Below, piece after piece: positions 1-64,000 of a DNA stretch of 64,000 nucleotides. The position numbers and the translations under genes were made by a program. The notes under the pieces were generated by a model. That model ran no database searches, was not told where the DNA came from, and saw only the letters and a program-made list of their open reading frames with translations. Within the stretch, counting starts at the first letter, position 1. Each line of letters begins with the position of its first letter. This DNA comes from Rhodococcus sp. IEGM 1379 (lineage in GTDB: Bacteria > Actinomycetota > Actinomycetes > Mycobacteriales > Mycobacteriaceae), in assembly GCF_030056815.1 (NCBI RefSeq), contig NZ_JASHKR010000004.1:1-64000 (forward strand). Direction: 5' to 3'.

Positions 1-265
<265 letters not shown>

Positions 266-312
266 CAGTAGGTTACCGGGTCTCTGTCGGTGGTCCACAC
301 TATGGTCTCTGT

Positions 313-840
313 ATGACTCGGTACGTTGCCCTGCTACGCGGCATCAATGTCGGCGGTATCAACATCAAGATGGTGGACCTGGCCCGCGTCTTCACTCAAC
401 TCGATTTCGAGAACGTCAAGACGGTCCTCGCATCCGGCAACGTTCTTTTCGACAGCGACAGCACAACTGTGGCGGCTTTGAAGCAACAGATCGAGACGGC
501 ACTGAACACTGAGTTCGGCTACGAGGCGTGGGTTTTTGTGCTGGACACACCGGCACTGAGGGCGATCGTCGACAACTATCCCTTCGATCCCGACCACGAG
601 GGCTGGCACTCCTACGCGATCATCGCGTCCGAACCTGCTGTACTCGACGAATTAGCTTCGCTGTCAGACCAACTCGATCCGAACCTCGAGCAGATCGGCG
701 TCGGCGACGGAGTGCTGTACTGGGAAGTCGAGAAGGGTATGACGCTCAAGAGCGTCGTCGGCAAATACACCGGCAAGCCGAAGTTCAAGGCGTTCACCAC
801 CACCCGCAACCTCAACACCCTCAACAAACTGCTGCGATAG
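313..840 (+). CDS. DUF1697 family protein
   Basis: This 175-residue protein starts MTRYVALLRGINVGG, the usual opening of DUF1697 proteins, and ends with a GKPKFKAFTTTRNLNTL block that is also typical of the family. The reading frame stays open to 178, but that stretch overlaps the RNase P RNA promoter region and does not resemble the family, so I chose the ATG at 313. The molecular function of DUF1697 is not established. It is followed 20 bases later by a permease gene on the same strand; no functional link is evident. Confidence 0.88.
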   Translation: MTRYVALLRGINVGGINIKMVDLARVFTQLDFENVKTVLASGNVLFDSDSTTVAALKQQIETALNTEFGYEAWVFVLDTPALRAIVDNYPFDPDHEGWHSYAIIASEPAVLDELASLSDQLDPNLEQIGVGDGVLYWEVEKGMTLKSVVGKYTGKPKFKAFTTTRNLNTLNKLLR

Positions 841-860
841 AACTCGGCTGACACCCGCCC

Positions 861-2120
861 GTGAATCTGCTTCCGATCCTTCTGGTCGCCGCGGTCCTGA
901 TCTTCGCGATCGCCCGCCCGCGTGGTCTTCCCGAAATAGTTGTCGCCGGCCCCGCTGCGCTGGTCGTCGTACTCACCGGCGCAGTCAGCCTCACCGAGGC
1001 CCGTACCGAAGTAGCGACGATGACTCCGACCGTCGTCTTCCTGGTGGCGGTGCTGATACTCGCGCACGCCGCCGATGCGTTGGGTGTCTTCGGTTGGGTA
1101 AGCCAAGTCCTGCAGAAACAATCACGGCGCGACCCACGACGACTCCTGATCTGCGTGTTCATCGCGGCCGCCATGACTACTGCGGTCCTGAGCCTCGACG
1201 CGACCGTCGTCCTTCTGACACCGGCAGTGATCGGGGCAGCCCGAGCAGTGGGGGCCAGTCCGCGCCCCCACTCGTATGCCGCTGCGCACCTCTCCAATTC
1301 GGCTTCGACGCTGCTGCCGATTTCCAATCTGACGAACCTCATCGCATTCTCGGCGACAGGTCTGACCTTCCTGCATTTCACCGCGCTGATGGCCCTGCCG
1401 TGGGTTGTGACGATCGTGATGGAGTACCTGATATTCCGGCTGTTCTTTCGGACGGAGCTGAAAGCGACCAGTGACGCGGAACTGAAAGCGACCGATCATG
1501 CCGAGCCTGCTCAGCCGAGCCCGCGCGTGCATGCGCCGACCCTGCCGTTGGTTGTCATCGGAGCAACGCTCGTCGGCTTTGCCGCTTCGGGATTCGTCGG
1601 TATCGAGCCTGCCTGGGTCGCGGTTGCGGGCGCCTGCGTGCTCAGCAGTGTGGCGTTGCGTCGACGCCGAACCGATCTACGAAAAATTCTGTACGCCGCA
1701 GACCTGTGGTTCTGTGCTTTTGTCTTGGTGCTCGGCGTTGTCGTGGCAGGCGTCGCGCACGGACCGATCGGAGACTGGATCGGACGGATCCTGCCGTCGG
1801 ACACGAGCTTCGTCTCACTGTTCGTTGTTGCGACGGTGGCGGCGCTGGCCTCGAATCTGGTGAACAATCTGCCGGCCACGTTGTTGATGATCGCGGCACT
1901 CGGTCCGTCGGCGCCACCGGGGCTACTGCTGGCCATGCTCATCGGGGTCAACCTCGGACCCAACCTGACTTATGTCGGTTCACTGGCGACGATGCTGTGG
2001 AGGCGTGTGGCCACCAGCGTGGGCGCTGCGCCCACGCTGGCAACCTTCACAAAGCTCGGCCTGGCCACAACGCCGCTCACCCTGCTTGTCGCGGTGAGCG
2101 CACTGTGGCTGGTGTTGTAA
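861..2120 (+). CDS. ArsB/NhaD (SLC13-like) superfamily permease
   Basis: A 419-residue integral membrane protein with about ten to twelve hydrophobic segments. Two inverted-repeat-like signatures, SNSASTLLPISNLTNLIAF near residue 150 and SNLVNNLPATLLMIAALGP near residue 330, match the substrate loops of the ArsB/NhaD ion transporter superfamily. Members export arsenite or exchange Na+/H+ or dicarboxylates. No arsenic regulator or arsC lies nearby, so the substrate is open. It starts with GTG, without a clear ribosome binding site, 20 bases after the DUF1697 gene. The 3' end converges on the RNase H/phosphatase gene with a 12-base gap. Confidence 0.85.
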   Translation: MNLLPILLVAAVLIFAIARPRGLPEIVVAGPAALVVVLTGAVSLTEARTEVATMTPTVVFLVAVLILAHAADALGVFGWVSQVLQKQSRRDPRRLLICVFIAAAMTTAVLSLDATVVLLTPAVIGAARAVGASPRPHSYAAAHLSNSASTLLPISNLTNLIAFSATGLTFLHFTALMALPWVVTIVMEYLIFRLFFRTELKATSDAELKATDHAEPAQPSPRVHAPTLPLVVIGATLVGFAASGFVGIEPAWVAVAGACVLSSVALRRRRTDLRKILYAADLWFCAFVLVLGVVVAGVAHGPIGDWIGRILPSDTSFVSLFVVATVAALASNLVNNLPATLLMIAALGPSAPPGLLLAMLIGVNLGPNLTYVGSLATMLWRRVATSVGAAPTLATFTKLGLATTPLTLLVAVSALWLVL

Positions 2121-2132
2121 CTGGTGTTGCGG

Positions 2133-3260
2133 CTAGCGCAAGTGCGACGTGTCGTTCACAAGCCGAACGGATGCTCCCCCATCAGGATAGAACTCGGCGA
2201 TACTCAACGACGCCAAATCCAGATGCAAGCGGTACAGCACCGACGGACCGGCATCGAGTGCCAGCTGCACGAGAGTCTTGATCGGCGTCACGTGTGAAAC
2301 GACGAGAAGGGTTGCGCCGCCGTACGTTGCGATCAAATAGTCACGCGCGGCAATCACACGCTCACGGACCTCGTCGAAGCTCTCGCCTCCGGGCGGCTTC
2401 ACCGAGGTGTCGGACAGCCACCTATGGTGCAGTTCCGGATCACGCTCGGCCGCTTCACTGAACGTCAGACCGTCCCAGTCGCCGAAATCGGTTTCGATCA
2501 AACCCTTGTGCTCGATCACCGGCAGTCCCAGAACACGCGCCGATTCCTCGGCGGTTTCACGAGTCCGACCCAACGGCGACGAGACGATGGCATCGATACC
2601 GCCGCGGCTTCCGAATCGCGCTGCGGCCCCGGCAGCTTGGGCGCGGCCCAATGCGGTCAGGATCGGATTTCCCCGACCGGAGTAACGACGATCTACCGAC
2701 ATCGCGGTCTGACCGTGACGTAGCAACAACATTCGCGTCGGCTTGCCGGTGGTGGCAACCCAACCCGGCGACCCGGCGATCTGAGGTTCTGATGTCGACT
2801 CGGAGGGTGCGTCCTCCGGAGCGGCAACCGGTGCCGTCTTTGTTTCGATGCCGGCCGCAGCATCCATCGCCTCGTTTGCCAGGCGATCCGCGTGCGAATT
2901 CTCGGCCCGGGGAATCCAGGTGTACGTCACGCGGTAGAACTGCTTAGCCAATTCAGCGGCGCGCCGCTGAAGCGGAATCATGTCCGGGTGCTTGACCTTC
3001 CAGCGTCCGGACATCTGCTCGACCACAAGTTTGGAGTCCATCCGGACCTCCACGTCGGTCGCTCCGAGTTCACCCGCAGCGGTCAATCCGGCGATGAGTC
3101 CGCTGTATTCCGCCACATTGTTGGTGGCGATGCCGATGCTCTCCTTGCGCTCCGCGAGCACAGTGCGAGCCTCGTCGAAAACGACGGCGCCGTACCCCGC
3201 CGGACCCGGATTGCCTCGCGATCCACCATCAGCCTCGATGATGACCTGTGACGAACTCAC
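2133..3260 (-). CDS. Bifunctional RNase H / phosphoglycerate mutase-like acid phosphatase
   Basis: A 375-residue two-domain protein equivalent to M. tuberculosis Rv2228c. Residues 1-130 form a type I RNase H fold with the acidic residues in IEADGGSRGNPGP, NVAEYSGL and VRMDSKLVVEQM, which cleaves RNA in RNA-DNA hybrids. After a linker, residues about 175-375 carry the histidine-phosphatase motif LLRHGQTAMS; in mycobacteria this half acts as a CobC-like phosphatase. The GTG at 3260 gives a 4-base overlap with the stop of the zinc-ribbon gene upstream, matching the translationally coupled pattern of this operon. A longer frame to 3299 would overlap more and adds unfamiliar residues. Confidence 0.95.
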   Translation of the reverse strand: MSSSQVIIEADGGSRGNPGPAGYGAVVFDEARTVLAERKESIGIATNNVAEYSGLIAGLTAAGELGATDVEVRMDSKLVVEQMSGRWKVKHPDMIPLQRRAAELAKQFYRVTYTWIPRAENSHADRLANEAMDAAAGIETKTAPVAAPEDAPSESTSEPQIAGSPGWVATTGKPTRMLLLRHGQTAMSVDRRYSGRGNPILTALGRAQAAGAAARFGSRGGIDAIVSSPLGRTRETAEESARVLGLPVIEHKGLIETDFGDWDGLTFSEAAERDPELHHRWLSDTSVKPPGGESFDEVRERVIAARDYLIATYGGATLLVVSHVTPIKTLVQLALDAGPSVLYRLHLDLASLSIAEFYPDGGASVRLVNDTSHLR

Positions 3261-3994
3261 AGACCGGACTCCTTGGTACGAACCATGATTGCGCCGCACT
3301 CATTGCAGCGGACAACAGCATCGGACGGTGCGCCTGCAATGCGCGAAATCTCGGCACGGTCGATTTCGATCCGGCACGCACCACAACGGCGAGCCTGAAG
3401 AAGTGCTGCACCCGGTCCGCCTTGAGTGCGCTGCTTCTCGTACACGGCCAGGAAATCAGCCGGGAATTCGCCGACCAGACGTTCGCGATCCGCGAGGCAA
3501 CGCTCCTGCGACTTGTTCAGATCAGCGACTGCATCGTCGCGGCGACGCTTCGCATCGACCAACTCGTCTTCAGCCTGCGAAAGCTGCGCACCGGCGTGAT
3601 CGTGATCTGCCTGCAGCGCTTCACGCTGTTCCATGATTTCGAGCAACTCGTCTTCGAGGATCCCCTGCCGACGGACGAGGCTGCCCAGTTCGTGTTCGAG
3701 TTCGGTGAGCTGCTTCGCGCCCACGCTACCGCTCTGCAAGAGAGTTCGGTCTTTGTCTTCACGCTGACGAACAGCGTCGATCTCGCCCTCGAGCTTACGA
3801 ATGTCGCGATCGATGTCATCGATCTGGATCTCGACGGAAACCGACGCGTCCTTGCGGCTGATGCGTTCAGCCTCGAGACTGTCCACTTCCTGCTGCTCGG
3901 GAAGCGCGTTGCGACGGTGTGCGATCCGGGTGAGCTCCGCATCCACGCCGGCGAGGTCGAGAAGCTTGGCTTGCACCTGTGGTTGGACGTTCAC
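3257..3994 (-). CDS. Zinc-ribbon coiled-coil protein (Rv2229c family)
   Basis: A 245-residue protein of two parts: a long charged coiled coil (residues about 25-180, rich in E, R, D and Q heptads) and a C-terminal zinc ribbon built from RRCGACRIEI and VRCNECGAIMV. This matches the conserved actinobacterial CT398-like family found between NIF3 and RNase H genes. The role is unknown; nucleic-acid binding is plausible. The GTG at 3994 is preferred because AGGAG lies 9 bases upstream; the frame continues to 4030 without such a site. The 3' end overlaps the next gene by 4 bases (GTGA). Confidence 0.9.
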   Translation of the reverse strand: MNVQPQVQAKLLDLAGVDAELTRIAHRRNALPEQQEVDSLEAERISRKDASVSVEIQIDDIDRDIRKLEGEIDAVRQREDKDRTLLQSGSVGAKQLTELEHELGSLVRRQGILEDELLEIMEQREALQADHDHAGAQLSQAEDELVDAKRRRDDAVADLNKSQERCLADRERLVGEFPADFLAVYEKQRTQGGPGAALLQARRCGACRIEIDRAEISRIAGAPSDAVVRCNECGAIMVRTKESGL

Positions 3995-4089
3995 GCTGTG
4001 TAACTCCTGCTGTATGTCCGAGGTCGGCACGACTCATGAAAAAACTACTGTTGAAATGTTCGTGCAACCGTACCTTGATCGGGGCCGAC

Positions 4090-5220
4090 CTACGACGCAC
4101 TCAAGCACCACGGATCCGTGCGAATTGTCGATACCCGACTCTCCCACCCGGGAATGGACCCGAAGGCATCGTCAACCACCGACTTTGCCTGCCCGCACCA
4201 CGGAAACTCGCTGGCCCAATGCGCGACGTCGACCAAGGCCGGTCCACCGGCCCGCAGATGCTCGTCGGCGGGGTGATGTCGCAGGTCGGACGTCACATAG
4301 ACATCGACGCCCAATGCCGACACCGTCGCGAGATACGAATCTCCGGAGCCCCCGCAGACAGCGACTGTGCGCACCATCGCGTCGGGGTCACCCGCGGCGC
4401 GGACGCCCCACTCCGTCGACGGCAATGCCTTTGCGACACGCGCGGTGAACTCACGCAGAGTCTCGGGGTGCGGAAGCTCACCTATGCGGCCCAAACCCAA
4501 TGAACTCGGGAATGCTGCGAGTTCGAATACGTCGAAGGCCGGTTCCTCGTACGGATGCGCGGTGCGCAATGCCTCGAGCACGGCCCCGCGCTTGTTTCGC
4601 GCCGCGATGACCTCGACACGATCTTCGCTCACCTGCTCGATCGCACCGACACTGCCGACCGTCGGATTCGCCCCAGAGCCGGGAAGGAACTGGCCGGTGC
4701 CGGTCACCGTCCAACTGCACTTGCTGTAGTCGCCGATCCGGCCGGCGCCGGCCGCGAACAGCGCTTCCCTCACAGCGACGGTATCGGGGCTCGGCACCAT
4801 CACCACCCACTTGTCGAGCGGCGCAGACGGTTTCGGTTCGATCGGACGCAATACCGTCAAACCGAGAGCATCGGCGAGCGCGTCGGAAACTCCGGGATCT
4901 GCCGAATCTGCATTCGTGTGCGCCGAGAACAACGCACATCCCGCCTTGATCAGCTTGTGCACCAGAGCGCCCTTCGGCGTGTGCGCGCCGACGGTATCCA
5001 CCCCGCGAAGGAGCAGCGGATGGTGCACCACCAGCAGATCGGCACCCGAAGCAATGGCGTCGTCAACCACGGCTTCCGTCGGATCCACGGCGAAGACGAC
5101 TCGGCTCACGGAATCTGCCGGATCCCCACACACCAGTCCGACGGAATCCCAGGATTCAGCCAGTGCGGGTGGATACGCAGCCTCGAGGGCCGCGATGACG
5201 TCGGCAAGTGTTGTGTTCAC
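4090..5220 (-). CDS. Nif3-like dinuclear metal-centre protein (DUF34)
   Basis: A 376-residue protein of the NIF3/YqfO family (Rv2230c equivalent). It shows [12 protein letters not shown] near the N-terminus, [12 protein letters not shown] with metal-binding histidines, [19 protein letters not shown], the PII-like insert with [13 protein letters not shown], and the C-terminal [29 protein letters not shown] metal-binding block. Family members form hexamers and have been linked to GTP cyclohydrolase-like or metabolite-repair roles; the reaction is unsettled. The GTG at 5220 overlaps the cobC stop by 4 bases, which fixes the start; the frame is open much further upstream but only as antisense of cobC. 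Confidence 0.93.
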
Positions 5221-6251
5221 AAAAACTCCTTCATCACGTCGATCAATATCGACACCTGCTGCGGTGGACGGACAGCGAGTCGCACGTGATTCGGGCCGAG
5301 TCCCGGAAACGTATCGCACCGCCGCACTGCGATGCCGCGAGTCCGCAGGTGCGTCCGCATCGCTTCGCCATCGGGAAGTTCGATGAGAACAAAGGGCGCC
5401 GCCGACGGTTCGTGGACGGCGACACCGATGGAACGTAATTTTTCGCATAGTGCGGCGCGCTGATCCGCGATCACGGCTGCCTTCGCCTGTGACTCCGCCA
5501 CCGCCGACGGTTCGCAACACGCTCTGATTGCTTCGATCTGCAGGCTGCCGAGCGGCCAATGCGCGCGTCCATGTGCCAGTTTTTCGAGCACGTCGGGTGC
5601 GCCGAGCGCATATCCGCAGCGCAATCCCGCCAGCGCCCAGGTCTTGGTCAGACTGCGCAACACCAGCACGTCCGGCAACGACAGGTCGGCAATGCTCTCG
5701 GTTTCACCCGGTATCGCGTCGCCGAAGGCCTCGTCGACCACAAGAATCCGGCCGGGACGACGCAGGGCCAGGATGTCCGCTTTCGGATGCAGCACCGAGG
5801 TCGGATTGGTGGGGTTTCCCAGCACCACAAGATCCGCTTCATCAGGCACAACTGCTGTTCGCAGTGCGTACGGAGGTTCCAGAATCACCTGCACCGCCGG
5901 CACGCCGGCCTCCCGCAACGCCAATTCCGGTTCGGTGAAAGACGGATGAATCAAGGCAGCGGACGCTGAACCCAGCCGCGGCAACATCGCGAACCCCTCA
6001 GCCCCGCCGGCCAGCAACAACACCTCGTCCGGAGTGCGTCCGTGCCGCGCCGCAACCGTTTCCCGAGCCCGCAATTCCGCCGGCGCCGACGGGTACGAAC
6101 CGAGCGTCGACAGCTCGAGTGCAAGACGTTCCCGCAGCCAGGGCGGCGGACCGTCCCCCTGAACGTTGACGGCAAAATCGAGTAGACCCGGAGCAGCGTC
6201 GACGTCCCCGTGATGACGCAGACTGTCCAGGTTGCCCGTTCCGATACTCAC
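5217..6251 (-). CDS. cobC: Fold-type I PLP aminotransferase, CobC-like (Rv2231c family)
   Basis: A 344-residue class I/II aminotransferase. The Schiff-base lysine is Lys203 in [13 protein letters not shown], and the substrate-binding block LGNPTNPTS is near residue 144. The enzymes make (R)-1-amino-2-propanol phosphate by decarboxylating threonine phosphate, or resemble histidinol-phosphate aminotransferase. The cobD gene 2 kb away supports a cobalamin role, as does the mycobacterial order cobC-NIF3. The start is uncertain: GTG at 6251 fits family length; an ATG at 6284 adds eleven basic residues. It is divergent from the HAD gene. Confidence 0.85.
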
Positions 6252-6307
6252 GCACCAAAGCCTACGGGCGCGGACACGGCTCACTTCGTCGGGGACAATG
6301 ACCTTCT

Positions 6308-6991
6308 GTGACTCAAACTCTCGACGCCTTCCCCGTAGTTCTCTTCGATCTCGACGGCACCATCACCGACTCGGCGCCCGGCATTCACGCCGGATTTCGG
6401 CACGCCCTCGCTGCCGTCGGACACCCGGAGCCGACGGAGAAAATGCTGGCCGCCGTCATCGGGCCACCGATGATCGACACATTTCGGTCGCTGGGAATGA
6501 CAAATGCCGAGGTAGAGACGGCAATCAACACCTACATCGAGCGCTACGACGCCGTCGGCTGGAGTGAGAACTCCGTATTCGACGGTATGGACGAGGTCCT
6601 CGCGCGTGCCAAGGCCAACGGGACCCGCTTGGGTGTCGCGACGTCGAAGTCCGAGCGGTTTGCCATCCGCATCCTCGAGCATTTCGGACTCGCCGAGCAC
6701 TTCGAGTTCATCGGCGGCGCGAGCAACGACGGTGTCCGCCGCGCCAAGCCTGATGTGATTGCGCACTCACTGACCTCGCTCGGGCTCACCCCGGTGACAG
6801 CGGCCGACGGCGGCACCCCGGACGTCCTGATGATCGGCGATCGAGACCACGACGTTCTCGGCGCAGCCAAGTTCGGAATTCCCGCACTGTTCGTCGAATG
6901 GGGCTACGGCAGCACATCCGAAGCCCACGGCGCTCATCGCTCCGTCGCGTCGACATCCGAATTGGGAGGACTCCTCGATGGCCGTCTCTGA
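6308..6991 (+). CDS. HAD-superfamily hydrolase (Rv2232/PtkA-like, phosphoglycolate phosphatase type)
   Basis: A 227-residue haloacid dehalogenase fold protein. Motif I is FDLDGTITDS with Asp14 and Asp16, motif II is VATSKS near residue 115, the lysine of motif III is in RRAKPDVIAHSL, and motif IV is MIGDRDHDVLGA. The cap domain is helical (C1), as in phosphoglycolate phosphatases. In M. tuberculosis the syntenic gene Rv2232 is reported as PtkA, a tyrosine kinase that phosphorylates PtpA. The 14-base overlap with ptpA suggests the two are co-translated here too. Start is GTG. Confidence 0.9.
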   Translation: MTQTLDAFPVVLFDLDGTITDSAPGIHAGFRHALAAVGHPEPTEKMLAAVIGPPMIDTFRSLGMTNAEVETAINTYIERYDAVGWSENSVFDGMDEVLARAKANGTRLGVATSKSERFAIRILEHFGLAEHFEFIGGASNDGVRRAKPDVIAHSLTSLGLTPVTAADGGTPDVLMIGDRDHDVLGAAKFGIPALFVEWGYGSTSEAHGAHRSVASTSELGGLLDGRL

Positions 6992-7451
6992 ACCCCTTCA
7001 CGTCACCTTTGTGTGCACCGGAAACATCTGCCGCTCACCGATGGCGGAGAAGATCCTTCTCGGACATCTCGAGCGCGAAGGGCTCAGCGATCGGGTCCGT
7101 GTGAGCAGCGCCGGGATCGAAAACTGGCACAGCGGCAAGGAAGCTGACGAGCGCACCAACATCGTCCTCCGAGCAGCCAACTATCCGACTGGGCACAGCG
7201 CCGCACAGGTCGACCCGGACCATCTGTCGGCAGACCTCGTTGTCCCCCTCGACACCGGCCACGACCGTGAGCTTGCGCATCTCGGCGTCCCGACTGAGCG
7301 AAGGCGACTCCTGCGGTCTTTCGACCGCGACGCGGACGGGAGTTCGGTGCCGGACCCCTACTACGGCGACTTCGACGGCTTCGAATTGGTCCGAGATCAG
7401 ATCGAAGCGGCGATTCCCGACATCCTGGTCTGGATCCGAGGACGGCTGTAA
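6978..7451 (+). CDS. ptpA: Low-molecular-weight protein-tyrosine phosphatase
   Basis: A 157-residue phosphatase with the P-loop VCTGNICRSPMAE (nucleophile Cys13, Arg19) and the general-acid loop DPYYGD (Asp126). It hydrolyses phosphotyrosine via a phosphocysteine intermediate. The syntenic M. tuberculosis PtpA is secreted into macrophages; in an environmental Rhodococcus the target is unknown. The start at 6978 overlaps the HAD gene by 14 bases and is preceded by GGAGGACT. Length is normal for the family. Confidence 0.95.
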   Translation: MAVSEPLHVTFVCTGNICRSPMAEKILLGHLEREGLSDRVRVSSAGIENWHSGKEADERTNIVLRAANYPTGHSAAQVDPDHLSADLVVPLDTGHDRELAHLGVPTERRRLLRSFDRDADGSSVPDPYYGDFDGFELVRDQIEAAIPDILVWIRGRL

Positions 7452-7500
7452 TCGTCGGAGCGAATTCACTCACCAATCGAGAACGGATACCGTAGTAGTC

Positions 7501-8394
7501 GTGCGAAGACTCAAATTTATGTTGCGGCCCGGTTGGTTGGTACTGGCAGCTGTGGTCGGCCTCTTCGCTTACCTCTGCTTCACGGTGCTGGCGCCGTGGC
7601 AACTCGGCAAGAACACCACTACCGAGCATCGCAACGATCTGATCTCCAATTCCATCAACGCGGAGACAGTGCCCGTCGGCGAGGTCATTGCCGACGGAAC
7701 TATCGCTCCGGACGACGAGTGGCGAAACATCACGGACACCGGGTCATACCAACCCGATGCCGATATCCTCGTCCGCCTCCAGTCCATCGAGGGCGCGCCG
7801 TCGTACGAGGTACTGACACCGTTCGTGCTGGACGACGGCCGAACCATCCTGGTCAATCGCGGTTACGTACGCCCGATCAACGGCGCCGAGGCACCTCCGA
7901 TCGCGGCCCCGCCGACCGATCCCGTCACCTTGAACGGTCGTATTCGTCTCTCCGAAGGCACAGCGCCCGGCCGGGTTCCGATGGTCGAAGACGGAGCGAA
8001 ACAGGTCTACTCGATCGACGCCCGACCGATCGGCGAGTTCATCGGCACCGATCTCGTCGACGCGTACATCCAGCTCGAACCCGATCAGCCGGGTGGTCTC
8101 GGTACCATTCCGCTCCCCCAGCTCGACGCCGGTCCGTATCTCTCATACGGCTTCCAGTGGCTCGCGTTCGGCATCATGGCGCCTCTCGGACTCGCCTACT
8201 TCATTCGGGCTGAATGGCGTGAGCGCCGCAAGGAGAAGGCGCTGGCCGAGGCCGGGACAACTCCCGACGACTCAACCCCTGAAGCACCTCCAGCACCGGC
8301 CCGAAGCAGTCGGCTCCGCAAGCCCGAGCCCGTGTCAGTGCCGCGAACGGCGAAGGAAGCCAGACTTGCCGACCGCTACGGCAATTCCCGCTGA
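7501..8394 (+). CDS. SURF1 family cytochrome oxidase assembly protein
   Basis: A 297-residue membrane protein with the SURF1 layout: an N-terminal transmembrane segment (WLVLAAVVGLFAYLCFTVL), the conserved LAPWQLGK stretch, a periplasmic domain containing ILVNRGYVRP, and a second transmembrane segment YGFQWLAFGIMAPLGLAYFI near residue 225. SURF1 proteins help assemble the haem aa3 centre of cytochrome c oxidase. A 70-residue proline-rich and basic tail follows. The GTG at 7501 gives a normal N-terminus; the frame is open to 7240 only as a shadow of ptpA. The last 60 bases overlap the convergent cobD gene. Confidence 0.9.
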   Translation: MRRLKFMLRPGWLVLAAVVGLFAYLCFTVLAPWQLGKNTTTEHRNDLISNSINAETVPVGEVIADGTIAPDDEWRNITDTGSYQPDADILVRLQSIEGAPSYEVLTPFVLDDGRTILVNRGYVRPINGAEAPPIAAPPTDPVTLNGRIRLSEGTAPGRVPMVEDGAKQVYSIDARPIGEFIGTDLVDAYIQLEPDQPGGLGTIPLPQLDAGPYLSYGFQWLAFGIMAPLGLAYFIRAEWRERRKEKALAEAGTTPDDSTPEAPPAPARSSRLRKPEPVSVPRTAKEARLADRYGNSR

Positions 8395-9336
8395 CACTGC
8401 CGCCGCACCGATCTGAACCACCGAGGACAGCCTCGACGCCCGACGCAAATCCGTCGGCGTCGGGGCTGTCCCGTTTCCGAGTACCGGGCGTTGTTCGACG
8501 CCATGCGCGTACTGCGTACGACCCCCGAGCGAAATCCCCAAAGCACCCGCCGCGCTGGCTTCGGCGACACCCGCATTGGGGCTCGGATGCGCGGACGCGT
8601 CACGCCTCCACGCCTGCAGCGACTCTCGTGCCGAACCTCCGATCAGCGGCGCCGACGCGACCGTGAGGACGCCCGTCAACCGGGCCGGCACGATGTTCAC
8701 CACATCGTCGAATCTGGCGGCAGCCCACCCGAAGTTTCGGTATTTCTCCGACCGATAGCCGATCATCGCGTCGAGGGTGTTTGCAGCGCGGTAGACGAAC
8801 AAGCCCGGAACTCCCGCGACCGCACCCCAGAACAGTGCACCGACTGTGGCGTCGGAGGTGTTCTCGGCGACGGATTCGAGTGCCGCTCGTGTCAGGCCCT
8901 CCTCGTCGAGTACCGACGGATCGCGGCCGCAGAGCGACGAAAGTAGCTCACGCGCAGCGGTGAGGTCTCCGGTCGTGCGCGAGGTCTCCAACCGAACTGC
9001 CATGTCGTTTCCCGTGCGGGCGAGCGACGTCCCACCCAGCACGGCCCACGTTGCCGCTGCCGTCACGCCGACGTCGGCCAGCCACCCGGCTCGAACAGCA
9101 ACTCGGCTGCTCACGGTGCCCAGCACCGCAACCCCGGTGATCAGCACCGCGACGTGGGCAACTCCGGCGATCTTGTTGTCACGATACGAAAACTGCTGGA
9201 GCGCAGCGGCGCTCGTCCCGAAACCGGCGACGGGGTGAAATCGTGCCGGGTCCGCAAAGCAACGATCGGCGGCAAAACCGAGTAGCAGGCCGACGGCGCG
9301 TGCAGTGGACGGAGAACAATTCGATGGGCGTGGCAC
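8335..9336 (-). CDS. cobD: Adenosylcobinamide-phosphate synthase CobD/CbiB
   Basis: A 333-residue polytopic membrane protein. It has the family opening GLLLGFAADRCFADPARFHPVAGFG, the central ESVAENTSDATVGALFWGAVAGVPG and YRAANTLDAMIGYRSEKYRNFGWAAARFDDVVN blocks, and the C-terminal NAGVAEASAAGALGISLGG. It attaches aminopropanol (phosphate) to adenosylcobyric acid in cobalamin synthesis, the step after CobC. It is convergent with the SURF1 gene, overlapping by 60 bases. The ATG at 9336 is kept; a GTG fourteen codons in is possible. Confidence 0.93.
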   Translation of the reverse strand: MPRPSNCSPSTARAVGLLLGFAADRCFADPARFHPVAGFGTSAAALQQFSYRDNKIAGVAHVAVLITGVAVLGTVSSRVAVRAGWLADVGVTAAATWAVLGGTSLARTGNDMAVRLETSRTTGDLTAARELLSSLCGRDPSVLDEEGLTRAALESVAENTSDATVGALFWGAVAGVPGLFVYRAANTLDAMIGYRSEKYRNFGWAAARFDDVVNIVPARLTGVLTVASAPLIGGSARESLQAWRRDASAHPSPNAGVAEASAAGALGISLGGRTQYAHGVEQRPVLGNGTAPTPTDLRRASRLSSVVQIGAAAVSAGIAVAVGKSGFLRRSRH

Positions 9337-9452
9337 TTGATAGTTCTATCAAGCCTGACCTGTCGGTCGAACAGAGGACTGTGACGGCCCTATTCGTCGT
9401 GTTTAGCTGATCCGGTTGTACGTCCACAACCGAATGAGCCTCGGAGACTTGC

Positions 9453-9806
9453 ATGAACTTCATCGTCGGAAAAGTGTGGCCGTACGTCCTCAATCTCCCG
9501 GTGATCGCAGCCGTTGCGCTCGCGGTGAGCCTGCTGCTCTACGGGACCAGCTCACGCAGTGATGTCTGCGATGCGTACAAGGATGTTGCCAGCGAACTGA
9601 ACTCGTATACCTACTTCCACAACACCTCGGTGAACGTAAGCCTCGACAAACTCGTGCGCGCCGCTGGAAACTACTCCGACGACTCCGACATCCAACAAGA
9701 TTCCAAGGATCTCGAAAGTATCCGCGACGAGTCCTACGAAGTCGACGAGATCGTGGACGCCACACGGCATATCGCGTCGACATGCGGAATCTCGCTCGTG
9801 TACTGA
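9453..9806 (+). CDS. Small membrane-anchored protein, unknown
   Basis: A 117-residue protein I do not recognise. Residues about 8-30 form a transmembrane or signal-anchor helix (PVIAAVALAVSLLLYG), followed by a soluble part rich in D, S and Y with two cysteines (SRSDVCDAYK and HIASTCG) that could form one disulfide outside the membrane. The ATG at 9453 has CGGAGAC upstream. It is the first gene of a plus-strand run of four ending at 12446, all with a membrane segment. Confidence 0.75.
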   Translation: MNFIVGKVWPYVLNLPVIAAVALAVSLLLYGTSSRSDVCDAYKDVASELNSYTYFHNTSVNVSLDKLVRAAGNYSDDSDIQQDSKDLESIRDESYEVDEIVDATRHIASTCGISLVY

Positions 9807-9847
9807 CAAATCCTGATATTCGCTCGACGGATTGGAGCATCCACATC

Positions 9848-10312
9848 GTGGAGATCATCAAACGACACATCACCGCACCCGTCCCCGGCGCAATCGGCTT
9901 CTGCGTTCTACTGGTCGCCGCGATCATCTCGTGGACGGCATCGGCCGCCACCTGGCCCGGATTCTTGATCTTGTTGTGTGCCTTGCTGTACGGACTCTCT
10001 TTGGCTACCGGCGGACCACTGTTGGAGAACCTCCCCGCCACATTCGCACGAATGGTCCCCATCGTGGGGGCCGTCCGCTCGGACCTTGCAAATCCTGCAA
10101 TTGCCTCGACCGATCCCGACGCCGTCGCGGCCTCCGATCCACGAACCGATCAGACGGCACTCATGCAGTTGGCCTGGGCCCACCCGCATCTTCGACCGCT
10201 TGTCGCCCGAAATCCTGCCGCGTACCCCGCATTGCTCGATTGGTTAGCCGCACTGGGCGATCCGGCCGTCAACGAGGCACTTCGACAACGACCTCAGCAG
10301 CAACAGTTCTGA
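9848..10312 (+). CDS. Membrane protein with C-terminal leucine-rich-repeat-variant-like domain
   Basis: About 154 residues: two hydrophobic segments (GAIGFCVLLVAAIISWTASA and PGFLILLCALLYGLSLAT), then a C-terminal domain (residues about 105-150) reading QLAWAHPHLRPLVARNPAAYPALLDWLAALGDPAVNEAL. The same domain ends the next protein, so this looks like a shared protein-binding module, similar in style to the LRV repeats of actinobacterial regulators. The GTG at 9848 has TTGGAG upstream; an ATG at 9782 would overlap the previous gene by 25 bases without a ribosome binding site. Function unknown. Confidence 0.7.
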   Translation: MEIIKRHITAPVPGAIGFCVLLVAAIISWTASAATWPGFLILLCALLYGLSLATGGPLLENLPATFARMVPIVGAVRSDLANPAIASTDPDAVAASDPRTDQTALMQLAWAHPHLRPLVARNPAAYPALLDWLAALGDPAVNEALRQRPQQQQF

Positions 10313-10339
10313 CCACAGTTCTGACTACAAGGAGCACTC

Positions 10340-11167
10340 ATGAATCAGCCGAACTCCATTGCGATAGCGCCCGGTGAAGTAGTCAGGTTCTCCGAACAGT
10401 TCTGCCCCAACATGATTCTCACCCACCTCACGACAACCGTGACACTGACCGACAAGAGAATCATCGTCCGACGCCCCAATACGCTCTTCGGAATCATCCC
10501 GATGGGCTACAACGAGCATGCGAGCCCGATCAGTCATATCGCGCAGGTCAGTGCAGGTGAATCGTTTTCCACCAAGTTGATAGGAGCGGGCACAGTCTTC
10601 CTTATTTGGGCACTCATGTCCTTCATCGGCCTCGATGTCCTCGGTACACTTTTCGGACTCCTGCAACTCGCCATAGCGATAGCGTGCTTCTTCAAGGCGC
10701 ACCATTTAGCTTTCGTGATCCGGAATACTGGTGCAGGCACGCTTGTCGCGCAGGCCGCGAAGTCGGAGCGAAACAAGGTCGCCTACGCCCAGGCAGCCAT
10801 CCGTGACCTTCTGTTCGGCGACGGAACCGCCCTGCCGATGCCGCCCGCTCCCTCATTCCCGAACACAACTCCGCCATCCTCGCCCAACGTTCCAAACACG
10901 TTGACAACGCCCGCATTCCAGGGCTCTGTACCTTTTCAGGGCTCTGCACCTTTCCAAAGCACTGCACCCGCTCCGCGATTCACCGCCGAGCAGGCATCGA
11001 ACCCGAATACGTCGCAAGCACTGCTGTCCCAGATCGCCGAACACGAGCCGTCATTGCGAGTACTGGTTGCGGCAAACCCGAATTGCTATCCCGGACTGAT
11101 CACTTGGTTGCGAGCGATCGACGATCCGGACATCAACCGCGCGTTGTCTTCCCGGGTTTCGGTCTGA
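10340..11167 (+). CDS. PH-like membrane protein with C-terminal LRV-like domain
   Basis: A 275-residue protein in three parts. Residues 1-80 resemble a bacterial pleckstrin-homology fold (APGEVVRFSEQFCPN, TVTLTDKRIIVRRPN, PISHIAQVSAG). Two adjacent transmembrane helices follow (about 82-125). After a proline-rich linker with repeated QGSVPFQGSAPFQS units, the C-terminal domain SQIAEHEPSLRVLVAANPNCYPGLITWLRAIDDPDINRAL matches that of the upstream protein. AAGGAGCACTC precedes the ATG. The PH-membrane-repeat layout suggests a membrane scaffold; this is inference. Confidence 0.78.
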   Translation: MNQPNSIAIAPGEVVRFSEQFCPNMILTHLTTTVTLTDKRIIVRRPNTLFGIIPMGYNEHASPISHIAQVSAGESFSTKLIGAGTVFLIWALMSFIGLDVLGTLFGLLQLAIAIACFFKAHHLAFVIRNTGAGTLVAQAAKSERNKVAYAQAAIRDLLFGDGTALPMPPAPSFPNTTPPSSPNVPNTLTTPAFQGSVPFQGSAPFQSTAPAPRFTAEQASNPNTSQALLSQIAEHEPSLRVLVAANPNCYPGLITWLRAIDDPDINRALSSRVSV

Positions 11168-11186
11168 CGGACCAGGAGGTCACGTG

Positions 11187-12446
11187 ATGACAATTCCACC
11201 GCCACCGCCACCGCCTCCCCCACCCCCGCAACCCGGCCCACCGCCACCACCGTCTGCAGCGCCACCAGTCGATCAGACGATTCCAGTTCGGTTGCAAAAG
11301 AATTCACCGACGTCGACGGGCCAGGTCCCCCAGGATCCGTACACACAACCGGCGCCCTACACACAACCCTCCCCATTCCCTCAGCCCTCGCCGTCTGGCA
11401 GACCCCCGCAATACGCACAACCGCCGGCCCCCAATCGGTCGCCTGCAACTGCACAGCCAACGCGCAACCGGCAGACCCCGATACTGATTGCGGCCGGCGC
11501 TGTGACGCTGATCGTCGTCCTGGCGCTCGGCGCATTTTTCGGCATAAGCCACTTTCGGCAAAACAACAGCGACAGTGGAGACTATGAAGCCGCCGCTGCA
11601 GACAAGGCCGCCAGTCCCGACGCCAGTGACAGTTACGTCACCCGATGCGGGACCCCACCGACGTTCACTCCGACAAAAATCGTGACCGACTCCGGCGCGC
11701 TGGCGGTGACGATGAAGATCACGGCGACCTGTCCAACCGGCGATGTCCTCGCATCGAGTCGAACTCGAGTATCCGTGAGCGCGTCAGGTGCGAATGTGGC
11801 GTCCGGCTACTTCAACTTCTCGTCCACCCCGATATTTGTGCCACGCACCGATACCGGCGGACAGAAGTACACCGAACAGATATTCCGATTCCCGATCGGC
11901 GCATTCTGGCGGACCCCTGAGTCGTTGCCGTCGCCCTCCGCATCGACATTTGTAATCGAAAGCCAGCAATCCGGAACCACCGGAGCACAGTCAGGCGAAT
12001 TCCTTTCACGGAGCACATCATTCGACGCGACCGCACCGGCGTCGCCGTCGACCGGTGACGTCGAAAAGGCCAGCTACGATGCCCTTCGCGCAATCGGCGA
12101 TGCCGACAGACCAGTAGTTTTGAGCCAACTTGGAGAAAAGTGGGTCCCACAGATCAGCTCGAAGCGACTCGGACTCGTTGCCGACGGCGTCACCTGGAAC
12201 AACACCGAGATGCTGCGTGAACATCTCGAACTCAGGCTGCGGTACCCGAACGTCAAACTGCTGTGGTCGGGCGAATGGAGTGTGTTTAGTTCCAAGGATT
12301 TCTGGATCACGGTCGCCGGCGTGACGTATTCGGATTCAGCCGATGCAAACCGGTGGTGCAGCACCAACGGACTCTCCGCCGACCACTGTTTTGCGAAGCT
12401 GATCAGCGCAACCCATCCGATCGAGGGCAGCACCGCAAGTCGATAG
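11187..12446 (+). CDS. Proline-rich single-pass membrane protein, unknown
   Basis: About 419 residues. The first 95 residues are almost entirely P, Q, S, T and A, with runs of prolines. A single transmembrane helix follows (PILIAAGAVTLIVVLALGAFFGI), then an extracytoplasmic region of about 300 residues with three or four cysteines. This layout is common in actinobacterial membrane sensors and secretion-linked proteins, but I see no catalytic motif. AGGAGG lies 7 bases before the ATG at 11187; a GTG directly upstream at 11184 is equally possible. It is the last gene of the 9.4-12.4 kb cluster. Confidence 0.75.
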   Translation: MTIPPPPPPPPPPPQPGPPPPPSAAPPVDQTIPVRLQKNSPTSTGQVPQDPYTQPAPYTQPSPFPQPSPSGRPPQYAQPPAPNRSPATAQPTRNRQTPILIAAGAVTLIVVLALGAFFGISHFRQNNSDSGDYEAAAADKAASPDASDSYVTRCGTPPTFTPTKIVTDSGALAVTMKITATCPTGDVLASSRTRVSVSASGANVASGYFNFSSTPIFVPRTDTGGQKYTEQIFRFPIGAFWRTPESLPSPSASTFVIESQQSGTTGAQSGEFLSRSTSFDATAPASPSTGDVEKASYDALRAIGDADRPVVLSQLGEKWVPQISSKRLGLVADGVTWNNTEMLREHLELRLRYPNVKLLWSGEWSVFSSKDFWITVAGVTYSDSADANRWCSTNGLSADHCFAKLISATHPIEGSTASR

Positions 12447-12450
12447 CGGC

Positions 12451-12476
12451 TGTCACGGTCCCGCGGGGACGTGACA
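12451..12476. terminator. Palindromic hairpin after the membrane-protein cluster
   Basis: TGTCACG at 12451-12457 pairs with CGTGACA at 12470-12476 around a CCCGCGGG core. It lies five bases after the last gene of the cluster, so it probably ends that transcript. There is no T-run, so it may be a processing or pausing structure instead. Confidence 0.55.
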
Positions 12477-12715
12477 TGGCCCGTTCGAGAGCCAGAGACG
12501 GTGCCGTCGACCTCCCGGTAGCCCGAGATACGTTTTTCGGGTGCAACTCTCGCCACGATGGTGCCAGAGTCCGGTTAGCGTCGTTTGCTGATCCGGATCG
12601 ATTGAACGCGACGTAAGTACGATCGTCGCGGATGCAGCGGGGCGTAGTTGAAGGGAAGCTGCTACGTCCCGCTGCTACGGCTGCTCGATGTACCCCGACG
12701 ATCCAACTGATCGCT

Positions 12716-12990
12716 GGAAGACCGCGTGAGCATGCCGACGTGCCTGTGATCAATCTGCACGACGACGCAAGTCCTCTGCGAGCCTGATTTGGTCATCAAC
12801 GGCACACCTATCCCGGCTGTCTCGGCATGGCTTGGGCACGCATCGGCTGCGGATGCCCCTGGATGTGTACACCGATCTGTTTGACGACGACCTGAAGGTC
12901 GTTGCGACGACGCTCAGCGGGGCGCGGGCGAAACCTGGCGTGGGCAAAATGTGGGCAGAAGACGAACAGCCGGCTGCCGATAGGGCATAG
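12716..12990 (+). pseudogene. Decayed tyrosine-integrase C-terminus
   Basis: Three frames together read like the end of an actinobacterial phage-type integrase: DVPVINLHDD near 12733, INGTPIPAVSAWLGHASA from 12794, then DVYTDLFDDDLKVVATTL from about 12861, ending GKMWAEDEQPAADRA before TAG at 12988-12990. Stops and frameshifts separate the pieces, and nothing upstream of about 12716 looks like the rest of the gene. It sits tail-to-tail with tRNA-Val, the usual position of integrases that use a tRNA 3' end as attB, so it marks an old, mostly deleted element. Confidence 0.75.
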
Positions 12991-13030
12991 AAAAAGCCCC
13001 GGCCCGCATCTACATGCGAACCGGGGCTTT
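12991..13030 (-). terminator. Rho-independent terminator of tRNA-Val
   Basis: AAAGCCCCGG pairs with CCGGGGCTTT around a loop of about 20 bases that has its own small stem. On the minus strand a T-run follows, directly downstream of the tRNA 3' end. Confidence 0.85.
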
Positions 13031-13039
13031 GTCTTTCGG

Positions 13040-13111
13040 TGGGCGCGGAGGGTTTCGAACCCCCGACCGCTGGTGTGTAAAACCAGAGCTCTACCACTGA
13101 GCTACACGCCC
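13040..13111 (-). tRNA. tRNA-Val (anticodon TAC)
   Basis: The reverse complement folds as a normal tRNA: acceptor GGGCGTG pairs with CGCGCCC, D-arm AGCTCAGTGGTAGAGC, anticodon stem CTGGT/ACCAG with loop TTTACAC (anticodon TAC, valine), and T-arm with GGTTCGAAACC. The CCA end is not fully encoded (ACC then G). A decayed integrase end lies on its 3' side, so this gene has probably served as an attachment site. Confidence 0.95.
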
Positions 13112-13143
13112 GAACTCCCGGCGAGAACCTCACCGGGAGTGCT

Positions 13144-13608
13144 CTAAGACTCTAACGCAGCGATGGCGTTTGCCCAAAGCCCGTGGTCACGGGCCTCTCC
13201 GGGACCATTCATCTCAGCGAAGCGGACGATTCCGTCTTTGTCGATGACAAATGTTCCACGGTTCGCGAAGCCCAACTTGTCGTTGAACACGCCGTACTTC
13301 GCCGCAACCTCGCCGTGCGGCCAGAAATCAGCCAACAACGGGAAGGTGTAACCCTGCTCAGCCGACCAGATCTTGTGCGTCGGCGAAGCACCGACAGAGA
13401 TGGCCAGGATTGCGGTGTCGTCGTTTTCGAACGTGGGTAGTTCGTCACGAACCTTGCAGAGCTCACCCTGGCATGTTCCGGTGAAGGCCAACGGGTAGAA
13501 GACGAGCAAAACGTTCTTTTTGCCACGGAAGTCGGAAAGCGAGACTTCCTGATTGTTCTGATCCTTCAACGTGAATTCCGGTGCCTGGGCACCAACTTCG
13601 ATAGGCAT
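13144..13608 (-). CDS. ahpE: Peroxiredoxin, AhpE type
   Basis: A 154-residue peroxiredoxin equivalent to M. tuberculosis AhpE (Rv2238c). The peroxidatic cysteine is Cys46 in YPLAFTGTCQGELC, with Thr and Arg of the active site in the expected places, and IDKDGIVRFAEMNGPGEARD near the C-terminus. It reduces peroxides and peroxynitrite, using mycothiol or mycoredoxin as partner in actinobacteria. The ATG at 13608 has AAGGAA at a good distance; the frame runs on to 13719 through an 18-base tandem repeat that would add an unfamiliar HFQF-rich extension, so I reject the longer start. Confidence 0.95.
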   Translation of the reverse strand: MPIEVGAQAPEFTLKDQNNQEVSLSDFRGKKNVLLVFYPLAFTGTCQGELCKVRDELPTFENDDTAILAISVGASPTHKIWSAEQGYTFPLLADFWPHGEVAAKYGVFNDKLGFANRGTFVIDKDGIVRFAEMNGPGEARDHGLWANAIAALES

Positions 13609-13622
13609 GAGCGATTCCTTAA

Positions 13623-13692
13623 CTGGACAGTGCATCGGAAACTGACAGTGCATCAGAAACTGAAAATGTGCCGGAAACTGAAAATGCATCGG
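13623..13692. repeat. Degenerate 18-nt tandem repeat, about four copies
   Basis: Four imperfect units, each close to CTGAMAGTGCATCGGAAA, lie between DUF3052 and ahpE in the ahpE leader. The period of 18 keeps any frame through it open. Function unknown; a length-variable leader is possible. Confidence 0.7.
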
Positions 13693-13743
13693 ACGTCGCG
13701 CTTGCGCCGTCCGATGCACTACTGCTTACAGAGGAAGTCCTGG

Positions 13744-14169
13744 TCAGCGCTTGCCGGCCGGACGAGCCTTCGGTTGCACGAGTCGGCTGGCCGACCAATC
13801 ACCGAGGTTCGCGGCCGAAGTCTGAGTCAAGCCGGCTGTAGGTGCAGATTCAGCGATCTCACTGGGCTCGACGTGACCGTCGAGGCCTGTCTTGGGGGTC
13901 AGGATCCAGACAAAACCTTCGTCTGCGAGAGGACCAATGGCATCCATCAGGGCGTCGACAAGGTCGCCGTCCTCGTCGCGCCACCAGAGCAGCACGACAT
14001 CGATGACCTCGTCCGAGTCCTCGTCGAGCATTTCCCCGCCGATGGTTTCCTCAACCGCGGCACGAATGCCGTCGTCGGTATCCTCGTCCCAGCCCAGTTC
14101 CTGCACCACCATGTCGGCAGTAATCCCTAGTTTCTGAGCGTAGTTCTGGGCATCCGCCGCGGCGACCAC
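13744..14169 (-). CDS. DUF3052 family protein (Rv2239c equivalent)
   Basis: A 141-residue acidic protein. It carries the family blocks AQKLGITADMVVQELGWDEDTDD, DVVLLWWRDEDGDLVDALMDA and GFVWILTPKTGLDGHVEPSEI, followed by SAPTAGLTQTSAANLGDWSASRLV. DUF3052 proteins are conserved next to ahpE in mycolata and have no known function. The GTG at 14169 has a strong AAGGAGG 8 bases upstream, which decides it over the open frame to 14214. Confidence 0.9.
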   Translation of the reverse strand: MVAAADAQNYAQKLGITADMVVQELGWDEDTDDGIRAAVEETIGGEMLDEDSDEVIDVVLLWWRDEDGDLVDALMDAIGPLADEGFVWILTPKTGLDGHVEPSEIAESAPTAGLTQTSAANLGDWSASRLVQPKARPAGKR

Positions 14170-14346
14170 GGTGAGGTCCTCCTTTTGTTGATGGTGTGCG
14201 GAGTCCCCGCACACCTAACGTTTGTTGTTCGGTTAGGGAAAGCGAACAGGGTCAGAGGCGTTAGCGCAAGCCGACCACGCCGAAAACTTTTGCCAATCAG
14301 CGCCTGTTGACACTCCCGAAACCTTACGCCTTCGAATCTGCGCAGG

Positions 14347-14898
14347 TCACAAGGCTCCACATTCGCTGCGGATCGAATCTCGAATCGAATTATTTGTATC
14401 GGTGATCGAGTTGATTTCGGAGGCCGAGTGACTACGTTCGACGACGCGGGCGGTGTCACTCAAGCTGCCCGCAAGGTCCGAGAACAATCCGGACAGCTCC
14501 GATGGGAGGTCTCCGGCAACGTCTTTGAGCCACGACGCCATCTCGTCAGCCGAAGACACCGCAGCGCGCCCTTTGGCCTTGACGTCGGAAGCATCGTTGT
14601 TATTGGCATCGATGTACGCGTTGAACGTAGCGACGTCGTCCTTGGAGCGAATCATCATCTCTTCGCAAATCGCAAAGGTGTTTTCGGCTGCAGCCGCAGC
14701 TGCTTTCGACGACGAGACAGCCACCACCGACGACGTCACTTCTGCCTGATAGTCGGCAGCCTGAGCCGCGTTGGGCTTCGGTAATCCTTCGACAGCGCCT
14801 GAACAGCCGACAATCGCTACCGATCCCACTGCCATAGCTCCGAGTGCGAGGGCGAGTGCGCTCCGCCGGGCCCTGCCCCCACTCTTTTTCGGTCCCAC
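14347..14898 (-). CDS. Putative lipoprotein (Rv2240c position)
   Basis: A 183-residue exported protein. A basic N-terminus (PKKSGGRARR) and a hydrophobic helix lead to the lipobox IVGC at about residue 32, so it is probably lipidated and anchored outside the membrane. The mature part is rich in alanine and serine and predicted helical, with two further cysteines (AICEEM and SECGAL). It occupies the same place as Rv2240c between DUF3052 and aceE. Function unknown. It is divergent from aceE. Confidence 0.8.
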   Translation of the reverse strand: MGPKKSGGRARRSALALALGAMAVGSVAIVGCSGAVEGLPKPNAAQAADYQAEVTSSVVAVSSSKAAAAAAENTFAICEEMMIRSKDDVATFNAYIDANNNDASDVKAKGRAAVSSADEMASWLKDVAGDLPSELSGLFSDLAGSLSDTARVVERSHSASEINSITDTNNSIRDSIRSECGAL

Positions 14899-15212
14899 GA
14901 TCCGCCTCCCCTAGAAAACCACTGGCGCCGCAATCATTGTCGCCACAAACCACTGTCGCCGACGAACCGCAATTGCGGCAACTCGCGAAGGCCCACACTC
15001 CCTGTCGCTACCGGCAACGATCGCCGGCGGGCGCCGAACTGAGAAAGGCTACCCGACGGTAACCAGGGCCACAGTGTGCCTGGCCGACCGGGATGGTGAA
15101 AGATTGAGGTACGCGCCATATTCATCATGGAAGTGGATCGGGCCTAACAAGGTCTCGATCACCTGCAGAGGACGCCCAACCATGCGTCCCCAAACCCAAT
15201 GAGGAGCAAACG
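14899..15212. other. Intergenic region between lipoprotein gene and aceE
   Basis: These 314 bases separate two divergent genes and should contain both promoters. I see no convincing gene, tRNA or riboswitch. GAGGAG at 15201-15206 is the aceE ribosome binding site. Confidence 0.6.
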
Positions 15213-18068
15213 TTGTCTGACCTGATCCAGGGTCCCGCGTCGCAGCCCAACGCCGAATCCGGCGGAACGGGAGTGACGGGGTCACCGTCACCCAATCCCA
15301 CGCCCGGAACGGACGGCCGAGTACGCGTCATCCGTGAAGGTGTTGCGTCGTACCTTCCGGATATCGACCCCGACGAGACCACCGAATGGCTCGAGTCATT
15401 CGACGGACTCCTGGACCGGTCCGGCCCCACCCGCGCCCGCTATCTGATGCTGCGGATGCTCGAACGCGCCGGCGAGAAGCACGTTGCACTGCCCGCGCTG
15501 ACATCGACCGATTACGTCAACACCATCCCCACCGAAAACGAACCGTGGTTCCCCGGTGACGAAGAAGTCGAGCGTCGTTACCGCGCGTGGATTCGCTGGA
15601 ACGCGGCCATCATGGTGCACCGTGCGCAGCGTCCGGGCGTCGGCGTCGGCGGCCACATCTCAACTTACGCATCTTCGGCCGCGCTCTACGAGGTCGGCTT
15701 CAACCACTTCTTCCGCGGCAAGGAACATCCGGGCGGCGGCGACCACATCTTCATCCAGGGTCACGCCTCCCCCGGTATCTACGCACGCGCGTTCCTCGAG
15801 GGCCGCATCCCGGCCGAGCAGATGGACGGGTTCCGCCAGGAGAAGAGCCACGCTGATTTCGGCGGCGGACTCCCCTCGTACCCGCATCCGCGTCTGCTCC
15901 CCGATTTCTGGGAGTTCCCGACGGTATCCATGGGCTTGGGCCCGATGAATGCGATCTACCAGGCTCGGTACAACCATTACCTGAGTGATCGCGGCATCAA
16001 GGACACTACCGATCAGCACGTCTGGGCATTCCTCGGCGACGGCGAGATGGACGAGCCGGAGTCACGCGGTCTCGCTCATGTGGCGGCGACCGAAGGCCTC
16101 GACAACCTGACGTTCGTCGTCAACTGCAACCTGCAGCGCCTCGACGGCCCCGTCCGTGGCAACGGCAAGATCATCCAGGAGTTGGAGTCGTTCTTCCGCG
16201 GCGCCGGCTGGAATGTCATCAAGGTCGTCTGGGGACGCGAGTGGGATTCACTGCTGCATGCCGACAAGGACGGCGCGCTCGTCAATCTGATGAACGTGAC
16301 ACCGGACGGCGATTTCCAGACGTACAAGGCCAACGACGGCGCCTTTGTTCGTGACCACTTTTTCGGCCGCGATCCGCGTACCAAGGATTTGGTCAAGGAT
16401 CTGACGGACCAGGAAATCTGGAACCTCAAGCGTGGTGGCCATGATTACCGCAAGGTTCACGCTGCCTATGCGGCTGCCATGGCCCACAAGGGTCAGCCGA
16501 CGGTCATCCTTGCGCACACCATCAAGGGCTACACGCTGGGCAAGGGCTTCGAGGGGCGCAATGCGACGCACCAGATGAAGAAGCTGACGTTGCAGGATCT
16601 CAAGGATTTCCGCGACTCGACCCGCGTGCCGATCACGGATGCCGAACTCGAGGCGAACCCGTACCTGCCTCCGTACTACCACCCCGGCAATGACTCACCG
16701 GAAATCCAGTACATGCTGGCTCGTCGTAAGGCTCTCGGCGGATTCCTGCCGTCCCGTAATACGGACGCTGCACCGCTCAAGCTGCCCGACGACAAGACGT
16801 ACGACGTCATCCGCAAGGGCTCGGGCAAGCAGCAAGTGGCTACCACCATGGCCATCGTCCGCATCCTGAAGGAACTGCTGCGCGACAAGGAAATCGGCAA
16901 GCGCATCGTGCCGATCATCCCCGACGAGGCCCGCACGTTTGGTATGGACTCGTGGTTCCCGTCGCTCAAGATCTACAACCGCAACGGTCAGCTCTACACG
17001 TCCGTCGACGCCGACCTGATGCTTGCCTACAAGGAAAGCTCGGTCGGTCAGATCCTGCACGAGGGCATCAACGAGGCCGGTTCGACGGCGTCGTTCACCG
17101 CGGTCGGCACGTCGTATGCCACGCACGGTGAGCCGATGATCCCGCTGTACATCTTCTACTCGATGTTCGGTTTCCAGCGCACCGGCGACGGCCTGTGGGC
17201 AGCTGCTGACCAGATGGCTCGTGGATTCGTTCTCGGCGCAACGGCCGGCCGAACCACATTGACCGGTGAAGGTTTGCAGCACGCCGACGGTCACTCGCTT
17301 CTCTTGGCGTCGACCAACCCGGCAGCGGTTACTTACGACGCGGCGTTCTCCTACGAGCTCGCTCACATCGTCAAGGACGGTCTGCGTCGTATGTACGGCG
17401 GTACGGAGGGTGTGGCCGGTTTCGGCGGCGAGAACATCTTCTACTACCTCACCATCTACAACGAGCCGTATGTTCAGCCGGCCGAACCTGCCGGTTTGGA
17501 TGTCGAGGGTCTGCTCAAGGGCATCTACCTCTACAAGACCTCCGACTCGTCAGGGCCGAAGGCACAGATCCTGGTTTCCGGCGTGGCAATGCCGGAAGGT
17601 CTGCGGGCTCAGCAGATGCTGGCCGACGAGTGGGGTGTCTCTGCAGACATCTGGTCGGTCACGTCGTGGGGTGAATTGCGCCGCGAGGGAGTCGAGTGCG
17701 AGCGTCAGGCCCTGCTCAACCCGTCCGAGGACGCACCGGTTCCCTTTGTCACCACCGCGTTGTCGGCGGCGCAGGGTCCCCTTGTGGCTGCATCCGACTG
17801 GATGCGGGCAGTCCCCGATCAGATCCGCCAGTGGGTACCGGGCGACTTCACCACGCTCGGCACCGACGGCTTCGGTTTCTCGGACACACGCACCGCGGCT
17901 CGTCGTTTCTTCAACGTCGATGCCGAGTCCATCACCGTCGCAGTTCTGAACGGACTGGCGAAGGATGGCTCGATCGATCGCACACAGGCCGTCGAGGCTG
18001 CGGCCCGGTACCGCATCGACGACGTGAACGCTGCACCCGAGCAGACCGGGGACACCGGTAGCGCGTAA
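15213..18068 (+). CDS. aceE: Pyruvate dehydrogenase E1 component, homodimeric
   Basis: A 951-residue E1 subunit that decarboxylates pyruvate with thiamine diphosphate and feeds acetyl groups to the lipoyl E2. The ThDP motif begins [14 protein letters not shown] near residue 275 and ends NCN about 30 residues later. The N-terminal [20 protein letters not shown] and C-terminal transketolase-like regions match homodimeric AceE of actinobacteria. It begins with the rare TTG codon, supported by GAGGAG 7 bases upstream and by the family N-terminus. Acetyl-CoA supply makes sense beside the FAS-II genes. mabR follows on the same strand. Confidence 0.97.
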
Positions 18069-18165
18069 GTTTCACCGCTCTAACCACCAGCGCCCATCGC
18101 TGCGGGTGTCCTTGAGCCATCCACAGCCTCGCGACATCCACAGCGATGGGCGTAAGTTTTGCAGC

Positions 18166-19494
18166 ATGCACGAACCTGATCCCGAAGTAGCCGAAGCAGG
18201 CGTGCCTGAAGTCGGGGTACGGAGAATTCGTCCGTCTACTTCCGGTTTGCAGGCTTCGCTTTCCAAGCGTCGCCAAGTTCGCGATCCACTGCCGGACGCA
18301 TTGCTGCGCCGCGTGAAGCAGTTCTCCGGCCGTCTGGCCACTGAGGCTGTGACGGTGATGGAAGAGGAACTTCCATTCTTCGACAGTCTCGACGCGTCCC
18401 AGCGCGCCGACGTTCAGTTGCTGGTGCAGACGTCGGTGGTGAATTTCCTGGAGTGGCTCAAGCAGTTGGATTCGGAGATCAGCTTCGGGTACGAGTCTTT
18501 TCCGGTCATCCCCCAGGATTTGGCACGCCGACTCACTCTGCGACAGACCGTCGACATGGTCCGAGTCGCGATGGAATTCTTCGAGAAGTGGCTGCCGGCG
18601 TTGGCTCGCAATGACCAGCAACTCATCGCTTTGACGGAAGCTGTCCTGAGATACGGCCGCGAACTCGGATTCGCGGCCGCGACGGTGTACGCGAGCGCTG
18701 CCGAATCTCGTGGCGCGCTGGATACCCGTCTGGAGGCGCTGGTTGTCGACGCCGTTGTCCGGGGCGATACCGGTTCGGACATGCTTTCGCGAGCAGCAAC
18801 TCTCAATTGGGACGCAACAGCTCCAGCCACCGTCATCGTCGGGTCGCCGCCGCCGGATGAACGGGTATCGGTCGCTGGAAATGTTCACGCCACTGCGGCA
18901 ACTCATGGTCGCGCCGTGCTCGCTGTCGTTCAGGGCAGTCGCCTCGTGATGATTGTCAGTGGCGACGTGAGCAGTAAATCCGAAGAAAGTGAATTCATTC
19001 AGGATCTGTTGAAGAACTTCGCCGACGGACCTGTCGTGATCGGCCCGACCACACCGACGTTGAGCGCCGCACATTTCAGTGCGTCCGAGGCGCTGGCCGG
19101 AATCAAGGCTGTCGTCGGGTGGCGGGGTGCTCCACGCCCCGTATTCGCGACGGAACTACTGCCCGAACGCGCACTCCTGGGAGACCAGGCCGCGGTCGAT
19201 GCCTTGCAGGATCATCTCGTCACGCCATTAGCTGCGAGCGGCACCGTCTTGACCGACACTTTGGATACCTATCTCGACTGTGGAGGTGCGGTTGAGACTT
19301 GTGCACGTCAGCTGTTTGTTCATCCAAATACCGTTCGGTATCGACTCAAAAGAATTACCGAGGTGACCGGTCGGGATCCTACTAATCCGCGCGACGCATA
19401 CGTATTGCGCATAGCAGCTACCGTGGGCCGATTGACGCAAATCGATAACAACGTGGACAAATTGGCAACTTCGGTCACAACCTTCACAATGTGA
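18166..19494 (+). CDS. mabR: PucR-type transcriptional regulator of fatty-acid genes (MabR/FasR-like)
   Basis: About 442 residues. The C-terminus has the PucR helix-turn-helix LDTYLDCGGAVETCARQLFVHPNTVRYRLKRI, and the centre a GGDEF-like regulatory domain. It stands directly before fabD, as MabR (Rv2242) does in M. tuberculosis and FasR in Streptomyces, where these proteins control the downstream fatty-acid operon. A matching inverted repeat lies before fabD. The ATG at 18166 (HEPDPEV) is preferred; a start at 18106 adds twenty residues of less typical sequence. Confidence 0.9.
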   Translation: MHEPDPEVAEAGVPEVGVRRIRPSTSGLQASLSKRRQVRDPLPDALLRRVKQFSGRLATEAVTVMEEELPFFDSLDASQRADVQLLVQTSVVNFLEWLKQLDSEISFGYESFPVIPQDLARRLTLRQTVDMVRVAMEFFEKWLPALARNDQQLIALTEAVLRYGRELGFAAATVYASAAESRGALDTRLEALVVDAVVRGDTGSDMLSRAATLNWDATAPATVIVGSPPPDERVSVAGNVHATAATHGRAVLAVVQGSRLVMIVSGDVSSKSEESEFIQDLLKNFADGPVVIGPTTPTLSAAHFSASEALAGIKAVVGWRGAPRPVFATELLPERALLGDQAAVDALQDHLVTPLAASGTVLTDTLDTYLDCGGAVETCARQLFVHPNTVRYRLKRITEVTGRDPTNPRDAYVLRIAATVGRLTQIDNNVDKLATSVTTFTM

Positions 19495-19550
19495 CGAACC
19501 GGGATGTAACTCTTCGACGTCCAATTCCGATAGCGGACCGCGACGTGGGA

Positions 19551-19571
19551 ATTTGTAGGAAACCTACAAAA
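19551..19571. promoter_or_regulatory. Candidate MabR operator upstream of fabD
   Basis: ATTTGT-N9-ACAAAA sits 66 bases before the fabD start, inside the perfect inverted repeat TTTGTAGG-AAA-CCTACAAA. The published mycobacterial MabR site is, as I recall it, TTTTGT-N9-ACAAAA, so this differs at one base. It also fits the gene order. Binding itself is inference. Confidence 0.75.
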
Positions 19572-19636
19572 CGCGCAAGCAGAGTTCATCGCGACCGACA
19601 TCTCGCAGGCGGCTCCGCGCAGTGTTCTCTTAGTAA

Positions 19637-20545
19637 GTGATTTCGTTGCTCGCCCCAGGACAGGGCTCTCAGACACCCGGCATGCTCAACCCATGGTTGA
19701 CGTTGCCCGGCGCGCAAGACCGCCTTGAACTGTGGTCGAAAGCCGCGGGCTTGGACCTCGTCCGCCTCGGCACTACCGCAACAGCCGAAGAGATCACCGA
19801 TACATCGGTCACTCAGCCGCTCGTCGTAGCAGCCGCCCTCCTTGCCTATGAGGAAATCGAATCACGGGGCCTGCTCGGTTCCGACGTGATCGTTGCCGGT
19901 CACTCTGTCGGCGAACTCGCCGCAGCCGCTATCGCCGGCGTCATCTCCGCTGACGACGCCGTCGCACTCGCTGCCGTTCGCGGTGCCGAGATGGCCAAGG
20001 CCTGCGCCCTCGAAGCGACGGGTATGTCAGCCGTTCTCGGCGGCGACGAAGCTGAAGTTCTGGCACGCATCGAGGAACTCGGCCTGGAGGCAGCCAACCG
20101 CAATGCTGCTGGTCAGATCGTCGCAGCAGGTCTACTCACTGCACTGGCAGAACTCGCGACCACCGCGCCCGCCAAGGCTCGGGTACGCGCACTTCCCGTC
20201 GCCGGCGCGTTCCACACACGGTTCATGGCTCCGGCTCAGGACGCCGTCGCAGCCGCTGCCGCCAAGATCACGCCTTCCGATCCGATACGGACATTGCTCT
20301 CCAATTCGGACGGATTGCCGGTCACCTCTGGTGCCGATGCACTTTCCAAACTTGCCGCTCAGGTAACGCGTCCCGTCCGCTGGGAACTCTGCTCCGCATC
20401 GCTGCGGTCTGCCGAAGTCACCATGGTCGTGGAGTTGCCGCCTGCCGGAGCCCTCGTCGGTATCGCCAAGCGTGAAATGCGTGGCACGCCGACGTTGGCC
20501 CTCAAGAACCCGGAGGATATCTCCGAACTGCCCGGACAGCCGTAG
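19637..20545 (+). CDS. fabD: Malonyl-CoA:ACP transacylase
   Basis: A 302-residue acyltransferase with the [13 protein letters not shown] opening, nucleophile Ser90 in [11 protein letters not shown], and active-site histidine His193 in AGAFHTRFM. It moves malonyl groups from CoA to AcpM for chain extension. It is the first gene of the FAS-II operon (fabD-acpM-kasA-accD6). The GTG start at 19637 has no convincing ribosome binding site, so the mRNA may be leaderless. Confidence 0.96.
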
Positions 20546-20626
20546 TCCGAGCGCTCCACCCACGTTCAGCTGCCTAACGCTGAACGTGGCGCATTACCTC
20601 AATCGATCAAGAAGGGAGCCACACCA

Positions 20627-20902
20627 GTGGCCCACACTCAGGAAGAAATCATCGCGGAACTCGGCCAGATCGTGGAGGAGGTCACCGGTATCGAGCCTTC
20701 CGAGGTTACCGCTGACAAGTCTTTCGTCGACGACCTCGATATTGACTCCCTGTCGATGGTCGAGATCGCTGTCCAGACCGAAGACAAGTACGGCGTCAAG
20801 GTTCCGGATGAGGATCTTGCGGGCCTGCGCACCGTCGGCGACATCGTTGCCTACATTCAGAAGCTCGAAGCCGAAGGCGCCGAAGCCAAGAACGCAGAGT
20901 GA
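20627..20902 (+). CDS. acpM: Meromycolate extension acyl carrier protein
   Basis: A 91-residue carrier protein with the phosphopantetheine site Ser41 in [13 protein letters not shown]. The acidic alanine- and glutamate-rich tail ([11 protein letters not shown]) is longer than in a generic ACP and shorter than the M. tuberculosis AcpM tail. It shuttles acyl chains between FAS-II enzymes. Start is GTG with AAGGGAGCC upstream. It lies between fabD and kasA. Confidence 0.95.
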
Positions 20903-20909
20903 GCCGACC

Positions 20910-22160
20910 GTGACTTCCGCTTCTACCCGCAGGGGGAAATTTCCCGACATCGTAGTCACGAGCCTCGCGACTTCGACGTCGGTGGCTGGTGATGTGGATG
21001 GCACGTGGAAGGCACTGCTCGCCGGCGAAAGCGGCATCGGAGTCCTCGACGACCCGTTCATCGAAGAATTCGACCTTCCGATTCGTATCGGCGGGCACCT
21101 CAAAGTTTCACCGGACGAGGGCCTATCGCGAGTTGAGATCCGACGGATGAGTTGGGTCGAGCGTCTCGCGCTCACCCTCGGCCGCACAGCGTGGAGCAAC
21201 GCCGGTAGTCCCGAGGTCGACAAGGACCGCCTCGCGGTTGTCATCGGCACCGGACTCGGCGGTGGCGACACACTGATCGACGCGGTCGACAAGCTCCGCA
21301 GCGGAGGCTACCGAAAGGTGTCCCCGTTCTCGGTGCAGATGGTCATGCCTAACGGGCCGGCTGCGACGGTGGGCCTCGAACTCGGCGCTCGCGGTGGCGT
21401 CATCACGCCGGTTTCGGCCTGCTCGTCAGGATCCGAAGCCATTGCTCACGCTCATCGCATGCTTGTCATGGGTGACGTGGACATGGTGGTCGCCGGCGGT
21501 GTCGAGAGCTTTATCGACGCTGTCCCGATCGCAAGCTTCGCCATGATGCGGGCGATGAGCACCAACAACGAAAATCCGACTGCGGCTTCACGTCCTTTCG
21601 ACAAGGACCGCGACGGATTCGTGTTCGGTGAGGCCGGCGCTCTGATGATCCTCGAAACCGAGGAACATGCCAAGGCACGTGGGGCTACGATTCATGCCCG
21701 CCTGTTGGGCTCCGGAATCACCTCCGACGGGTATCACATCGTGGCACCACATCCCGAAGGGCTGGGCGCGGCGCGAGCGATGACTCGCGCGATCGAGATG
21801 GCCGGTCTGACGAAGTCGGATATCAAGCACATCAATGCTCACGCCACTGCGACGCCGATCGGCGACATCGCAGAGGCTGCGGCAATCAATTCCGCAGTGG
21901 GCAATCACGCTGCGGTGTACGGACCGAAATCCGCGCTGGGACATTCGATCGGCGCTGTCGGCGCTCTCGAATCCGTCCTGACGGTTCTGGCTGTGCGCGA
22001 CGGAATCATTCCGCCGACGCTCAATCTCGACAACCAGGATCCAGAGATCGATCTCGATGTCGTCAAGGGCGAAGCCCGAACCGGCAGCTTCGATTTCGCA
22101 CTGAACAACTCGTTCGGTTTCGGTGGGCACAATGTTGCGCTCGCTTTCGGCCGGGCATAG
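20910..22160 (+). CDS. kasA: Beta-ketoacyl-ACP synthase, KasA type
   Basis: A 416-residue condensing enzyme, the same length as M. tuberculosis KasA. The catalytic set falls at identical positions: Cys171 in SACSSGS, His311 in [11 protein letters not shown], Lys340 and His345 in KSALGHS. It elongates acyl-ACP with malonyl-ACP toward mycolic acid precursors. It starts with GTG 7 bases after acpM. Unlike mycobacteria, no kasB follows; accD6 comes next. Shorter mycolates are known for rhodococci, which fits a single KAS. Confidence 0.96.
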
Positions 22161-22262
22161 CCAGTCGTTGCACCTGTCCGCGGGTGACGCCAGAACACAG
22201 CGTCGCTCGCGGGCACACCGATCGGCAATTAACCCGAAGGCACGTAATTGAAGGAGGACGCG

Positions 22263-23696
22263 ATGACCATTCTGGCCCCCGTGACAAAGTCCGAATCGTC
22301 GACAGACCCACGCGATCCCCTTGCGCGCCTGGAGAATCTGTTCGATCCGGGATCTACCGTTCCTCTCCATCCCCGTGACAAATCCGGTGTACTCGCGGCA
22401 TCCGGAATGATCGACGGTATTCGCACCATCGCCTACTGCTCGGATGCCACCGTCATGGGCGGCGCGATGGGCGTCGATGGATGCAAACATCTTGTCAGCG
22501 CGATCAATACCGCCATCGACGAGCAGACTCCCATCGTGGGCCTCTGGCATTCCGGTGGCGCCCGTCTGGCCGAGGGCGTCGAAGCCCTCCATGCCGTCGG
22601 ACTTGTTTTCGAGGCGATGGTCCGCGCGTCGGGCCTGATCCCCCAAATCTCTGTAGTTCTGGGCTTTGCCGCCGGCGGAGCCGCGTACGGTCCGGCGTTG
22701 ACCGACGTGGTCATCATGGCGCCCGAAGGTCGCGTTTTTGTCACCGGCCCCGACGTCGTACGTAGTGTCACCGGCGAACAGGTCGACATGATCTCGCTCG
22801 GCGGGCCAGACACCCACACCAAGAAGTCCGGTGTCGCACACATCGCCGCTCACGACGAGTCAGACGCCCTGCACCGCGCCCGACGACTCGTCTCCATGCT
22901 GTGCGAGCAGGGCACGTTCGATCAGCGTGCTGCCGAACTCGGCGATTCCGATCTGCGGGCCATGATGCCGGCGTCAGCGAAGCGCGCGTACGACGTGCGG
23001 CCGATCGTCCACGAACTACTCGACAACGTCGAGGGCGAGTCGAGTTTCGAAGAGCTGCAAGGTAATTATGCCCGCAGCATCGTGACCGGATTCGGCCGGA
23101 TGGCGGGCCGTACTGTCGGCGTCATCGCCAACAATCCGCTCCGTCTGGGCGGGTGCCTCAATTCCGAGAGTGCGGAGAAGTCGGCGCGATTCGTGCGCTT
23201 GTGCAACGCATTCGGAGTTCCGCTGGTGGTTGTCGTCGATGTCCCGGGCTACCTGCCCGGTGTGTCGATGGAATGGGAAGGCGTTGTCCGACGGGGCGCA
23301 AAACTGTTGCATGCCTTCGCTGAAGCCACCGTTCCCCGCGTCACCGTGGTGACCCGAAAGATCTACGGCGGCGCCTACATCGCGATGAATTCTCGTGCAC
23401 TCGGCGCAACAGCCGTGTTCGCGTGGCCGAATTCCGAAGTTGCTGTCATGGGAGCCAAGGCCGCTGTGGGGATCCTGCACAAGCGTGCCCTAGCCGCCAC
23501 ACCCGACGACGAGCGTGAGGCCTTGCACGATCGACTCGCAGCCGAGCACGAAGCCATTGCCGGTGGCGTGGATCGGGCCGTCGAAATCGGTGTAGTCGAT
23601 CGTGAAATCGATCCCACGAAGACTCGCAGCATTGTCACGGCGGCTCTTGCTGCCGCACCGAACGTACGCGGACGCCACAAGAACATTCCGTTGTGA
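22263..23696 (+). CDS. accD6: Acyl-CoA carboxylase beta subunit AccD6
   Basis: A 477-residue carboxyltransferase. The crotonase-fold halves show LWHSGGARLAEGVEAL and VLGFAAGGAAYGPALTD, then VVVDVPGYLPGVSMEWEGVVRRGAKLL and RKIYGGAYIAMNSRALGA in the second half. With a biotinylated AccA subunit it makes malonyl-CoA for FAS-II. The ATG at 22263 has AAGGAGG just upstream, which rules out the in-frame TTG at 22248. It closes the FAS-II operon and is followed by a strong hairpin. Confidence 0.95.
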   Translation: MTILAPVTKSESSTDPRDPLARLENLFDPGSTVPLHPRDKSGVLAASGMIDGIRTIAYCSDATVMGGAMGVDGCKHLVSAINTAIDEQTPIVGLWHSGGARLAEGVEALHAVGLVFEAMVRASGLIPQISVVLGFAAGGAAYGPALTDVVIMAPEGRVFVTGPDVVRSVTGEQVDMISLGGPDTHTKKSGVAHIAAHDESDALHRARRLVSMLCEQGTFDQRAAELGDSDLRAMMPASAKRAYDVRPIVHELLDNVEGESSFEELQGNYARSIVTGFGRMAGRTVGVIANNPLRLGGCLNSESAEKSARFVRLCNAFGVPLVVVVDVPGYLPGVSMEWEGVVRRGAKLLHAFAEATVPRVTVVTRKIYGGAYIAMNSRALGATAVFAWPNSEVAVMGAKAAVGILHKRALAATPDDEREALHDRLAAEHEAIAGGVDRAVEIGVVDREIDPTKTRSIVTAALAAAPNVRGRHKNIPL

Positions 23697-23698
23697 GA

Positions 23699-23742
23699 AA
23701 CGTGGAGGGTGGGTCGCTGATCAGCGGCCCACCCTCCACGTT
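23699..23742. terminator. Long bidirectional hairpin between accD6 and DUF3145
   Basis: AACGTGGAGGGTGGG at 23699-23713 pairs perfectly with its complement at 23728-23742; the loop contains a further palindrome CGCTGATCAGCG. It lies between two converging genes, so it can end both transcripts. Confidence 0.85.
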
Positions 23743-23746
23743 CACA

Positions 23747-24253
23747 TCAGCTCACTCGACGGTGTAACCACATCACTTCCGCGCCCTCACCGGAGCTTCG
23801 GTACGGTTCCAGCTCTTCATCCCAAGGCGCGCCCATCGCGCGATCGATCTCGGCCACGATGTCACCGCCCGCATTCATGATGGATCTCAGTCGCATCTCA
23901 CCGACCATGACATCACCGTTTGCACTGGTGGAACCACGCCACAACCCGAGCCCGGGTACATGACTGTAGCGTTCGCCGTCCACCCCACAGCTTGCATCCT
24001 CGGTAACCTCGAATCTGAGCATCGGCCACACGCGCAACGAATCAACCAGTCTTGCACCGGTTCCGACGGGACCGGACCAATCCGTTGTTGCACGGAGCAG
24101 TCCGTTGTCTGCCGGCTGAGAAGTCCATCTCAGCTTGGCAGGACTCGCCAACGTGGCGGACAAAGCCCAATCCACGTGCGGGCATAACGCAGCGGGTGAC
24201 GAGTGGATGTAGACCACACCAGCCGTCAGATCCGCAAGGTGATTCGGTTGCAC
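23747..24253 (-). CDS. DUF3145 family protein
   Basis: A 168-residue soluble protein with TAGVVYIHSSPAALCPHVDWALSATL at the N-terminus, LRFEVTEDAS in the middle, and EIDRAMGAPWDEELEPYR toward the end, all typical of actinobacterial DUF3145. The family is widespread near fatty-acid synthesis genes, and its function is unknown. Start is GTG with AGGAGGC upstream. It is convergent with accD6. Confidence 0.88.
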   Translation of the reverse strand: MQPNHLADLTAGVVYIHSSPAALCPHVDWALSATLASPAKLRWTSQPADNGLLRATTDWSGPVGTGARLVDSLRVWPMLRFEVTEDASCGVDGERYSHVPGLGLWRGSTSANGDVMVGEMRLRSIMNAGGDIVAEIDRAMGAPWDEELEPYRSSGEGAEVMWLHRRVS

Positions 24254-24391
24254 ACGAGCCTCCTGCTTCGACGAGGGACGTCTTCCCCAACGACCTCTGC
24301 CGAGTTTGTGAAGCAGGCTCGATTGAACAGTGTGCCTGTGTTACCCGTGTTGCGCTAGTGAAACGGGAGAAAATTGTTACCTATTTGTCTA

Positions 24392-25216
24392 CTATTTCCC
24401 CGCTATTACGTGATCGGACACCTCGGTCCATAACGGCTTGGCCCAGTCTCCGAATGGTCGATCAGTAAGAACGACGCACGCCGTGTCGATACGCGGATCC
24501 ACCCACAGGAAGGTTCCCGACTGGCCGAAGTGACCGTAGGTAGCCTCGGAATTCTCCAGACCGGTCCAGTGCGGATTCTTGTGGCCTCGAATCTCGAAAC
24601 CCAAGCCCCAGTCATTGGGCCGCGCAGAGCCGTATCCCGGCAAAATTCCGTTCAGGCCAGGAAACTGGACCGAAGTCGCGGCTTTGTGCGTCTGCGGTGA
24701 AATCAGCGTCGGAGCGAGTAGCTCTGCAGCGAACTTCGACAGGTCCTCGGCCGACGCCTGGGCTCCGTGCCCCGCCGGTCCCACCAATTCTGCAGTGGTC
24801 ATCTGCAACGGTTCGAAGACTGCCTCGGCCAGATAGTCGGCAAAAGGTATCGACGTCTCGCTCTCGATCAATTCGGCGAGCACCTCGAACCCCGCGCTCG
24901 AATAGATGCGCTTCGATGCGACGGGCGCCTGGACCTTCCGCTCCCCGAACGCCAATCCGGACGCGTGCGCCAGCAGATGGCGAACGGTGGAACCTTCGGG
25001 ACCCGCCGGCTGATCAAGCTCGACAGCACCTTCTTCGACGGCAACAAGAATTGCGTACGCACACAACGGTTTTGTCACTGACGCCAACGGAAAGACTCGA
25101 TGCTGATCTCCATGGAATGCACGAAAGCGGCCACCCTCGTCGGAATTCTTTCCCGAGAGGACGACCGCTGCCGCATGGTCGACTGGCCACTGATCGATTA
25201 CGTCAAGACTGTGCAC
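24392..25216 (-). CDS. Serine hydrolase, class C beta-lactamase fold
   Basis: A 274-residue protein of the penicillin-binding/beta-lactamase-like family. The catalytic serine and lysine are in SVTK (Ser46, Lys49), the second motif is YSS (Tyr105), and HFGQSG near residue 229 replaces the KTG box. No signal peptide is visible, so it is probably cytoplasmic and more likely an esterase or peptidase than an antibiotic-resistance enzyme. Start is GTG at 25216 with a weak ribosome binding site. Confidence 0.85.
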   Translation of the reverse strand: MHSLDVIDQWPVDHAAAVVLSGKNSDEGGRFRAFHGDQHRVFPLASVTKPLCAYAILVAVEEGAVELDQPAGPEGSTVRHLLAHASGLAFGERKVQAPVASKRIYSSAGFEVLAELIESETSIPFADYLAEAVFEPLQMTTAELVGPAGHGAQASAEDLSKFAAELLAPTLISPQTHKAATSVQFPGLNGILPGYGSARPNDWGLGFEIRGHKNPHWTGLENSEATYGHFGQSGTFLWVDPRIDTACVVLTDRPFGDWAKPLWTEVSDHVIAGK

Positions 25217-25253
25217 TCGATCAGACTACTGGCCCATGGATTCAGTTAACTGA

Positions 25254-26381
25254 TCACCAGTCAGCTTCGGTGTAGCGGATGACGCCACGGATGTTCTTGC
25301 CGTCCAGCATGTCCTGGTAGCCGTCGTTGACGCCCTCCAGGCTGTAGGTACGGGTAATCATGTCGTCAAGGTTGAGCTTGCCGGCCTTGTACATGGCGAG
25401 CAGGTTGGGAACATCCTGGCGTGCATTTCCGCCACCGAAGATGTTGCCCTGAAGATCCTTCTGGAGCATCGACATCAGGAACAGGTTGAGCTTGACGTCC
25501 ATGTCCATGAGGTGACCCATGGCGGTGACGACACAACGACCAGCCTTGGCGGTCAAGATCATCGCCTCTTCGACGTACTCACCCTTCATCTCACCGACGG
25601 TGATGATGGTCTTCTGAGCCATGCGGCCGTGAGTTTCATTGATGATCGGTTCGATTGCGGCCGCAGCACTTTCGTAGGCGTGAGTAGCACCGAACTTGAG
25701 GGCCTGCTCGCGCTTCCACGGCACCGGATCGATGGCGAAGATCTTGCGGGCACCGGAGGCAACTGCGCCCTGGAGCGCACTGATTCCGACGCCGCCGCAG
25801 CCCATGATCACAACATCTTCACCGGGCTTGACGTCGGCGATATGCGTCGCCGATCCCCAACCGGTGGGAACGCCACAACCGACGAGTGCTGCAACCTCGA
25901 AAGGAATGTCCTTGTCGATCTTCACGACAGACGACTGGTTCACAACCATGTACGGGGAGAACGTGCCGAGGAGGCACATCGGGATCACGTTTTCGCCGCG
26001 AGCCTGGATGCGGTACGTACCGTCGCTGATTGCTTGACCGCTGAGCAGACCCATTCCGAGGTCGCACAGGTTCTGGTGCCCAGCTGAACATGCCGGACAG
26101 GTTCCACAAGCCGGAATGAAGGACAGCACGACATGGTCGCCCACCTCGAGACCCTTGACCTCCGGGCCGAGCTTGGTGATGACGCCGGAGCCTTCGTGTC
26201 CGCCCATCACGGGGAACGACGGCATCGGCGTTGCGCCGGTGACGATGTGGTGATCTGAGTGGCACATTCCCGCCGCTTCCATGCGGATCTGAACTTCACC
26301 GGCTACCGGCTCGCCGATCTCGATCTCCTCGATGGACCACTTCTCGTTGAGGCCCCACAGGATTGCACCCTTGGTCTTCAC
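25254..26381 (-). CDS. NDMA-dependent zinc alcohol dehydrogenase
   Basis: A 375-residue medium-chain dehydrogenase. Catalytic zinc ligands are Cys40 (GMCHSDHH) and His62-Glu63 (GGHEGSG); the structural zinc loop is CGTCPACSAGHQNLC; the nucleotide fold is GCGGVGISALQGA. The opening KTKGAILWGLNEKWSIEEIE and the MGHLMDMDVKLNLFLMSML block place it in the actinobacterial family with tightly bound NAD assayed with N,N-dimethyl-4-nitrosoaniline. It oxidises primary alcohols; the true acceptor may be a mycofactocin-type carrier. GTG start with GGTGAAG upstream. Confidence 0.92.
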   Translation of the reverse strand: MKTKGAILWGLNEKWSIEEIEIGEPVAGEVQIRMEAAGMCHSDHHIVTGATPMPSFPVMGGHEGSGVITKLGPEVKGLEVGDHVVLSFIPACGTCPACSAGHQNLCDLGMGLLSGQAISDGTYRIQARGENVIPMCLLGTFSPYMVVNQSSVVKIDKDIPFEVAALVGCGVPTGWGSATHIADVKPGEDVVIMGCGGVGISALQGAVASGARKIFAIDPVPWKREQALKFGATHAYESAAAAIEPIINETHGRMAQKTIITVGEMKGEYVEEAMILTAKAGRCVVTAMGHLMDMDVKLNLFLMSMLQKDLQGNIFGGGNARQDVPNLLAMYKAGKLNLDDMITRTYSLEGVNDGYQDMLDGKNIRGVIRYTEADW

Positions 26382-26614
26382 GTCACTTCACCTTTCATTC
26401 GCACACCCGCATCTTTCTTTGTGACCATAGCCACAAATGACCGAAATTGGAACGTGTTCTAGCAAAAGATTTAGATTCGCAGGTCAGACGCGCTATTGAG
26501 CTGGACTTTCGGCGTGGCGTCCAATTTCGGAATGACCCACTGAGTGGGACAACCAGATTTTCGGACCGTTCGCTCCAGCCATTGCGCGCGCCTTCCGACG
26601 CGGAGCAGACTTTG

Positions 26615-26818
26615 ATGATGGGGAGTCCGGGGAATCGGCACGGAGAACATCCGCAACGCACACCAGCCTACGGCGTGGTCATGATCATCGTCGCCTTCGC
26701 TGCAGCGATCACGGTCAGTTACGTCGGGCCGGTGTGGTTACGGATCACGATCTACATCGTCGCGGTAGTCACCATTGCAGTCGGATTCGTACTCACGCTG
26801 CGTGACTACTCGACCTAG
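26615..26818 (+). CDS. Small two-helix membrane protein
   Basis: About 67 residues: a short polar N-terminus (GSPGNRHGEHPQRTPA) then two transmembrane helices (YGVVMIIVAFAAAITVSYV and ITIYIVAVVTIAVGFVLTL). GGAGCAG lies before the ATG at 26615. It is divergent from the alcohol dehydrogenase gene. I do not recognise it; the layout is common for small actinobacterial membrane proteins. Confidence 0.6.
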   Translation: MMGSPGNRHGEHPQRTPAYGVVMIIVAFAAAITVSYVGPVWLRITIYIVAVVTIAVGFVLTLRDYST

Positions 26819-26832
26819 TTCGGAGCTCGTGT

Positions 26833-26879
26833 GATCGTGAAGGATTTCGTTCGCTGAGCGAGTGAAATCCTTCACGATC
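26833..26879. repeat. Long hairpin repeat, copy 1
   Basis: GATCGTGAAGGATTTC pairs with GAAATCCTTCACGATC around TCGC-TGA-GCGA, giving a near-continuous hairpin of about 47 bases. A second copy lies at 27504-27556 with matching changes on both arms. It follows the small membrane protein gene and could end its transcript. Confidence 0.85.
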
Positions 26880-26964
26880 GCGGGGCTGCGTAGTCAAGCT
26901 GAGCATCTACACCAATCGAACAAAAGACGTAACGATTGGTCGAGAATTCGAGAACTATGTGGGT

Positions 26965-27492
26965 ATGACGCAGCCTCCGCCGCCTTTCCAGCCCGATTCG
27001 AACGTCGACCATGCGTGGCACGACGGCTATAACCTCGGCCTCGGCCACGGCGCCGCCTCGGTCCCTCGTCCGACGCACCCTGTGGTCTGGGTTGTGACGG
27101 GCGCGGTAGGCGCCCTCGCGATCGCCGGTGCAATGTTCGGTGCAGTCACACTGATTGGCAAGGCAAACGCACCAACTGTATTCACGATGACAGGAACCAT
27201 GAGCTTGGACTCCAGCGACTCGAGTTCCACTGGCTCCGGCTGCGTCGGCGATGGCGGCTATGACGACATACATTCCGGTACCGAGGTGAAGGTAACCAAC
27301 GGGGACGGCAAGACGGTCGCCACTGGCCGACTCGAAAGTGGAGACAGGTCCAGCGGCGAGTGTGTCCTGCCATTCACCATCAAAGGTGTACCTGCAGGCA
27401 GTGAGTTTTACGAGGTCGAGGTCTCCCACCGCGGCGGGTTGACGTACTCCGAGGCTGAGGCGCGGGAGCCCCTGTTCTTCTCGCTGGGCTAA
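26965..27492 (+). CDS. Single-pass membrane protein, unknown
   Basis: About 175 residues: a proline-rich cytoplasmic N-terminus with HAWHDGYNLGLGHG, one transmembrane helix (VWVVTGAVGALAIAGAMFGAVTLI), then an external domain starting FTMTGTMSLDSS with a cysteine pair (GSGCVGDGG and GECVLPF). This resembles small actinobacterial surface proteins of unknown role. The start could be the ATG at 26965 or the GTG at 26959. The gene lies between the two copies of the hairpin repeat. Confidence 0.75.
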   Translation: MTQPPPPFQPDSNVDHAWHDGYNLGLGHGAASVPRPTHPVVWVVTGAVGALAIAGAMFGAVTLIGKANAPTVFTMTGTMSLDSSDSSSTGSGCVGDGGYDDIHSGTEVKVTNGDGKTVATGRLESGDRSSGECVLPFTIKGVPAGSEFYEVEVSHRGGLTYSEAEAREPLFFSLG

Positions 27493-27503
27493 CGCCAGCT
27501 CGG

Positions 27504-27556
27504 CGTGATTGTGAAGGATTTCGTTCGCTGAGCGAGTGAAATCCTTCACAATCACG
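27504..27556. repeat. Long hairpin repeat, copy 2
   Basis: CGTGATTGTGAAGGATTTC pairs with its complement ending at 27556, with the same TCGC-TGA-GCGA tip as copy 1. Where copy 1 has a C-G pair (GATCGTG/CACGATC) this copy has T-A (GATTGTG/CACAATC), so pairing is kept by a double change. Confidence 0.85.
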
Positions 27557-27568
27557 CAGCCTGCGAAG

Positions 27569-27619
27569 TGGTGGGGCGGGTGGGGCTCGAACCCACGACC
27601 AATGGATTATGAGTCCGAT
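27569..27619 (-). other. tRNA 3'-half fragment (CAT anticodon), candidate prophage att site
   Basis: The reverse complement reads as the 3' half of a tRNA: anticodon arm GGACTCATAATCC, variable loop, T-arm GTGGGTTCGAGCCCCAC, acceptor CCGCCCC and an encoded ACCA. No 5' half pairs with it; the sequence upstream of ATCGGACT is unrelated. This is the usual trace left by an element that recombined at a tRNA gene. The intact Met- or Ile-type (CAT) gene would lie at the other end, outside the window. Confidence 0.75.
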
Positions 27620-27679
27620 CTCGTTACCATGCACATCCTGCGGAAACCTGTCAATAATCGCCCACTGCCTGCAAAAGTT

Positions 27680-27704
27680 CCGATCCGATCCGATCCGATC
27701 CGAT
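27680..27704. repeat. CCGAT microsatellite, five copies
   Basis: Five perfect CCGAT units lie between the tRNA fragment and an integrase-like tail (GKMWAR near 27727). No gene covers it. Confidence 0.85.
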
Positions 27705-27857
27705 CGCCCAATATTCCCGATTGTGGGCAAAATGTGGGCAAGGACGAGTGGGTGCGTCGAACAGGTAAGCGATCGACTTCACTTCCATTCTGAGCGGTAG
27801 GCGCGACCTGTCCGGACTGCCTGGCATGTACTTGTCACCACACTACGGAGGGCTGTC

Positions 27858-28079
27858 GTGTCGCATGACGCCAGCAAGACCGAGATCCCAATAACAGTGG
27901 CGCAAGTCGCCAAGCTTCTGGGATGGGAAGGGTCAGGATCAAACACAAGCCCGTCCTACGACACCGTACTCAAGGCATGTCAGAGGGGCGATCTACGTGC
28001 TCGACAGGTAGGCGGACGCAAAAGCCGGTGGCTTATCTTGCCTTCGGACGCAATAGCTTGGAGACGTAGTGGACTCTAG
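27858..28079 (+). CDS. Small helix-turn-helix protein, excisionase-like
   Basis: A 73-residue basic protein. TVAQVAKLLGW and SYDTVLKACQRGDLRARQVGGRKSRWLILPSDAIAWRR have the pattern of MerR/excisionase-type DNA-binding proteins (helix-turn-helix plus a basic wing). It starts with GTG after GGAGGGC, close to the att-like tRNA fragment, which is where an excisionase would be expected. A plain transcription regulator is the alternative. Confidence 0.65.
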   Translation: MSHDASKTEIPITVAQVAKLLGWEGSGSNTSPSYDTVLKACQRGDLRARQVGGRKSRWLILPSDAIAWRRSGL

Positions 28080-28151
28080 TCTGCGCCTTCGGTGAAGTGA
28101 ATGTCTTCCAACTGTCTGGTATGTATTACGGACACTTCGCGAAAGGTAGTC

Positions 28152-29249
28152 ATGGAAGACAAGCGTGTGCGAGGGATCCTCTACGTCCTCGGAGCTTTAG
28201 CTTTCGTATTCATTGTCAGCCAAAGCACGTTAGACGCATCTCCTGCGCAGATCTTGCTCTTCGTCGTCTTTATCGGCCTGCCAGTTGGATTCGTCGTACT
28301 TGTGATCCGCGCCTTGATCCGGGTCGGAGACAAGCGGCCGCCGCCTGTGCAGTTCGTCGCACCGCACTCCGGCCTTGGACCAGGGTGGTATCCAGACCAG
28401 CAAAGCCCCGGCTTAATCCGCTGGTACGACGGGCACGCAATGGACGTCACACGTGCAGCCAGCGAACACACCTCCCCCACCGCCGAGTTACTGAAGGACG
28501 CGACGATGAACCCACAGCCCGGCTGGTACCCAGACCCACAGAACAATGCCCTTCAGCGCTACTGGAATGGCACGATGTGGTCCGACGCCACCCGAAGGGG
28601 CAGCGGACTGACCTCACCGCAACCCCAAGGCATGCCGCAGAAGAAGCCGATGAGTACTGGCGTCAAACTGCTGATTGTTGGCCTACTAATCATGGGTAGC
28701 GGAATCGTCATCTCAGCTGTCAGCGGCAATGACAATTCGACGTCCACCGCTACGCGGATCACAACGACCGCTCGGGCACCATATGTTGCAGTCGACAAAG
28801 TCTCTCCAGAAACGAGGGCAGCAACGACCACCAAGCAAGCGCCGATTGCTACAGGACTCGGCACCGAGATTCGTGATGGCAAGTTCGCATTCGTGGTCAC
28901 CAACGTGGAATCAGGACTCACCAATATCGGTAAGAAATCGTCATGGTTCAACGAAACCGCTGAAGGCCAATTCGTCATCGTCTCCATCGATGTCACGAAC
29001 ACCTCGACCAAGCCGCAGTTCTATTCCAGTTCAAACCAGCTTTTGATCGACCTTCAAGGCCGTGAATTCACTAACGACAGCTCCGCCGAGTTGGGCCTCG
29101 AAGGTGACAACAGAGGTGTCGGCGACCTAAACCCCGGCATAACTCGATCGACGCGCCTGGTCTTCGACATTCCAATTGATGCTGTTCCTGCCGCACTCGA
29201 AGCGCATGACTCAATGTTCTCAACGGGCGCGCGAGTCAAATTCAAGTGA
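28152..29249 (+). CDS. Membrane protein with two DUF2510 motifs and a DUF4352-like domain
   Basis: About 365 residues. Two N-terminal helices (ILYVLGALAFVFIVSQ and ILLFVVFIGLPVGFVVLVI) are followed by two copies of the DUF2510 motif: GPGWYPDQQSPGLIRWYDG and QPGWYPDPQNNALQRYWNG. A third helix near residue 180 leads to an external DUF4352-like beta domain (GKFAFVVTNVESG ... FVIVSIDVTNTS). Such proteins are frequent cargo beside actinobacterial integrases; the role is unknown. The ATG at 28152 follows AAAGGTAG. Confidence 0.75.
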   Translation: MEDKRVRGILYVLGALAFVFIVSQSTLDASPAQILLFVVFIGLPVGFVVLVIRALIRVGDKRPPPVQFVAPHSGLGPGWYPDQQSPGLIRWYDGHAMDVTRAASEHTSPTAELLKDATMNPQPGWYPDPQNNALQRYWNGTMWSDATRRGSGLTSPQPQGMPQKKPMSTGVKLLIVGLLIMGSGIVISAVSGNDNSTSTATRITTTARAPYVAVDKVSPETRAATTTKQAPIATGLGTEIRDGKFAFVVTNVESGLTNIGKKSSWFNETAEGQFVIVSIDVTNTSTKPQFYSSSNQLLIDLQGREFTNDSSAELGLEGDNRGVGDLNPGITRSTRLVFDIPIDAVPAALEAHDSMFSTGARVKFK

Positions 29250-29264
29250 CCCCAGAAATAACTG

Positions 29265-29299
29265 AAGGCCCCACCAACGGTGGGGCCTTCGTCTTTTTC
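29265..29299 (+). terminator. Rho-independent terminator
   Basis: AAGGCCCCACC pairs with GGTGGGGCCTT around AAC, followed by CGTCTTTTT. It ends the DUF2510/DUF4352 transcript and separates it from the minus-strand prophage genes. Confidence 0.92.
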
Positions 29300-29331
29300 A
29301 GATCTAAATGCTGGCGCGACAATAGGCCCGG

Positions 29332-30258
29332 TTATTTCTTCCAGACGTATTCGATGCGTTCGTCGTCTAGTCCGCCGGGTCCTCTGCGGTCGGTGGGTTT
29401 GACGGTCACGTGGTCGAGAAGAATGGATACGACGTCGTGGCGTTGGCGGGGGCCGGCCTGTTCCCACCATTCGACTATTGCGGATGGTGTCGGTTCCGGA
29501 AGATCGTCGAGCACTTCTTGCTGCTTCATTTTCAATTCGATGGCCGCGATGTTGGCCCGTACTTTGTCGGTTCCGGCGCGCATCGTTTCGCGTTCGATGA
29601 GTCCGTCAGCGAAATCCTCACCGAGTGCGGTGTACCGAGCTTGGAGATCTTCGATCCGGGCTTCGGCTTCATCGCGGGATCCGAGCTGGTTGATCGACTT
29701 CGTCAACGCTGCCCGAAGTTTCGGTGACGACAGGCGCGCGAGGACCCGTTCGGTGACATCGGCGTCGAGGAGTTCCGCTTGAACAGACACCGTCGCGGGG
29801 CATTCACCACTACGAGTTGAGCACGTGTAGACAGCGGCGCGACCGGTGGACGCTGACGAATACAGGGCCCGGCCGCAGCCACCGCAGCGAGCGATACCAC
29901 CACCGAGCAATGCGACCTGAGTGCGGCCGCCGGTGAACTTCGCGCGCTCCGGATCGAGCAACAGTTTGCACAGCCGGTTGTATGTGCGGGTTTGCAGGAT
30001 CGGCGGGATTTCGGCGTCGACGAGTTTGTCGCCCGACTTCTTTTTCCCGATCATGCGGGGGTTGGTGAGCGCCCGTTTGATGGTCACCGTCTGCCATGTC
30101 TTGTCGCCGGCGGTGGCGATGCCCTCTGATTTGAGGTGCTCGGTGAGGCCGCGAAGTGAGCCACCTTCGAGGAGCCATGTGGCCATCATGCGGATGACGG
30201 TCGCTTCGTCCTCGACGACGGCGTCGCCTTTGTCTGTCCAGCCATACGCACGACTCAC
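29332..30258 (-). CDS. Large serine recombinase lacking its catalytic domain
   Basis: About 308 residues. It begins directly in the recombinase domain (RAYGWTDKGDAVVEDEATVIRM ... ALTNPRMIGKK), continues with a zinc ribbon (RCGGCGRALYSS ... YTCSTRSGECPA) and the coiled-coil end (EAEARIEDLQARYTALGEDF), but the roughly 150-residue resolvase domain with the nucleophilic serine is missing. No trace of it lies upstream, where a terminator and the holin gene follow. So it cannot recombine DNA alone but could still bind it. The GTG at 30258 has GAAGGGGG upstream; an ATG at 30306 is the alternative. Confidence 0.8.
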   Translation of the reverse strand: MSRAYGWTDKGDAVVEDEATVIRMMATWLLEGGSLRGLTEHLKSEGIATAGDKTWQTVTIKRALTNPRMIGKKKSGDKLVDAEIPPILQTRTYNRLCKLLLDPERAKFTGGRTQVALLGGGIARCGGCGRALYSSASTGRAAVYTCSTRSGECPATVSVQAELLDADVTERVLARLSSPKLRAALTKSINQLGSRDEAEARIEDLQARYTALGEDFADGLIERETMRAGTDKVRANIAAIELKMKQQEVLDDLPEPTPSAIVEWWEQAGPRQRHDVVSILLDHVTVKPTDRRGPGGLDDERIEYVWKK

Positions 30259-30260
30259 AA

Positions 30261-30294
30261 CTGTGCCCCCTTCGGTCACTGTACCTACCGAAAC
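30261..30294 (-). repeat. Start-associated element, divergent copy (E)
   Basis: On the minus strand CGGTAGGTACAGTGAC matches copy A (CGGTACATACAGTGAC) except at two bases, and GGGGGCACAG follows. It sits just before the truncated recombinase. The second arm is poor, so this is the weakest copy. Confidence 0.5.
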
Positions 30295-30307
30295 TGTAGC
30301 GGACATG

Positions 30308-30340
30308 AGAAAGGGGCGAGACCGCAACGGCCCCGCCCCT
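30308..30340 (-). terminator. Terminator after the holin gene
   Basis: On the minus strand AGGGGCG pairs with CGCCCCT, followed by TTTCT. It lies 18 bases after the holin stop and ends the lysis/tail transcript before the recombinase. Confidence 0.75.
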
Positions 30341-30358
30341 CAGTTCCTGCAGCTCAGA

Positions 30359-30742
30359 TCACCGCGACCCGCGTACCCATATCCCCTGGAACTCGACGGG
30401 GGTCGGTGTCTTCGCGGCCGCTGTCGCCACACCGAGAACAAGTCCAGCCAAGGTGACGATGGCACCCCACTGCTGGCCGTTGAGGATCCCGAACACTCCC
30501 CCGGCAACGCCCTGGACGGCGACGAGAAGAAGATACAGCGCGGTCCGCACACTCGAGGTGGAATGCAGTGCCGCGAACAGCAACGTAATCACGCCGAGGA
30601 CGAGAGCCGACCACTGCGCGACGACAGTGGTGTCGATGTACCCCCATGACGCGAGGAGCACAATCGCGGCGCCGCCGTAGCGGTACCAGTTCTCCCGCGC
30701 GGACGCTGGGACTAGCTTGCGGATGGAATCGAGAATGGACAT
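30359..30742 (-). CDS. Phage holin
   Basis: A 127-residue protein with three or four hydrophobic segments (YGGAAIVLLASWGYI, WSALVLGVITLLFAALH, ALYLLLVAVQGVAGGVFGIL, GAIVTLAGLVLGVATAAA) and a short charged C-terminus. Position directly after the endolysin gene is what supports the holin call: it would form membrane holes that release the lysin. TAGGAGC precedes the ATG. The gene order endolysin-holin closes the late operon. Confidence 0.8.
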   Translation of the reverse strand: MSILDSIRKLVPASARENWYRYGGAAIVLLASWGYIDTTVVAQWSALVLGVITLLFAALHSTSSVRTALYLLLVAVQGVAGGVFGILNGQQWGAIVTLAGLVLGVATAAAKTPTPVEFQGIWVRGSR

Positions 30743-30753
30743 AAAAGCTCCTA

Positions 30754-31857
30754 TCAGTGGGAGATCGGGAAGTGCTGGTCAGGTCCCGCGGTCGGGCGCA
30801 GTGCGACGGTGCCGGTCGGCGAGTAAAAGACGTCGCCATGTTCGAAGTGCTGGACGATGTCGCCGTTCTCGAGGGTGATCTCGTCAGAAGTGGGCCAGCC
30901 GAGTTCACCGTTCTCGAATTGGGCACGACGCCACGTCGCGAGTATCAGGCCGTGCACTCGGTGTCCGTCCTGCTCCCCGTACTTGCGGTACAGCGGACCA
31001 CCTTCGAAGCCCTGGACGTCGCCCCACGGCTTTCCGTCCGGTCCGGTAAGCACGGTGTGGTCACCGATCGGGAACCCGAGCGGCCCTGCCTCCCACTCGT
31101 GGGTGGCGTACGTATCGAGCAAGTAGTTCGGGATCGCCTTTGCGCCAGTCTCGGGCGACCAGTAGATGGCCCCGTTATCGAAGTGGGAGAACTTCCCACC
31201 TCGGGTGCGACAGTCCAACTCGCCTTCCTCGAGGAGGCCGAGCCACGATGTTTCGCCGCCGATCCGCTTGTACTCCTCGTCGATTGCGTTGAGAACAACG
31301 GTCGGGACGGGCGCCGGCGCGAGGTATTCGGCAAGGATCTGTTTGGCGAACCACCACGGGAAGTAGGCGCCGAGGTCGGTGTGGTTGCCGATGCCCAGAA
31401 CCTTTGTGACATAAGCGTGGTCAGCGATGCCGGATCCGCGGCGGTACCGTCCACCACCTTCGGCGAGGATCTCGGTAGCGATTGTGCCTTTGCGGCGGCA
31501 GACCTCGAGGGTGAGCCAGACGGCGATGCGGATGTCGTCGGCGCGGGCCATCCACTGCGCTTCGGTCCACGCTGCGCGGGATCCGGCGAAGCACAGGTTG
31601 TAGCTCGACGGGTTCGCGTTGAGTACGGACCATGAGGCGTAGTCGTCGTCGACGACGTGGCAGACGATGCGGTCGCGGACGATGTCGTGGTAGCTCGCAT
31701 TGTTTGCGGGGTTTCCGCAGTATCCGGCAAGCTGGACAGCCGACGCGTTGCCTTCTTCGGTGTGCCAGAACGCATTTGTGACGGCGGCGCCGAAGCGGCT
31801 AGATCGCGCATTGCCAAGCATGAAGCGAGCTTCGAATGCAGGTGCTACAAGTGTCAT
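30754..31857 (-). CDS. Endolysin: amidase domain plus LGFP repeats
   Basis: A 367-residue lysin. The N-terminal N-acetylmuramoyl-L-alanine amidase (Amidase_2) domain shows FWHTEEGNASAVQLAGYC, ASYHDIVRDRIVCHVVDDDYASWS and GIADHAYVTKVLGIGNHTDLG with zinc-ligand histidines. Residues about 205-360 form four LGFP repeats (TSWLGLLEEGEL, GPLGFPIGDHT, GELGWPTSDEI, HFEHGDVFYSP), which bind arabinogalactan-rich actinobacterial walls. GAGGAG precedes the ATG. It cuts host peptidoglycan at lysis. Confidence 0.93.
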   Translation of the reverse strand: MTLVAPAFEARFMLGNARSSRFGAAVTNAFWHTEEGNASAVQLAGYCGNPANNASYHDIVRDRIVCHVVDDDYASWSVLNANPSSYNLCFAGSRAAWTEAQWMARADDIRIAVWLTLEVCRRKGTIATEILAEGGGRYRRGSGIADHAYVTKVLGIGNHTDLGAYFPWWFAKQILAEYLAPAPVPTVVLNAIDEEYKRIGGETSWLGLLEEGELDCRTRGGKFSHFDNGAIYWSPETGAKAIPNYLLDTYATHEWEAGPLGFPIGDHTVLTGPDGKPWGDVQGFEGGPLYRKYGEQDGHRVHGLILATWRRAQFENGELGWPTSDEITLENGDIVQHFEHGDVFYSPTGTVALRPTAGPDQHFPISH

Positions 31858-31883
31858 GACTTCTCCTCGGGGTTGTTTGCGAA

Positions 31884-32660
31884 CTATTCTTGGCCGTTGT
31901 CGCCAGTAGTCGTATTACGTGAAATATGTTTCACAGCAAGGCGATTGAATGTCGGACCGCCAATGACGCCGCGACCAACGTTGACTTCCGTGATATAGAT
32001 TTGCACCTGATATCCCACAGCAGGTACCACCACCGATGTCACATCGAGGGATGAAAAGGTGTCCGAATCTTTCATGCGGGTGCGGGACCGAGAAAACAGG
32101 GTGCCGTCAGGTTTCAGGATGCGGATCTCCCACTCCGTTGTCCCACCCAAGGCCGTCCAGTCGAACCAAATTTTGCATTGGATGTCCCACAGCCCATAGT
32201 CATCGAGAATGATGCGGCCACCAGAGAGGTGACATTTCTTCATCGGCCCGATCTGATTCGTGAATCCGAATTGGCCTGCCGCGCTGATGCCGCCAGCGGT
32301 ATTCGCGTACGCAGACCCGTAATCCTGCAGCGGCGAAAGAAGATTCATGTTGTTGTTCAAATCGAGTTGGCCATCACGAATATCTTTCAACGGACCTGGC
32401 CCGAAGGAGCCGAGACCGCGGATGGCTTTCGATAGATCATCCAATAACTGTCCGATGTTGAGGAACCCGTTGAGGATGTTCAGCAAGAAGTTTCCGCGTA
32501 CCCCTTCGGCACGGTTACGCAGATCGAGGTTCCCTGCGTTACTGAAGTCGTACGGGTCAACATTCTGCAGACCCGAGACGGTGCTCTTCGAATATGTCTT
32601 CGGTGGAGAATAATTCGGCGCCATCGACGGATCGACAGGCACCTCACCATCCCACGCCAT
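31884..32660 (-). CDS. Phage minor tail protein, beta-sandwich C-terminus
   Basis: A 258-residue protein between baseplate genes and the lysin. The N-terminal third is polar and unstructured-looking; residues about 110-250 contain alternating beta strands (HLSGGRIILDDYGLWDIQCKIWFDWTAL ... VGYQVQIYITEVNVGRGVIGG) like the jelly-roll domains of actinophage tail-tip proteins. The start overlaps the stop of the upstream gene by one base (TGATG). Role in adsorption is inference. Confidence 0.75.
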   Translation of the reverse strand: MAWDGEVPVDPSMAPNYSPPKTYSKSTVSGLQNVDPYDFSNAGNLDLRNRAEGVRGNFLLNILNGFLNIGQLLDDLSKAIRGLGSFGPGPLKDIRDGQLDLNNNMNLLSPLQDYGSAYANTAGGISAAGQFGFTNQIGPMKKCHLSGGRIILDDYGLWDIQCKIWFDWTALGGTTEWEIRILKPDGTLFSRSRTRMKDSDTFSSLDVTSVVVPAVGYQVQIYITEVNVGRGVIGGPTFNRLAVKHISRNTTTGDNGQE

Positions 32661-33112
32661 CAGTAGTCACCTTCCCCACGCACTTGCGGGTCGGCCTGCT
32701 CGAGGAGTTTGCGGGCGATCCTCTTCTGCCGGAGCTGCAACTCCAGTGCCGCATCCTGGTCTTCGGTGTAGTCGGAGATGTCGGCGACGATGATCGGCTC
32801 CTCCGCTTCGACGTCGGCCGGACCTGGGGTGCCGATCGGCACATAGATCACCCGATCAGTACCCGTCGCGTTCAGGCTCTCCGGATCCGGAACCTGCTTG
32901 TACAGCGGATTCTGCGGAGGCAAGCAGTCAAGGTTGTCGAAGATATGGATCGCCAACAAATGCTCAGCCATCGGGTCCATGTGCATCCCCGGCAAACCTT
33001 CACCCATCGGCGCGTCCCTGAACAGATCCGCCATCGGATGGCGGTTCCTGCGCGCCAACACAATCCCCGTCCGGCGATCCCGAACGATTCCGTCCTTGTC
33101 AGCTTTCGCCAC
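32660..33112 (-). CDS. Phage minor tail protein, unknown
   Basis: About 150 residues, acidic at the C-terminus, with GIVRDRRTGIVLARRNRHPMADLF, a methionine-rich MGEGLPGMHMDPMAEHLLAIHIFDN stretch, and EDQDAALELQLRQKRIARKLLEQADP. I do not recognise a family beyond its place in the tail module. The GTG at 33112 has GGAGG five bases upstream, so I prefer it over GTG 33127 and ATG 33124, which lack a site. A start-associated element (copy A) lies just upstream. Confidence 0.7.
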   Translation of the reverse strand: MAKADKDGIVRDRRTGIVLARRNRHPMADLFRDAPMGEGLPGMHMDPMAEHLLAIHIFDNLDCLPPQNPLYKQVPDPESLNATGTDRVIYVPIGTPGPADVEAEEPIIVADISDYTEDQDAALELQLRQKRIARKLLEQADPQVRGEGDY

Positions 33113-33127
33113 AACTACCTCCATCAC

Positions 33128-33160
33128 CTGGGCACAGTGTCACTGTATGTACCGATATTA
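33128..33160 (-). repeat. Start-associated element, copy A
   Basis: Plus-strand CTGGGCACAG, five bases, then CTGTATGTACCG. The second arm is identical to copy B over 12 bases. It lies between two tail genes, 16 bases before the preferred start of the downstream gene. Confidence 0.75.
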
Positions 33161-33163
33161 CGG

Positions 33164-34792
33164 TCACGATGCGACCGACACAGATTGCAGGATTGCCTTG
33201 ACCTGCTCGATCTGCCGCGCCAACATCGCACCCGGCGCCACATCACGCTTGTCATCACCAATCGAGATGTCGTACCGCGGATCCTGATCGCGACTCCACG
33301 ACAACTTCAACCCATACACGTGGTCGATGTAGTAGGTGCCGCGCTTACCGATCTCCACCGCAGTCCGGTCACCAAGGTCGAAGTGCTCACCGACACGCCA
33401 CGGCGCGAAGTTCACCACCGAAACCTTGTACGAGCGGTACGCCTTCGTCTTGTCGAAGCCCGTCTGAATTGCCTGCAGCGCGGACAGCGAGGCACCGGTG
33501 CCGCCTGTGGCTTCCCAGTGCTCGCCGTAGCCCGGGCCGCGGATGCCCATCCTGTTCTGCCGCATCGGGTTCGCCATCCGATGGAACGCCAACACGACGT
33601 CCTCGATGAGGGAATCGAAGATGCCGAGCGCGAGGCCGGCGTTGCCGAACATGGCGCCGATGTAGCCGAGGATCGCGTTCGCAATGAGCTTCAGCCCAGC
33701 GTTCACCCAGTCCGGTGAATGGCCGCCGGTGACGATCGCACCTGCGAGGGCTTTGTGGACGGTCGCTTGCCACTGCCCGATGCCGGAGAGGCCTGTTCTC
33801 TGGGCGTTGCGCCACGTCACGAACGGCCGCTCAGGGTTCGTGCCCAGGAACCCGGACAAGGAGTACTCGGGCGGGTTCGGCGCACCGGTCACCGCGTGGA
33901 CAACCTGATTGATCAGATCGTCCGCAAGCTCCGTGACCAAATGCGTGAGCCCGTCGAGGACGTTGCCTGCCTTGCCGCGGTACCCAGACTTGTCGACGAC
34001 ATCGATCGTGAGGGTCGACTCCGTCAGCGTGAAATGGTCGGGCGCCGGCTGCGGCATACCTGGGAACCAACGCTTCACGACAACCTGCAACCCAGCAATC
34101 GCGAGGCACGGTGCGATGACGTCGTGCAGGTTCCCGAAGCGGGTCGTGATGACCTGCCACATCGACTGATCGCTGAAGAACCCGACACTGGGGAGGACAA
34201 CGATCGGCCAGTTCGCCGGGTTCAGGTTCGCCATCCACGACGACGGATTGAACAAGTCCTCCGGCAGCGCCCACAAGGGCCCGAAGCGCCGCAACAGGTT
34301 CAGGAAGATCAAGGACTTGATTCCACGTACCGAGGATCCTGCGTACGACCAGATCTTCGGCGCCTGTAGCTCGGCCGGCAACAGTGGATTCGAGTAGCAG
34401 ACAATCTTTTTCATGTGCTCGTACTCGTGGAGGAACTTGATCTCGATGAACTCGAAACCCTTCTCATCCCCACGATTGGTGATCGACGACGCCTTACCGG
34501 TCCATTCCTTGCCGGCCATCTGCACGCGGATGTGGAGGTCTTCTTCGTCTTCGAGTTCCTCGATGACCCATTCGCGAACCTTGTGGTTCCCGAATAGTGT
34601 GAGTTCGGCTTCGCCGGTGTCGTTCAGTTTCTCCTCGAACGATGCAGCGACTTCACCCATGATCGGGACAGGGTTGCGCCAGTTCTTGTCGTACAGCGTC
34701 ACTCTCGGGCGCGCGCGCATGACAGAAATGCGTTCGATGGTGCGTTGGCGGATGATCGCCCGCACCTCGTCAGGTGTCATCAGATCGGCCAT
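33164..34792 (-). CDS. Siphophage Gp37-like minor tail protein
   Basis: About 542 residues. The sequence has the layout of actinophage Gp37-like tail proteins: an N-terminal part with VMRARPRVTLYDKNWRNPVP and NDTGEAELTLFGNHKVREWV, a hydrophobic centre (PNWPIVVLPSVGFF-like stretch, GLQVVVKRWFPGMPQP), and a C-terminal region ending VEIGKRGTYYIDHVYGLKLSWSRDQDPRYDISIGDDK. It lies after the Dit gene and probably forms part of the tail tip. The ATG at 34792 has GGAAGG upstream; a GTG at 34801 is possible. Confidence 0.8.
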   Translation of the reverse strand: MADLMTPDEVRAIIRQRTIERISVMRARPRVTLYDKNWRNPVPIMGEVAASFEEKLNDTGEAELTLFGNHKVREWVIEELEDEEDLHIRVQMAGKEWTGKASSITNRGDEKGFEFIEIKFLHEYEHMKKIVCYSNPLLPAELQAPKIWSYAGSSVRGIKSLIFLNLLRRFGPLWALPEDLFNPSSWMANLNPANWPIVVLPSVGFFSDQSMWQVITTRFGNLHDVIAPCLAIAGLQVVVKRWFPGMPQPAPDHFTLTESTLTIDVVDKSGYRGKAGNVLDGLTHLVTELADDLINQVVHAVTGAPNPPEYSLSGFLGTNPERPFVTWRNAQRTGLSGIGQWQATVHKALAGAIVTGGHSPDWVNAGLKLIANAILGYIGAMFGNAGLALGIFDSLIEDVVLAFHRMANPMRQNRMGIRGPGYGEHWEATGGTGASLSALQAIQTGFDKTKAYRSYKVSVVNFAPWRVGEHFDLGDRTAVEIGKRGTYYIDHVYGLKLSWSRDQDPRYDISIGDDKRDVAPGAMLARQIEQVKAILQSVSVAS

Positions 34793-34805
34793 CAGATGCA
34801 CCTTC

Positions 34806-34842
34806 CATTACAGGGTGCAGAGTTCACTGTGGGTAACGGAAT
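34806..34842 (-). repeat. Start-associated element, degenerate copy
   Basis: CTGTGGGTAACGGAAT at 34827-34842 matches CTGTATCTACCGGAAT of copy C at 12 of 16 positions; the left arm is weak. It occupies the same place, just before a tail gene start. Confidence 0.5.
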
Positions 34843-34847
34843 TGATT

Positions 34848-35834
34848 TCACAGTGCTTCGCCCCCGAATGCACGATCCCACTGCTGGACTGCGTACACGC
34901 TGAGCTGAGTCTGAGCGGTCCCACCCTTCAACGTCACCGGCAGTTGTGCGCCGACAGTGTGTGGTGGCAGCGAGTTATTGAAGTCGCCCTGCAAATTTGC
35001 GACCTCCTGACTGTCGTCCATCGCCTCGAGCGCGATCTGCAGCGGGTTCGTCTGAACGTGAAACGACTTCCCCACCCCGAGCGGCGGCAACGGCACATAG
35101 ATCCTTTGACCAGCAGAGGTGTGCCACTTCGGGTACACACCCAACGCATCCGGCAGCGTGAACGTCGATGTCGTAGTGAGCTCGTTCGAGGAGTACTCGA
35201 GCCAACATTCCTGATCAGCAAGGTTGTCGATTAGTAGTGTCCGCTGACTGATCCGGTTCACACCCGACCCGCTGCCGGTGTCGAAGGTGACTGTGTCCTG
35301 AAGCGTCCGCGAATACCAATACGGATCGCACGCGAGCAAGGTCAGTGACCACTTAAATTTCGTCGTCAACCCCGGACCCAGTTTGAACAGGTCCTTCGGG
35401 GTTCGCTCGAGCCGCACCGTGATCTCACGCCAATCATCCTCACCGGGACCGAAATACATGCGGATCACAAAGTCGGGGCGCTTCCCCTTCGGCGGTTTCA
35501 TGATCTTCCACAGCAGCGTTTCGACTTGCATGAACTCAGTCCAGTTGCGGCCTTGCACACCGATATCGCAATCGAGGATCCGTTCCTCGACGCGCGGATA
35601 ATCCGACGGAGTTGAACCGGCCTGGTAGGCGTAGTTCTCCCGGACCTGGGTGATCGGTGTGTGATAGAAACCCGAGTACCCCTCGAGCAGTGAAATGCCT
35701 TGCCCCACAAAGTTGGGGCCGAAGATCGGCACCGTCACCAAATCCTGCTCGAACGTCGGAGACGTCGGATCGAAGTCCCGCATGATCAACAGGACGGGGT
35801 ATCCGCCGTTGAAATCAGGGTCGCAAGTGGTCAT
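34848..35834 (-). CDS. Distal tail (Dit-like) protein
   Basis: A 328-residue protein right after the tape measure gene. The beta-rich sequence (EERILDCDIGVQGRNWTEFMQVETLLWKIMKPPKG, then GPGLTTKFKWSLTLLACDPYWYSRTLQ and SFHVQTNPLQIALE) matches the distal-tail family of siphophages, including the DPYWYS stretch near residue 185. Dit forms the hub joining the tail tube to the tip. Start ATG at 35834; 14 bases separate it from the tape measure stop. Confidence 0.82.
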   Translation of the reverse strand: MTTCDPDFNGGYPVLLIMRDFDPTSPTFEQDLVTVPIFGPNFVGQGISLLEGYSGFYHTPITQVRENYAYQAGSTPSDYPRVEERILDCDIGVQGRNWTEFMQVETLLWKIMKPPKGKRPDFVIRMYFGPGEDDWREITVRLERTPKDLFKLGPGLTTKFKWSLTLLACDPYWYSRTLQDTVTFDTGSGSGVNRISQRTLLIDNLADQECWLEYSSNELTTTSTFTLPDALGVYPKWHTSAGQRIYVPLPPLGVGKSFHVQTNPLQIALEAMDDSQEVANLQGDFNNSLPPHTVGAQLPVTLKGGTAQTQLSVYAVQQWDRAFGGEAL

Positions 35835-35847
35835 TGATATCCATTCC

Positions 35848-38800
35848 CTACGGCGTCAGCACGGACAGGCCCTGTCGGGCACGACGGTCAATTTCGGCGA
35901 TGAACTGTTGCGGCGTGCCCTGGTAACCGTGGAACTCGTTGGTGATGTAGGTATCTCCGCTGCTCTTGGACTGGGCGTACTGTGCTGCACGCTCATCGCG
36001 GCCCTGCCAACGCATGTACTCCTTCGCCCCCTCGTCGATACGTTCGTTGAGGCGCTCCCCCAGACCAAGAGGTGCCGCGAATTCACCGCCGATCTCCTTG
36101 AGCGCGTTGATACCCCACGTCCGCGTTTGCGGCCCGAAATCCTGCCGCGCCAACCACGCGTCGGCACCTTCCTTGCCGCCACGCGCAACGGTGTCCTTGT
36201 AGAACGTGTCGTCGTAGCCGGTGTTGTTCGGATCGAATGCCGTCGACGGACCGGAAGTCGCCGCAGCGTTCATCACAGCCGGTGCCGGAGTACTCGGACC
36301 AGACGCTGCCGCAGCATTGGCCGCTGCATTCGTGGCGCCATTGTTCGGCATCTGGCGCAAGATCTCGATGAAGTCCGGGCGCTCGAGCACCGAGATGAGT
36401 CGCTCGAAATCTGCAGTCATCTCAGGCGACAGCACCCGCTCCGGAGTCAGGATCTTCTTCGGCATCAGGCCGATGCCGCTCGCGATACCGCCCTGGTCGT
36501 AGCCGTGTCCCTGCCCCCACATTGCACCGAGGTCGTCGCCGTACGTCGAGCGGTAGTACCGCAACGCTGCTGACATCGATGCGTCCGGGTTCGTGCGATC
36601 GTTCGGCAGGGCCGGGTTTCGGTTGGCCGCAAAGGTTCCTGGAATGACCTGCAGTAGACCGACGGCTTCATTGCCGCCGGAGTTGACGTCCTGGACGCTC
36701 TGGACGATGTTCGGGTTACCTCCCGACTCCGACTTGATCTGCGCCAACATCAGGTTCTGGTTGCGGGTGCCACTGTCGAAGCCTTCGCGCTCAAGTGCCT
36801 CGATGACCTTTCCGCGCCACTGCTCGACACCGGCCCCGAGATCCCACGGTGTCGTGCCCGCGTCGGCAGACGATCCACCAGCGCCGATGAACGAGTTGAT
36901 CTTGTCCAGGAAGCTGCTCTTGATAGCGTCGAGCGCTGCGCCGGGCACCTGGCCCATGAGGGTGCCACCAAAGTCCGGCATTGCCGACTTGAGTGCATCG
37001 AACGGCTTAGAAGCCAGCCCACGAGCTGTTACTGCGATCGCATTCCGGCCGGCGCTGATAGCGCCGCCCACTGCGTCCTTGACTCGATCCAGGAAGCCGG
37101 GTTCAGCTGGGGAGGAGGTACCGTCGGCGCCGAGCATCTTGTCCGTCGCCACATGGAGGTGGTGACGATGATCCATGTACGTGCCCTGATCGTAGAAACC
37201 AGTCCCGACGTCCTTACCGTCCTTGACATTTCGGTTGAACGGCCAGTGGATGAGCTCTTTGAGGTCCGGTGTGAAGTTGTCTGCCCACCACGTCGCTGCG
37301 GCCTTCATCTCGGGTGTGCCTTCGATGCCGCCGTTGGAGAAGTCGGCTGCCATCCCGCGCCCGTGGTACCCGGGGTCGCCGTCACGGTATGACGAGAACG
37401 CGCGTCCATTCTGGAGAAGCATGGGGAATTTTTCCGCCATGATCGACTCCATGTTTCCGACGATGCCGCCGTTGGAGAAGTAGCCGGCGAATCGCTTGAC
37501 CCCTGCCACGCCACCGCTTCGGGCCGCAGCGTTGGCGCTGTTGACGTACGCCGGTCCCATCGCGCGCGTCCACTCGGGACGCATGATCGCTTCGCCACCG
37601 CCGACGGCGATCATCCGGTCGTCGCGGCCGGGCGAGTAGCCCGACATGACGCCAGTAGTCGGAGCGATGCCACCGGAAGCGAATCCGAAGAATGCCTTGT
37701 CAGCTCCCTCGTCGGACGTGCCGATCTCCGCGACGCCGTCCCACTTGGACAGTCCAGGGATGACTGCGGCGACTGCATTCCAGGCGTTTTTGAGTGCGCC
37801 GTTGATGACGTTCCGGATGATCCAGTTGATCGGATCCGCTGCCATGTTTTTGAGACGATCCCAGTCGCCGCCGAAAGCTTCGACAATTCCGAGAGCGAAC
37901 TCCTTCAAGTTGGCGAGTCCGGTCTTGAAGCCAGGGAAGATCCGATTTGTGATGTCGAGGGTGGCCCCGCCGATCTTGGAACCGAGTTTGCCCCAGTTGA
38001 TTCCGCCTTCGTCGGTGGTTCCGAGGATGTTCCTCCCGAGGTCGGCCAGGTTTGTCTTGAACGCCGCAAAATCTCCGGTGCCGAGGTTTGCGAGAGCGCT
38101 GGCTGCGTTCGATCCGAAGGTGCCGAAGTTGCTGCTGCCGACCTCTTGAGTTTCGATCGCCTTGGCCTGCAACTCCTCAAGCTTTCGGTCGAACTCTTCG
38201 ACGTCACCGAACGTCTTTTCCCACTCCTCGCGCGTGAATTCCTTGAGCCCGATCGAGCGGCCACCGCTATAGGTACGGGCTGGGACAGTCGGCTCTTGGC
38301 CCGGAAGAAACGCAGTCCCATTGCCGGTGGTCGGTGCGAAGCCGCCACCGCCTTCCAAAGAAGGAAGGTTCGAGGGCTTCGGACCGTCATTTCCACCGAA
38401 AATTCCTGTCATCCACCCCCAGGTCTTCTTCACGTTGTCGATGCCCATTTGTATTGCGCCGCCGGTGAGTGGCCCCGCCCCAGGGACACCCGCCGATTTG
38501 AGAACTGACGCGTATGAGTCACCCGAAATGCCACCTAAACTGTTCGCTACGCCACCGACATCACCGTTCGTAGCGCTCGTGACAGCACCGACAGCCCCGG
38601 TTCCGGCACCATCAGATGGAAATGCTCGATTCATTAGATCTGTTGTCTTCTGGATCAGAATTCCGGCTTCCTTCACCAGGTTCAGGATGTCGGTGATGGT
38701 CGTGCGAACGTCCTCCCAGAAGTTCCGCATCTTCGCTTGGTTTTCGGGTTCGCGCATCCAAGCTGCGAATTCTCGAAGTGAGTCCGTCATTGACTCGATC

Positions 38801-41172
38801 ATCGACTTTCCGGTTTGCTCCGAACTCTTGAAAAGCCCACCAACGACATCACCGACAGCGAGAAACAAGTCCTTGACCTGCTTCAGAGACTCGATCGACT
38901 TCTCCATGAAGTTCCGGATTGATTGCTCGCCCTTATCGGACTCAGTCCATTCCCGGAATTCCTTCATCGTGTCCGCGAACGAACCACTAAATCCGGGAAG
39001 AAAGTCAGAGCCGATGGCAGCGATGTTGGTGAGGGCACCGAACAGTTCGGAGAACCCGTCAATCACGGGACCGATTGCGAGGCGGGTGTTTTCGAGTATC
39101 TTCGTCCAGTCCAGCTTCACCGAATCTGTCGACAAGTCATCGATCGCGCGCCGAAGACCACCGTTGATCTCCGTCGCAATTCCGCCAAGCCCGGACGTGA
39201 GTAGCGGGAAATAGTTGTTTGCGAGATTGACTATCGAATCACCAAGGCCCTCGAACAGTTTCTCCTGAACTTCGAGACGAAGCGTCTTCCACGCGTCACT
39301 GAGCCCGCGGACTTCCTCCACGAAGCGACGAGCATTCGGGGACAGGTTCGCAAGCGCATCCGCATACTCATCGATCGCATCAGCATTCGCAGACATCGCC
39401 TCCGCTTCAGCAGCCTGCGCATCAACCAAGTTCTCCTGCGCGAGCGTGACCTGCTCCTGCGCGTCGACCACCGACTTGTTCGCATCGACAACACCCTGAT
39501 CAGCCGCCGCGACAGCCTCTTTCGCGTCGATGACCTTGTCCGAACCCTCGATGCCCTTCTTGTTCGCATCAGCCGCATCCTTCGCGAGCTGCGTATTCCG
39601 GCGCCCAACCTCTTCCTGCCTGCGCAGTGCCTTATCCACACCGAGAGCAGCCTCGGACCGATCTAGTGCCGACGCGGCGGGATCTGCGAACGTCTTGTCG
39701 TAGGCCTCCCGTGCGCGGGCCAATGCGAGCACCGAGTCACGTTCGTCGATCGCAGTTCCCTTGAGCGCGAAGTTCAGGTCGTCGATCGTTGTCTTCGCGT
39801 CCTCACGAGCCTGATTGAGACTCTTCTGAGCTTTCTCCGCCTGGTTTTGTGCAGTTGTGACTCCACGTTCAGCGCGCTCGACACCATCGACAGCTTTCTC
39901 GACGCCACGCTCCGCCGAGGCGACAGCTTTCGCGGCCTGTGCACGCTTCCGCGCATCAGCCTCCTGCTGCTTCGCTGCAGCCGCAGTACCTTTCGCAGCG
40001 ATCTCGGCGGCCTTCGAACCTTTCGAGAACGCATCGAACACGCCCGTGAAACCGATGACCATCGTCGCGATACCAGCAACAGCAGCACCTGCCACTGCAG
40101 GCAACAGTGAGATGATCCCTGCGGCCTGAGCGAGCTGGCCGACCAGCGGAACCAAGCTCAGCGCGGCCAGCGCCATGAGCGCCGTCTTGAGTAATCCTGC
40201 TGGGCTGATCGATGAGAGTAGGTTCTTGCCCATGTTCATCGCGGTCTCGGCGAGTCCGCCCAGGCCGGCGCGCACTAGTCGCGACGTCGAATTCTGATTC
40301 TCCTGAGCACGCCGCAACCGATGATGAGCATCAGCCTGGTCGCCGATGGTTTGGGTGACTCGCGCTGTGTTCGAGCCAAGTTCGTTGTTGGCGCGAGTCA
40401 GCGCAGCAGTGGCGGCGAGGCGCTGCGATGTTGTCGAGTTGGCGTTCGCATTGACTTCGGTAAGTCGTGCCTGCGCGACTCGGACGCGGTCGAGGGACTC
40501 CGACTGCTTTGTTCGCGCCCCGGACAGGCGTGTTTCCAGTGCTGCGATCTGAGCTTCAGCGCTCGCAACCGAGGATCGATCCATGTCGATCTGCATGCGG
40601 ATCCGACGGACCATTCCACCGCGCAACCGACCATCTCCGGAACCAGAACCGTTGCCGTTGCCGTTACCATCGCCGCTTCCGTTGCCGCCGTTGGTGACGA
40701 TGTTGACGGTCTGCGTGACAGGACGTGTCAGTGTCGCGATATGAGCTAGGAAGTCAGCTTCATTTGCGACCTCCAAGAACACCGGGGCCGTAATCCGCGC
40801 GACCCGAAGTCGCTCCTCGATCTCTCGCACAAACGGCTGCAAGTTTCCAGCAGCGAGTTTGATCTTCACCGTTGCATCGGGAAGGTTCTTCGTCGCCTTC
40901 CGAACATCGGCATGGAACTTCGCAGTATTCGCACGCAACACAACCGTCGCAGAGAACGCCGACTGATTCAGTCGTTCCTGCGTCTGCCGACGGAACTCCA
41001 CCACATCGGCACGGAAACTGACCTTCGCCGCAAGACGGACCCGATCGAACTGCTTCTGCGCGGCCTTCGCTGCTTTCTCGGCCGCAACCCTGACCCGGGC
41101 CTCGAACTCGGTCCCGACGTTGCCCCAGTCGAGTTCCGCAGTAACAACGGCGTTCGCGTACGGGGCAGTCAC
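35848..41172 (-). CDS. Tape measure protein with two cell-wall hydrolase domains
   Basis: A 1774-residue protein that sets tail length. Residues 1-320 are helical repeats; about 325-385 is hydrophobic (LMALAALSLVPLVGQLA ...), the likely membrane-active part; about 385-560 is coiled coil. Near residues 1245-1345 lies a peptidase-like domain with YHGRGMAADFS and DHRHHLHVA (metal-site histidines and aspartate). Near 1450-1560 follows a lytic transglycosylase (SLT) domain with AQIKSESGGNP and AVGLLQVIPGTF. Both could open peptidoglycan during DNA entry. GTG start with GAGGAG upstream. Confidence 0.93.
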   Translation of the reverse strand: MTAPYANAVVTAELDWGNVGTEFEARVRVAAEKAAKAAQKQFDRVRLAAKVSFRADVVEFRRQTQERLNQSAFSATVVLRANTAKFHADVRKATKNLPDATVKIKLAAGNLQPFVREIEERLRVARITAPVFLEVANEADFLAHIATLTRPVTQTVNIVTNGGNGSGDGNGNGNGSGSGDGRLRGGMVRRIRMQIDMDRSSVASAEAQIAALETRLSGARTKQSESLDRVRVAQARLTEVNANANSTTSQRLAATAALTRANNELGSNTARVTQTIGDQADAHHRLRRAQENQNSTSRLVRAGLGGLAETAMNMGKNLLSSISPAGLLKTALMALAALSLVPLVGQLAQAAGIISLLPAVAGAAVAGIATMVIGFTGVFDAFSKGSKAAEIAAKGTAAAAKQQEADARKRAQAAKAVASAERGVEKAVDGVERAERGVTTAQNQAEKAQKSLNQAREDAKTTIDDLNFALKGTAIDERDSVLALARAREAYDKTFADPAASALDRSEAALGVDKALRRQEEVGRRNTQLAKDAADANKKGIEGSDKVIDAKEAVAAADQGVVDANKSVVDAQEQVTLAQENLVDAQAAEAEAMSANADAIDEYADALANLSPNARRFVEEVRGLSDAWKTLRLEVQEKLFEGLGDSIVNLANNYFPLLTSGLGGIATEINGGLRRAIDDLSTDSVKLDWTKILENTRLAIGPVIDGFSELFGALTNIAAIGSDFLPGFSGSFADTMKEFREWTESDKGEQSIRNFMEKSIESLKQVKDLFLAVGDVVGGLFKSSEQTGKSMIESMTDSLREFAAWMREPENQAKMRNFWEDVRTTITDILNLVKEAGILIQKTTDLMNRAFPSDGAGTGAVGAVTSATNGDVGGVANSLGGISGDSYASVLKSAGVPGAGPLTGGAIQMGIDNVKKTWGWMTGIFGGNDGPKPSNLPSLEGGGGFAPTTGNGTAFLPGQEPTVPARTYSGGRSIGLKEFTREEWEKTFGDVEEFDRKLEELQAKAIETQEVGSSNFGTFGSNAASALANLGTGDFAAFKTNLADLGRNILGTTDEGGINWGKLGSKIGGATLDITNRIFPGFKTGLANLKEFALGIVEAFGGDWDRLKNMAADPINWIIRNVINGALKNAWNAVAAVIPGLSKWDGVAEIGTSDEGADKAFFGFASGGIAPTTGVMSGYSPGRDDRMIAVGGGEAIMRPEWTRAMGPAYVNSANAAARSGGVAGVKRFAGYFSNGGIVGNMESIMAEKFPMLLQNGRAFSSYRDGDPGYHGRGMAADFSNGGIEGTPEMKAAATWWADNFTPDLKELIHWPFNRNVKDGKDVGTGFYDQGTYMDHRHHLHVATDKMLGADGTSSPAEPGFLDRVKDAVGGAISAGRNAIAVTARGLASKPFDALKSAMPDFGGTLMGQVPGAALDAIKSSFLDKINSFIGAGGSSADAGTTPWDLGAGVEQWRGKVIEALEREGFDSGTRNQNLMLAQIKSESGGNPNIVQSVQDVNSGGNEAVGLLQVIPGTFAANRNPALPNDRTNPDASMSAALRYYRSTYGDDLGAMWGQGHGYDQGGIASGIGLMPKKILTPERVLSPEMTADFERLISVLERPDFIEILRQMPNNGATNAAANAAAASGPSTPAPAVMNAAATSGPSTAFDPNNTGYDDTFYKDTVARGGKEGADAWLARQDFGPQTRTWGINALKEIGGEFAAPLGLGERLNERIDEGAKEYMRWQGRDERAAQYAQSKSSGDTYITNEFHGYQGTPQQFIAEIDRRARQGLSVLTP

Positions 41173-41206
41173 GCTGGGCGCTCCTCGGGATCACACAAGA
41201 GGTGAT

Positions 41207-41225
41207 GCCCGGCCCACAGCCAGCG
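41207..41225 (-). repeat. Conserved virion-gene leader, copy L1 (tape measure)
   Basis: On the minus strand CGCTGGCTGTGGGCCGGGC, followed by a hairpin (GGGCATCAC with GTGATCCC) and the ribosome binding site of the tape measure gene 34 bases later. A TATAGA-like -10 lies just upstream. Same element as L2 and L3. Confidence 0.8.
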
Positions 41226-41273
41226 ACAAGTTCTATATGCAGGGTATCTGCACGGGATGGGTTTGGTGGAAAG

Positions 41274-41843
41274 TCACCGCTGATGTTGCTTCATCAGCTC
41301 GAGTGCGGCGGTGAAATCGTATGCCGCAGCTTCGACGGCCTCGGGAGTTGTTTCTTCCGCCTGGTGCTTTCGGAGGATGCGGAGTGGTTCAGTGGTGAAG
41401 TCATTGTGCAGCTCGGCTCTTGCGTCTGCGTCCGCCGATACCCACTTGGTGAGTAACGCTTTCACTGCGTTCGTCGCCCGCGCCGGCGGCAAGGTAATGA
41501 GATCCACTCCGCGCATCTGCAATTCACCGTCGACTTCTGCCCACGCGCCGAGTACTCGGTACCAGATTTCTTGCACTGTCCAGCGGGGCATCCAAAACCA
41601 TTCGAGGACAAGCTGATCGGCGACCGCGTCGAGGAGTCGATTGTCGATACGGGATTCTGGGTCGAGGATCTGCTCGAACAGGAACTGCTTATCCGCATCG
41701 TCCCTCAGTGATCCGAATACCAGATGGATCGGGGTGAACGATACGACCATGTTGACCAGCGGAACGAGGTCCGGCCGGGTCACGTGCATGACCCGGCCGT
41801 CCACTGTCCACGCTGTCGGGTCTGAGACCCATGGTTCTGCCAC
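41274..41843 (-). CDS. Tail assembly chaperone, T-like second frame
   Basis: A 189-residue protein between the G-like gene and the tape measure, the position of tail assembly chaperone T. It contains LEWFWMPRWTVQEIWYRVLGAWAEVDGELQMRGVDLITLPPARATNAVKALLTKW. The GTG at 41843 has no ribosome binding site. It is in the same frame as the upstream G-like gene, separated only by TAG and TCA, so it might be made by stop-codon readthrough, by re-initiation, or by an unseen frameshift. In most siphophages T is made as a G-T fusion by -1 frameshifting. Confidence 0.75.
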   Translation of the reverse strand: MAEPWVSDPTAWTVDGRVMHVTRPDLVPLVNMVVSFTPIHLVFGSLRDDADKQFLFEQILDPESRIDNRLLDAVADQLVLEWFWMPRWTVQEIWYRVLGAWAEVDGELQMRGVDLITLPPARATNAVKALLTKWVSADADARAELHNDFTTEPLRILRKHQAEETTPEAVEAAAYDFTAALELMKQHQR

Positions 41844-41846
41844 TGA

Positions 41847-42374
41847 CTATCGGCGACGCTTCGAAGCGCGAGCTCGAGCACGCCGCTCTTCTCGGTTCGT
41901 TTCCGGTGTGAATCGTTCGATGACGGTCACGACGATGCGCTCGAGGAAGTCCTGATCAAACTTGTCGCCGCGGGCGAACAGTCGGCGGTTGATGTAGATC
42001 CGGGACTGGTCATCGAAGACGTGGTTGATGAACGTCTGCAGCGAACGCGCTTTGTCTGCTGCGGTGGCGTCGTCGGACATCATGCCGATGACCAGGTTCC
42101 ATGCTGCCGGTTCGGGTTTACGGGCCATGAGTTCGAAGCCATCGACGGTGAGGTACTCGATGTGTCCGTCGTCGTCGGGGAGGTCGGGGAGGTCGTCGGT
42201 GCTGAACTGCAACTCGTCGGGGATGGCGAGGCCCTTGTCGTCGATGACCTTTGGTGCGTCGAGGATTTCGTCGGGGGTTTCGATGATGTCGAGTACTGCT
42301 TCGACTTCCCGGGCGGTGGGGTTGCCGTCGGCTTGTGAGGGCTTGGTTGCGGTCTTGCGGGTACGAGGAGGCAT
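41847..42374 (-). CDS. Tail assembly chaperone, G-like
   Basis: A 175-residue protein with a polar, basic N-terminus (PPRTRKTATKPSQ), an acidic centre and ELMARKPEPAAWNLVIGMMSDDATAADKARSLQTFINHVFDDQSR, ending in a strongly basic REERRARARASKRRR. Position before the tape measure supports the tail-chaperone call, which keeps tape measure protein soluble during tail assembly. The ATG at 42374 is preferred over 42380 because GAAAGAAG is then 8 bases away. Confidence 0.75.
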   Translation of the reverse strand: MPPRTRKTATKPSQADGNPTAREVEAVLDIIETPDEILDAPKVIDDKGLAIPDELQFSTDDLPDLPDDDGHIEYLTVDGFELMARKPEPAAWNLVIGMMSDDATAADKARSLQTFINHVFDDQSRIYINRRLFARGDKFDQDFLERIVVTVIERFTPETNREERRARARASKRRR

Positions 42375-42390
42375 CGTCATCTTCTTTCGG

Positions 42391-42849
42391 TTAGAGGGGT
42401 CGGACGGTGACGTTGTGGGTGCCGAGGACGTCTTTGAGTGCGTCGGTGAGGAATGGGTTTGGTTGGATGCCTTTGACGGACTTCGCGAACACAAACCCGC
42501 CTGGGCTGCGTGAGCCGCCGCGGCCTAGTGGGCCAATCATTTTCGGTGTCGGGAACTTCAGTGCTTTCGCGGTGACCGGGACGATGGGCTTGCCCTTTGG
42601 TCCGTAGATGCCGGTGCCTTCGTGGATGTACCGGGCCCGCTCGAGGGGCGATCCGACGCGTGTCTTCGCGGACGTACCAGACAAGGTCACGTGGTGTGTG
42701 ATCGACGAACGCAACTGTCCGGTGTTGACGTTGCAGTTCACGCGGGCACGGTTGACGACCTGACGGCCCATGCGGTCGGACCACGCGACAGCATCCTGCG
42801 CGAGACCCCGCGCCATGCGTTCACGATGAAACTCCACATGGGCGGGCAT
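42391..42849 (-). CDS. HK97 gp10-like head-tail/tail completion protein
   Basis: A 152-residue basic protein with RARVNCNVNTGQLRSSITHHV, then YIHEGTGIYGPKGKPIVP and PNPFLTDALKDVL. This is the pattern of the HK97 gp10 family, which closes the tail tube end. The ATG overlaps the stop of the upstream gene (TGATG). Confidence 0.85.
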   Translation of the reverse strand: MPAHVEFHRERMARGLAQDAVAWSDRMGRQVVNRARVNCNVNTGQLRSSITHHVTLSGTSAKTRVGSPLERARYIHEGTGIYGPKGKPIVPVTAKALKFPTPKMIGPLGRGGSRSPGGFVFAKSVKGIQPNPFLTDALKDVLGTHNVTVRPL

Positions 42850-43124
42850 CAGGTGGTCTTCCTCCGGGCACGCGGGGGCTTCGGGATCTGATTGACGTCT
42901 GGGTCGTCGTCAACCTCGAGCACCGCCATCGGCGCGTCGACGACAGCCTCCTCGTCGCGGTACGTCACGTACGGCTGACTCGGATCCGTCTTGAACGCGT
43001 CGAGGTCGGTGAGTCCGCCATTCGTGATGAGCTTGTCGACGAACGGAGTGCGCTCGACAACCATGTCGGCGCCCTCCGCCCAATCGACCGTGGTCTGATT
43101 CGCACGAACATGCACAGTGGTCAT
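42849..43124 (-). CDS. Small phage connector-region protein
   Basis: A 91-residue acidic protein (TTVHVRANQTTVDWAEGADMVVERTPFVDKLI) with a basic tail KPPRARRKTT. It lies between two head-tail connector genes and probably belongs to them; small proteins of this kind occur in many actinophages without known function. Start is uncertain: ATG 43124, ATG 43136 or GTG 43115. Copy B of the start-associated element lies just upstream. Confidence 0.65.
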   Translation of the reverse strand: MTTVHVRANQTTVDWAEGADMVVERTPFVDKLITNGGLTDLDAFKTDPSQPYVTYRDEEAVVDAPMAVLEVDDDPDVNQIPKPPRARRKTT

Positions 43125-43134
43125 ACCGCAGATC

Positions 43135-43170
43135 ATACTGTGGACACAGTTGCACTGTATGTACCGCAAT
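43135..43170 (-). repeat. Start-associated element, copy B
   Basis: Plus-strand GTGGACACAG, five bases, then CTGTATGTACCGCAAT. The first arm matches copy D and the second matches copy A. It fills the gap between two connector genes. Confidence 0.75.
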
Positions 43171-43716
43171 TCATTCGATGCGCGGATCGCCCTCGATAGG
43201 TGCGAACACGGAATCAAACTCCGGGATCACCGCATCGCACGGGCACCACAGTTCGACACCGACTGTGACGGTGAGCGATCCACCGTGAATGCCACCGGAT
43301 GGGCCGCGCGGCATCCACGGACTGACGGATACTGGTGTGCCGCGATCGAACGCGCATTGCACGGCACGCATCATCGCGCGCGCGTCGTCGAGGGCGTCAC
43401 GAGCCAGGGAGTCCAGCTCGGACAGTTCCGGCATCTCGTTCTTCTCCGTGAATCCGTAGCACCTGTAAACGACCACCTCGAGGTCCGCCGCGTACGACAC
43501 CGGTTGCGTCAGATCCGTCTGTGCCGGATTCAGCTGGTTAGGGAACGCGGTTGTCGGCCAGATCCTTCCGGGGCGCACGAACGCTGTCTCGCAGCCGTAG
43601 GCGGGGACGATGTCGCCGGGGTGCACGGCGGCGTAATCCACTTGGCCGGCGCGCGTCGTTTCGAGTTTCGCGGTCAGCTCGTTGAGAAGTTGCTGAGCTT
43701 TGCCGTAGACATCCAT
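43171..43716 (-). CDS. Phage head-tail connector/tail terminator-like protein
   Basis: A 181-residue protein with DVYGKAQQLLNELTAKLETTRAG, an AADLEVVVYRCYGFTEKNEMPELSELDSLARDALDDARAMMRA helix, and a beta-rich C-terminus (GGSLTVTVGVELWCPCDAV). Size and place between adaptor and gp10-like genes suggest tail terminator or stopper. Start ATG overlaps the upstream stop (TGATG). The family call rests mostly on context. Confidence 0.65.
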   Translation of the reverse strand: MDVYGKAQQLLNELTAKLETTRAGQVDYAAVHPGDIVPAYGCETAFVRPGRIWPTTAFPNQLNPAQTDLTQPVSYAADLEVVVYRCYGFTEKNEMPELSELDSLARDALDDARAMMRAVQCAFDRGTPVSVSPWMPRGPSGGIHGGSLTVTVGVELWCPCDAVIPEFDSVFAPIEGDPRIE

Positions 43717-44477
43717 CAGCGAAACCTCGCAACCCGAGGAGCATCCACCGAATGCACGCGCGACCGCGACTTCAGCTTGTGCGGATTGCAGGCGGCGATC
43801 CACTGATCCACCGACGCAACACCAGTCAACCCTTGCTCGAACAGGACTTGCGCGTCGACGAGCTGGATGTCGACGCCCTGCCTAGCCACGTGCTGCGCGC
43901 GGTCCGGGAGTTTGCAACGACCACCTTTGCGGGCTTTCAGGAACTCCACCGCGAGGTCACCAGCGGCCAGCTGCCCAGCGAGTGGTACCTCGAGGCCCTG
44001 CTTGTAGGTGACAGTGAACGCACCTTCTGCATCGTCGGCGACGGTGAGGTTCTGGTTTTGTGGCCACACTTCCCCGTCGACGCGGATCAGCCAGCGGTTG
44101 TTGCGGATCCGGTAGGCGGTGGCGTCGAGGGTGTCACCATCGACAGTTACGGAGACGATGGAGTGCACCGGCCCCGGCAATGCGACTTCGGTGGGGTGGT
44201 GGCAGCCGTCGACACAACCACACGAGCCGGGCATCCACGAACCTGACACCAAGCCGGGAAACCAGTCGGCGCCGACACCGGACCGCCCCTGATAGGTGGA
44301 GTAGTCGCGCGGGCTGAAGCACGGCCGCACAGTCGACGTCCGCAACCCGAACACCCTTCCCGTCAGCGCCCACAGGTTCGTGATCGCCAACTCCCCCATC
44401 GCTTCCTTGTCTGCCATCTCCGCATCAGCCCACTCTTTCGCCGACGACTGCACCGGCCAATCGAATCCTGCACTCAC
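43716..44477 (-). CDS. Phage head-to-tail adaptor-like protein
   Basis: A 253-residue protein with a helical N-terminus (WADAEMADKEAMGELAITNLWALTGRVFGLR), a cysteine-rich loop (SWMPGSCGCVDGCHHPTEV), and a beta domain (VHSIVSVTVDGDTLDATAYRIRNNRWLIRVDG). This combination is usual for head-tail adaptors of actinophages. The GTG at 44477 has TTGGAG six bases upstream; the ATG at 44492 falls inside the palindromic element C and is rejected. Confidence 0.72.
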   Translation of the reverse strand: MSAGFDWPVQSSAKEWADAEMADKEAMGELAITNLWALTGRVFGLRTSTVRPCFSPRDYSTYQGRSGVGADWFPGLVSGSWMPGSCGCVDGCHHPTEVALPGPVHSIVSVTVDGDTLDATAYRIRNNRWLIRVDGEVWPQNQNLTVADDAEGAFTVTYKQGLEVPLAGQLAAGDLAVEFLKARKGGRCKLPDRAQHVARQGVDIQLVDAQVLFEQGLTGVASVDQWIAACNPHKLKSRSRVHSVDAPRVARFR

Positions 44478-44490
44478 GATGTCTCCAATC

Positions 44491-44526
44491 ATTCCGGTAG
44501 ATACAGATAACTGTATCTACCGGAAT
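44491..44526 (-). repeat. Start-associated element, copy C (perfect palindrome)
   Basis: ATTCCGGTAGATACAG, four bases, then the exact complement CTGTATCTACCGGAAT: 16 paired bases without mismatch. It lies 13 bases before the preferred adaptor start and just after the integrase stop. TACAGT inside it could serve as a -10 box. Confidence 0.9.
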
Positions 44527-44551
44527 CCGAGGTGCACCGATCCTGTGGACG

Positions 44552-45331
44552 CTATGCAGCGCCGCCAAGGAATGACGCCAGGACGTAGTTACCGTGCCGA
44601 TCGAGGTTTCCGCGCGCCCGGTCGTAACGCTGGGTCATTCGCGGATCAGAATGCCGGGCCATGATCTGCACATCACGCAGTGGGATCCCGGCGTCGAGAG
44701 ACGCGGTGACATAACCGTGTCGAAGGACGTGCGGCGAAATCACCTTCACGATGCCGGCCTTCTTTGCGAGCCGCTTCACCACCCTGTCAGCTGAGCGGCG
44801 CGTCATCCGAGAGCCGTCAGCGCGGAGTATGAGCGGGCCACTTGACCGTCCCGCAGCTGCCGCATCCATCGCCCGGGCGACCGGGATAGGCAGCGGAATG
44901 GTGGCAGGTTTGCCTCCCTTACCGATCATGCGCAGCACGCGGTGGTCACGCTCGTACTCCTGAAAATCCTCGATGTCGACGTTGCACGCCTCCGTCACGC
45001 GAAGCCCGAGCAAAGCCAGCATCGTAATCAATGCTCCCTCAGAAGGTTTCGACGCCCGGCCTTCGCAGACGAGTGCGGACATCTCAGTGCGAGACAGTCC
45101 GGTAATGCGCGCCTCGTCGTAGAAGACCTTCGGCATCTTGATGTACTCGGCAGGATTGCGTGAGATGTGTCCATCGACGTGCATGATCCGGTAAAACATC
45201 CGCAAGCAGGACAGTCGACGGTGCACCGTCGAGGGAGCATTGCCGCTCTCGTATTCGAGGGGCCGTGGCCGATGGTACACAAGCAAATTTCTCACCCACG
45301 TTGCGAGAGTGGGGACTTCGTCATTCGACAA
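44552..45331 (-). CDS. Tyrosine recombinase (integrase), N-terminus probably truncated
   Basis: About 259 residues with a complete catalytic domain: Arg111 (LGLRVTEACN), Lys138 (GKGGK), His201 and Arg204 (HVLRHGY), His227 (ARHSDPRM) and Tyr236 (TQRYDR). The core-binding domain (STVHRRLSCLRMFYRIMHVDGHISRNPAEY) is present, but its first helices are missing: an in-frame TAA lies two codons before the TTG at 45331. So the 5' end may have been lost or the start is unusual. It sits in the middle of virion genes, an odd place for a prophage integrase. Confidence 0.85.
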   Translation of the reverse strand: MSNDEVPTLATWVRNLLVYHRPRPLEYESGNAPSTVHRRLSCLRMFYRIMHVDGHISRNPAEYIKMPKVFYDEARITGLSRTEMSALVCEGRASKPSEGALITMLALLGLRVTEACNVDIEDFQEYERDHRVLRMIGKGGKPATIPLPIPVARAMDAAAAGRSSGPLILRADGSRMTRRSADRVVKRLAKKAGIVKVISPHVLRHGYVTASLDAGIPLRDVQIMARHSDPRMTQRYDRARGNLDRHGNYVLASFLGGAA

Positions 45332-45399
45332 GGTTTACGCGGGCCCACTGCTGGGCATCTGACTCTTGCTGCGGCGAATCCGTGTAGTCGTCGCGCTTG

Positions 45400-45432
45400 G
45401 CCCGCCTTCTGCCCGTCACTCAGAAGGCGGGC
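45400..45432. repeat. 12-bp hairpin upstream of the integrase
   Basis: GCCCGCCTTCTG pairs perfectly with CAGAAGGCGGGC around a 9-base loop. It lies in the non-coding stretch between the integrase and the Lsr2-C gene. It might be an att arm or a terminator without a T-run. Confidence 0.65.
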
Positions 45433-45470
45433 CCTTGAACTGCGCATCGTTCTCGAGACGGTGCGTACGG

Positions 45471-45509
45471 CTCACCGGCGCACCGCGTTCACAAGCTCGC
45501 GCCGGTGAG
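45471..45509. repeat. 11-bp hairpin upstream of the integrase
   Basis: CTCACCGGCGC pairs perfectly with GCGCCGGTGAG around 17 bases. It is the second strong inverted repeat in the same 230-base gap. Confidence 0.65.
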
Positions 45510-45524
45510 CACTTCCCTCTAGCG

Positions 45525-45562
45525 CACAAAACGCCCCGCACCCGGATCTCGGGGCGGGGCAT
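45525..45562 (-). terminator. Terminator-like repeat R1 after the Lsr2-C gene
   Basis: On the minus strand GCCCCGC ... GCGGGGCG followed by TTTTGTG, three bases after the stop of the Lsr2-C gene. A diverged copy of the same 38 bases (R2) lies at 47729-47766, so the two-gene module stands between direct repeats. Confidence 0.75.
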
Positions 45563-45565
45563 TGA

Positions 45566-46645
45566 TTACGTGTTTTCCGATCCATCTGTTATTTCAAGGC
45601 GTGGCCCTCGGTACAGGGCTTTGATATTTTTTGGGATTCGCCCCTTGGGCTTTACCATATAACCGTTAGCAGCCGCCCACTGACGAATTGCATGGGTAGA
45701 GGTGACAGCACGTGTCAGCTTGGACACTTGACGTAATGCGGAGATTTCTTCCTCTGCCACTGATCGAATGCTATCCATTGTTCGAGTAATGGTTGTCTCG
45801 TCACTGAGAGGGTGACGTTTAGTTACCTGAGTCCATTCCAGCTGAACGCTTTTGGCCCATAGGTTTCTAAGCTCTTCCAGATCGTAGTCCAAAGCTTGTA
45901 TCTTGATCAGTTTCCTTGATTCATATTTCGTGAAACCAATCACCCCGGAGGTTGAGATGGATTCAACCGTTCCTATTTCTGAAAGTTCCTCCGTTTGAGT
46001 TTCTTCTACCTCAAAGAATGATTTGAGTTTATATGCGGATTTTCTTCCGAAATCTATTTTGGTCGTTGAACCCATTGGCTTGGTCCATGAAATATCAAGA
46101 TCAACAGACCCCTCGATGAGTTCTCTAGATAGACCAAGAAGGCGCTTTCCTATGTTTCTATCAATTGGTAGATTGTTTTCCGCGCCCAATTCTGAGAGGT
46201 TGACCCTTTCAAGGATGGTGAACAGCTCAGAAATCGCCCTGTCCACAGGTGTATCGTCAATCCTGGTGTCAATCTTTTCCTCGTCGGAGCTTGGTTCACC
46301 ATATAGTTCAAGAATTGTCGATCCTGCGTCCACATTTGGCGACAAATATAGATTGGCGGACTGGGGAGAAAGCTGAAGCTTTTCTGCAACAGCATCAAGT
46401 GATCCAGAAAATCCTCCAATTACTCCAGCCGCAGTTCCACCTCGTAGATCGTGTCCATTCACCCCCTCGCCAGAGAATCGAATTCTCACGGAAGTGCGAA
46501 ATACTGGTTTTTTGAACCCGAAGTGCCTTGCGGCACGGGACTGTTCGGACCGTGCGAACTCTTCAACGGATCCTATAGGATCGATTTCAACTTCAGAAAA
46601 GGACGCTTCTAGGGCTGCGAGCCTATCTTCTCTAGACATATCCAT
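45566..46645 (-). CDS. Unknown protein with C-terminal Lsr2-type DNA-binding domain
   Basis: A 359-residue protein. Residues 1-300 match no family I know; they contain a charged start (MSREDRLAALEASFSEVE), a glycine-rich GGTAAGVIGGFSGSL and many beta-like segments. The last 40 residues (from about 319) read AIRQWAAANGYMVKPKGRIP, the Lsr2 DNA-binding end with KGR in place of RGR, which binds the minor groove of A/T-rich DNA. The ATG at 46645 has GGAGG 9 bases upstream and overlaps the preceding gene by 14 bases, so the two are coupled. The region is clearly richer in A/T than its surroundings. Confidence 0.75.
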   Translation of the reverse strand: MDMSREDRLAALEASFSEVEIDPIGSVEEFARSEQSRAARHFGFKKPVFRTSVRIRFSGEGVNGHDLRGGTAAGVIGGFSGSLDAVAEKLQLSPQSANLYLSPNVDAGSTILELYGEPSSDEEKIDTRIDDTPVDRAISELFTILERVNLSELGAENNLPIDRNIGKRLLGLSRELIEGSVDLDISWTKPMGSTTKIDFGRKSAYKLKSFFEVEETQTEELSEIGTVESISTSGVIGFTKYESRKLIKIQALDYDLEELRNLWAKSVQLEWTQVTKRHPLSDETTITRTMDSIRSVAEEEISALRQVSKLTRAVTSTHAIRQWAAANGYMVKPKGRIPKNIKALYRGPRLEITDGSENT

Positions 46646-47162
46646 CGAGATCAACCTCCAGGTACCCTCGGACAGGCATGGAATGACGTCGCTCTGGAAA
46701 AGGTCGATCAGCTTTTGGAACGTGCCTTTGCCAAAAGTCGTCCCATTTTCCGCGTGACCCAAGATAACTTCGCTCGGCTCCGTTTTCTGATCCATCAGGA
46801 TGCCAAAATATAAGAAATGCATCTACATTCAGTCCCCTAGATTTTGGGTCCTGAACGATCTGTTTGATCCCGTCGAGCGTGTTGGGGCTCGTTATCCGCG
46901 ACACGTCAACAAAAATGGCAACGTCAATGTCTGGGGGGTCTATTTTATCTGTGATAAAACTCCCGCCGATGAATGCTGCGGGAACTCTCACTCTCTTCCG
47001 CCTTATTAAATCGACTACGTCTAAAAAATCTTCCCAAACTCCAACTCTGGTCGAGGATGCAGCAAACATCGAGGCCTTGACCAGGGAATTCCGCACCTCA
47101 TCGGAATCTGTGCAATATCTTCCGCGAGGCAGGAAGCCACTGGCGTCAAAATCTGGTATCAC
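46632..47162 (-). CDS. Nucleotidyltransferase-like protein (DUF6932 type)
   Basis: A 176-residue protein. The opening IPDFDASGFLPRGRY and the motif FIGGSFITDKIDPPDIDVAIFVD give a minimal nucleotidyltransferase core: Gly66-Gly67-Ser68 and Asp78/Asp80. Relatives include MNT/AbiE-type transferases and the DUF6932 group, often found in defence or toxin-antitoxin operons. The third acidic residue is not obvious, so activity is uncertain. GTG start with GAGGAGG upstream. It is the first gene of a coupled pair with the Lsr2-C protein. Confidence 0.75.
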   Translation of the reverse strand: MIPDFDASGFLPRGRYCTDSDEVRNSLVKASMFAASSTRVGVWEDFLDVVDLIRRKRVRVPAAFIGGSFITDKIDPPDIDVAIFVDVSRITSPNTLDGIKQIVQDPKSRGLNVDAFLIFWHPDGSENGAERSYLGSRGKWDDFWQRHVPKADRPFPERRHSMPVRGYLEVDLDGYV

Positions 47163-47728
47163 TGGACCTCCTCATGGACTGATCATAGGTGCTACGGCAA
47201 GAAAGTTTCAGTGGACCTCTGAACTCGCCACTGCGCCATCTGATGGCGGCTTACCTCGGCCAGTCAGCAGGACGCTGCGGCGGCGGGTGTCCGCAAGGCT
47301 GCGGGCCAGAACAACTTCGTGGTGATTGACGTGTTCGCGCCCTTTATTGCGAACCATCAAGTCCCTGCATGAAAGTTCAGTGCGTACACAGTGGACTTAT
47401 TGCGCAGCGAAAATGTCCGGTGCAAAATCCCCCCGAAGCAGCCGGGAGGGTTTCCGTCTCGGCGGTTGACATAAAGCATGCCTGAATTGCGCAACACTCC
47501 CACGTGAGCTGCACCACGAAGCGTTTGCGCAAGTAGATCCTCGGGCAGTAGGTCTTCGGCCCTCCGGCATGTCCCCCGACCTTTCCAGAAAGCCCCCTGT
47601 TCTGTGCGCCCGTCCTCGACAGCTTGGGCGCGCCGAGGGCCTGCCGGTTTAGTGATTCAGCAACCAAACCGACAGAGGGTCTTGCCGGACCGCCCGCAAA
47701 GTCAGCCCGGCAAGATCCTGCCCGTCAA
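47163..47728. other. Non-coding stretch upstream of the two-gene module
   Basis: About 565 bases with no gene I can support. It must hold the promoter of the nucleotidyltransferase operon. A minus-strand frame near 47340-47530 (VGVLRNSGMLYVNRRDGNPPG) looks protein-like but has no start or family, and may be a fragment. Confidence 0.5.
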
Positions 47729-47766
47729 CACAAAACGCCCGCACCTGACGGATCAGGGCGGGGCAT
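47729..47766 (-). repeat. Terminator-like repeat R2, diverged copy of R1
   Basis: CACAAAACGCCCGCACC ... AGGGCGGGGCAT matches R1 at both ends and in the T-run on the minus strand (CGTTTTGTG), while the middle differs. Its hairpin is CCTGA-TCCG-TCAGG. Confidence 0.7.
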
Positions 47767-47852
47767 AGTGAGCAATTCTGGGCGGGCTACTTTCTGGAAG
47801 TGGTGACCTTCGTCCCACCTGCTTGAACCTTCCGGCATGGAATGATTCGCAA

Positions 47853-48362
47853 ATGTTACTTATGCAAACAATCAACACCGATATGGCTGAGAACAAACGG
47901 TTACTCGATCGCGTCACTGTGACGGTTTTTCGGATCAACCAGGCTGCCAATCGCGGCCGCTTCCGAGGTCCCAAACGAGTCGCCGCGAAACTTTTTGACG
48001 CATTATGGCTTCAGCTTGTAATTGGAGCTGATCTCCCGGGGCGTGCGCAGTGCGGTCCAGCGTTACGAATGCCACACGGCGGACGCGGAGTGGCACTCCA
48101 TCCCAATGCCGTGATCGGGAACCGTGCCACCATTTATCACCGCGTCACAATCGGCGGCTACAGCCACGACAAAATGAATGTCCCCACCATTGGGGATGAT
48201 GTGTACTTCGGTGTCGGCTCGACCGTCCTGGGTCGAGTGAAAATCGGCGACGGGACTCGAGTCGGAGCCGGTGCCATCTTGGTCGGTGACATCACGATCG
48301 GCGCAAATGCCCGAATAGGCGCTGGTGCCGTCGTAGACCACGACATCCCAGCTCGGCTCTGA
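47853..48362 (+). CDS. Serine O-acetyltransferase-like hexapeptide-repeat protein
   Basis: About 169 residues. The C-terminal half is a left-handed beta helix (GVALHPNAVIGNRATIYHRVTIGG, PTIGDDVYFGVGSTVLGRVKIGDGTRVGAGAILVGDITIGANARIGAGAVV) with the acetyl-CoA-binding layout of CysE and polysaccharide O-acetyltransferases. The short N-terminal helical part is closer to the polysaccharide-modifying type. It is on the plus strand, opposite to the virion genes, and precedes an OafA-like gene, so cell-surface acetylation is the likely role. The start is uncertain (ATG 47853, 47862 or 47883). Confidence 0.8.
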   Translation: MLLMQTINTDMAENKRLLDRVTVTVFRINQAANRGRFRGPKRVAAKLFDALWLQLVIGADLPGRAQCGPALRMPHGGRGVALHPNAVIGNRATIYHRVTIGGYSHDKMNVPTIGDDVYFGVGSTVLGRVKIGDGTRVGAGAILVGDITIGANARIGAGAVVDHDIPARL

Positions 48363-48543
48363 CGGTGCGCCAATCCTTCCTCGTCCGACCTTTGTAATTC
48401 TGGGATGGGCGGTTTACGTCCCGCGATCTTCGGACCTAGGTCCGTAGCCTCCTCGCCAATCAGGCAAATCGACCAATGGGCAGATATATTCCGTGAGTCC
48501 CTCAAACCTTTTCGGGGGCCAATATCCGTTGAGGGGTCAATTC

Positions 48544-50721
48544 GTGGTTGCTCTACTACTGCCGTTCAAGCATGGGCGTCGAGGCACGAAGCAGGCTGAC
48601 GCAAAGCCTCACCAGCGACTCGACATCCAAGGCCTGCGCATGGTCGCAGTCATTCTGGTTGTACTCTCGCATCTATTCGGCTGGCCGCGTGGCGGGTTCA
48701 TCGGCGTCGACGTTTTCTTCGTGATCTCGGGATTCCTCATCACAGGATCACTGATGCATACGATGGAGAAGACGGGTCGGATCTCGTTTTCAAGCTTCTA
48801 CCGTCGCCGCATTAGACGCATTATTCCTGCCGCCACACTCGTTCTCGTCGTCACTTGCATCGCGTCTTACATGATCTTTTTGACCAGCCGATTTCAGTCC
48901 ACGGTGGTCGACGCATTGTGGGCTTTTCTGTTCGTATCGAACTGGCGGTTCGGAATCGAAGGTACGGACTACTTCACTGCTACCGGGCCGGTATCTCCAT
49001 TGCAGCACTACTGGTCGCTCAGCGTGGAGGAGCAGTTCTACTTCGTATGGCCCCTGGTAATCCTGGCGATCGGACTCCTGGTCGCCCGCAAAGAGTGGTC
49101 ACGCCAAGTCCGCCTCGCGATCTCGGCCGGAATCATGGGCGTCGTCGTAGCGGCGTCATTCGCATACTCACTGCTCGACACCGCTAGCAATCCGACGTGG
49201 GCATACTTCTCCACTTTTACCCGGGTCTGGGAACTGGGAGTCGGCGCATTAATGGCTATCAGCATCGGATATTTCGAACGGATCCCCGATAGAATTCGCC
49301 CGTTCATGGCCTGGGCCGGACTGATTTTCATCGCTGTCGGCGCCTTTGCTATCGCCGAAGGTGGAAGCGGGTTCCCTGCTCCCTGGGCGGCTGTCCCCGT
49401 GATCGGCGCAGCACTCGTGATCGGCGGCGGAGTATCCGGTGATCAGCGCTTCCTTGGAGTGCTCACTAATCGAGTAAGTACCTATATCGGAGATATCTCC
49501 TACTCGTTGTATCTGTGGCATTGGCCCGTGATCATCCTGCTCGGAACGTTGATTGATCCCAGTGGGTACCTCTATTACTGCAGCGCACTGCTGCTCATGT
49601 TTGGGCTCTCGATACCCGCGTACCACTTCTATGAGGATCGAATCCGGAAGTCGAACTGGCTCTTATCCTCTGACGAAACCCGTGACCGGAAGGTTTTGGA
49701 CCTGTCGCGATGGCGACTGTCAAACCTTCGCATGAAAGAGTCCAACCAGACGATCGGGACACTCTCGCTGATCGCACTCACCGCCGGTCTGGTCCTATCC
49801 GGCGTTGCTTTCACGACGCCAGCTGCCACCGCTCGTCCTCCTGAAACGTTGGCAGCAGCGCAGAGCGGAACGGATGCCGCGCCACAAACTGAACGAGGCC
49901 TCGCAATTGCGGCCGCAGTTCGGGCCACCGAATTCCCCGATTTCAACCCTTCGATCGATCATTTGGAAGATCTCCGGGCACCACAGTGGAAGCAGAACGG
50001 CTGTATCAACGTCACGCAGAACAATGAATCTCAATGCGTGTACGGGTCGGCCACTTTGCCGAAGACTGCCGTCGTGTTGGGCGATTCAATAGCGGTCAGT
50101 TATCTGCCAGGGCTCGTAGCCGGCCTAAACGCGGAGGGGTACCGAATTCACTCCTACACAATGGAAGGTTGCGCCACCGCGAATGTTGACGCTGTAGCGA
50201 GCAACAAATCCAAAGAGGCGTACACCGAGTGCACTGAACATCGAGCTTGGGCTCTCGACCGGGTGCGCGCACTCAATCCAGACTTGGTCGTCATCTCCGA
50301 CTCGCACCTGACCGTCTCTCGACTACGGAGCGGAGCGAAGGGCGGGACCGCACAGTTGGAGTGGACGAACGGGCTGAGTTCGGTGATGTCTGAACTTCCC
50401 GACCCGAAGAAGGCGGTGCTGTTGACATCGCCTCCTGGAGCAGGGAATCTCGCTGAGTGTGCCGCCAAATTCGGTAATCCTTCGGACTGCACCAAAGCAA
50501 TTAGCGGCGACTGGTTGACCGTCAATGCGGCAGAAGCGGAGGTTGCAGGGAAGGTAGGAGCGCAATTCGTCGACTCTCGAGAGTGGTTCTGCACCACCTC
50601 CGGGTACTGCCCGTCGTTCGTTGGGTCCACTCCCGTATACGTTGATTCCGGTCACCTGACATCCACATACAGCGAGGGGCTCGCGCCCGAGTTGCAAACA
50701 ACAATCTTGCCGACGGCGTGA
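48544..50721 (+). CDS. Acyltransferase-3 / SGNH surface-glycan O-acetyltransferase (OafA-like)
   Basis: About 725 residues. Residues 30-380 are the ten-helix acyltransferase-3 domain: LDIQGLRMVAVILVVLSHLF, GGFIGVDVFFVISGFLIT, FYRRRIRRIIPA, HYWSLSVEEQFYFVWPL. After a linker and one more helix, an SGNH esterase-like domain starts at VVLGDSIAVSYLPGL and ends near VDSGHLTSTYS. OafA-type enzymes acetylate surface glycans and are classic lysogenic-conversion genes. The GTG at 48544 follows GAGGGG; GTG 48493 is the alternative. Confidence 0.9.
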   Translation: MVALLLPFKHGRRGTKQADAKPHQRLDIQGLRMVAVILVVLSHLFGWPRGGFIGVDVFFVISGFLITGSLMHTMEKTGRISFSSFYRRRIRRIIPAATLVLVVTCIASYMIFLTSRFQSTVVDALWAFLFVSNWRFGIEGTDYFTATGPVSPLQHYWSLSVEEQFYFVWPLVILAIGLLVARKEWSRQVRLAISAGIMGVVVAASFAYSLLDTASNPTWAYFSTFTRVWELGVGALMAISIGYFERIPDRIRPFMAWAGLIFIAVGAFAIAEGGSGFPAPWAAVPVIGAALVIGGGVSGDQRFLGVLTNRVSTYIGDISYSLYLWHWPVIILLGTLIDPSGYLYYCSALLLMFGLSIPAYHFYEDRIRKSNWLLSSDETRDRKVLDLSRWRLSNLRMKESNQTIGTLSLIALTAGLVLSGVAFTTPAATARPPETLAAAQSGTDAAPQTERGLAIAAAVRATEFPDFNPSIDHLEDLRAPQWKQNGCINVTQNNESQCVYGSATLPKTAVVLGDSIAVSYLPGLVAGLNAEGYRIHSYTMEGCATANVDAVASNKSKEAYTECTEHRAWALDRVRALNPDLVVISDSHLTVSRLRSGAKGGTAQLEWTNGLSSVMSELPDPKKAVLLTSPPGAGNLAECAAKFGNPSDCTKAISGDWLTVNAAEAEVAGKVGAQFVDSREWFCTTSGYCPSFVGSTPVYVDSGHLTSTYSEGLAPELQTTILPTA

Positions 50722-50724
50722 TCG

Positions 50725-50760
50725 AAATGCGCACCTCCCATATTTGGGAGGTGCGCATTT
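50725..50760. terminator. Bidirectional terminator between OafA-like and tail-spike genes
   Basis: AAATGCGCACCTCCCA pairs with TGGGAGGTGCGCATTT around four bases. It stands between the converging acyltransferase and tail-spike genes and has T-runs on both strands. Confidence 0.93.
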
Positions 50761-50769
50761 ACAGCCAGG

Positions 50770-52698
50770 TCAGAGCGTCAGTACGGACGTGGAAGCATTG
50801 GCCGTCCCAGACCACGCAGCACCAGGACTGGACCCATCGAAATACGGCCACAACGCAGTCCCAGTCGTGACCATCACTGCATCCACATCCAGCACCATCC
50901 CCACCGTCGCGGAATCGAGCGCGATATTGAAGTCGAGGCGGCTGCCATCAGCAGGCAGAACCACGGTCATGTCGATGCGCTGCCAGTCTCCCGTTGCCCG
51001 GAACCCGCCTCGGTGCCATGTCCGCTGAGATGCGTTGGCTGCCCAAAACCCGATCGTGAAGGGCCGAATCAGCGCGGCTTTGTCGGTGCGAATCCACGCC
51101 GACAGTGTGTAACTACCGGCCAGCGCCGCGCTCACTCTGCCGATGCGAACGGTTGCCGACCCGGCCTGATTCACGACGATGCGGGCGTGTGCGCCACCGG
51201 ATTTCGCATCGACCGTAGTCACCTGAGTTGGCGCATCAAACCGCGACAGTGCGGCAACCTGAGTCACGCTCGTCTCGTAAGAAGGTGTTGTGAACAAGTT
51301 CGTCAGCGTTGTGAACGATGCACCGACCCGGTTACCGGCAATCAGGGTTGCATCGTTTGTAGCCTTTGCGTTGACGATCCCTCCGCCTGAGTTCTCCGTT
51401 ACTACGTTGCTCTGGACGAAGGGGTCGGTCATGAACTTTGTCGCGTCCGGAAGATTGATGCCAACACCTCGATGGCCCTGGATGGTGTTGCCGATGATCT
51501 TCGGTTCCACCACATCGCCCACAATTTTGATGCCGTCGCCAGTGCCGTTGTTGCGGATCGTATTGCGCGACAGCTCAGGCCGGACAACCAGTGGGGAGTC
51601 AAGCACGATCCCGCCAGCACCGTTGCCTTCGACACGATTGCTGTCGAAGCGCCAACCCGCGCCAACCTGTCCGGTCACTGACACCCCGGCCCCGATGTTT
51701 GCGGCGATCTCGTTGTTGTCGAACGTGTACGCCCCCGTAGCGGCGTTACCGACAAGCACGCCGACACCGTTACCGCGGATGACACTTGACGAGACGTTGC
51801 CGTTCCGTCCACCATGCCGACCCGACAACGAGTATCCGTCAACATGCACGCCAGCGTTCGACGCATTGAGGAAGTGGCAGCCGGACGTGATCACGCCATC
51901 GCCACCCGCGTCACGAAGACCGTTGTAACCGCCTATCGAGGTGCATCCGATCATTGCGAAGCCACGTGCGCTTTTCGGTGCCGGGATGTCGAGGAGTCGT
52001 TCTACAAAGAATCCCGCCGACCAGCAGTCCTCGGCGTAGCAGTTGACGAAGGACACTGATTCGACCGCGAAGTTTCCGACACCAATTCCGAAGCCTGCAC
52101 CAAAGCTGTCGTGTCCGCCTGTGACGCCGCGCCCGGATCTGATTGCGCTACATTCCACGAAGGTGGTGTCTTGCAGGAAGTCGCACCCGAATGAGGTTGC
52201 CCACGTGTTGATGCAGCGGACTCGTTCGAAGCGGCCGTTACGCATCCAGCGCATCGCGATGCCTTTGGCTCCGACATTGTTTGCGCCGCTGACTTGTTCA
52301 GTGCAGTCGATGGTCATATCGGCGAAAATCAGATCGTCCAGATAGTTGCCGATCGTGAACGACGGGTCCATGAGGCCGAACACGGCTTCCCCGGTGGGGA
52401 GGATCTTCGTGGCGGCACGCCCGGAGCCCACGAATCCGACGTGGTACCCGTTGAACCAACGCACTGACGATGTGATTCGAAACTTTCCGGGCGGCAGTTT
52501 GATGGTGACCGGCCCGGCCGTGACGGCTTGGGTCGCCGCGGCATCGAGCGCCCGTTGCAACAGTGGGCGCGCATTGGCGACACCATCGTTTGGCATGGCC
52601 TCGCCAGGGAGTAGGAAGCTGGCCAAGTCGACTGTCGTAGGGCGGACGTATTTTTTGGCAGCATCGGCCTTCGCCATGCCGAGAGTTACGGGGTCCAT
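50770..52698 (-). CDS. Tail spike: parallel beta-helix with C-terminal carbohydrate-binding domain
   Basis: About 642 residues. The N-terminal 100 residues are a short connector plus a pectate-lyase-like cap (GPVTIKLPPGKFRITSSVRWFNG). Residues about 110-480 have the regular N-x-I/V periodicity of a right-handed beta helix (FDNNEIAANIGAGVSVTG, FDSNRVEGNGAGGIVLDS). The C-terminus (ARIVVNQAGSATVRIGRVSAALAGSYTLSAWIRTD) resembles a carbohydrate-binding beta sandwich. It probably binds or cuts host surface glycan. Start ATG at 52698, next to the stop of the YD-repeat gene. Confidence 0.88.
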   Translation of the reverse strand: MDPVTLGMAKADAAKKYVRPTTVDLASFLLPGEAMPNDGVANARPLLQRALDAAATQAVTAGPVTIKLPPGKFRITSSVRWFNGYHVGFVGSGRAATKILPTGEAVFGLMDPSFTIGNYLDDLIFADMTIDCTEQVSGANNVGAKGIAMRWMRNGRFERVRCINTWATSFGCDFLQDTTFVECSAIRSGRGVTGGHDSFGAGFGIGVGNFAVESVSFVNCYAEDCWSAGFFVERLLDIPAPKSARGFAMIGCTSIGGYNGLRDAGGDGVITSGCHFLNASNAGVHVDGYSLSGRHGGRNGNVSSSVIRGNGVGVLVGNAATGAYTFDNNEIAANIGAGVSVTGQVGAGWRFDSNRVEGNGAGGIVLDSPLVVRPELSRNTIRNNGTGDGIKIVGDVVEPKIIGNTIQGHRGVGINLPDATKFMTDPFVQSNVVTENSGGGIVNAKATNDATLIAGNRVGASFTTLTNLFTTPSYETSVTQVAALSRFDAPTQVTTVDAKSGGAHARIVVNQAGSATVRIGRVSAALAGSYTLSAWIRTDKAALIRPFTIGFWAANASQRTWHRGGFRATGDWQRIDMTVVLPADGSRLDFNIALDSATVGMVLDVDAVMVTTGTALWPYFDGSSPGAAWSGTANASTSVLTL

Positions 52699-52699
52699 G

Positions 52700-53056
52700 T
52701 CAGCTCGCAATCCCGGTCAGATTGCCTGAACCGTCGTAGGTGTAAGTGCGCGTCACACCAGCGCGAGTATCGGTGTGCACCGTGCCGTCAGGGTTGTAGG
52801 CGTACGTCGTCGTGATCCCGTTCTCGGTGACCGTCTGCACGTTTCCGCTGCCGTCGTACGTGATCCCAGTCGTCGCGAAGGCCGGGGCATAAGTGCCGTC
52901 TAGGGCAGCCTCTGACAACCGGCCGTCGATCTCCTCATGAGCCTTCTTGATGCCGCGTTCCCACCGCTTGATATCCGCGGACCTGACCGGAGTTTCACCA
53001 GGCTTCGCGGGCGGTCTAGGTGTGTCCACCCAGTCAGTGCGCTCAACGAACGCCAT
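52700..53056 (-). CDS. Minor tail protein with YD repeats
   Basis: A 118-residue protein. After a helical half (RSADIKRWERGIKKAHEEIDGRL) come three YD-type repeats (ITYDGSGNVQTVTENG, TTYAYNPDGTVHTDTRAG, RTYTYDGSGNLTGIAS), as in RHS and wall-associated proteins. In actinophages such short proteins lie before tail fibre or spike genes. TAGGAGATT precedes the ATG. Confidence 0.8.
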   Translation of the reverse strand: MAFVERTDWVDTPRPPAKPGETPVRSADIKRWERGIKKAHEEIDGRLSEAALDGTYAPAFATTGITYDGSGNVQTVTENGITTTYAYNPDGTVHTDTRAGVTRTYTYDGSGNLTGIAS

Positions 53057-53094
53057 AGCAATCTCCTACAAGTAGTTGGTGCCCCTACTCCCCA

Positions 53095-53148
53095 CGCGCT
53101 CCCCGAGGGCTAACCAGGGAGCGCGTCGTTACCCGGCAAAAAGCCGGG
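53095..53148 (-). terminator. Double hairpin after the major tail protein gene
   Basis: Two stems: CCCGGC-AAAAA-GCCGGG (53132-53148) and CGCGCTCCC with GGGAGCGCG (53095-53125). They lie directly after the major tail protein stop and probably limit read-through into tail genes. Confidence 0.7.
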
Positions 53149-53159
53149 CAACAAGGGAC

Positions 53160-53855
53160 CTAAGGGGTCGGCAACGCGACAGCACCAGCAGTCGGCGCCG
53201 GGTAGATGATCGAGGTGGGTTCCATGTGGATGTGCTGATCGGCAGCAATCGGCGTCAGCAGCGGCCCCGGCGCCGGTTCCGTTGCGGGAGAGACCGGCTC
53301 GTTCAAGACCACCTTGTACGGGCCGACACCCCATGGGGAGTTCGCCTCGGTGCGCGCGGTGATCGTGAAGTTCGCCAACGCATTCTCGAAGGAGAAGTCA
53401 CCAAGTCGGCCGTCCTTGATCCACGGCAGGAGTGCGTACCCGTACAGCTTGCCGTCGGGTCCGCAGACAGTACCGGGGACGTCGGTCCATGTTTCGAGGC
53501 CGAAGTTGGATCGGATGGTTGCGCCGATACGGATACCGGTCGCGTTGCCGTTGTGGTCCAGGACAATCGGCTGTCCGGTGACCATGTTGAACAGTTCGGG
53601 ATCGACTTTCAGGAACGCGATTTCGACGTTCAGGTACTTCAGTTCGTCCTGCGCCTTGTCGACGAACGCGATCTTGCCAGCTGCGTTCTTCGGTGCGGTT
53701 TCTTCGCCGTCCTCGAACTGTGGGCTGATCTTGATGGAGATGTGGCCGTCGGACACGATGGTCGACTTGGGGCCGATGACGGGTGCGCCGCATGCATCGT
53801 TCTTGGTGGCGCGGACGACGTGGGAGCGGATGCTGGGCCAGACGGTGGTGGGCAT
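53160..53855 (-). CDS. Major tail protein
   Basis: A 231-residue protein with the beta-rich pattern of siphophage tail tube proteins: GPKSTIVSDGHISIKISPQFEDGEE, AQDELKYLNVEIAFLKVDPELFNMVTGQP, LETWTDVPGTVCGPDGKLYGYALLPWIKDGRLGDFSFENALANFTITART. The Asn/Pro/Thr-rich tail may be surface exposed. Start ATG at 53855 with CGGAGG upstream. It has its own leader element (L3), as do the capsid and tape measure genes. Confidence 0.85.
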   Translation of the reverse strand: MPTTVWPSIRSHVVRATKNDACGAPVIGPKSTIVSDGHISIKISPQFEDGEETAPKNAAGKIAFVDKAQDELKYLNVEIAFLKVDPELFNMVTGQPIVLDHNGNATGIRIGATIRSNFGLETWTDVPGTVCGPDGKLYGYALLPWIKDGRLGDFSFENALANFTITARTEANSPWGVGPYKVVLNEPVSPATEPAPGPLLTPIAADQHIHMEPTSIIYPAPTAGAVALPTP

Positions 53856-53881
53856 GTGAGCCTCCGAGCGGAAGGTTGTTC

Positions 53882-53900
53882 GCTCGGCCCACAGCCAGCA
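53882..53900 (-). repeat. Conserved virion-gene leader, copy L3 (major tail protein)
   Basis: On the minus strand TGCTGGCTGTGGGCCGAGC, followed by the hairpin CGAGCG ... CGCTCG and a ribosome binding site. It differs from L1/L2 at two bases. TGTAGA lies just upstream at the -10 position. Confidence 0.78.
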
Positions 53901-53905
53901 GCTCT

Positions 53906-54163
53906 CTACAAGTGAGGATAGTCGCTGCGTGGATGTGCGGTGGGGATGTGTGCGGGTTTGTTGGTCCAGCGGTCGGTTTGGGGCATCGCGCCGGCACAAG
54001 GTGGGGTTCGTACGGTTTGTCCACAGGTTCGGCAGTAGTGAGTTCGATGTCCGCCGTGCACAGCTTGGCTGCAGCCGCAGACTTCCCAGCCGACGAGGCA
54101 CTGGTTCGGCCCCAGGGGGTGTCCATTGCGGCAGTGGAGGGGTGCGGATTCACTGCTGGACAT
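53906..54163 (-). CDS. Small zinc-finger protein within the virion gene cluster
   Basis: An 85-residue protein with cysteine and histidine pairs: LHCRNGHPLGPNQCLVGWEVCGC, then GGHRTHYCRTCGQTV. Similar GHPLGP...C zinc ribbons occur in many actinobacterial phage and chromosomal proteins. It precedes the major tail protein gene; a regulatory role is possible but unproven. Start ATG at 54163 with weak GGGT upstream. Confidence 0.65.
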   Translation of the reverse strand: MSSSESAPLHCRNGHPLGPNQCLVGWEVCGCSQAVHGGHRTHYCRTCGQTVRTPPCAGAMPQTDRWTNKPAHIPTAHPRSDYPHL

Positions 54164-54259
54164 ACCCAAAGTTTCGCACACTCGTTCGAATACTGCTATC
54201 GTCGCTGTGCGGGGTCCGGAGGGTAAGGGAAGACCAGCCGGGCCCCGCACAAACGACTG

Positions 54260-54294
54260 AAAGCCCCCAACCTCACCGCGAAGTTGGGGGCTTT
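54260..54294. terminator. Rho-independent terminator after the valine/alanine-rich gene
   Basis: AAAGCCCCCAAC pairs with GTTGGGGGCTTT around 11 bases. It ends the head-gene transcript and is symmetrical enough to act on both strands. Confidence 0.85.
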
Positions 54295-54305
54295 GTCGTG
54301 CAGGG

Positions 54306-55445
54306 TCAGGTGACGCGGAGGAACGTGCTCACGCCAGCAACAATCGTGTCGCCCGCAGCAGGAATACCAGAGTCGCTGTCGATATTGGAATACTGCAACT
54401 TCACAGCATCCCCCGCCGAGACCGTGTACGTGACAGACACCGGAACATTCTTGGTTTCGCCGTACACAGTGACCGCTGTACCAGTCTTGACGAGAGTCCC
54501 GTTCACTGTCAGATACGGGGTGATGATCGTCGACGTCGGATAGGCAGTGGTCAACCGTATTTGCCCGGAGATCGTCGCACTCGTTTTCGGACCAGACACG
54601 ATCAGGGCGTTCGACGTGACCGTCGACCCGGAGTCCGCAGTCCAACCGGTTACATCTTTCCGTGCGCCCGACGCTCCTGCTGTCGTGGTCTGGCTACCGT
54701 TCTTCGTCATGCCCGCAACCGCGAAGCTGGCTCCTGTGACGACAGGAACCGGAGCAAGTGCCGTCACGACCGCCTTCACAGCCGCAACCGCCGACGAAGC
54801 CGACACGACCGGCACCGCAGTAGCCACCTCGCCCGTAACCGCGAGAACGGTCACTCTGGAACTACCTGAAACAACCGGCACCCGAGCAGCCACATTCACC
54901 GCCGCCACCGGACTGTTCAACACAGCCGTTCCAGTAGCCGTGATTACAGGCACCACGGGCATCGCATTGACCACCGTCGCCGCCACCACAGCACTGAAGG
55001 CAGCAGCAACAACAGGAATCCGCACAACCGCACCGGACGGCGCCGCGAGAGCGACAACCGACGCCGAAAAGGACTGCGCGGCCACAGCGGGCAAAGTCTG
55101 ACCCGCGACCGTAATGACTTCAGCCATGATTGTGGAATCGCCGCGCACAGAGGGGTCGGTAGCCCTCGCCGTCACGATCACTGTGGTCTCCGGACGAACA
55201 ACCGATGAAGCCGTCAAAACCGGAACCACTACAGCGACGGACCCGACCGACTTGGAAACCGACGAGACGGCGCCCGCCGAAACAGCAGGCACGACAACAG
55301 TTGTTGACACACGAGCGCAAGGCACCGAGACGAATGCTGCTCTCGTTCCATCCCACACCAACATCTCCCCGAGATGCGCCTGGATCGCAAGGTTGCCGTC
55401 CAGTTGCATCCCAGAGATCGAACGATCGCGGTTGAAGATTCCCAT
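54306..55445 (-). CDS. Virion-associated protein with V/A-rich low-complexity repeats
   Basis: A 379-residue protein. Residues 1-30 (IFNRDRSISGMQLDGN) form a short globular start; residues about 45-260 consist of loosely repeating segments of the type VPVVSASSAVAAVKA/VTAxAPVPVVTG; the C-terminal 110 residues (WTADSGSTVTSNALIVSGPKTSATISGQI ... SVTYTVSAGDAVKLQYSN) look like a compact beta domain, perhaps carbohydrate binding. It may be a capsid or tail decoration. GGGAGGGG precedes the ATG. No family recognised with certainty. Confidence 0.7.
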   Translation of the reverse strand: MGIFNRDRSISGMQLDGNLAIQAHLGEMLVWDGTRAAFVSVPCARVSTTVVVPAVSAGAVSSVSKSVGSVAVVVPVLTASSVVRPETTVIVTARATDPSVRGDSTIMAEVITVAGQTLPAVAAQSFSASVVALAAPSGAVVRIPVVAAAFSAVVAATVVNAMPVVPVITATGTAVLNSPVAAVNVAARVPVVSGSSRVTVLAVTGEVATAVPVVSASSAVAAVKAVVTALAPVPVVTGASFAVAGMTKNGSQTTTAGASGARKDVTGWTADSGSTVTSNALIVSGPKTSATISGQIRLTTAYPTSTIITPYLTVNGTLVKTGTAVTVYGETKNVPVSVTYTVSAGDAVKLQYSNIDSDSGIPAAGDTIVAGVSTFLRVT

Positions 55446-55463
55446 CGGTCAGGCCCCTCCCGA

Positions 55464-55901
55464 TCAGGCAGCAGTCAACGTGCAGATGCCGGCTGCGTCC
55501 CAGGTGATGGTGAAGGTTCCCGCGGTCGTCGACACGTCCGCCCCGAAATCGACATACGCGATCAACGGCCGTGTCGCATCCGTACCCGGCGAACTGTTGT
55601 AGATGACCGCATACCGAGCGGTGATCGTTGACGTTGACCATGTCGAGTCCGCCGCATCGAGAACGAGAGTATTCGTTCCTGCGGTGTACGCCACCGACGC
55701 CGACGCCAAAGTCGCACCACCCGCCGTGTACCCAGTGCCTGACACCTCGTTCGTCACTGACGACTTGTATCGGTGTGTGTCCTGATCTGGTGTGTAGGCA
55801 CTCGTGCACAACATCACCTTGATGGTGTCGGTGTCCCAGTCGATTTCCTTGTTGAACGCGGACTGCAATGCGAGTCCGAAAAGCTTTGCTGTCACAGCCA
55901 T
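55464..55901 (-). CDS. Phage structural protein, beta-rich
   Basis: A 145-residue protein beginning AVTAKLFGLALQSAFNKEIDWDTDTIKVMLCTSAYTPDQDTHRYKS, then mostly beta strands with many T, S and A, ending TFTITWDAAGICTLTAA. This N-terminus is widespread among tailed-phage virion proteins of unknown role. TAGGAGACTGAC precedes the ATG. Confidence 0.78.
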   Translation of the reverse strand: MAVTAKLFGLALQSAFNKEIDWDTDTIKVMLCTSAYTPDQDTHRYKSSVTNEVSGTGYTAGGATLASASVAYTAGTNTLVLDAADSTWSTSTITARYAVIYNSSPGTDATRPLIAYVDFGADVSTTAGTFTITWDAAGICTLTAA

Positions 55902-55910
55902 GTCAGTCTC

Positions 55911-56330
55911 CTAGGACTCAAAAGTGATGTACAGGGTTTCGGGGTCTTTGCTGGGCATCGCCGCATACTCGGCGATTGTGGTCCGCTGAATACGGGCGAT
56001 ACCGCCGGCGTTGCGGACGAAGCCAGGAACATTTGTCGGCGGAGGCATACCTGCATCAATCAGCGGCCACAACCGAACCGGTGTAGACGAGTCAGGGATT
56101 TCGATGTTGTACGTTTCGGTGCCGACGTGCGCGATCGCCGGACCTGGCACAAGGTCAGGTGATGTGAGAACACCGTTGACGAGCCGGCACTTCACTTTCA
56201 CCTTGACGAGCACGTAATTGCCGGATGAAACGAAACGACGTTCGTTGACAGTGAAGTACACGAACCCCAGATCCTCCGGGGATGGTGCGACATTATCGAG
56301 CCGACGGAATACCTCAGTGATCACAGTCAT
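55911..56330 (-). CDS. Phage structural protein, unknown
   Basis: A 139-residue protein (TVITEVFRRLDNVAPSPEDLGFVYFTVNERR ... YNIEIPDSSTPVRLWPLIDAGMPPP). Mostly beta in character, no motif recognised. It overlaps the upstream gene by 4 bases (ATGA) and is 9 bases from the next, so it belongs to the capsid-to-tail operon. Confidence 0.68.
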   Translation of the reverse strand: MTVITEVFRRLDNVAPSPEDLGFVYFTVNERRFVSSGNYVLVKVKVKCRLVNGVLTSPDLVPGPAIAHVGTETYNIEIPDSSTPVRLWPLIDAGMPPPTNVPGFVRNAGGIARIQRTTIAEYAAMPSKDPETLYITFES

Positions 56331-56668
56331 GTTGCGGCCGCCTCATCTTCCACTGCTCCGGAATTTTCGTCCACAGGCTCCCGGCGGTCACGCTGCTGCT
56401 CACGCACCAACGACCAGATCATCGGTAGATACACCAAGGCGCCGAGAGCATAAATCGCCAGGCGAATCTCCTGACGAAACGGGAAGTCCGGAGATCCCCA
56501 CACCGCCACAGTGATTTGAATGAGGACCACCGAAAGAATCGTCGACTTCGCCGCATAAATCCGGCCGACATGATTCTTCCGCCACGGTGACCGAATCAGG
56601 TAGATCAACGTGAAAGCAGCGACCAGACAGGCCAGGACTAGCAGGGAGACGTTGGCTGCCAGCGTCAT
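56327..56668 (-). CDS. Phage membrane protein, three helices
   Basis: A 113-residue protein with three hydrophobic segments (VSLLVLACLVAAFTLIYLI, STILSVVLIQITVAVW, IRLAIYALGALVYLPMIW) and a charged C-terminus. With the two small genes upstream it forms an ATGA-overlapping trio that resembles holin-accessory cassettes of actinophages. The start at 56668 overlaps the upstream stop by 4 bases. Confidence 0.7.
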   Translation of the reverse strand: MTLAANVSLLVLACLVAAFTLIYLIRSPWRKNHVGRIYAAKSTILSVVLIQITVAVWGSPDFPFRQEIRLAIYALGALVYLPMIWSLVREQQRDRREPVDENSGAVEDEAAAT

Positions 56669-56883
56669 TGGGCACCGCCCATCGATTGTCGAAGTAATTC
56701 GGTCCATCCGTTGAGTTCCAATTGGCGCCGCTGCTTCCGGGCCACCTTGGTCGCGAGATGCTTTTCTTGCTCGGCATCTATCCGCTGTTGCGTCGAATAG
56801 GCATGCTCCTCAGCCGCTTCCCGTGCCTGCGAGCGGGCAGTGTCGAGTTCCTTCGCACACCTCTTCGCCCAGGGCCACTTCAT
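56665..56883 (-). CDS. Small charged phage protein
   Basis: A 72-residue highly charged, helical protein (WPWAKRCAKELDTARSQAREAAEEHAYSTQQRIDAEQEKH) that is probably coiled coil. Start ATG at 56883 overlaps the DUF2746-like gene by 4 bases. Similar small proteins sit next to DUF2746 genes in actinophages. Confidence 0.7.
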   Translation of the reverse strand: MKWPWAKRCAKELDTARSQAREAAEEHAYSTQQRIDAEQEKHLATKVARKQRRQLELNGWTELLRQSMGGAQ

Positions 56884-57191
56884 GAGGGACCACCCCCAGC
56901 GTCAGGCGCTGCGTGCATGTTTTGCATCGCCTGTAACAGGTGCGCGGATACTTCACCGTTAACGCGCTGAGCGTTCACCGTGTCGGACAGTGACCTGATG
57001 ATCTGCTGATCCTCGAGACGTGTACCGCGAACATCCGCAATCACTTCGTCTTTGACGCGCACTATCTCTCTGTGGTGCGGGCCGAACACGATCCAGCCTC
57101 GGATCAGCGATAGACCTACGAACAGCGCGAGAAGGATCACCACCGTGACGGTGCTGATCCCTTCCCACGCTGAGGGTGTGAGGACGGACAT
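56880..57191 (-). CDS. DUF2746-like phage membrane protein
   Basis: A 103-residue protein: one N-terminal transmembrane helix (TVTVVILLALFVGLSLI), then a helical tail (REIVRVKDEVIADVRGTRLEDQQIIRSLSDTVNAQRVNGEVSAHLLQAMQ). This matches DUF2746 of mycobacterial phages, whose role is unknown. Start ATG overlaps the upstream TGA by one base. Confidence 0.75.
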   Translation of the reverse strand: MSVLTPSAWEGISTVTVVILLALFVGLSLIRGWIVFGPHHREIVRVKDEVIADVRGTRLEDQQIIRSLSDTVNAQRVNGEVSAHLLQAMQNMHAAPDAGGGPS

Positions 57192-57613
57192 CAGGCTCCT
57201 TGCTGGTGTGCGTCCCAGAGTGCGATCAGTTCGTTGCGCTCGAGGGTGTCAGCGAACTCGATTTCCTGGTCTTTGAGGAACAGCTTCCAGGCTTCTTCGC
57301 CGGAGCCTTTACCGCTTCGGGGTGGCTCCTCGACAGAAACCGTTTCAGGCTTAACGAGATCGACTGCCGGGTTCGCCTCCGGGAGCTGTTCCAGCGCAGT
57401 CTCAATCTCGATTTCTGTGTCCGGTTCGGCGGCAGGTTCTGGGTCTTCGTCGTACTCGCCGAAGCCAGCTCGAGTAGCCAGCTCATCAGAGACGACGAAC
57501 GCCAGCCGAGGACCGGACGTGTCAGTGCGGACGTCGTCAGGTAAGTCCGCCGCATCCAGAAGTGTGCGAGCAACTTCCGAGACCTGCTCGGGCTCGGGAA
57601 TGATTGAAGGCAT
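57191..57613 (-). CDS. Acidic head-region protein with SAP/HeH-like C-terminus
   Basis: A 140-residue acidic protein. After ARTLLDAADLPDDVRTDTSGPRLAFVVSDELATRAGFGEYDED and a Glu/Pro/Ala-rich linker it ends with WKLFLKDQEIEFADTLERNELIALWDAH, which resembles the HeH/SAP helix pair often seen at the end of phage connector proteins. TAGGAGCACTGTT precedes the ATG at 57613. Confidence 0.7.
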   Translation of the reverse strand: MPSIIPEPEQVSEVARTLLDAADLPDDVRTDTSGPRLAFVVSDELATRAGFGEYDEDPEPAAEPDTEIEIETALEQLPEANPAVDLVKPETVSVEEPPRSGKGSGEEAWKLFLKDQEIEFADTLERNELIALWDAHQQGA

Positions 57614-57623
57614 AACAGTGCTC

Positions 57624-58418
57624 CTAGCTGCTTGTGAGGTTGACGAGGACGGCGGCTTGAACGGTTTCCCACGAGACGACATAGGTGCGTTCAGCGATCG
57701 CGAAGACTTCGTTGGTACGGCGATCAAGTGCATCAGCCAGCGTCACGGGACGCTGCTTGACTTCGCTGCGGCGAACTTGCACAGCACCGGTCGCGACGAG
57801 CCACGCCGTATCCACTGCTGCGGCATCGCCGTCGGCGTCGGTGTTCGGGTAGTTGCCGAACGACCAACGCGTGCCCAAGGTGGTGACCTTGCGGCCGGAT
57901 TCGACATCGATCTGCCGGCGCTCGGCCGCGAACATCGCGACGTGTCGTGGTGCGTGAATGACACCGACACCGCCGTACTGCTCGGTGAGGTGGTCCTCGA
58001 GTAGCCCGATGCCCTTCACCAATGGCACAGCGGTCGTGGTGAAGATGTCGGTGTCTGCGGTCATCAACGGCAGCGCCTTCTCGACAGCTGCCCATTCACC
58101 ACCAGTGAGGGCTTTACGGGCGCGGTCAAGCATCTCGGATTCATCGACACCGACAGCGCGGCAGGTGAATCCGTTGTAGACGATGATCGGATCCGCCTCA
58201 ACGACCTCGATGCCGTCGGGGACGGTGCGGTCGGGGCCTGGTGATTCGAGGCATTCCGCAGCGGTGAGTTTCGCGGGTCCAGAAGGGTTGCTTTCGAACT
58301 GGACACCGTTGACGAAGTGGCGGTCCTCGGGGACCACCAAATCTGCGGCGGTGACGAGTCCGAATCGTGAGGGTGTGAGCGTCGGCGCTGCGACGTATAG
58401 AGCCGGTGCGACAGCCAC
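57624..58418 (-). CDS. Phage virion protein following the capsid gene
   Basis: About 264 residues (PALYVAAPTLTPSRFGLVTAADLVV ... YNGFTCRAVGVDESEMLDRARKALTGGEWAAVEKAL ... VNLTSS). Similar proteins follow the major capsid gene in several actinophages and are called coat or head-tail proteins; I cannot separate these. The GTG at 58418 has TGGAGG 5 bases upstream and is preferred over the TTG at 58430. Confidence 0.7.
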   Translation of the reverse strand: MAVAPALYVAAPTLTPSRFGLVTAADLVVPEDRHFVNGVQFESNPSGPAKLTAAECLESPGPDRTVPDGIEVVEADPIIVYNGFTCRAVGVDESEMLDRARKALTGGEWAAVEKALPLMTADTDIFTTTAVPLVKGIGLLEDHLTEQYGGVGVIHAPRHVAMFAAERRQIDVESGRKVTTLGTRWSFGNYPNTDADGDAAAVDTAWLVATGAVQVRRSEVKQRPVTLADALDRRTNEVFAIAERTYVVSWETVQAAVLVNLTSS

Positions 58419-58452
58419 CGTAGCCTCCAAAAATTGTGTGGGGTCAGTGGAA

Positions 58453-58497
58453 CACCGCCGGGCACACCGCAGGAGTCTGCAGGTGTACCCGGCGGTG
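58453..58497 (-). terminator. Strong hairpin between capsid gene and next virion gene
   Basis: CACCGCCGGG pairs with CCCGGCGGTG, and CACC with GGTG inside. It lacks a T-run and lies just after the capsid stop, so it may lower read-through or protect the capsid mRNA end. Confidence 0.65.
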
Positions 58498-58499
58498 GA

Positions 58500-60401
58500 C
58501 TACGGGGTGGTGACGACGATCTTGCCCTGGGCATCCAGCTCACGAGCGGCACCGACGGCGCCGTTCACTGCGAGCGGGACACGAACCAGACGGGACTTCC
58601 AGCGGCGCTTGATGACGAGCAGCTTCTCCTCGATGAAGATGACGTGGTAGTCGTTCTTCTTGAGGTTGACGGTGTCGTACATCGCGGAGACGTTGATGAT
58701 CTCGCCGCGGGCACGAACGAACGTGCCAGCCTTGTAGATCATGATGTCGATGGTGGTGGGCCATGCGGTGATCGGTGTCGCTGCACCGAATCCTCCGGTT
58801 ACACCGGAGAACGCGTCTTGCCAGTCGTAGACCCACTGGACTCGCGCATTGCGGGCACGGAACCAGGCCTCGATCTTCTGGTCGGTGACCTCGAGCGCTT
58901 CACTGACATTCGAGCCGTTGCGTACGGCCTGGTCTGCGCGGATCACCGGCTTTCCCCATAGCGGCAGTACCACTTCGAGTTCCGCGTTGTCTGCCATGCG
59001 GTTTGCGTAGCGGTAGTCGGAGATCTGGATGTCGACGGCGTTCAGTACCGACGTGGTCGCGCTCGGGCCGAGAGCAAGCGCAATCGGGGTGCCCGACAAC
59101 GCGGCCTGACGGTTCAGGGTGCGGGTGTTGATGCGGTGCGCGTGAGCGATCAGACCGTGTTCGACGACTTCCTGAGTGACCTCGGGGTATGCGTCGTTCG
59201 CGAGAATCCCCGCCACAACACCCAAGCCGACAGCCTCAGCGCGGACGTCCGTGAACTCGGGGCAGGGCACGCGGTAGAACGGCTTCTCCGTACCGGTGAC
59301 AGTGCCGCCGGTCGCGGTGGTGAAACCTGTGCCCGCAATGGACTGAGGTTCGGTCTGGATGAATCCGAAGGTCGGGTCACCATAGATCGCGGCGTAATCG
59401 GGACCTTCGGTAAAGCGGAGGCCACCGCGCTTCGCCTGAACCTCGGGCAGGTCAACGAGTCCCGCGCCGGCGTCAGCGAGGATGCCACCCAACTCGTAAA
59501 GAGTCTCGGAAGGCGCGCACCAGCCACCTGCGACAAGCGAACCACCCTTAAGTCGGCTGGTGTCGGCGGCGTAGTCGATAGCTTCCTGATCGTTCTTACC
59601 GTCCGCAGTGAGCTGCTCCTCGAACGGAATCGAGATGGAAGCGACCGGAACCGAGTATTCCTGGTTGGGGATGAAGTCGGACGGAAAGCCCTGGAGCTTC
59701 ACGTTCGCTGCGCGGGCCAGATCAGACGTAGTCAGGCTCGTGCCCTGGCCGAAGCCAGCTACGTCAGCGGACGCGATGATTGTCGCTCGGGGCTTCGTGT
59801 CGACAGTGTTCTCGGCGGGCATGACTACCGTCTTTCGAGGGATCTGGGAGAGGCGAACACGTTTGACCGGCTTCGCAGCGGAAGCAGCGACAGCTTCGGG
59901 AGCGGCCTCGGTGGAAGCGCCGGCATCCACATCTCCGCCACCCTCGCCAGCGTCCACCGCGCCAGCATCAGCCGCTGCTTCAGCACCAGTGTCGGCGTCT
60001 GCATCGACAGTTGCGTCAGCATCAGCGTTGTCCTCACCCTCTGGCGCGTCGGAACCTGTTGCGGCCTTGACGCGGTTGGACAGTTCAGCGAGACGGGTGC
60101 GCTTCACTTCGCCTGCGGCGTCGACGCGTTCCTGCTCCACCTTCACGCCGTCGATGACATCGGCGAGGGCTTCAACAGCGGCAAGAGATTCATCGGAATC
60201 AGCACCAGCAGCACTGATTTCGGTGAATGACTTGACTGCCTCAGCCTGCAGGGCGGCGACATCGATTTCGGGGTGTGCGGCGAGGTACTCGGCTACGGCC
60301 TTCGCGGGTTCGGCAGGGGCGGTCGCGGACGCGTCAGGAGCGGCGCCATCCACGCCGCCCTGTGCTGCGTTGATCAGATTCTGGAGAGTGATGGGGTCCA
60401 C
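58500..60401 (-). CDS. Major capsid protein with N-terminal scaffold-like region
   Basis: A 633-residue protein. The first 170 residues are helical and then very acidic and alanine-rich (GEDNADADATVDADADTGAE), like a fused scaffold that is usually removed during maturation. From about residue 200 the sequence (LQGFPSDFIPNQEYSVPVASISIPFEEQLTADGKNDQEAI ... VQWVYDWQDAFSG ... KNDYHVIFIEEKLLVIKRRWKSRLV) has the character of an HK97-fold capsid. GTG start with AGGAGG upstream. It has its own leader element (L2). Confidence 0.85.
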   Translation of the reverse strand: MDPITLQNLINAAQGGVDGAAPDASATAPAEPAKAVAEYLAAHPEIDVAALQAEAVKSFTEISAAGADSDESLAAVEALADVIDGVKVEQERVDAAGEVKRTRLAELSNRVKAATGSDAPEGEDNADADATVDADADTGAEAAADAGAVDAGEGGGDVDAGASTEAAPEAVAASAAKPVKRVRLSQIPRKTVVMPAENTVDTKPRATIIASADVAGFGQGTSLTTSDLARAANVKLQGFPSDFIPNQEYSVPVASISIPFEEQLTADGKNDQEAIDYAADTSRLKGGSLVAGGWCAPSETLYELGGILADAGAGLVDLPEVQAKRGGLRFTEGPDYAAIYGDPTFGFIQTEPQSIAGTGFTTATGGTVTGTEKPFYRVPCPEFTDVRAEAVGLGVVAGILANDAYPEVTQEVVEHGLIAHAHRINTRTLNRQAALSGTPIALALGPSATTSVLNAVDIQISDYRYANRMADNAELEVVLPLWGKPVIRADQAVRNGSNVSEALEVTDQKIEAWFRARNARVQWVYDWQDAFSGVTGGFGAATPITAWPTTIDIMIYKAGTFVRARGEIINVSAMYDTVNLKKNDYHVIFIEEKLLVIKRRWKSRLVRVPLAVNGAVGAARELDAQGKIVVTTP

Positions 60402-60433
60402 CGTGGGCCTCCTGGGTCATGCGGGCACTTGGT

Positions 60434-60452
60434 GCCCGGCCCACAGCCAGCG
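60434..60452 (-). repeat. Conserved virion-gene leader, copy L2 (capsid)
   Basis: On the minus strand CGCTGGCTGTGGGCCGGGC, identical to L1 over 19 bases, followed by GGGCACC-AAG-TGCCC and the capsid ribosome binding site 33 bases later. CATAGA lies just upstream. Confidence 0.82.
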
Positions 60453-60508
60453 GCGATCTATGAACACACTCTATCCCGTGCGTTGGGGATGAGTGGTGAA
60501 GCTTGGTG

Positions 60509-60655
60509 TTAGCGCTCGATCTTCGTGTACGTCGCACCGGGCTGTGATGCGGCAGCGCGGGCTTCCGCTTCTGTCGCATAGCGCTTCACAGTCCCGTCGA
60601 CGCGGCGCACCTGGTGAACAGTTTTCCGTTGCCCGCCACCACAATTACATCCCAT
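60509..60655 (-). CDS. Small conserved actinophage protein (CNCGGG type)
   Basis: A 48-residue protein that starts MGCNCGGGQRKTVHQV and ends PGATYTKIER. The N-terminal Cys-x-Cys-Gly-Gly-Gly and the VDGTVKRYATEAEARAAAS stretch are typical of small proteins found between protease and capsid genes in actinophages. It overlaps the protease stop by 11 bases. Function unknown; metal or nucleic-acid binding is a guess. Confidence 0.8.
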   Translation of the reverse strand: MGCNCGGGQRKTVHQVRRVDGTVKRYATEAEARAAASQPGATYTKIER

Positions 60656-62495
60656 GGTTCAGTCCTGCCTTTCGTGTAGCTGCCGCCATACGTGCTGCCC
60701 TGACACGTTGGTTAACCGTCTGGCGACGGCTCTCTCGATGCGCAGACGCACGGAGTTCCGCACGGACATGAGTCGCGATGGCTGACGCGGTGATTGATTC
60801 TTCTGGTTCAACGTGCGGCTTTCGGGTTGGTGGGACACCGGCAGCGACCAACGATCGGATGCCGGATGCTGCGAGTGCTCGGGTTCGTGGGACAGGGAAT
60901 CCTGGGACGTTCACGGCGAGGACCGCGACGAGTTCCAAATTGTTGGAGCCGCGTTGGATGCTGCGCCAGTCACCGGACACTCCGGAGCGGCGGAGCTCGG
61001 CGACACGATCATCGTCGACGCCGGGGAGGATGCGGCCGGAAAGCCATGGCCCCCATAAACCGTCGGTGCAGCGGACGACCGCGACGGCGGTGCCGGTGTT
61101 GTCGTAGTGCTCAGCAGCTGCACGCGCGGCTTGCCGCATACCGGCGTGACCGGTCCCGAGAGTGAGCTTCCCGACCGGAAGCGGTCCGGCAGTGGTGGAG
61201 ATTTCGCCCTGATGGAAGTACGCGTAGTCAGTGTTCGAGGTGGGTGGGCTGACGCAGACGTCGGCGAATCCGATATGGCACGAATCTGCCTGGGCGAGGT
61301 GCCCGTACACGCGGCCGTCGTCGGTGACAGTCAAGGCGGTGAGTTCTTCTGCTTCGGGGATGGTGAAGTCCGCGGCGTCGTACACAACCGCGGACGCCAC
61401 CAAGGCTGCGGTGATGGTGTCGAGGGGGATGTCGCGGACGTCGGTGTCAGCGAACGACAGTCGGAGACGGTCGTAACGGATCGGGCCGGTCTCGGACAGT
61501 TTGTCGACGTCGAGGTTGTACCCGGCGGTGATGTGCGGGACGAAGCACTCATGCTGGGTCGGGACGAGGTCGTAGTTGCCTGCTTCCTCGAGTGCGCCCA
61601 TGACAGCTGACTGCAGCGACGTGATCCCTTCCGCTTCGGCGAGGTAGACCGCGCACGGGTCGTCGCCGTCCGGGTTGAATTGGGCGTGACCCCACACCGT
61701 TCCGGTCATCGGGACGAGGCCGATACCGCCAAGTGCCAGCTCGAGGTGGTCCCTCTGCTCAGGTGACCAGGCTGCAGCGTCTCCGAGGAATACGAGGGTG
61801 GTGTGCAGAACGTCGGGTGGTTCGTAGCCGTCGATCGCCAGGCGGGCGCAATCCTCCGCCGACGGAACCAGTGCGACCATCGCACCCGAATGCTGTTCTG
61901 CTGCTGCAGTCAGAGTTGCTGATGCACTCACCGCGGTGAACTCGTCGTACACCGGTTGGATGCGTGCCGTCTCGAATGCCGGTGAGGAGACACCGGTGAC
62001 GCCCATCAGCTTCCACTCATGCACCCGCAGCAGTTGCCCGGCGACATCAGGCTGCTCACCGGTACCGGACTCGAACGCTGCATACGCGGCGGCGAGTTCG
62101 TCTGCAGTCCATTCCGTTTTGTCGGAGCGGAGCGGGATCTCCTCGAGCGCAATATCGGAGAGGTCCGCCGACACCCAGCCGGCGAACCCGTCACGCAGTT
62201 TACGGGCGTACTCGGCGCCGAACTTGTCCTCCAGGTCCAACGGTCCTTCAGCCCACAGGAATCCGTCTTCCACCCACGCTCGGGTGATCAACCCGACGAC
62301 GCGGGAACCCTCGTGCGCTTCCCACATTTCGTCCTGCGCGGACAGCGCGATGGGTAGCGGGCGCACTGATGGTTCGACGCCGTCAGCGAGGATGAACTCC
62401 CGCATGTCACCGGATCGGGCGTTCACTGGCAGGACCGGCCCTCGCCATCCTGTGGGTAGCGGCTTCTCCCCCGCCGGGGTGGTTGGTGCAGTCAT
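60645..62495 (-). CDS. Capsid maturation protease with embedded 2H phosphoesterase domain
   Basis: A 616-residue protein. Residues about 1-185 form the prohead protease part (WEAHEGSRVVGLITRAWVEDGFLWAEGPLDL, GWVSADLSD). Residues about 200-330 form a 2H phosphoesterase: HTT (His231, Thr233) in LHTTLVFLGDA and HIT (His321, Thr323) in FVPHITAGYN, with normal spacing. The later block VYGHLAQADSCHIGFADVCVSPPTSNTDYAYFHQGEI is typical of actinophage proteases. The ATG at 62495 has GAGGAG upstream. The 2H domain may cut cyclic or linear oligonucleotides or tRNA ends; its target is unknown. Confidence 0.85.
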   Translation of the reverse strand: MTAPTTPAGEKPLPTGWRGPVLPVNARSGDMREFILADGVEPSVRPLPIALSAQDEMWEAHEGSRVVGLITRAWVEDGFLWAEGPLDLEDKFGAEYARKLRDGFAGWVSADLSDIALEEIPLRSDKTEWTADELAAAYAAFESGTGEQPDVAGQLLRVHEWKLMGVTGVSSPAFETARIQPVYDEFTAVSASATLTAAAEQHSGAMVALVPSAEDCARLAIDGYEPPDVLHTTLVFLGDAAAWSPEQRDHLELALGGIGLVPMTGTVWGHAQFNPDGDDPCAVYLAEAEGITSLQSAVMGALEEAGNYDLVPTQHECFVPHITAGYNLDVDKLSETGPIRYDRLRLSFADTDVRDIPLDTITAALVASAVVYDAADFTIPEAEELTALTVTDDGRVYGHLAQADSCHIGFADVCVSPPTSNTDYAYFHQGEISTTAGPLPVGKLTLGTGHAGMRQAARAAAEHYDNTGTAVAVVRCTDGLWGPWLSGRILPGVDDDRVAELRRSGVSGDWRSIQRGSNNLELVAVLAVNVPGFPVPRTRALAASGIRSLVAAGVPPTRKPHVEPEESITASAIATHVRAELRASAHRESRRQTVNQRVRAARMAAATRKAGLNHGM

Positions 62496-62507
62496 CCTGA
62501 ACTCCTC

Positions 62508-62543
62508 ATTACGGTGGACACAGACAACTGTATCTACCGTAAT
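62508..62543 (-). repeat. Start-associated element, copy D
   Basis: ATTACGGTGGACACAG, four bases, then CTGTATCTACCGTAAT: the same palindrome as copy C with two mismatched positions. It sits 13 bases before the protease start, outside its ribosome binding site. Confidence 0.85.
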
Positions 62544-62581
62544 CAACGAGAAGACGCTACGAGGCGTCGAATGAGATCGTT

Positions 62582-62809
62582 TCAGTCCTGGAAAACTTCG
62601 CCGAAACCACGGCGATTCAAGCTCCGGATCAGCCCTTCAGTCGGCTCATTTGTAGTGAGCCAATCGCGGACGCCGGCAAGTTGCACGTCTCGTTCAGCGC
62701 GCACGAGCTTCAACCGGGAAAGAAGACTGCCCGCGGTATATGGCGGCGTCATCGGAGATCCGATAGGCAGGAAGGCACTGTCGTCATAGAACCGTTCGTT
62801 GATTTCCAT
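62582..62809 (-). CDS. 75-residue protein next to MuF-ADP-ribosyltransferase, candidate immunity protein
   Basis: A 75-residue protein (MEINERFYDDSAFLPIGSPMTPPYTAGSLLSRLKLVRAERDVQ ... NRRGFGEVFQD) with a helical middle. It starts 2 bases after the stop of the MuF-ADP-ribosyltransferase gene with GGAGGTGAT upstream. I do not recognise it. Immunity genes of polymorphic toxins are small and lie directly downstream of the toxin, so this is the natural candidate; a plain structural or assembly role is also possible. Confidence 0.65.
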   Translation of the reverse strand: MEINERFYDDSAFLPIGSPMTPPYTAGSLLSRLKLVRAERDVQLAGVRDWLTTNEPTEGLIRSLNRRGFGEVFQD

Positions 62810-62811
62810 GC

Positions 62812-64000
62812 TCAGATCACCTCCGCCTGCACTGTGGGGACACTGCCACTGTAGTCGACACCGAGAATGAGCAGGGAGTACGCGGTTCCCAATAGCAGTT
62901 CTCGTTGGTCTGCCATCGCCGGATCTCCTGCGCCGGCAACCCAAAGGGCTGGGGTTCCGGCTCGGATGGTGAGTTCGAAGAGTGCTGGTCCGCCGCCGAT
63001 GAATGGTCGCGTGAATCCGCTTATGGCTTGTTCACGTGAGGTGGAGGCGGCGAGATATCCGGGCGTCTCAATGGCTTGGCCCATGTACCGGTCGAGGTCT
63101 GAGTTCGTTCGGCCAATGAGAGTGCTGATGTTACGGATGCCGCGGTACAGGGTGACGTCCTCTACGAGTTCGCTCGCAGCGATGGCCTCGTCAAGTAGTT
63201 CGACCATGAGTATTGCCTCCTCGTCGTCGGTGTTGTTCCGGACGACGTCCTGCATCCGCCGGTAGAACCGGTCCATTCCCTGCCAGCGGAGGATGGCTTC
63301 TCGTTGCTCGTCGGTGAGTTGCGTGATCGGTTCGGTGAAGTCTCTGTCGAATTGTTCGGCGAGCGCTTCCGAGTCCTCTGGTGTCGGTCCGCCCGTTGGG
63401 CGTTCGGCTACTTCGGGTTCGTCCTCGATGTCAGACGTGTCGGCAGGATCAGTGTCCGCCTCATCGTCTTCGATGGTGGTTTCGTCGTGTGCGTCGTCGG
63501 TTGAATCTCTTTCGTCGTCAACGTCATCCGGTAGGTTCTCGTCGTCAATGTCCAGGTCCGGTTCTTCGTCTGCCACGTGAAGTTCATCATCAGGATCGGC
63601 TTCCTCATCGATGTAGGTGGATTCCGGTTCGTCGGCGGGTCCGTTGAGGTCTTCGTCGGAGATGTCGTCCTCGAGGTCCGGCAGGTCATCGTGCGGTGTG
63701 GTGAACGGTTCGTCTTCTGGTTCAAGCAGATCGGGGTTTGCTTGAATGTCGTCGTCGACGTTCACGGTGTCTTGAACGTCGGGTTCGGTGCGTTGGATGG
63801 GTTCGAGGACTTCGCCGTTGCGTTCCCGCTTCAGGCGGTCGATTGCCGCTGCTGCTTCTGCTTCGTCGTCGGGGCCGAGGCGCGCGCCCATCGGCGTGAC
63901 ACCGCGCCCACCCCACATGCCTTGGAGTTCGTCCTGCATTTCGTGCCAGTCGAGGATGCGCATGGTGCAGCGGCAGTTGATGACTTCGTGTGCTGGGCCG
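62812..64000 (-). CDS. MuF-type minor head protein with C-terminal ADP-ribosyltransferase domain, 5' end outside window
   Basis: The frame is open to the right edge. There it reads GPAHEVINCRCTMRILDW, the NCRCT end of a MuF (SPP1 gp7-like) head domain whose bulk lies outside the window. Counting from the Met at 63963, an acidic linker (residues 60-190) leads to an R-S-E type ADP-ribosyltransferase: Arg274 in LYRGI, the STS motif at 307-309 in YLAASTSREQA, and Gln353-x-Glu355 in QRELLLGTAY. All three catalytic elements are in order. Such MuF fusions are known as phage polymorphic toxins that may ride in the virion. The internal ATG at 63963 is probably not the start. Confidence 0.85.
   Translation of the reverse strand, partial: GPAHEVINCRCTMRILDWHEMQDELQGMWGGRGVTPMGARLGPDDEAEAAAAIDRLKRERNGEVLEPIQRTEPDVQDTVNVDDDIQANPDLLEPEDEPFTTPHDDLPDLEDDISDEDLNGPADEPESTYIDEEADPDDELHVADEEPDLDIDDENLPDDVDDERDSTDDAHDETTIEDDEADTDPADTSDIEDEPEVAERPTGGPTPEDSEALAEQFDRDFTEPITQLTDEQREAILRWQGMDRFYRRMQDVVRNNTDDEEAILMVELLDEAIAASELVEDVTLYRGIRNISTLIGRTNSDLDRYMGQAIETPGYLAASTSREQAISGFTRPFIGGGPALFELTIRAGTPALWVAGAGDPAMADQRELLLGTAYSLLILGVDYSGSVPTVQAEVI

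Follow-up and report, generated by a model that had tools for sequence, protein, structure and literature searches.

What does a phage gain from carrying a toxin on one of the proteins of its head? The biological role of MuF toxins is termed unknown in the available text of a paper on one of them (PMC11699363), and a pair of genes at the end of a 64,000-nucleotide stretch of DNA from Rhodococcus sp. IEGM 1379 (the window) bears on the question. One gene encodes a MuF head protein fused to an ADP-ribosyltransferase (ART) domain, the other a protein of 75 amino acids. Our best explanation, built on sequence comparison, is that the two are probably a temperate-phage polymorphic toxin and its own immunity gene. 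The class is known already: MuF polymorphic toxins include the prophage MuF–ART Bxa with its partners Bsi and BAH. What is added here is a set of natural controls (toxin swaps, dead toxins and a second carrier) together with lone antidotes near phage integrases. That other phages carry the antidote gene by itself was the less expected part.

A probable toxin domain on a prophage head protein

The two genes reside in a prophage of about 59.5 kb inserted in a tRNA-Met of a Rhodococcus-type genome. A 46-bp attachment repeat has its left copy at 27571..27616 and its matching right copy in the tRNA-Met (C150:87005-87050), with a tyrosine integrase adjoining the latter (C150:85810-86919). Portal and terminase genes lie at higher coordinates than the fusion, which is upstream; downstream of the 75-aa gene there is a head gene whose PHROG matches are of protease and portal type, and the genes for the major head protein and the tape measure. 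Attachment repeat, integrase and the genes for portal, capsid, terminase and tape measure together mark the element as a temperate phage resident as a prophage.

Two other genes of the prophage deserve mention. The head gene that follows the pair (60645-62507, minus strand) has a 2'-5' RNA ligase-like (2H phosphoesterase) stretch fused to its head-protease/portal-type matches. The match to 2_5_RNA_ligase2 (E 4.8e-5) is under the Pfam cut-off; the gene product also has two HxT motifs (HTT and HIT), which we take to be the 2H phosphoesterase signature, and it is possibly another injected enzyme. On the opposite strand, an O-antigen acetylase-like gene (48493-50721, plus strand; phrog_6705, E 1.9e-135) is a possible surface-changing moron.

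The fusion gene occupies 62812..64000 of the window on the minus strand, ends in a TGA at 62814-62812, and has no stop in its frame (62812-63999) up to the window edge, beyond which it runs on to an ATG at C150:64857 or a GTG at C150:64866. Counted from the GTG, the product is 684 amino acids long and matches phrog_34890, annotated 'head morphogenesis', over its whole length (E 7.1e-128). Phage_Mu_F matches residues 213-302 (E 7.2e-11, 43.3 bits against a curated cut-off of 29.6). Within the window lies only the end of this domain, bearing the INCRCT motif (63961..64000, minus strand), with the remainder extending to about C150:64230. An acidic linker, 44% aspartate plus glutamate, spans residues 352-495 (63382..63813, minus strand) and leads into the ART domain (62815..63393, minus strand), where the ADPrib_exo_Tox profile (PF03496) matches residues 516-667 above its curated cut-off (E 3.7e-7, 30.1 bits against 23.4). 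This layout had been anticipated in a preliminary description of the locus, which proposed a MuF domain running through an acidic linker into a complete R / STS / QxE ART core and suggested the profile search; each of these elements is where it was said to be once the frame is extended past position 64000.

The core residues are the arginine at 63144-63142, the serine of STS at 63045-63043, the glutamine at 62907-62905 and the glutamate at 62901-62899, all on the minus strand. Arginine, glutamine and glutamate are kept in 18 of 18 aligned ARTs; the serine position differs in form among them (STS, TSLD, TTLD and others). Among known ARTs, the QxE form is associated with targets other than arginine. 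A search with PDB sequence profiles matches the domain to VIP2 and C3-like ARTs, and in seven of its relatives (L028, L080, L102, L086, L071, L078 and L098) the PF03496 match falls under the cut-off. On this sequence evidence, the C-terminal domain of the fusion is a probable ADP-ribosylating toxin.

The small gene next door

Two bases separate the stop of the fusion from the start of the 75-aa gene (62582..62809, minus strand), for which we predict an immunity role from its genetic coupling to the ART. A GGAGG within the last codons of the fusion (62820..62824, minus strand) stops 10 nt short of the ATG and is its probable ribosome binding site, in agreement with the preliminary description. 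That description also gave the protein no known family, and here it needs amending. The protein belongs to phrog_21251 (E 9.1e-22), a family annotated without a function; searches of Pfam and NCBIfam returned no match. A structure predicted from a 14-sequence alignment (mean pLDDT 81.1, pTM 0.64) has helices at residues 26-32, 40-53, 58-66 and 70-73, with low confidence for residues 1-20. All 20 small proteins that are paired with an ART keep D10; R6 and D9 are each present in 19 of them. Mean conservation is similar for residues 1-25 (2.59 bits) and 26-75 (2.51 bits), so it is this motif, not the entire N-terminal tail, that stands out.

Which toxin brings which neighbor

If the small gene were immunity to this ART, it should travel with the toxin and not with the head protein that carries it. 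A MuF profile (A5) found 79 viral loci and gave matches (23 rows) in 19 of the 401 family genomes searched. We classified 50 of these loci by their C-terminus, 39 viral (L139-L177) and 11 genomic (L218-L228), leaving the 40 weaker viral loci (L178-L217) outside the classification; seven of the classified loci (L143, L155, L166-L169 and L177) are on the same contigs as L016, L017 and L020-L024. L155, whose MuF frame is broken into two pieces, counts as one locus; its ART and small gene, on the contig of L017, are still open.

The small gene lies downstream in 10 of 10 loci with a QxE ART versus 0 of 40 with other C-termini (Fisher p 1e-10), and in 5 of 5 versus 0 of 33 after dereplication at 90% identity (p 2e-6), both p-values ignoring shared ancestry. 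Some of the 40 carriers without it have MuF domains about 90% identical. One MuF family thus bears several unrelated C-termini across the 50 loci, which amounts to exchange of the C-terminus, and in prophages of equal gene order the slot that separates MuF from the following head gene is filled accordingly. Beside a QxE ART, the 75-aa gene sits there. Beside an ExE-type ART the slot is taken by an unrelated 108-aa gene, without a Pfam match, in six of six loci (L139-L142, L144 and L145; five show the ExE pair in the alignment, and in L141 it was read by eye), which suggests that the small gene is specific. ORFs of 94-108 aa occupy the slot beside C-termini that we presume, by motif, to be nuclease-like or HExxH, the label papain-like having been assigned in the same way. 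At L134, on a different MuF protein, a 105-aa neighbor shares 39% identity with the 108-aa protein across 82 aa (E 1e-19), and the ExE-type ART with its 108- or 105-aa gene is, by sequence, a second recurring pair on MuF carriers.

The reverse case also occurs in nature. Four MuF loci, a small sample (L146, L148, L153 and L220, the first two close in sequence), keep recognizable relatives of this ART (profile E 6e-17 to 6e-28) that appear dead: the arginine has become T, T, H or V, the serine T, T, T or N, and the glutamine is lost in all four, with the glutamate retained in two. At none of the four is there a gene in the slot (gaps of 32, -4, 50 and 42 nt). Nor does the small gene lie elsewhere: searches of complete records found it in 0 of 18 viral ones whose C-terminus is dead or of another type, the control being positive, and a search of genome G308 gave chance matches only (best E 0.29). 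As judged from sequence, the coupling of the 75-aa gene is to catalytically competent ARTs of this QxE type; the gene follows the ART type and not the MuF carrier. The immunity role that the preliminary description had read into it is well supported by this comparison.

Pairing across genomes

We also approached the pairing from the side of the small protein. A profile of eight sequences (A1) matched in 36 of the 401 genomes, giving 43 rows that correspond to 41 genes (those of G008 and G009 are each split into two rows; L087 is at a contig edge). Immediately upstream of 20 of these genes there is an ART domain or a remnant of one; at L081 and L085 the remnant is short and scores weakly. The other 21 copies have no ART directly upstream, L084 having a remnant 1.56 kb off, and the contexts of ART-less copies that we looked at held no phage-like Pfam match. 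Broken or truncated ARTs were seen at L070, L077, L081, L084, L085, L099 and L101. In G006, two ART-less small genes with equal scores (L072 9421-9642 and L073 8069-8290) share a 228-kb contig, with about 200 kb between them.

From the side of the toxin, an ART profile (A3) found 18 places at E < 1e-20 in the 401 genomes, 17 of which have the small gene in their flank, a count that is partly circular because the 18 sequences of A3 come mostly from small-gene-linked loci. The sole exception, L124, is a truncated ART. The direction from MuF carrier to small gene, described above, is less circular. At four loci (L028, L080, L102 and L086) the ART sits behind a VG15-type head protein, told apart from MuF by Pfam or PHROG match (VG15 over the Pfam cut-off in three of the four; phrog_1522, 193 or 34915), and the small gene is again downstream. 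ART and small protein also diverge together, with a Mantel r of 0.86 over 20 pairs and of 0.58 over 13 dereplicated pairs (ARTs < 70% identical); p is 5e-5 in both cases, which is the floor at 20,000 shuffles and ignores shared ancestry.

Putative antidotes without toxins

A search of 50,697 phage records matched the small protein in 66, at ≥ 80% of its length, and this ART in 45, of which 40 are among the small-gene matches listed and five are linked to them through a same-named twin only. Phages with the small gene and without the ART number at least 18 among the matches listed (60 of 73 rows), or 21 by subtraction. The hosts of both sets of phage records are alike Gordonia. Seven small-gene records searched whole with the ART profile (E ≤ 10) held no ART, and both positive controls were found. 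In five of the seven (Apricot, CheeseTouch, Orchid, GMA3 and L018), the lone small gene is no more than about 2 kb from an integrase; Skog and Pupper gave no PF00589 match.

The preliminary description had named one finding that would count against immunity, a small protein conserved as a structural component in phages that lack the toxin. Its first half is borne out by the 18 or more of 66 records just mentioned. The second half fared less well: in five of six ART-less phages that we read, the lone gene is outside the annotated virion gene block, while in Skog one gene named portal is 2.5 kb away. The copies beside integrases fit solitary immunity better than a structural role, as far as sequence context can tell, and some of the ART-less copies could signal another function.

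Tentatively, and with less conviction than we attach to the pair itself, we would read the lone genes as orphan immunity against rival virions loaded with the ART, in a phage arms race in which disarmed phages drop the antidote and keep the dead domain. They would then shield lysogens of other phages. The isolated phages of a single laboratory host, Gordonia terrae 3612, include some with toxin and antidote (Wizard and Twister6) and some with the antidote alone (Apricot, Horus and Orchid). If the orphan-immunity reading is true, the toxins carried on virions are what sets phages against each other in this arms race.

How the pair might work, and what else it might be

The scheme we favor for the toxin and its immunity gene would run as follows. 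A few copies of the fusion would be built into each phage head and enter the next cell together with the phage DNA, where the ART would transfer ADP-ribose to a target. In the cell producing the virions, the 75-aa protein, expressed from the operon of the fusion, would silence the enzyme. Direct binding would be the most likely mode, with the small helical body docking on the ART; to judge by its conservation, the N-terminal motif (R-L/F-x-D-D) might plug the active site.

The same arrangement could serve a different master. Like T4 Alt, the ART might be an injected enzyme of host takeover or counter-defence, kept silent by the small protein until packaging, and head-packaged ARTs are indeed described as injected early in infection in the relevant part of PMC9503650. 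We regard this as a serious possibility, if a doubtful one: the slot swaps the ART for unrelated C-termini (nuclease-like, HExxH and papain-like) in the style of polymorphic toxins, and ART-less phages retain the antidote, neither of which speaks for takeover. An immunity role for the small protein is common to this explanation and to ours; what differs is the beneficiary. Instead of inhibiting the ART, the small protein could serve it as a chaperone or as an adaptor for delivery, which would show equal coupling and co-divergence. We think this improbable, as the lone copies in ART-less phages would have no client, and neither would the open small genes beside broken ARTs at L077, L081, L085 and L101.

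Lone genes close to integrases would also suit a general inhibitor of ADP-ribosylation, directed for instance at host ART defences and recruited beside this ART. The distinct gene that accompanies every ExE-type ART in the slot suggests specificity instead, and leaves a general inhibitor with little to recommend it. Least credible of all is a head assembly or structural protein with no link to the toxin. In this prophage and in Wizardvirus the small gene does sit among the head genes, and it does occur in phages without the ART; against this stand its absence from all 40 MuF carriers with other C-termini, including those whose MuF is about 90% identical, and from all 18 viral records of dead or other C-termini, as well as the lone copies near integrases. 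We therefore return to a toxin and its immunity gene as the explanation to set beside what has been described elsewhere.

Kinship with known systems

That MuF–toxin fusions form an established class in temperate phages, as the preliminary description stated, is confirmed by Jamet et al. 2017 (PMC5576092), in whose available text 89.4% of 191 genes for MuF toxins are reported to be followed by a small ORF, 14% of the toxins are putative ARTs, and delivery by the virion is proposed. Our locus has the same MuF N-terminus, exchangeable C-terminal toxin and small ORF downstream. Within that text, however, Gordonia and Rhodococcus have no occurrences, the phrog_21251-type small protein is not named, and the carrier swap, the dead ART with its empty slot and the lone immunity genes, all found here, do not appear. 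Titles and abstract openings in the open-licence literature yielded no description of this pair or of lone MuF immunity genes in other phages.

Close in architecture and predicted role is Bxa (PMC11699363), a MuF–ART of a Bacteroides stercoris prophage that is toxic to E. coli. Its immunity protein Bsi binds and blocks it, and BAH, an ADP-ribosyl hydrolase, reverses its effect; no such second, enzymatic immunity gene occupies our slot. Apk2, with IapK and Aph1, is likewise a MuF toxin with a small immunity protein, and IapK is reported to occlude the active site, but Apk2 makes (p)ppApp and is not an ART as the Rhodococcus fusion appears to be (PMC12226406, as far as its available text goes). 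MuF fusions to Alt/VIP2 ARTs are also on record in the portions of PMC9503650 and PMC7302621 at hand. By sequence profile, the domain resembles VIP2 and C3-like ARTs at low identity (best matches 1qs2, E 2.9e-7, and C3larvin, 5.5e-6), although the aligned Vip2 chain has a glutamate at the family's glutamine position in the (Q/E)xE motif.

Relatives by sequence occur in Gordonia phages. Wizard, Twister6 and their relatives carry this fusion at 44-46% identity across roughly 75% of the query, annotated in these records as 'ADP-ribosyltransferase domain and MuF-like fusion protein' or 'VIP2-like ADP-ribosyltransferase toxin'. In Twister6, gp14 and gp15 are the fusion and the adjoining small gene, as here. 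At the five Wizard-type viral loci that we measured, the small gene is annotated as hypothetical and begins 122-126 nt downstream of the fusion, against 2 nt in our prophage.
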